Shown one piece after another: positions 1 through 12,809 of a DNA stretch of 12,809 bases (position 1 is its first letter; the number at the start of each line of letters is the position of its first letter). The DNA comes from Desulfobacteraceae bacterium (GTDB taxonomy: Bacteria > Desulfobacterota > Desulfobacteria > Desulfobacterales > ETH-SRB1), in NCBI GenBank assembly GCA_030638305.1, contig DAOWEW010000075.1:1-12809 (forward strand), written 5' to 3'. Under the pieces are notes generated by a model, which did no database searches, was not told where the DNA came from, and was given only the letters and a program-made list of their open reading frames with translations. A program made the position numbers and the translations under genes.

Positions 1-105
1 CACATCAATATATTCCACATCTTTACCGTTTTTTATATAGGCCTCACGAGCCGCTGTGGTAAAAGGTCAGGTATTCTTCCCAAAAATCAATACTTTTTCT
101 TCCAT
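1..105 (-). CDS. Selenocysteine-containing glutaredoxin-like protein (5' part, runs off left edge)
   Basis: Seen: a ribosome binding site (AGGAGAG, 8 nt spacing) precedes an ATG at 105-103. The frame reads MEEKVLIFGKNT, then TGA at 69-67, then PFTTAAREAYIKNG and KDVEYIDV to the window edge. Known: glutaredoxins and thioredoxin-fold relatives have a first beta strand, a CPxC/CPxT active site, a helix, and a second strand ending near EYIDV. The TGA sits exactly on the nucleophilic Cys, and the frame continues with a perfect glutaredoxin pattern after it. I therefore read it as selenocysteine, giving a UPFT active site (one redox residue, like monothiol glutaredoxins). Desulfobacterota are known to be rich in selenoproteins. 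Role inferred: thiol/selenol-dependent reduction of disulfides or glutathione/thiol adducts in the cytoplasm. Only 35 codons are visible. An automated caller would miss or truncate this gene at the UGA. Confidence 0.85.
28..69 (-). promoter_or_regulatory. Possible bacterial SECIS element at the UGA codon
   Basis: Immediately 3' of the UGA (69-67) the message can fold. UUUUA (64-60) can pair with UAAAA (35-31). CCAC (59-56) can pair with GUG-A-GG (47-42) with one bulged A. The apical loop is AGCGGCUC (55-48) with a G in its second position, as bacterial SECIS loops usually require. The stem has an internal asymmetry and was judged by eye, so the exact fold is uncertain. Its position inside the coding region just after UGA fits bacterial SelB-dependent recoding. 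Confidence 0.45.
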
Positions 106-140
106 GACTAATTCTCTCCTGAAAAACAAGTGTTACAATA

Positions 141-321
141 AGGGCTCGGTAAAAAATAACTTGGCATTTTTGCATACCGAATTCACCATCTCTTAAATAT
201 ATCTTCAAACACAAAAGTCCTCGAAATAGCTCGCTATTCCTGTGGCTTTGCTCAATCAGATCGATCAAATCTACGGCAAATTTGGGCGCAAATTCTACCA
301 AGTTATTTTTTACCGGGCCCT
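141..321. mobile_element. MITE-like element with 24-bp terminal inverted repeats
   Basis: The left end (141-164) begins AGGGCTCGGTAAAAAATAAC. The right end (298-321) is its reverse complement with a single mismatch (A/G) over 24 bp. The 181-bp interior is AT-rich and carries the near-palindrome GAAATAGCTCGCTATTCC at 223-240. It has no transposase. An 18-bp core identical to 223-240 recurs in inverse orientation at 6275-6292, and an end resembling the left terminus recurs at 11227. No convincing target-site duplication could be read. Folded as RNA it would form a long hairpin between the Lgt-like gene and the glutaredoxin gene, so it could also act as a terminator. Its right end supplies the TAG stop codon (322-320) of the Lgt-like gene. 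Confidence 0.75.
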
Positions 322-1372
322 AAATACGTTCTTTGATGACATGAAATGACAGCACGGCTTCGGTAACTTTGCTTTTTCCGGTGTGAAGAAAAATACCAAG
401 CCATAAAACCTGGAAAAAAATCATTATGGCCGGATGCCAGAGCGCCGTCATCCCCCGGATTATATCGCAGTTTGTCGCTACGGCATCCTTAAAAACAAAG
501 GTCAGACCAACAGCGTAAATAACCCCGATTGCGGCCATCATTTGATATTTTGTGATTTTGCCGCTTCCCCTGTAATCTGCCCTTAAAAACTCTGAAATTA
601 CACGCCAGATCTGAGTTGCCATGACAGTCAGCAAGAATGCCTCGGGCTGCTTGTCATTTAAAAACAGGGCAATCCCGACCAACCCGGTTAAACAGCATAT
701 CAGCGCTGTAAAGGCCGGGACAGGAACGATTCTTTTTCCGTCCAGCCCGTCCGCGTAGGAAATCTTTTTGGTTGCACCGTAATATACAAAGCAAAAACGC
801 TTCAGGAGCTTTTGGAAAAACGGCGTCAGGCCTGCAACAGGTTTGCCGTAACAACAGCCGAAACTGATGCAGGCCAGCCGGCCAACACCTTCGCCAAAAG
901 CATAAGCAATGCCGATGGCGGCCAGAACAGTCATCACTGGCAGATGTATCTCATTCCAGGGTTTGATAATATACCGGACTAAAAGCAACAGCCATGGAAT
1001 AAGCAAAAGACCGACAAAAAAAGCCCCGCCAACACTAAAGGTAAAGGTTTTATGTTCCACCCACCTTGCAATCAACCCGGATGCCGGCACGCAAATGGAA
1101 AAAACCATTGCTGTGACAAGAAAAATGATCGGGGTCTGGAGCCCCGCTGAAATCAGAAGGACAAAAAACAGAATCGCAGCAAAAACACAGGCATTGGCTA
1201 TTAACAGGCCGTAATAGGTAAAATTCACCCCCTGCCAGTTGCCGTCCGCCAGTTTGATCCGGGGAACTGCACCGAATATCTGCCATCGCTCCTGCGGCAG
1301 ATGCCTGAAGCTCCAGCAGAACAAAAGGCCTATCAGTCCTGTTAGGCATAGAATAAAAACAAAGTTTGCCAT
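320..1372 (-). CDS. Lgt-like (prolipoprotein diacylglyceryl transferase family) membrane protein
   Basis: This is a polytopic membrane protein of about 350 residues with roughly seven hydrophobic segments. Family marks seen: a YYG motif near the second membrane segment; SVGG near 114-116 where Lgt has a His-Gly-Gly; then VGRLACISFGCCYGKP near 163-178 in place of the Lgt signature GRxGNFxN; and RVISEFLR near 257-264, matching the conserved late Arg-Glu region. The GCCYGK variant is known from Lgt-family paralogs distinct from housekeeping Lgt. Canonical Lgt moves diacylglycerol from phosphatidylglycerol to a lipobox cysteine. Here the essential-looking His and Asn positions are changed, so the substrate may differ. 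I chose the ATG at 1372 because GAGGGG lies 11 nt upstream; the GTG at 1384 touches that site. It is the last gene of the operon, 34 bp after the decarboxylase. The TAG stop comes from the adjoining MITE-like element, so the C-terminus may have been altered by that insertion. Confidence 0.75.
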   Translation of the reverse strand: MANFVFILCLTGLIGLLFCWSFRHLPQERWQIFGAVPRIKLADGNWQGVNFTYYGLLIANACVFAAILFFVLLISAGLQTPIIFLVTAMVFSICVPASGLIARWVEHKTFTFSVGGAFFVGLLLIPWLLLLVRYIIKPWNEIHLPVMTVLAAIGIAYAFGEGVGRLACISFGCCYGKPVAGLTPFFQKLLKRFCFVYYGATKKISYADGLDGKRIVPVPAFTALICCLTGLVGIALFLNDKQPEAFLLTVMATQIWRVISEFLRADYRGSGKITKYQMMAAIGVIYAVGLTFVFKDAVATNCDIIRGMTALWHPAIMIFFQVLWLGIFLHTGKSKVTEAVLSFHVIKERI

Positions 1373-1394
1373 TGTTCTTTTCACCCCTCAAAAA

Positions 1395-1410
1395 AACCGT
1401 GAACCGTTAC
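1395..1410 (-). repeat. Copy of a 16-17 bp interspersed repeat at the decarboxylase stop codon
   Basis: On the minus strand this reads GTAACGGTTCACGGTT. Close copies occur at 5979-5995 (plus strand) and 6028-6044 (minus strand). The decarboxylase stop codon TAA (1409-1407) lies inside this copy, so the end of that gene appears to have been shaped by the repeat. Confidence 0.6.
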
Positions 1411-2432
1411 CTACGTCGCGCCACGGACGAACGGACGAAGACTTCAGTCTCTATTAGAGGTTTCTGAAACCCGCTTACAAAACGGCTCTGCACCTCACGC
1501 CTATGCAGATTGGCCACAATATCCGCATCAAAAAAGATCCGGTTCTTCTGGAAAAGGAGCACATCAACCGAACTGCCGGGCAGATAAAGGCTCTTTGGCT
1601 GTCCCTTGACCAGTTGCATATGCGGTTTGACCGGCACAGGATCATCATATCGGCATTCGCTGTAGCACTGGGAAATACCGCCGATCATCAGGGCAACGAT
1701 TTCAATCATCGCCACAAGTCCGATACGGCTGCCTCCTTCGACATCGGTATTAATTACAGTAATCACGCGTTTGTTTCTGGAATAAGGAGTTACTTCGGAA
1801 ATGACCGCACACGGATTGCATGAATGGCAACAACCTGGAATTTCATAAATATCAGCCACCGTGCCCGTCACCGGCACGTGATTGTAGTGATACTTTTCAG
1901 GAGTCAGCCGGAAAACTGCAAAATCCCCGCCTTCAAACGCTTTGAGCCAGGCCTTCCGGTCTGCTCCAAGCAGGTCTTCGAAGCTGAAAAACTTCTCTTT
2001 GATAAAGAGGAGATTATCCCGGGCCAGGGAGCCGGCCAGCATTTTTGCATCTGCCGGCGATACAACGACAGCGTCATCTTCAGGCATGGGTCGGCAGTGC
2101 CAATACTTGATCTGCCGTTCGAATATTTTTCCGGCGGTGTTAAGCCTTGATACAGGCTCAACGCATTCGTTAAGATCAACCCCGAGTTCGCTCAACAGAT
2201 TTTGGCCTCCTGTCAACCTTGCGCCCAAGGGCAGATTGTAATTGATAAAAGCCAGTATTCCCGATATCCGTAACGAAGTCAGTGCCCGATACAAAACCGG
2301 CGATCTTTCCCGCACATCGGAGTAAATCATATTGATCAGACGGTCGCAGAAAAATCTTTCCGTGCGGACATCACCGGAGACACGCTCAATATACTGGTGG
2401 GACATTGTGCATGATATGCCGTAATTACTCAT
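1407..2432 (-). CDS. Phosphatidylserine decarboxylase-like proenzyme
   Basis: 341 residues. It belongs to the family that decarboxylates phosphatidylserine to phosphatidylethanolamine at the membrane using a self-made pyruvoyl group. Seen: an N-terminal QYIERVSGDVRTE segment; VVSPADAK (122-130) with the Asp of the processing triad; YHYNHVPVTG (181-190) with the His that would complete it; a hydrophobic MIEIVALMIGGIS region; then KGQPKSLYLPGSSVDVLLF with the self-cleavage motif LPGSS at 284-288. The usual LGST/GGST is replaced by GSS, and a Ser is still present at the cleavage position. The start at 2432 overlaps the upstream gene by 8 nt; an ATG at 2474 is possible but would overlap by 50 nt. 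The C-terminal tail (VFVRSSVARRR) reads into an interspersed repeat that contains the stop codon. The substrate could be another amino-phospholipid rather than phosphatidylserine. Confidence 0.85.
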   Translation of the reverse strand: MSNYGISCTMSHQYIERVSGDVRTERFFCDRLINMIYSDVRERSPVLYRALTSLRISGILAFINYNLPLGARLTGGQNLLSELGVDLNECVEPVSRLNTAGKIFERQIKYWHCRPMPEDDAVVVSPADAKMLAGSLARDNLLFIKEKFFSFEDLLGADRKAWLKAFEGGDFAVFRLTPEKYHYNHVPVTGTVADIYEIPGCCHSCNPCAVISEVTPYSRNKRVITVINTDVEGGSRIGLVAMIEIVALMIGGISQCYSECRYDDPVPVKPHMQLVKGQPKSLYLPGSSVDVLLFQKNRIFFDADIVANLHRREVQSRFVSGFQKPLIETEVFVRSSVARRR

Positions 2433-4848
2433 GATTTGCCTGGTCGCATTGCTGATTAAGCTGATAAAATACAAGCAGCATCAGGTGAATGAGCTGTTCC
2501 AGTAATTTTGATGACAATGTTTCGTTAAGAACCGCTTTTTCACTTTTAGCCAGAAAATCCGCAGCATTTCTGCCGTTTAGAATCCTCAACAAAGCCTTAT
2601 TGTAAACTCCTCCACGCCAGTTAGTCCAGGAATCAAGCTTTTTCAGTGCGCAGGCAAAAAGATCGAGTCCTTCCTGAATGTGCTTTTTCTTTAACACTTC
2701 ACGGTAATATTTTTCCGCAGCGAGGTTGAATTCGTCAGCGGTAAGCTGTGTGGAATGTTTTGCCGAAGCGCTGTCCAGAATTTTCCGGGTAAGACGACCG
2801 GCAGCAGAAAACTCTTCAGGCTCGTTTATACGCCGTTCAAGGTCGTTGAGCGTTTCTTCGAGATGCATCATTTTTACCAGATCTTTTGCATCCTCACGGA
2901 TAACACGCAAAAGAGCCCTGCGGTATTCGATGTTATGCACCCGCAAAAAACCGGCATAACGCCGGCTTCCTCTGATGTTCTGTGTTTGGCGCAAAATTTT
3001 TTCCATAAACTGATTTCCGGTTGATTTGTGCACAAAAAAAGTTGGTATGCCGATGGCGGCCCCGAAAAAAATCTGGCGGCGTTCACTCTCTACGGTTGGA
3101 TCATCGGGAATATGCGCATGGAAAACCTGCCGCTGAAAAATATATTTGTAAGCCAGAGCCGTTATCAGCAACTGCAGGTTTACGGCCTGGGCCATATCGT
3201 CCATAAACCTGTTAAAAAGGCTGTAATAACGTCCTTCAAAGCCGGAAAAACCAATAGTGTCGAAAACTCTTAATCGATACAGCATATACAGCGGCATATC
3301 CCGATGGAAAACACCCATGGAGGCAAGATCATCCTTAAGCTTTTGTTCACTGCCGGGCCGTCCGTCAATGGCCGGACTCTCGTCGGTACTCAGCAGGGCC
3401 ACAGGGTAGTTGATCAGCCTGAAATCACGCACATAATCACCTTTCAAACACAAAAAACGGCTGACAGCGCTATCAAGCGATTCAGGTCCAAACGGAGTCA
3501 TGGAATAGCCGAAAAACTTCATGCCGGCTTTTTTCTTCCACCTCCGCCAGATCATTCTCAGGTGGGTGTAATCGAGTTCATGTGGCAGAAACCCTAAAAC
3601 TTTCTCTGGATGAAAATCCTGAAAATCAAGACGGTAGGGAGCTGCTGAATAGGCGCCGACAAACAGCGGAAGAAAATGCTCGCAGATCTTGATCACGAGA
3701 TCACCGTAGTATTTCTCATCTGTTGCGGTAAATCCGGATTCAGGATTGCCAAGCAGGCGGGTCAGTTTGCGACTGCCCAGGCTGACGTGAATGCCGTTAT
3801 TTGCCAGGCTGATATTGGATGTATTCGGCAATACCACCAGATTATTTGTAATGATGCCGGCTTCCTTTAATTTAATCACTGCGTTGAGCTGGCTGCGAGA
3901 AAGAACCTCGTGGCATAATCCCATGTAACGGCGCTTAATCTCACCCTGATCCCATCCGGAAAGACATGGACTCATATATAGTTCCCTGTAAAAGGCATCA
4001 GGAATCAATTCGTTCAATTGCCTCTGGCGAACTGGCGGATGGGGCGCAAAATAGGTCTGAACCTGTTGGCCGCTGTCAAAAAGTCCAAATCGACGGTTTG
4101 CGTATTGGATTAGAAACTGGGACAAAAGAAATCGCAACGATGTTTCACCTGCAATCCCTTTCCCCATCTGATGATCGGGTGTCATTGGAACAGGGCAGAA
4201 TGAATGCGTCTCGGGCGAAGTATTATCGTTGAGAAAATGACCCATCATTTTCTCTCCGGCAGCCCTGATAAGGGGATCAATGTCCTTTTTGCCGATTGCA
4301 TTGGCCAGCGACAGTTTCAGCAAATAACTCACCGGTAATCTTAAATATTCAACCCCGCTGATTGTAAGGACAAACCGCTTTGCATCGCGCCGTAACCGGC
4401 TGTCAACCTTTCGTTTATCAGCCTGAATATCCCTTGCAAAAACAGCGTTGGCGTATTCGCATAAAATATGACGCGGCAGCCGTACCCAGCTATGCTCCCA
4501 CACCATGTCGGCATTGGCCAGATAGTCTTCAATATCCCTGACCAGCCTCCGTGGCGATTCTCCTGTTGCCGCGCGTTTGACGATATTTCGATAATAAGAG
4601 GATTGTTTGATTGCAATGGCCAGATCAACATCGTCTTTGCTTCCGCAAACTACGGTTTGCAATTCGGTTTCCGATCCTGCCGTCACGTCATCAGCAGAAA
4701 ACGGAAGTAATTCGATTAACGCTTCGCCTGAAGTCTGGGACATTCCCAAAAGACTCATGATTTTCAGCAGACCGGAAGGCCTGTCTGGCGCGTTCGTACG
4801 CTTTTGAACAGATTTGGAATAAACGATCGGCATGCGTATAGCAGTCAT
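2425..4848 (-). CDS. Large conserved-looking protein of unknown function (807 aa)
   Basis: I do not recognise the family. The frame is open for 807 codons and has the composition of a soluble or peripheral protein, rich in Arg, Lys and aromatic residues. There is no signal peptide and no clear transmembrane helix. Segments that look conserved by composition are the EYLRLPVSYLLKLSLANAIG stretch (about 168-187), the AAPYRLDFQDFHPEKVLGF and HELDYTH region near 404-430, and MPLYMLYRLRVFDTIGFSGF near 525-545. A charged, probably helical C-terminal third (about 650-807) ends in a Leu-rich stretch. I looked for acyltransferase HX4D, Walker, radical-SAM and glycosyltransferase motifs and found none. 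The start at 4848 lies 19 bp after the MBL-fold gene, and the stop overlaps the decarboxylase start, so translation is probably coupled. Its place between a hydrolase and two lipid-enzyme families suggests lipid or cell-envelope chemistry; that is inference only. Confidence 0.85.
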   Translation of the reverse strand: MTAIRMPIVYSKSVQKRTNAPDRPSGLLKIMSLLGMSQTSGEALIELLPFSADDVTAGSETELQTVVCGSKDDVDLAIAIKQSSYYRNIVKRAATGESPRRLVRDIEDYLANADMVWEHSWVRLPRHILCEYANAVFARDIQADKRKVDSRLRRDAKRFVLTISGVEYLRLPVSYLLKLSLANAIGKKDIDPLIRAAGEKMMGHFLNDNTSPETHSFCPVPMTPDHQMGKGIAGETSLRFLLSQFLIQYANRRFGLFDSGQQVQTYFAPHPPVRQRQLNELIPDAFYRELYMSPCLSGWDQGEIKRRYMGLCHEVLSRSQLNAVIKLKEAGIITNNLVVLPNTSNISLANNGIHVSLGSRKLTRLLGNPESGFTATDEKYYGDLVIKICEHFLPLFVGAYSAAPYRLDFQDFHPEKVLGFLPHELDYTHLRMIWRRWKKKAGMKFFGYSMTPFGPESLDSAVSRFLCLKGDYVRDFRLINYPVALLSTDESPAIDGRPGSEQKLKDDLASMGVFHRDMPLYMLYRLRVFDTIGFSGFEGRYYSLFNRFMDDMAQAVNLQLLITALAYKYIFQRQVFHAHIPDDPTVESERRQIFFGAAIGIPTFFVHKSTGNQFMEKILRQTQNIRGSRRYAGFLRVHNIEYRRALLRVIREDAKDLVKMMHLEETLNDLERRINEPEEFSAAGRLTRKILDSASAKHSTQLTADEFNLAAEKYYREVLKKKHIQEGLDLFACALKKLDSWTNWRGGVYNKALLRILNGRNAADFLAKSEKAVLNETLSSKLLEQLIHLMLLVFYQLNQQCDQANHE

Positions 4849-4867
4849 ACTTTACCCATCAGCTCTG

Positions 4868-5608
4868 TTAGCATTCAGCTAAAATCTCGGGGACCTCCCG
4901 AAAATCGGTAATCTCTACTTCCTCCTCATCCCTCAAAAGCGCCCTGGCATTCAGGATTGCTTTTTGCATATCCTCTTCCGGACTCTTTGAGATCTTACCG
5001 TGTCCGGGATAGAACTCGTTTATTTTTCTGGTCGCAAGGTGGCTGATGGAATCAATATAATCACCCACACTTCCTGATTCACCAATATAAGAAAGTGTTC
5101 CCCCTGCAAAAACAGTATCCCCTGTAAATAGGATTTTCCGGGCGGGTTCATAGATACATATTGATCCTGAGGTATGTCCCGGGGTATGTATAATATTAAG
5201 ACTGTAGTTGCCCAAATCGAATCGACTCTTACTTTCCAGCCAGAGATGAACTCTCAGGGATGGCTCGTTGAGATCGCCGGATTTATACATGGTAACGTAT
5301 CTGTCCTCTACGGTAATTTTGGTAGCAGCAAAACGATGGGCAGCAATCAGGGCATAATCCTGGAAATAACGATTAGCCCCGATATGGTCAAAATGCTCAT
5401 GGGTATTGATTACTATATCAATATCCCTGATCTTGAGCCCCAGCATAAGTAAAGATTTTTGCAATTTTGAAAAATTGTTATCCACTCCTGAATCAATCAG
5501 GATATTTTTATAATCTCCTCTGATCAGGTAGCTGTGACTGCTGGTGCCCTCTCCCTTGAGCCGGAAAATGTTGGGCTGCAATTCTATTATCCGGTCATCT
5601 TTTACCAT
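4868..5608 (-). CDS. Metallo-beta-lactamase-fold hydrolase
   Basis: 246 residues. The complete metal-binding set of the superfamily is visible: THEHFDH at 69-75 (His70, His72, Asp74, His75), His145 in HTPGHTSGS, Asp164 in FTGDTVF and His203 in YPGHG. This is the glyoxalase II / general MBL pattern for a dinuclear metal site. Substrate cannot be read; thioesters, phosphodiesters or lactones are all possible for this fold. The protein is cytoplasmic, with no signal peptide. I chose the ATG at 5608, preceded by GGAGA with 4-nt spacing; an ATG further upstream at 5686 would add 26 residues inside the preceding gene. The start overlaps the STAS gene by 14 nt. It is the second gene of the operon. 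Confidence 0.9.
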   Translation of the reverse strand: MVKDDRIIELQPNIFRLKGEGTSSHSYLIRGDYKNILIDSGVDNNFSKLQKSLLMLGLKIRDIDIVINTHEHFDHIGANRYFQDYALIAAHRFAATKITVEDRYVTMYKSGDLNEPSLRVHLWLESKSRFDLGNYSLNIIHTPGHTSGSICIYEPARKILFTGDTVFAGGTLSYIGESGSVGDYIDSISHLATRKINEFYPGHGKISKSPEEDMQKAILNARALLRDEEEVEITDFREVPEILAEC

Positions 5609-5951
5609 AATTTCTCCATTCACTCTTTTTTGCGCCTTCTTCATCCTCACAGATATTAAAAAACTGATCCATGCGATTTTCCTCAAAATAGTTTAGTATA
5701 TCCGGTCTCAAGGAACATAACTTCAAACATCCTCCGAGAAGGTCGATCTCCTTTCTCATACAGTTTAAAACTCCCAGCAGGGCAATTGGTTCAAACTTTT
5801 CTAACTTCTTGAGATCCATAATTACCCTTATGCCTCTTTCCTTGAAATAAGAAGAAAGAATACTTTTGACCTGAAGGGCCTCATTCTTTTTGGGTTGACC
5901 TGAAATTTTTAAAATAAAAAAATCATTATCCTTTACTATATGATATTTCAT
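5595..5951 (-). CDS. STAS-domain (anti-anti-sigma factor-like) protein
   Basis: 118 residues, the size of a single STAS domain. Seen: a central strand IRVIMDLKKLEKFEPIALLG (41-60) followed by an amphipathic helix (VLNCMRKEIDLLGG), strand CLKLCSL, helix DILNYFEENRMDQFF and a final NICEDEEGA, all matching the fold order. In phosphorylatable STAS proteins the loop after the second strand reads DSSG; here it is EPIA (54-57), so no Ser or Thr phosphorylation site is present. It may therefore be a constitutive binding or scaffold partner rather than a switch. It is the first gene of the operon. The ribosome binding site is weak (AGGA about 9 nt upstream). Its role in a lipid-related operon is unknown. 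Confidence 0.8.
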   Translation of the reverse strand: MKYHIVKDNDFFILKISGQPKKNEALQVKSILSSYFKERGIRVIMDLKKLEKFEPIALLGVLNCMRKEIDLLGGCLKLCSLRPDILNYFEENRMDQFFNICEDEEGAKKSEWRNYGKR

Positions 5952-5978
5952 AACTCGTTTGTCCTTTTTTGTTTATAT

Positions 5979-6044
5979 GTAACAGTTCACGGTTGTCGGA
6001 TTACAGTTTACAGTTTTATGTCTTGATCAACCGTGACCTGTTAC
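5979..6044. repeat. Long inverted repeat upstream of the STAS operon
   Basis: GTAACAGTTCACGGTTG (5979-5995) and CAACCGTGACCTGTTAC (6028-6044) are inverted repeats of 17 bp with one mismatch, separated by 32 bp. The same motif recurs at the end of the decarboxylase gene (1395-1410). The pair lies 28 to 93 bp upstream of the first operon gene, in the expected promoter region. A weak promoter-like pair (CCGACA, 16 bp, TATAAA on the minus strand) overlaps the proximal arm. It may be a repeat-family hairpin or a regulatory site. Confidence 0.65.
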
Positions 6045-6074
6045 GTTTGTCTTGATATTTATCGTAAATACTTA

Positions 6075-6224
6075 TTAAAACCTGATTAGTAATGAGTTAG
6101 AATTTGATGAATTCGGCTTTTGCGGAAAAGTCAGTGTTCGTTCGTATGGGTCATCCGCCTCCCACTGCCTTCTTTGATCAATGTTTTTTAGCTCAAAAGC
6201 CACGAAGGCCAAGCTTTGATTCAT
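6075..6224 (-). CDS. Possible 49-residue ORF in intergenic repeat DNA
   Basis: A short frame starts at ATG 6224 (MNQSLAFVAFELKNIDQRRQ) and ends with TAA at 6077-6075. An AGGGAG sits only one base before the ATG, too close for a normal ribosome binding site. No domain is recognised. A second open stretch, in another minus-strand frame just upstream (ending INEKIEEQELEKKR), nearly abuts it, which suggests decayed coding or repeat-borne sequence rather than a functional gene. Confidence 0.25.
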   Translation of the reverse strand: MNQSLAFVAFELKNIDQRRQWEADDPYERTLTFPQKPNSSNSNSLLIRF

Positions 6225-6274
6225 GCTCCCTATCTTTTTTTCTCAAGTTCTTGTTCTTCGATCTTTTCGTTGAT

Positions 6275-6374
6275 GGAATAGCGAGCTATTTCAATATTTT
6301 TGGGATTTGAGATCGGACAAAGGCGATCTGAAGCTGTGATGCATAGTTGAAAAAGTTATTTCGTCCACGTTCCT
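6275..6374 (+). repeat. Half of a diverged MITE-like element
   Basis: It starts with GGAATAGCGAGCTATTTC (6275-6292), an exact 18-bp match to the reverse complement of 223-240 in the MITE-like element at 141-321. The following 80 bp keep the same layout (a TTTGAGAT segment, a GCATAGTTG segment, then AAGTTATTT and a terminal TTCCT) though most bases differ. The left half with its terminal repeat is not found, so this is a broken or very diverged copy. Confidence 0.5.
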
Positions 6375-6377
6375 AAG

Positions 6378-6400
6378 TCAAATTATCTGTGATAATTTGG
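6378..6400. other. AT-rich hairpin downstream of the beta-propeller gene
   Basis: CAAATTAT (6379-6386), a CTGTG loop and ATAATTTG (6392-6399) form a perfect 8-bp stem about 45 bp past the stop codon of the propeller gene. No U-run follows on the minus strand, so it is not a typical intrinsic terminator, but it may stabilise the 3' end of the transcript. Confidence 0.35.
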
Positions 6401-6444
6401 AAAAAGCCCCAAATAAAATGGAATCAAAAACGAAATCCTTTTTT

Positions 6445-8091
6445 TTAAAGAAAGCTGGAGGGATTTTTGGAGTTTATCTCATAAATGCTTGTTGAACCAC
6501 TGACCTCGTAGCCCACTACCAAAAGAGGCTTTCCACTGGGGCTCTCTGTTCCCGGGATAAAGATGAGTCCTTCAGGACCAAGGTCTCCGGCTGTACCCGA
6601 TTCCGGGTCACCACTAAAATCACGGGTGTTGATATACTGCACAAACTTTGGAGCAACAGGCATTGTAACGTCATAGACCATGATGCCGCCAATGCGCTCC
6701 AGGCCAATAAAGGCAAAGGTGTGGCCATTTATAACTCCCGTGGTAACTCCTTCCGGTTCCGGCCCCTTGTCGTCACTGCGACTGTCAAAAGAGGCATTTT
6801 TATCGTTATCCGAGTTAAAATCTTCAGGCAACATACTTGCTGTAATCTGTTCAAACTGATAGTTGCTGTCAAATACCAGCTCCAGCCCCGAAGGGCTGAC
6901 TCTAAAAATGGAAAAGGAACGTCCGCCATAGGCGTAAAGAGCATCAAAATCGCCATCTTCGTCTGTATCTCCCATGGTATTGGTGACTTTGAGCCGGCCC
7001 AGAACCTTATCTGATTGAAGATAACCGGCGTTGGGAAATTCAATAGTATCCAGAACTAATTTGTTAACCCGCTTCTCTTCACTGAATCCGTCGTAATCCC
7101 GTGCATCGCCTTCGTTGGCAGTAATAAGATATTGCTTGCCAAATGTCTCGAATGCGGCAATGGCATCAGGTTGATACATCCCGAAAAGGTTGGGATAGGT
7201 AGAAATATTTATATCCCCATCCTTGTTGCTTGCATCAAGGCCGGTTGTCGGCAGGCGGTAATTCTTAAAGCCAAGGGGCAGTACGTGTGTAATACGCCCG
7301 CCCGGAATATTAAGAATAGCTACGGCATTGTTTTCCTGCAACGCAATCCAGGCCTTTTTGGAATCTCCGGAAACTGCAATATATTCCGGCTCCAGGTCCT
7401 GGGCAACCGTGGCGCCAGGACCAAAGATCCTGACCCCTGCCGCCTTGAGCATCCTGGCCCGACCGTTAAAGGCACTAAAGCCTGCGGTTGTGACTGTGGC
7501 AGACTCGACACCACCGGAAATATCAATAATGCTCACAGAGCCCTCAGGATCAATAGTGTAAGTATCGTTCGGCTCACCCTCATTGGCTACCAGAACCTTT
7601 GTCCCGTCCGGGGTAAAGGTGACCATATCCGGCAATGCTCCCACGATAACGCTTTTCAAAAATATCCCATTGACATCAAAAAAGACTACCTTGCCCGGAT
7701 CCTGGGCAGGATCACTCTCAACAGACACAGCAATAAGGCCGTCTTTCACAGCTACGCTTGTAGGGCTGACCCCATAAGATGCCAGAGGAATATCAAAAAC
7801 CTTATCTGGATGTTCAGGATCACTCACGCTCAAAACATCAATGGCATTAGAATCACCATTGACCACAAAAAGCCGCTGGGTCCCAGGATCATGGGCCACA
7901 ATCTCAGCCGCACTCTTATCAAAAACCCCGCTCTCGTATCGGCCCAAAAGGGTGAGATCAATTGATTCGGAAGCGTACATCCGGACAGAGGTGTCACACA
8001 TACCACTGAATACCGCAGCAGCTATAATAATTGTTGCTGTACACCCAACCATTATTGCGGTAAGACACAACTTTTTTAAACCCTTTTTCAT
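6445..8091 (-). CDS. Secreted choice-of-anchor I type beta-propeller protein
   Basis: 548 residues. An N-terminal Lys-rich stretch and hydrophobic core (8-30), with a likely cleavage site near residue 40 (MYA-SES), form a signal peptide, so export is expected. The mature part shows repeated beta-propeller blades. Family marks: AAEIVAHDPGTQRLFVVNGD (61-80), VLVANEGEPND (167-177), EPEYIAVSGD (234-243), ITANEGDARDYDGF (323-336), PEPEGV (445-450) and a closing SPSGKPLLVVGYEVSGSTSIYEI block (517-539). Asp-rich loops (DTDEDGDFD 375-383, NSDNDKN 426-432) look able to bind Ca2+. The chain stops nine residues after the last blade with no C-terminal anchor. Such proteins are often encoded near alkaline phosphatases and may bind or hydrolyse phosphate-containing material; no activity can be read here. 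A strong AGGGAG site lies 7 nt before the ATG, and a candidate Pho box lies upstream at 8152-8179. Confidence 0.85.
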   Translation of the reverse strand: MKKGLKKLCLTAIMVGCTATIIIAAAVFSGMCDTSVRMYASESIDLTLLGRYESGVFDKSAAEIVAHDPGTQRLFVVNGDSNAIDVLSVSDPEHPDKVFDIPLASYGVSPTSVAVKDGLIAVSVESDPAQDPGKVVFFDVNGIFLKSVIVGALPDMVTFTPDGTKVLVANEGEPNDTYTIDPEGSVSIIDISGGVESATVTTAGFSAFNGRARMLKAAGVRIFGPGATVAQDLEPEYIAVSGDSKKAWIALQENNAVAILNIPGGRITHVLPLGFKNYRLPTTGLDASNKDGDINISTYPNLFGMYQPDAIAAFETFGKQYLITANEGDARDYDGFSEEKRVNKLVLDTIEFPNAGYLQSDKVLGRLKVTNTMGDTDEDGDFDALYAYGGRSFSIFRVSPSGLELVFDSNYQFEQITASMLPEDFNSDNDKNASFDSRSDDKGPEPEGVTTGVINGHTFAFIGLERIGGIMVYDVTMPVAPKFVQYINTRDFSGDPESGTAGDLGPEGLIFIPGTESPSGKPLLVVGYEVSGSTSIYEINSKNPSSFL

Positions 8092-8151
8092 GTGTTTTCT
8101 CCCTTCATAAAAGGTTTCAAGACCTGAAAAAACATGCCCACATTCAATTAT

Positions 8152-8179
8152 TGTTAAGTAAATGTTAAAAGTTCGTTAA
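8152..8179. promoter_or_regulatory. Candidate Pho box: three hexamers at 11-bp period
   Basis: TGTTAA (8152-8157), TGTTAA (8163-8168) and CGTTAA (8174-8179) repeat with an exact 11-bp period, reading TTAACG-N5-TTAACA-N5-TTAACA towards the propeller gene. PhoB/PhoP-type response regulators bind direct repeats with this 11-bp spacing. The array fills the 95-bp gap between the YibE/F gene and the propeller gene. I could not place a convincing -10 box. Confidence 0.55.
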
Positions 8180-8186
8180 TCATGAT

Positions 8187-9341
8187 TTATTCTTTACGGT
8201 CTGTGCTGAATAATACCGTATTCCCTGCTTTTTTGCGGAAATTAAATATAATGCCGCCGGCAAATGCGCTAAATGGAGCGACCATTATAAGCCCAAAGCT
8301 TCCAACCAGTATATTCAGTACTTCAGCGGCAACTGTATTGAGATTGAAAAACTGGCATAGAGGTATGCCCTGGGCCATATAATACATCAACATAGTAGTA
8401 TATCCTCCTGAGTACGCCAGCAATAATGTTGTTGTCATTGTTCCGACTACTGCCCGGCCAATACGCAGGCCGGATAAAATATGCTCCCTGACATTAATAT
8501 CGGGTTTTTTCTCAATGATCTCCTGCATTGAGGCGGCAATGTCCATGGCAAGGTCCATAACAGCCCCTGAACATGCAATGAATACACCACAAATAAATAT
8601 TTTCGTCAGATTAAGGTTGGGAAATCCTGAATATAGCAGGGTTTCGCTATAAGGTTTGACCGCGCCATGAATTTTAAAACCCGAAGAAAAGATATTTGCC
8701 AGGATGCATGCTAATAACAGTCCGGAAAAAGAACCGATAAAGGTTACTATTCCTTTGCGGGTCAGCCCTCCCACCAGGAAGCTGACTGATGCCGTTAATG
8801 CTGCAACTGTTAAAATCGCTGCAGGCAATGGATTTGTTCCTTTGAGGAACATCGGTATCATTACCTTCCATATCATCAGGCCTGCAAAAATAAAGGAAAG
8901 CAAAGCTTTAATGCCTGTCCAGCCGGCGATAAGAACAAGAAAAGATGCAAAGAGAATTATCAATATTAATTCCAGACCCAGCCGATAATGTCCTCTTGTA
9001 TAACCGGTAGTATCAGCTTTATTATACCTGTATTCGATTAGTACTTTTTCATTTTCCCAATATATTTCATCAAGTTCCATTTTCCCCATAAGCTGATTAA
9101 CAGCTTTTATTGTTTGACCGTTATGGGGACCGTTCAGCAGCTTTACCTTCAGGAATTGTGTTCCTACCTGAATAATACCGAATCGTTGTAAATCAGAATT
9201 CTCAATTGAAACAACAATGGCCTTCGCGTGTATAGCCTCCTGAGAAGCAGCGCCTTCAAAACCAGTGGGAACAAACCAGAGGATCAGGCAAATTATTACA
9301 AAAAATAATGTTATCGCCAGGTCTTTGCTCAATAAATTCAT
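8187..9341 (-). CDS. YibE/F family multipass membrane protein
   Basis: 384 residues. There is one N-terminal membrane segment (8-26), then an extracytoplasmic domain of about 95 residues carrying the mixed beta pattern typical of YibE (AKAIVVSIEN, LLNGPHNGQT, ENEKVLIEYRY). At least six further membrane helices follow from about residue 125, including GGLTRKGIVTFIGSFSG and the conserved ACSGAVMDLAMDIAASMQEI and GRAVVGTMTTTLLLAYSGG regions that mark the family. Transport of a solute or ion has been proposed for the family, but the function is unknown. The ribosome binding site is weak (TGAGAA next to the ATG at 9341). It sits 95 bp after the alkaline phosphatase, with an intrinsic terminator between, so expression probably needs read-through or its own promoter. 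Confidence 0.88.
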   Translation of the reverse strand: MNLLSKDLAITLFFVIICLILWFVPTGFEGAASQEAIHAKAIVVSIENSDLQRFGIIQVGTQFLKVKLLNGPHNGQTIKAVNQLMGKMELDEIYWENEKVLIEYRYNKADTTGYTRGHYRLGLELILIILFASFLVLIAGWTGIKALLSFIFAGLMIWKVMIPMFLKGTNPLPAAILTVAALTASVSFLVGGLTRKGIVTFIGSFSGLLLACILANIFSSGFKIHGAVKPYSETLLYSGFPNLNLTKIFICGVFIACSGAVMDLAMDIAASMQEIIEKKPDINVREHILSGLRIGRAVVGTMTTTLLLAYSGGYTTMLMYYMAQGIPLCQFFNLNTVAAEVLNILVGSFGLIMVAPFSAFAGGIIFNFRKKAGNTVLFSTDRKE

Positions 9342-9372
9342 TTCTCAAAACCAATAGGGTTAAACCAAGGTT

Positions 9373-9412
9373 AAAAAAAGGGGCAATGACTTTTTCAGGC
9401 ATTTACCCCTTT
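9373..9412 (-). terminator. Intrinsic terminator of the alkaline phosphatase gene
   Basis: On the minus strand AAAGGGG (9412-9406), an inner AATG/CATT pairing and CCCCTTT (9383-9377) form a hairpin that runs straight into a T7 tract (9379-9373). It begins 24 bp after the phoA-like stop codon. Confidence 0.8.
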
Positions 9413-9436
9413 AAATTCAAATGTATTTACAGGGTT

Positions 9437-10972
9437 TTAGTTGTTCAGATTTACTCTCATAACTCTGGCAAACTTCTTGGCGATGTCAGTGTTATCATAG
9501 TTGCCATTAAACCTTCTGGCTCCACGGCCCCTGGCATAAACAGGAACAGGAACAGCGGTATGAGCGTAAGAGGTGAAACGGATACCGGCCTTGCGGTTTA
9601 GAATATGCGTCAGGGTTATAGTAAAAGGTTCGTAATGATCGTAACCATAAAGAAGAAACTCTTCATTGATACCTGTGTCGGTATCCGTATCTCCGCTCAT
9701 GGTTTTATCATAGGCAGCCTCAATCAGTTCTACTTCATAATCATTCAAGTCATTATAAACCAGACCAAAAGCATTTGTAATTCTGGTCTTGATGTCATCA
9801 TTCATGTCGGTAGCATCGTCCCATAAATCGCCTTGGTACTCAGCTTTATGTGCTGCCAATTCAGTCCAGTTGAACTTTTCATAGGACATTGTCTGGCCAT
9901 TCAGAATCTCGAAGTAGGTGTCATAATTGGTTCCTGCAAAACCAAGTGTCATACCACCACATTCGTGGTCGCCGGTAACAACGATAAGGGTCCGGTTCGG
10001 ATGCTCATTCATGAAATCAACCGCTACAGCTACAGCATCATCAAAAGCGATTGTATCCTGGATAGCGGCCATAGCGTCGTTGGCATGACATGCCCAGTCG
10101 ATTTTTCCGCCTTCTATCATCATAAAAAAACCTCCGGGATTATCCATCAATCGAATACCTTCGGCGGTGTAGTCTGCGAGTGACAGATTGTCGGCAACTC
10201 TGTCTATCTCGTATGGCATTGAGTAACTTTTGTCTGTTGGATCAGCATCTTGAGTATAAACATCATTGCCGTAGGCAAAGGTCTTGACGCCCGGGGCCAC
10301 TGCCTGCAAATCCGCTTTTGTCCTGACAACAGTATAACCTCTGTCAATAGCAAGCTGAACAGGGTCTGTTGCGCCTTCTTCAGGCCAGTATTTGTTTCTC
10401 TGGCCTTTCATTCCGCCGCCGCCGAAATAATCGAAATCGCTCATGGAGAGCTGATCAGCTATATGCCAGTAGTGACCGCGTTCAGGTTCATGAGCATAGA
10501 AACATGCTGGTGTGGCATGGTCAATGGAAACACTGGAAACAATGCCCACCTTCATGCCTTTTTCCCTGGCCAGTTCGGCAATGGTAGTATAAGGATTGCT
10601 CTTGATCGGATCCATAGCAATGGTATTAATGGTAGTTTTCATGCCACAGGCTAAAGCGGTGCCGGCAGCGGCAGAACCGGTTATGAACCTGTTATCCGCA
10701 TAGGTTGTTTGCAAACCTGTCGCAGGAAACTGACTTATAGTCAGCCTGGTTGCACCTGCTGTGCCGTGGCTTTCAGGATCATTGTAATTACCGGTTGGAT
10801 TGTCCGGCTGGAAAGACTGGGCCAGATACGCTTCGGTTGCATGAATCTGCGGAAGCGCCATGCCATCGCCAATGAAAAAGAAAACATACTTGGGCCCACG
10901 AGCTTCTGCAAAAGCGAAACAAGCAGCAACAAGCATCAAGGCAACAATACATAACTTAATACATTTTTTCAT
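9437..10972 (-). CDS. phoA: Alkaline phosphatase (PhoA superfamily), secreted
   Basis: 511 residues, with a signal peptide (Lys-rich start, hydrophobic 8-22, likely cleavage after FAEA). The enzyme releases inorganic phosphate from phosphomonoesters outside the cytoplasm. Seen: FFIGDGM (32-38) with metal ligand Asp36; TGSAAAGTA (98-106) with nucleophile Ser100; SIDHATPACFYAH (149-161) with Asp151, His152 and Thr154; MIEGGKIDWACHAND (285-299) with Glu287, Asp292 and His296; TGDHECGGM (333-341) with Asp335 and His336; and YAHTAVPV (469-476) with His471. The metal-site set is complete. The residue before the nucleophile is Gly rather than the Asp of the E. coli DSA motif. AGGAGG lies 5 nt before the ATG. 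A terminator follows at 9373-9412. The gene heads a block with YibE/F and a secreted propeller protein, suggesting a phosphate-scavenging cluster. The symbol is given for the family and does not imply orthology to E. coli. Confidence 0.93.
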   Translation of the reverse strand: MKKCIKLCIVALMLVAACFAFAEARGPKYVFFFIGDGMALPQIHATEAYLAQSFQPDNPTGNYNDPESHGTAGATRLTISQFPATGLQTTYADNRFITGSAAAGTALACGMKTTINTIAMDPIKSNPYTTIAELAREKGMKVGIVSSVSIDHATPACFYAHEPERGHYWHIADQLSMSDFDYFGGGGMKGQRNKYWPEEGATDPVQLAIDRGYTVVRTKADLQAVAPGVKTFAYGNDVYTQDADPTDKSYSMPYEIDRVADNLSLADYTAEGIRLMDNPGGFFMMIEGGKIDWACHANDAMAAIQDTIAFDDAVAVAVDFMNEHPNRTLIVVTGDHECGGMTLGFAGTNYDTYFEILNGQTMSYEKFNWTELAAHKAEYQGDLWDDATDMNDDIKTRITNAFGLVYNDLNDYEVELIEAAYDKTMSGDTDTDTGINEEFLLYGYDHYEPFTITLTHILNRKAGIRFTSYAHTAVPVPVYARGRGARRFNGNYDNTDIAKKFARVMRVNLNN

Positions 10973-11081
10973 AACTTCCTCCTAAAAAATTACAAGATTA
11001 ACGCTAAAATATCTTTTTACCTTTACTTTCACTTCTATCTTCTGTCTTTTCGCTTATCACCCCCCCTTTTTGTTTGTATTT

Positions 11082-11095
11082 ACCTGTGCACAGGT
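11082..11095. promoter_or_regulatory. 14-bp perfect palindrome upstream of phoA
   Basis: ACCTGTGCACAGGT is self-complementary and lies 110 bp upstream of the alkaline phosphatase start. It could be an operator for a dimeric regulator; no known consensus was recognised. Confidence 0.35.
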
Positions 11096-11132
11096 TTACT
11101 TTTTTGATCTCCGGTTTATTTTTCCTTAAACC

Positions 11133-11211
11133 AAAAAAACCCGGATATAAAGCGCAACGTACTCTGCATCCGGGCTTCCTGGTGCCGGTGGGAGATGAGC
11201 CAGCAAAGTAC
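11133..11211 (-). ncRNA. Structured leader or attenuator with terminator upstream of phoA
   Basis: On the minus strand CCCGGAT (11174-11168) and ATCCGGG (11146-11140) form a 7-bp hairpin followed directly by T7 (11139-11133), a good intrinsic terminator. Overlapping it, GTACTTTGC (11211-11203) can pair with GCAGAGTAC (11167-11159) through 9 bp with one G-U wobble, continued by GGCU/AGCC. The wobble would be a C-A mismatch on the plus strand, which favours minus-strand RNA. The two stems interlock, so they form either a pseudoknot or alternative states. It ends 160 bp before the phoA start. It may control phoA or be the tail of a separate small RNA. No known riboswitch class was recognised. 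Confidence 0.45.
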
Positions 11212-11226
11212 CCTGAATTTTACTTT

Positions 11227-11318
11227 AGGGCTCGGTAAAACAACCTATTCCTGAAATCTCTTCAAATTTTTTAATCTTTGTAATACCTTCTGACTGAAGT
11301 TATTTTTGGGCGAGTCCT
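11227..11318. mobile_element. Second MITE-like element (92 bp, diverged ends)
   Basis: The left end AGGGCTCGGTAAAA (11227-11240) is identical to the first 14 bases of the element at 141-321. The right end GAAGTTATTTTTGGGCGAGTCCT (split here as positions 11296-11318) is an imperfect inverted match to it. The interior is AT-rich and non-coding. No target duplication is evident. Confidence 0.5.
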
Positions 11319-11504
11319 TAATTTAGCTTAAAACATTCCTATGTTATATTTTTATAAGCATAGTGTTAAAAATTTGTTTAAATATTCGCTGAACCAGGTT
11401 TTCTTGTTCCCATGCTTTGCCTTTATGTGCTGTATGATCCCCATCTTTTCCTCTCCGCAAACAAGACCAGGCAAAAACGACAAATGATGTAGTTTTTTGC
11501 AACA
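11319..11504. other. AT-rich stretch with no recognisable gene
   Basis: Only short minus-strand frames of about 60 codons occur here, with poor composition for protein. I see no RNA gene or clear repeat. Confidence 0.6.
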
Positions 11505-11520
11505 AAAGGAGGTGTAAAAT

Positions 11521-11721
11521 ATGCAACCAAAATTACAACCTAAAAAAAACAAGACTTACGTATTGCAGAAAGAACGCAGGTGTTATTCATATCTGCAAAT
11601 ATTTTTCGGCCATGTTTGGAGTAAATTCCAAAATATAGGCCCGATGGATAGAAGACGTTTTTTTATATTTTATGAGTTTTCAAATTTCTGTAGAAACAAT
11701 CGGAGCAATGCAGGGCCTTGA
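11521..11721 (+). pseudogene. Short ORF with strong ribosome binding site, probably a broken gene start
   Basis: AAAGGAGGTGTAAAAT directly precedes the ATG, one of the best ribosome binding sites in the window. The frame gives 66 residues beginning MQPKLQPKKNKTYVLQKER, then aromatic-rich, disordered-looking sequence. No family is recognised. The good start followed by degenerate sequence suggests the genuine 5' end of a gene whose remainder is lost or frameshifted in this mosaic region. A separate 26-codon frame (11672-11752, [18 protein letters not shown] and on) overlaps its end and leads into the MurA fragment. Confidence 0.35.
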
Positions 11722-11931
<210 letters not shown>

Positions 11932-12023
11932 ATGTTGAAGAGCCGTAAACCCCGTAAAAAGCTGATTCCAAACAAATCAAAAGGTCCGGCCAATCCGGTT
12001 CCATCGTATGGAATCCGCCCCGA

Positions 12024-12386
12024 TTGAAAAATAAACCAGCCGGACTTTGCCGACCACATCACGTAGATCCACTCATTGATGCAGGCGTTCCCATAGTCCT
12101 TGCTGGACTGCCCAAGGTCAGAACCTTTCTTACAAGTGAATATCCCGACATACTGAGCCATCTCAAAACGCTTATTTTGTACCCAATCGTAGTGGAAGAC
12201 TTCATTATTGAATACAAAGACTTTGAGTCTGATGCAATAGAACAGATCTACATATCTACAAAAGGCGATATGCGAAAGTTCAAAGAGATCTGCACAGATT
12301 GTCTCGACAGAGCAAATGAGTTAAATTGCAGCTTTGTTGATATTAACCTCGCATTGGAATTTCTTTCTGACCTGCCTCCCCATTAA
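12024..12386 (+). pseudogene. C-terminal fragment of an AAA+ ATPase, possibly transposition-type
   Basis: About 120 codons are open to TAA at 12384-12386. The first 15 or so residues look like random sequence, then VDPLIDAGVPIVLAGLPKVR (about 14-33) resembles the sensor-1 strand region of AAA+ ATPases of the ExeA/TniB/MuB type. STKGDMRKFKEICTDCLDRA (about 78-97) resembles the sensor-2 / lid helices, where a GxxRxL-like Arg occurs. The Walker A and B motifs that should lie upstream are missing, so ATP hydrolysis is not possible. The putative start is only a TTG with no ribosome binding site. I call it a remnant of a DNA-transposition or related regulatory ATPase; the general AAA+ assignment is firmer than the transposition one. 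Confidence 0.5.
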
Positions 12387-12616
12387 GTCTCCACAGCCGT
12401 TTCATCCTCATAAAAAATCACTACGCCATATTAACAACATCCAGAATAGATGCAACGACAGAGAATAATCCACCCTCTGATTTTTTACGCCCTTCAGCAG
12501 AAAACAACCAGCTAAAAAAGGTTCAAAACCAGCAAATGCATGAAACAAGGCACAATCGTTACAGTATTTTGTCAGTAATGAAAAATGTTTTACGTACACA
12601 CATCTCTGTTTTTTAA
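12371..12616 (+). other. Open frame without a good start after the ATPase fragment
   Basis: This frame is free of stops for 81 codons (12371 to TAA at 12614-12616) but has no ATG until 12536. Its composition (IDATTENNPPSDFLRPSAEN region, then QLKKVQNQQMHETRHNRYSI) looks more protein-like than chance. It may be more decayed coding sequence from the same mobile or transferred segment. No family is recognised. Confidence 0.2.
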
Positions 12617-12658
12617 GGATATTTATGCGCTTTCCATGATGATGTGGGGTAATAATAG

Positions 12659-12809
12659 CGTTACACTATTTGTATCTTATTAGGTGCAATTGTAGGTGCA
12701 TTGGTTGGCTGGTTGGTCGGTGAGTTGTTTGACTGGCTAATATCTCTTTTTGGCGATGACAAATTTCTTCCATGGACAGCTCAACTTGATCTTCCATCTG
12801 TTTGGCATA
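12659..12809 (+). CDS. Start-less partial ORF with glycine-zipper membrane segment (runs off right edge)
   Basis: From just after a stop at 12656-12658 the frame stays open to the end of the window and reads LLGAIVGALVGWLVGELFDW then LISLFGDDKFLPWTAQLDLP. The repeated Gly spacing is a glycine-zipper or membrane-inserting pattern, followed by a DDKFLPWT turn known from small secreted or membrane-associated bacterial proteins of unclear role. No ATG lies in frame upstream. An ATG at 12637 in another frame reads MMWGNNSVTLFVSY then stops, so a single frameshift between them would restore a start. It is either a frameshifted gene or one truncated at its 5' end. Confidence 0.45.

Follow-up and report, generated by a model that had tools for sequence, protein, structure and literature searches.

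The gene described here is related to small bacterial selenoproteins with a glutaredoxin-like fold. In Table 1 of a 2026 review (PMC13188914), the NCBIfam model NF041114 appears under the name 'Distant Grx-like protein 1 (UXX-star selenoprotein family 1)' with the motif UxxT and two selenocysteine (Sec) residues, and the selenoprotein glutaredoxins are given the motif UxxC. Among the papers accessible to us, this review was the only one retrieved by a literature search for UXX-star, and the portions of the literature accessible to us contained neither an established function nor biochemistry for family 1. A glutaredoxin is also listed among the selenoproteins of Geobacter sulfurreducens in PMC1794560.

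A probable member of UXX-star family 1, cut by the window edge

The window, meaning the whole stretch of DNA analyzed (12,809 nucleotides from a Desulfobacteraceae bacterium, contig DAOWEW010000075.1), begins within a gene on the minus strand. Translation of positions 105..1 yields MEEKVLIFGKNT-UGA-PFTTAAREAYIKNGKDVEYIDV, a frame that remains open up to the window edge and contains exactly one TGA, at codon 13 (69..67, minus strand). The fragment (window 1..105) comprises the 5′ 35 codons of ~75, the window edge cutting the gene at codon 35; for a gene caller treating UGA as a stop, the gene would end at codon 12. A ribosome binding site, AGGAGAG, lies 8 nt 5′ of the ATG (120..114). An earlier note, prepared from the DNA sequence alone, had described a good ribosome binding site and an in-frame UGA beyond which the frame continues as a glutaredoxin, and both descriptions were confirmed by the sequence and by the profile matches below.

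With the TGA translated as U, the best NCBIfam match of the 35-residue fragment was the UXX-star family 1 model NF041114 (41.2 bits, E 1.4e-10). The alignment spans model positions 1-31 of 70, and the fragment score lies below the whole-protein cut-off of 72. UXX-star family 2 was absent from the NCBIfam matches listed for the fragment. The same translation exceeded, by a small margin, the gathering score of 22.9 for PF00462 (Glutaredoxin) with 23.1 bits (E 8.3e-5), and the full-length protein of locus L092 scored 41.8 bits against this model. VIA and Foldseek, among the 50 matches listed for each, returned titles that were all of thioredoxin-fold proteins, including glutaredoxins, NrdH, glutathione transferases, MglA/SspA and Spx.

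Two close relatives of the window were found by a scan with the neighboring LGT-like gene (window 320-1384), namely locus L001 in a Desulfobacteraceae MAG from Grevelingen (G001) and locus L002 in a Deltaproteobacteria MAG labelled EthSRB1 (G002). Their LGT-like proteins share 87 and 90% identity, respectively, with that of the window over the best segment. Each genome contains one NF041114 match above cut-off, with the same TGA as the window gene, and the 35 residues of the window are identical at 34 and 32 positions in these two proteins. Outside the TGA, comparison of the 34 remaining codons with those of L121 gave one synonymous and one non-synonymous difference, and comparison with those of L092 gave three and one. 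Given that the same TGA occupies the same place in two relatives and in 81/88 (these relatives among them) and 54/60 loci of the family, its presence in the window is not a matter of chance.

When both relatives are read through, the frame continues and terminates as ...KVPIIVDRGxVxIGFNGKA-TGA-GV-stop, with a second in-frame TGA. Therefore, the window holds half of what is a double selenoprotein in its relatives, and the 3′ half of the window gene is expected to continue in the same manner. Aligned along the entire 70-position model NF041114, the full-length proteins of the two relatives scored 97.9 and 100.5 bits (cut-off 72). Four full-length proteins also scored above the cut-off of 66 for the Uxx-star subfamily model NF041212 (74.6 to 77.9 bits), and the same four fell far below the cut-offs of NF041211 and NF047338 (families 2 and 3). 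The window gene is most probably a new member of an already named bacterial family. Given that a dedicated model, NF041114, exists and is listed in Table 1 of PMC13188914, a reading of the gene as an unrecognized case is not supported.

The machinery for Sec insertion was assessed in the genomes of the relatives. In G001, SelA (615.5 bits), SelB (382.5), SelD (373.8) and tRNA-Sec (74.2) were all above cut-off. In G002, SelD (380.8 bits) and tRNA-Sec (77.3) were above cut-off; this 2.5-Mb MAG, which is possibly incomplete, gave no SelA match and a SelB match below cut-off (110.6 bits). Among the 14 control genomes, above-cut-off counts were 1 for SelA, 2 for SelB, 2 for SelD and 5 for tRNA-Sec. 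The SelD genes of both close relatives (L112 and L113) contain one in-frame TGA each and so probably encode selenoproteins themselves.

The two Sec sites and their gene neighborhood across the family

Of the 291 genomes in the order that includes G001, 152 contained an NF041114 match above cut-off. None of the 14 control genomes did, and matches below cut-off occurred in 7 of them. The family survey comprised 148 loci from 146 genomes, taken as the best-scoring among the matches listed (88 loci including both close relatives, followed by 60 further loci). Two genomes with above-cut-off matches (G215 and G162) and 50 genomes with sub-cut-off matches alone lie outside it. Locus counts throughout take no account of relatedness.

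At the first site, 135/148 loci have UGA (81/88 and 54/60), and the remaining 13 encode Cys there (7/88 and 6/60). All 13 of the Cys loci (L022, L032, L045, L048, L063, L088, L106, L125, L159, L160, L167, L168 and L170) retain the C-terminal Sec. One of them, L048, is identical to the window gene at 31 of 35 residues. The earlier note had suggested a check for Cys-containing homologues, and these loci supply them. The residue three places past the nucleophile is Thr in 147/148 loci (88/88 and 59/60) and Ser in L171, giving a site 1 motif of U-P-F/Y/H-T. In the window, the site reads UPFT, with Thr and no Cys at this place, and it thereby departs from the canonical CXXC dithiol. In an alignment of 65 of the 88 loci (A3), the Pro and Thr that follow the site 1 residue are conserved, as is a V-P segment that we take to be of the cis-Pro type.

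The C-terminal UGA was present in 148/148 loci (88/88 and 60/60), an invariance that may be overstated because the loci were selected on how well they scored with the family model itself. It is followed by two residues and a stop in 84/88 and 60/60 loci, and by three residues in the remaining 4. Sequence comparison thus shows a second, more conserved Sec in the relatives, lying past the window edge, and this correction to the single-site description is worth keeping. The earlier note had held that Thr at the resolving position would make an unusual selenol-only glutaredoxin. That description does not fit a family in which Thr occupies the position in 147/148 loci and a second Sec closes the chain in 148/148; the C-terminal Sec probably serves as the second redox group. 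The same 148 loci point to an enzyme that is most likely a two-selenol protein.

Several genes recur beside the family. A TIGR00730 protein is encoded 27-377 nt downstream in 40 of the 82 loci with room for it (88-locus set; 150.1 bits for that of L048). PtsI lies upstream on the opposite strand in 44 of 84 loci with room, with PEP-utilizing enzyme domains in that of L056, and HPr lies upstream in 29/84, with PF00381 in that of L066. These recurring neighbors name no function for the family. In the kin of the window gene (L091, L092 and L048), a group 1 glycosyl transferase protein precedes the gene (PF00534 in that of L048). The window differs in that its selenoprotein gene comes after the LGT-like gene (320-1384) and a palindromic repeat (139-325). 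The LGT-like gene does not adjoin the selenoprotein gene in either close relative, and the DNA past the LGT-like gene differs in L001 and L002.

The palindromic repeat, ~185 bp in length, lies between the selenoprotein and LGT-like genes, and dispersed copies occur in relatives at L022:720-903 (89%) and L092:7797-7981 (85%). The sequence shared with L001 and L002 ends close to the right edge of the repeat (window 319). The repeat could therefore be a MITE-like mobile element, the site of a rearrangement or a join made during assembly. Elsewhere in the window, positions 11722-11931 (plus strand) encode a C-terminal fragment of the EPSP synthase family (PF00275 positions 366-411 of 417, 37.3 bits), which we take to resemble MurA; it may be what remains of a gene, or one part of a split gene. 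Positions 2425-4848 (minus strand) hold an 807-residue frame that neither Pfam nor NCBIfam matched at the thresholds applied and that shares 50 bases with a phosphatidylserine decarboxylase-like frame (1407-2474).

SECIS-type hairpins at both UGA codons

Both UGA codons of the family carry covarying SECIS-type hairpins. The first, GGCU-CGUGA-GGCC in the window (40..52, minus strand), lies over the A-R-E-A codons. It consists of four pairs around the apical loop CGUGA, which lies 18 nt past the UGA, and the closing pair is kept as U.G. The calculated energy was -3.3 kcal/mol for the hairpin alone and -4.7 kcal/mol for 42 nt, and on a longer stretch of the window another fold is preferred over it. 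By the bSECIS model, as set out in PMC13188914, the loop, stem and spacing of the window hairpin conform to the rules, and its minimum free energy is higher than the -7.5 kcal/mol that the model sets as its upper limit. Rfam gave nothing above gathering score on the window. At a loose threshold, positions 1-700 gave three plant microRNA matches, located on the palindromic repeat, and one snoRNA match, all below gathering score and taken as chance.

Folding and covariation were compared over the family with alignment A1 (79/88 loci; L025, L034, L037, L040, L063, L078, L082, L089 and L090 omitted, mostly as near-duplicates) and alignment A2 (79/81 Sec loci plus the window; L025 and L082 omitted). 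For the first hairpin, the mean folding z-score was -0.27 over 81 loci, with 20/81 below -1. Three control stretches gave mean values of -0.09, -0.19 and -0.18, with 15/81, 18/88 and 18/81 below -1. Given that these free-energy z-scores are not clearly better than those of the controls, the case for the first hairpin rests on covariation. In the 79 loci plus the window, 95.3% of the cells of the four-pair helix were paired, as against 86.4% after shuffling (0/500 shuffles), and the covariation score was 0.387 as against 0.206 (0/500). Two pairs showed change on both sides, a number that 368 of 500 shuffles also reached and that is no better than chance. In the 74 Sec genes that code for AREA, the third bases of the Ala and Glu codons were T-A in 57, C-G in 15 and T-G in 2, with no other combination.

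The closing pair of this helix largely distinguishes Sec from Cys genes. It was kept in 80/81 Sec genes and 1/7 Cys genes among the 88 loci (P 9e-8), and in 51/54 Sec and 2/6 Cys genes among the later 60 (P 0.001), where 5 of the 6 Cys genes are without the loop Arg. By contrast, the loop G rule does not separate the two classes (80/81 Sec and 6/7 Cys genes). The loop Arg codon is CGT in 64/81 Sec genes, compared with 27/224 for the remaining Arg codons located between site 1 and the C-terminal site in the 88 genes; CGT alone is no mark of Sec, since it is kept in 6/7 Cys genes.

The second hairpin lies 3′ of the C-terminal UGA and, in the majority of loci, past the true stop. Its mean z-score was -2.12, with 70/88 loci below -1. 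RNAalifold analysis of 79 loci gave six pairs with compensatory changes in every pair, and 92 double-change cells were counted as against 28.1 in shuffled alignments (0/500).

The earlier note had placed Sec at the nucleophile position of the window gene, and this assignment is upheld by the Cys homologues (7/88 and 6/60), the SECIS-type hairpin and the Sec machinery of a close relative. The in-frame UGA is almost certainly a selenocysteine codon, and it is predicted to be read as such in the organism from which the window derives. The contrary possibility, that the UGA is a true stop followed by a decaying or unused remnant, could appeal to the cutting of the gene by the window edge and is nevertheless highly improbable in the face of the few codon changes relative to L121 (one synonymous, one non-synonymous) and L092 (three and one), a codon that is TGA in 135/148 loci and Cys in the other 13, and the SECIS covariation in the family.

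Proposed mechanism and comparison with known systems

We conclude with high confidence that the window contains the first half of a ~75-residue gene of UXX-star family 1 with a glutaredoxin fold and two Sec residues, each predicted to be inserted through its own SECIS. Sec13 would lie in the U-P-F-T site and the second Sec, past the window edge, in a C-terminal U-x-x-stop tail. Recoding of the first UGA would proceed through the hairpin within the coding sequence over the AREA codons, and that of the second through a hairpin that in most loci falls in the 3′ untranslated region, past the true stop. Sec13 would then attack the substrate, and the C-terminal Sec would resolve the product as an Se-Se or Se-S bond, standing in for the second cysteine that CXXC glutaredoxins possess and this site lacks. 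For this order of events, with Sec13 attacking and the C-terminal Sec resolving, we consider the balance to be about even. A fuller proposal is more tentative and falls slightly short of that balance. In it, the two UGAs of a 75-residue protein are recoded independently, each through its own SECIS (that of the second mostly located in the 3′ untranslated region), and the protein would contain within itself a complete diselenide or selenenylsulfide relay, with the C-terminal Sec, and not a CXXC partner, as the indispensable resolver. This proposal is put forward because 148/148 loci keep the C-terminal Sec, whereas the N-terminal Sec is replaced by Cys in 13/148, even in the close relative L048.

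The same pattern, an invariant C-terminal Sec in 148 loci beside a site 1 that tolerates Cys, would also be in keeping with two selenols that served as ligands for a soft metal or metalloid and not as a thiol-disulfide relay. This alternative is unlikely: the protein has a glutaredoxin fold, the Pro and Thr of the site 1 motif are conserved in 65 sequences together with the presumed cis-Pro-type V-P segment, and the commonest neighbors are the TIGR00730 protein (40/82) and PtsI (44/84). Less probable again is a one-selenol glutaredoxin with Thr at the resolving place, in which Sec13 alone would act via glutathione. Monothiol glutaredoxins exist as a class, and the U-P-F/Y/H-T motif, with Thr in 147/148 loci, is in keeping with such an enzyme; the C-terminal Sec is, however, the more constant of the two (148/148 versus 135/148 for the first) and has a SECIS of its own.

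The Sec/Cys polymorphism at site 1 beside an unchanging C-terminal Sec amounts to a natural experiment on the role of each selenol, to which the loss of the first SECIS closing pair in most genes that have lost the Sec adds. The family is likewise a natural experiment on how bacteria insert two Sec residues into one very short chain.

Among described systems, UXX-star family 1 itself (NF041114) is the nearest: it is the best NCBIfam match of the window fragment and shares its UxxT site, and the full-length relatives score above cut-off over the whole model and carry two Sec residues. With the first half alone in the window, no difference was found between the window member and this family. NF041212, NF041211 and NF047338 describe glutaredoxin-like proteins of the same group. 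The structure of cGrx1 (7c12), which we take to be a Clostridium oremlandii protein, shares the glutaredoxin fold with the family, and solved glutaredoxins continue where the second Sec closes the chain in the relatives of the window gene. Mammalian thioredoxin reductase has a C-terminal Sec and so resembles the family in the placement of Sec near the chain end; the enzyme is unrelated, and the likeness is one of analogy only. Selenoprotein glutaredoxins (e.g. Kim et al. 2011) share both the glutaredoxin fold and Sec at the active site with the window gene, from which they differ at the fourth residue of the motif, Thr in the window gene.
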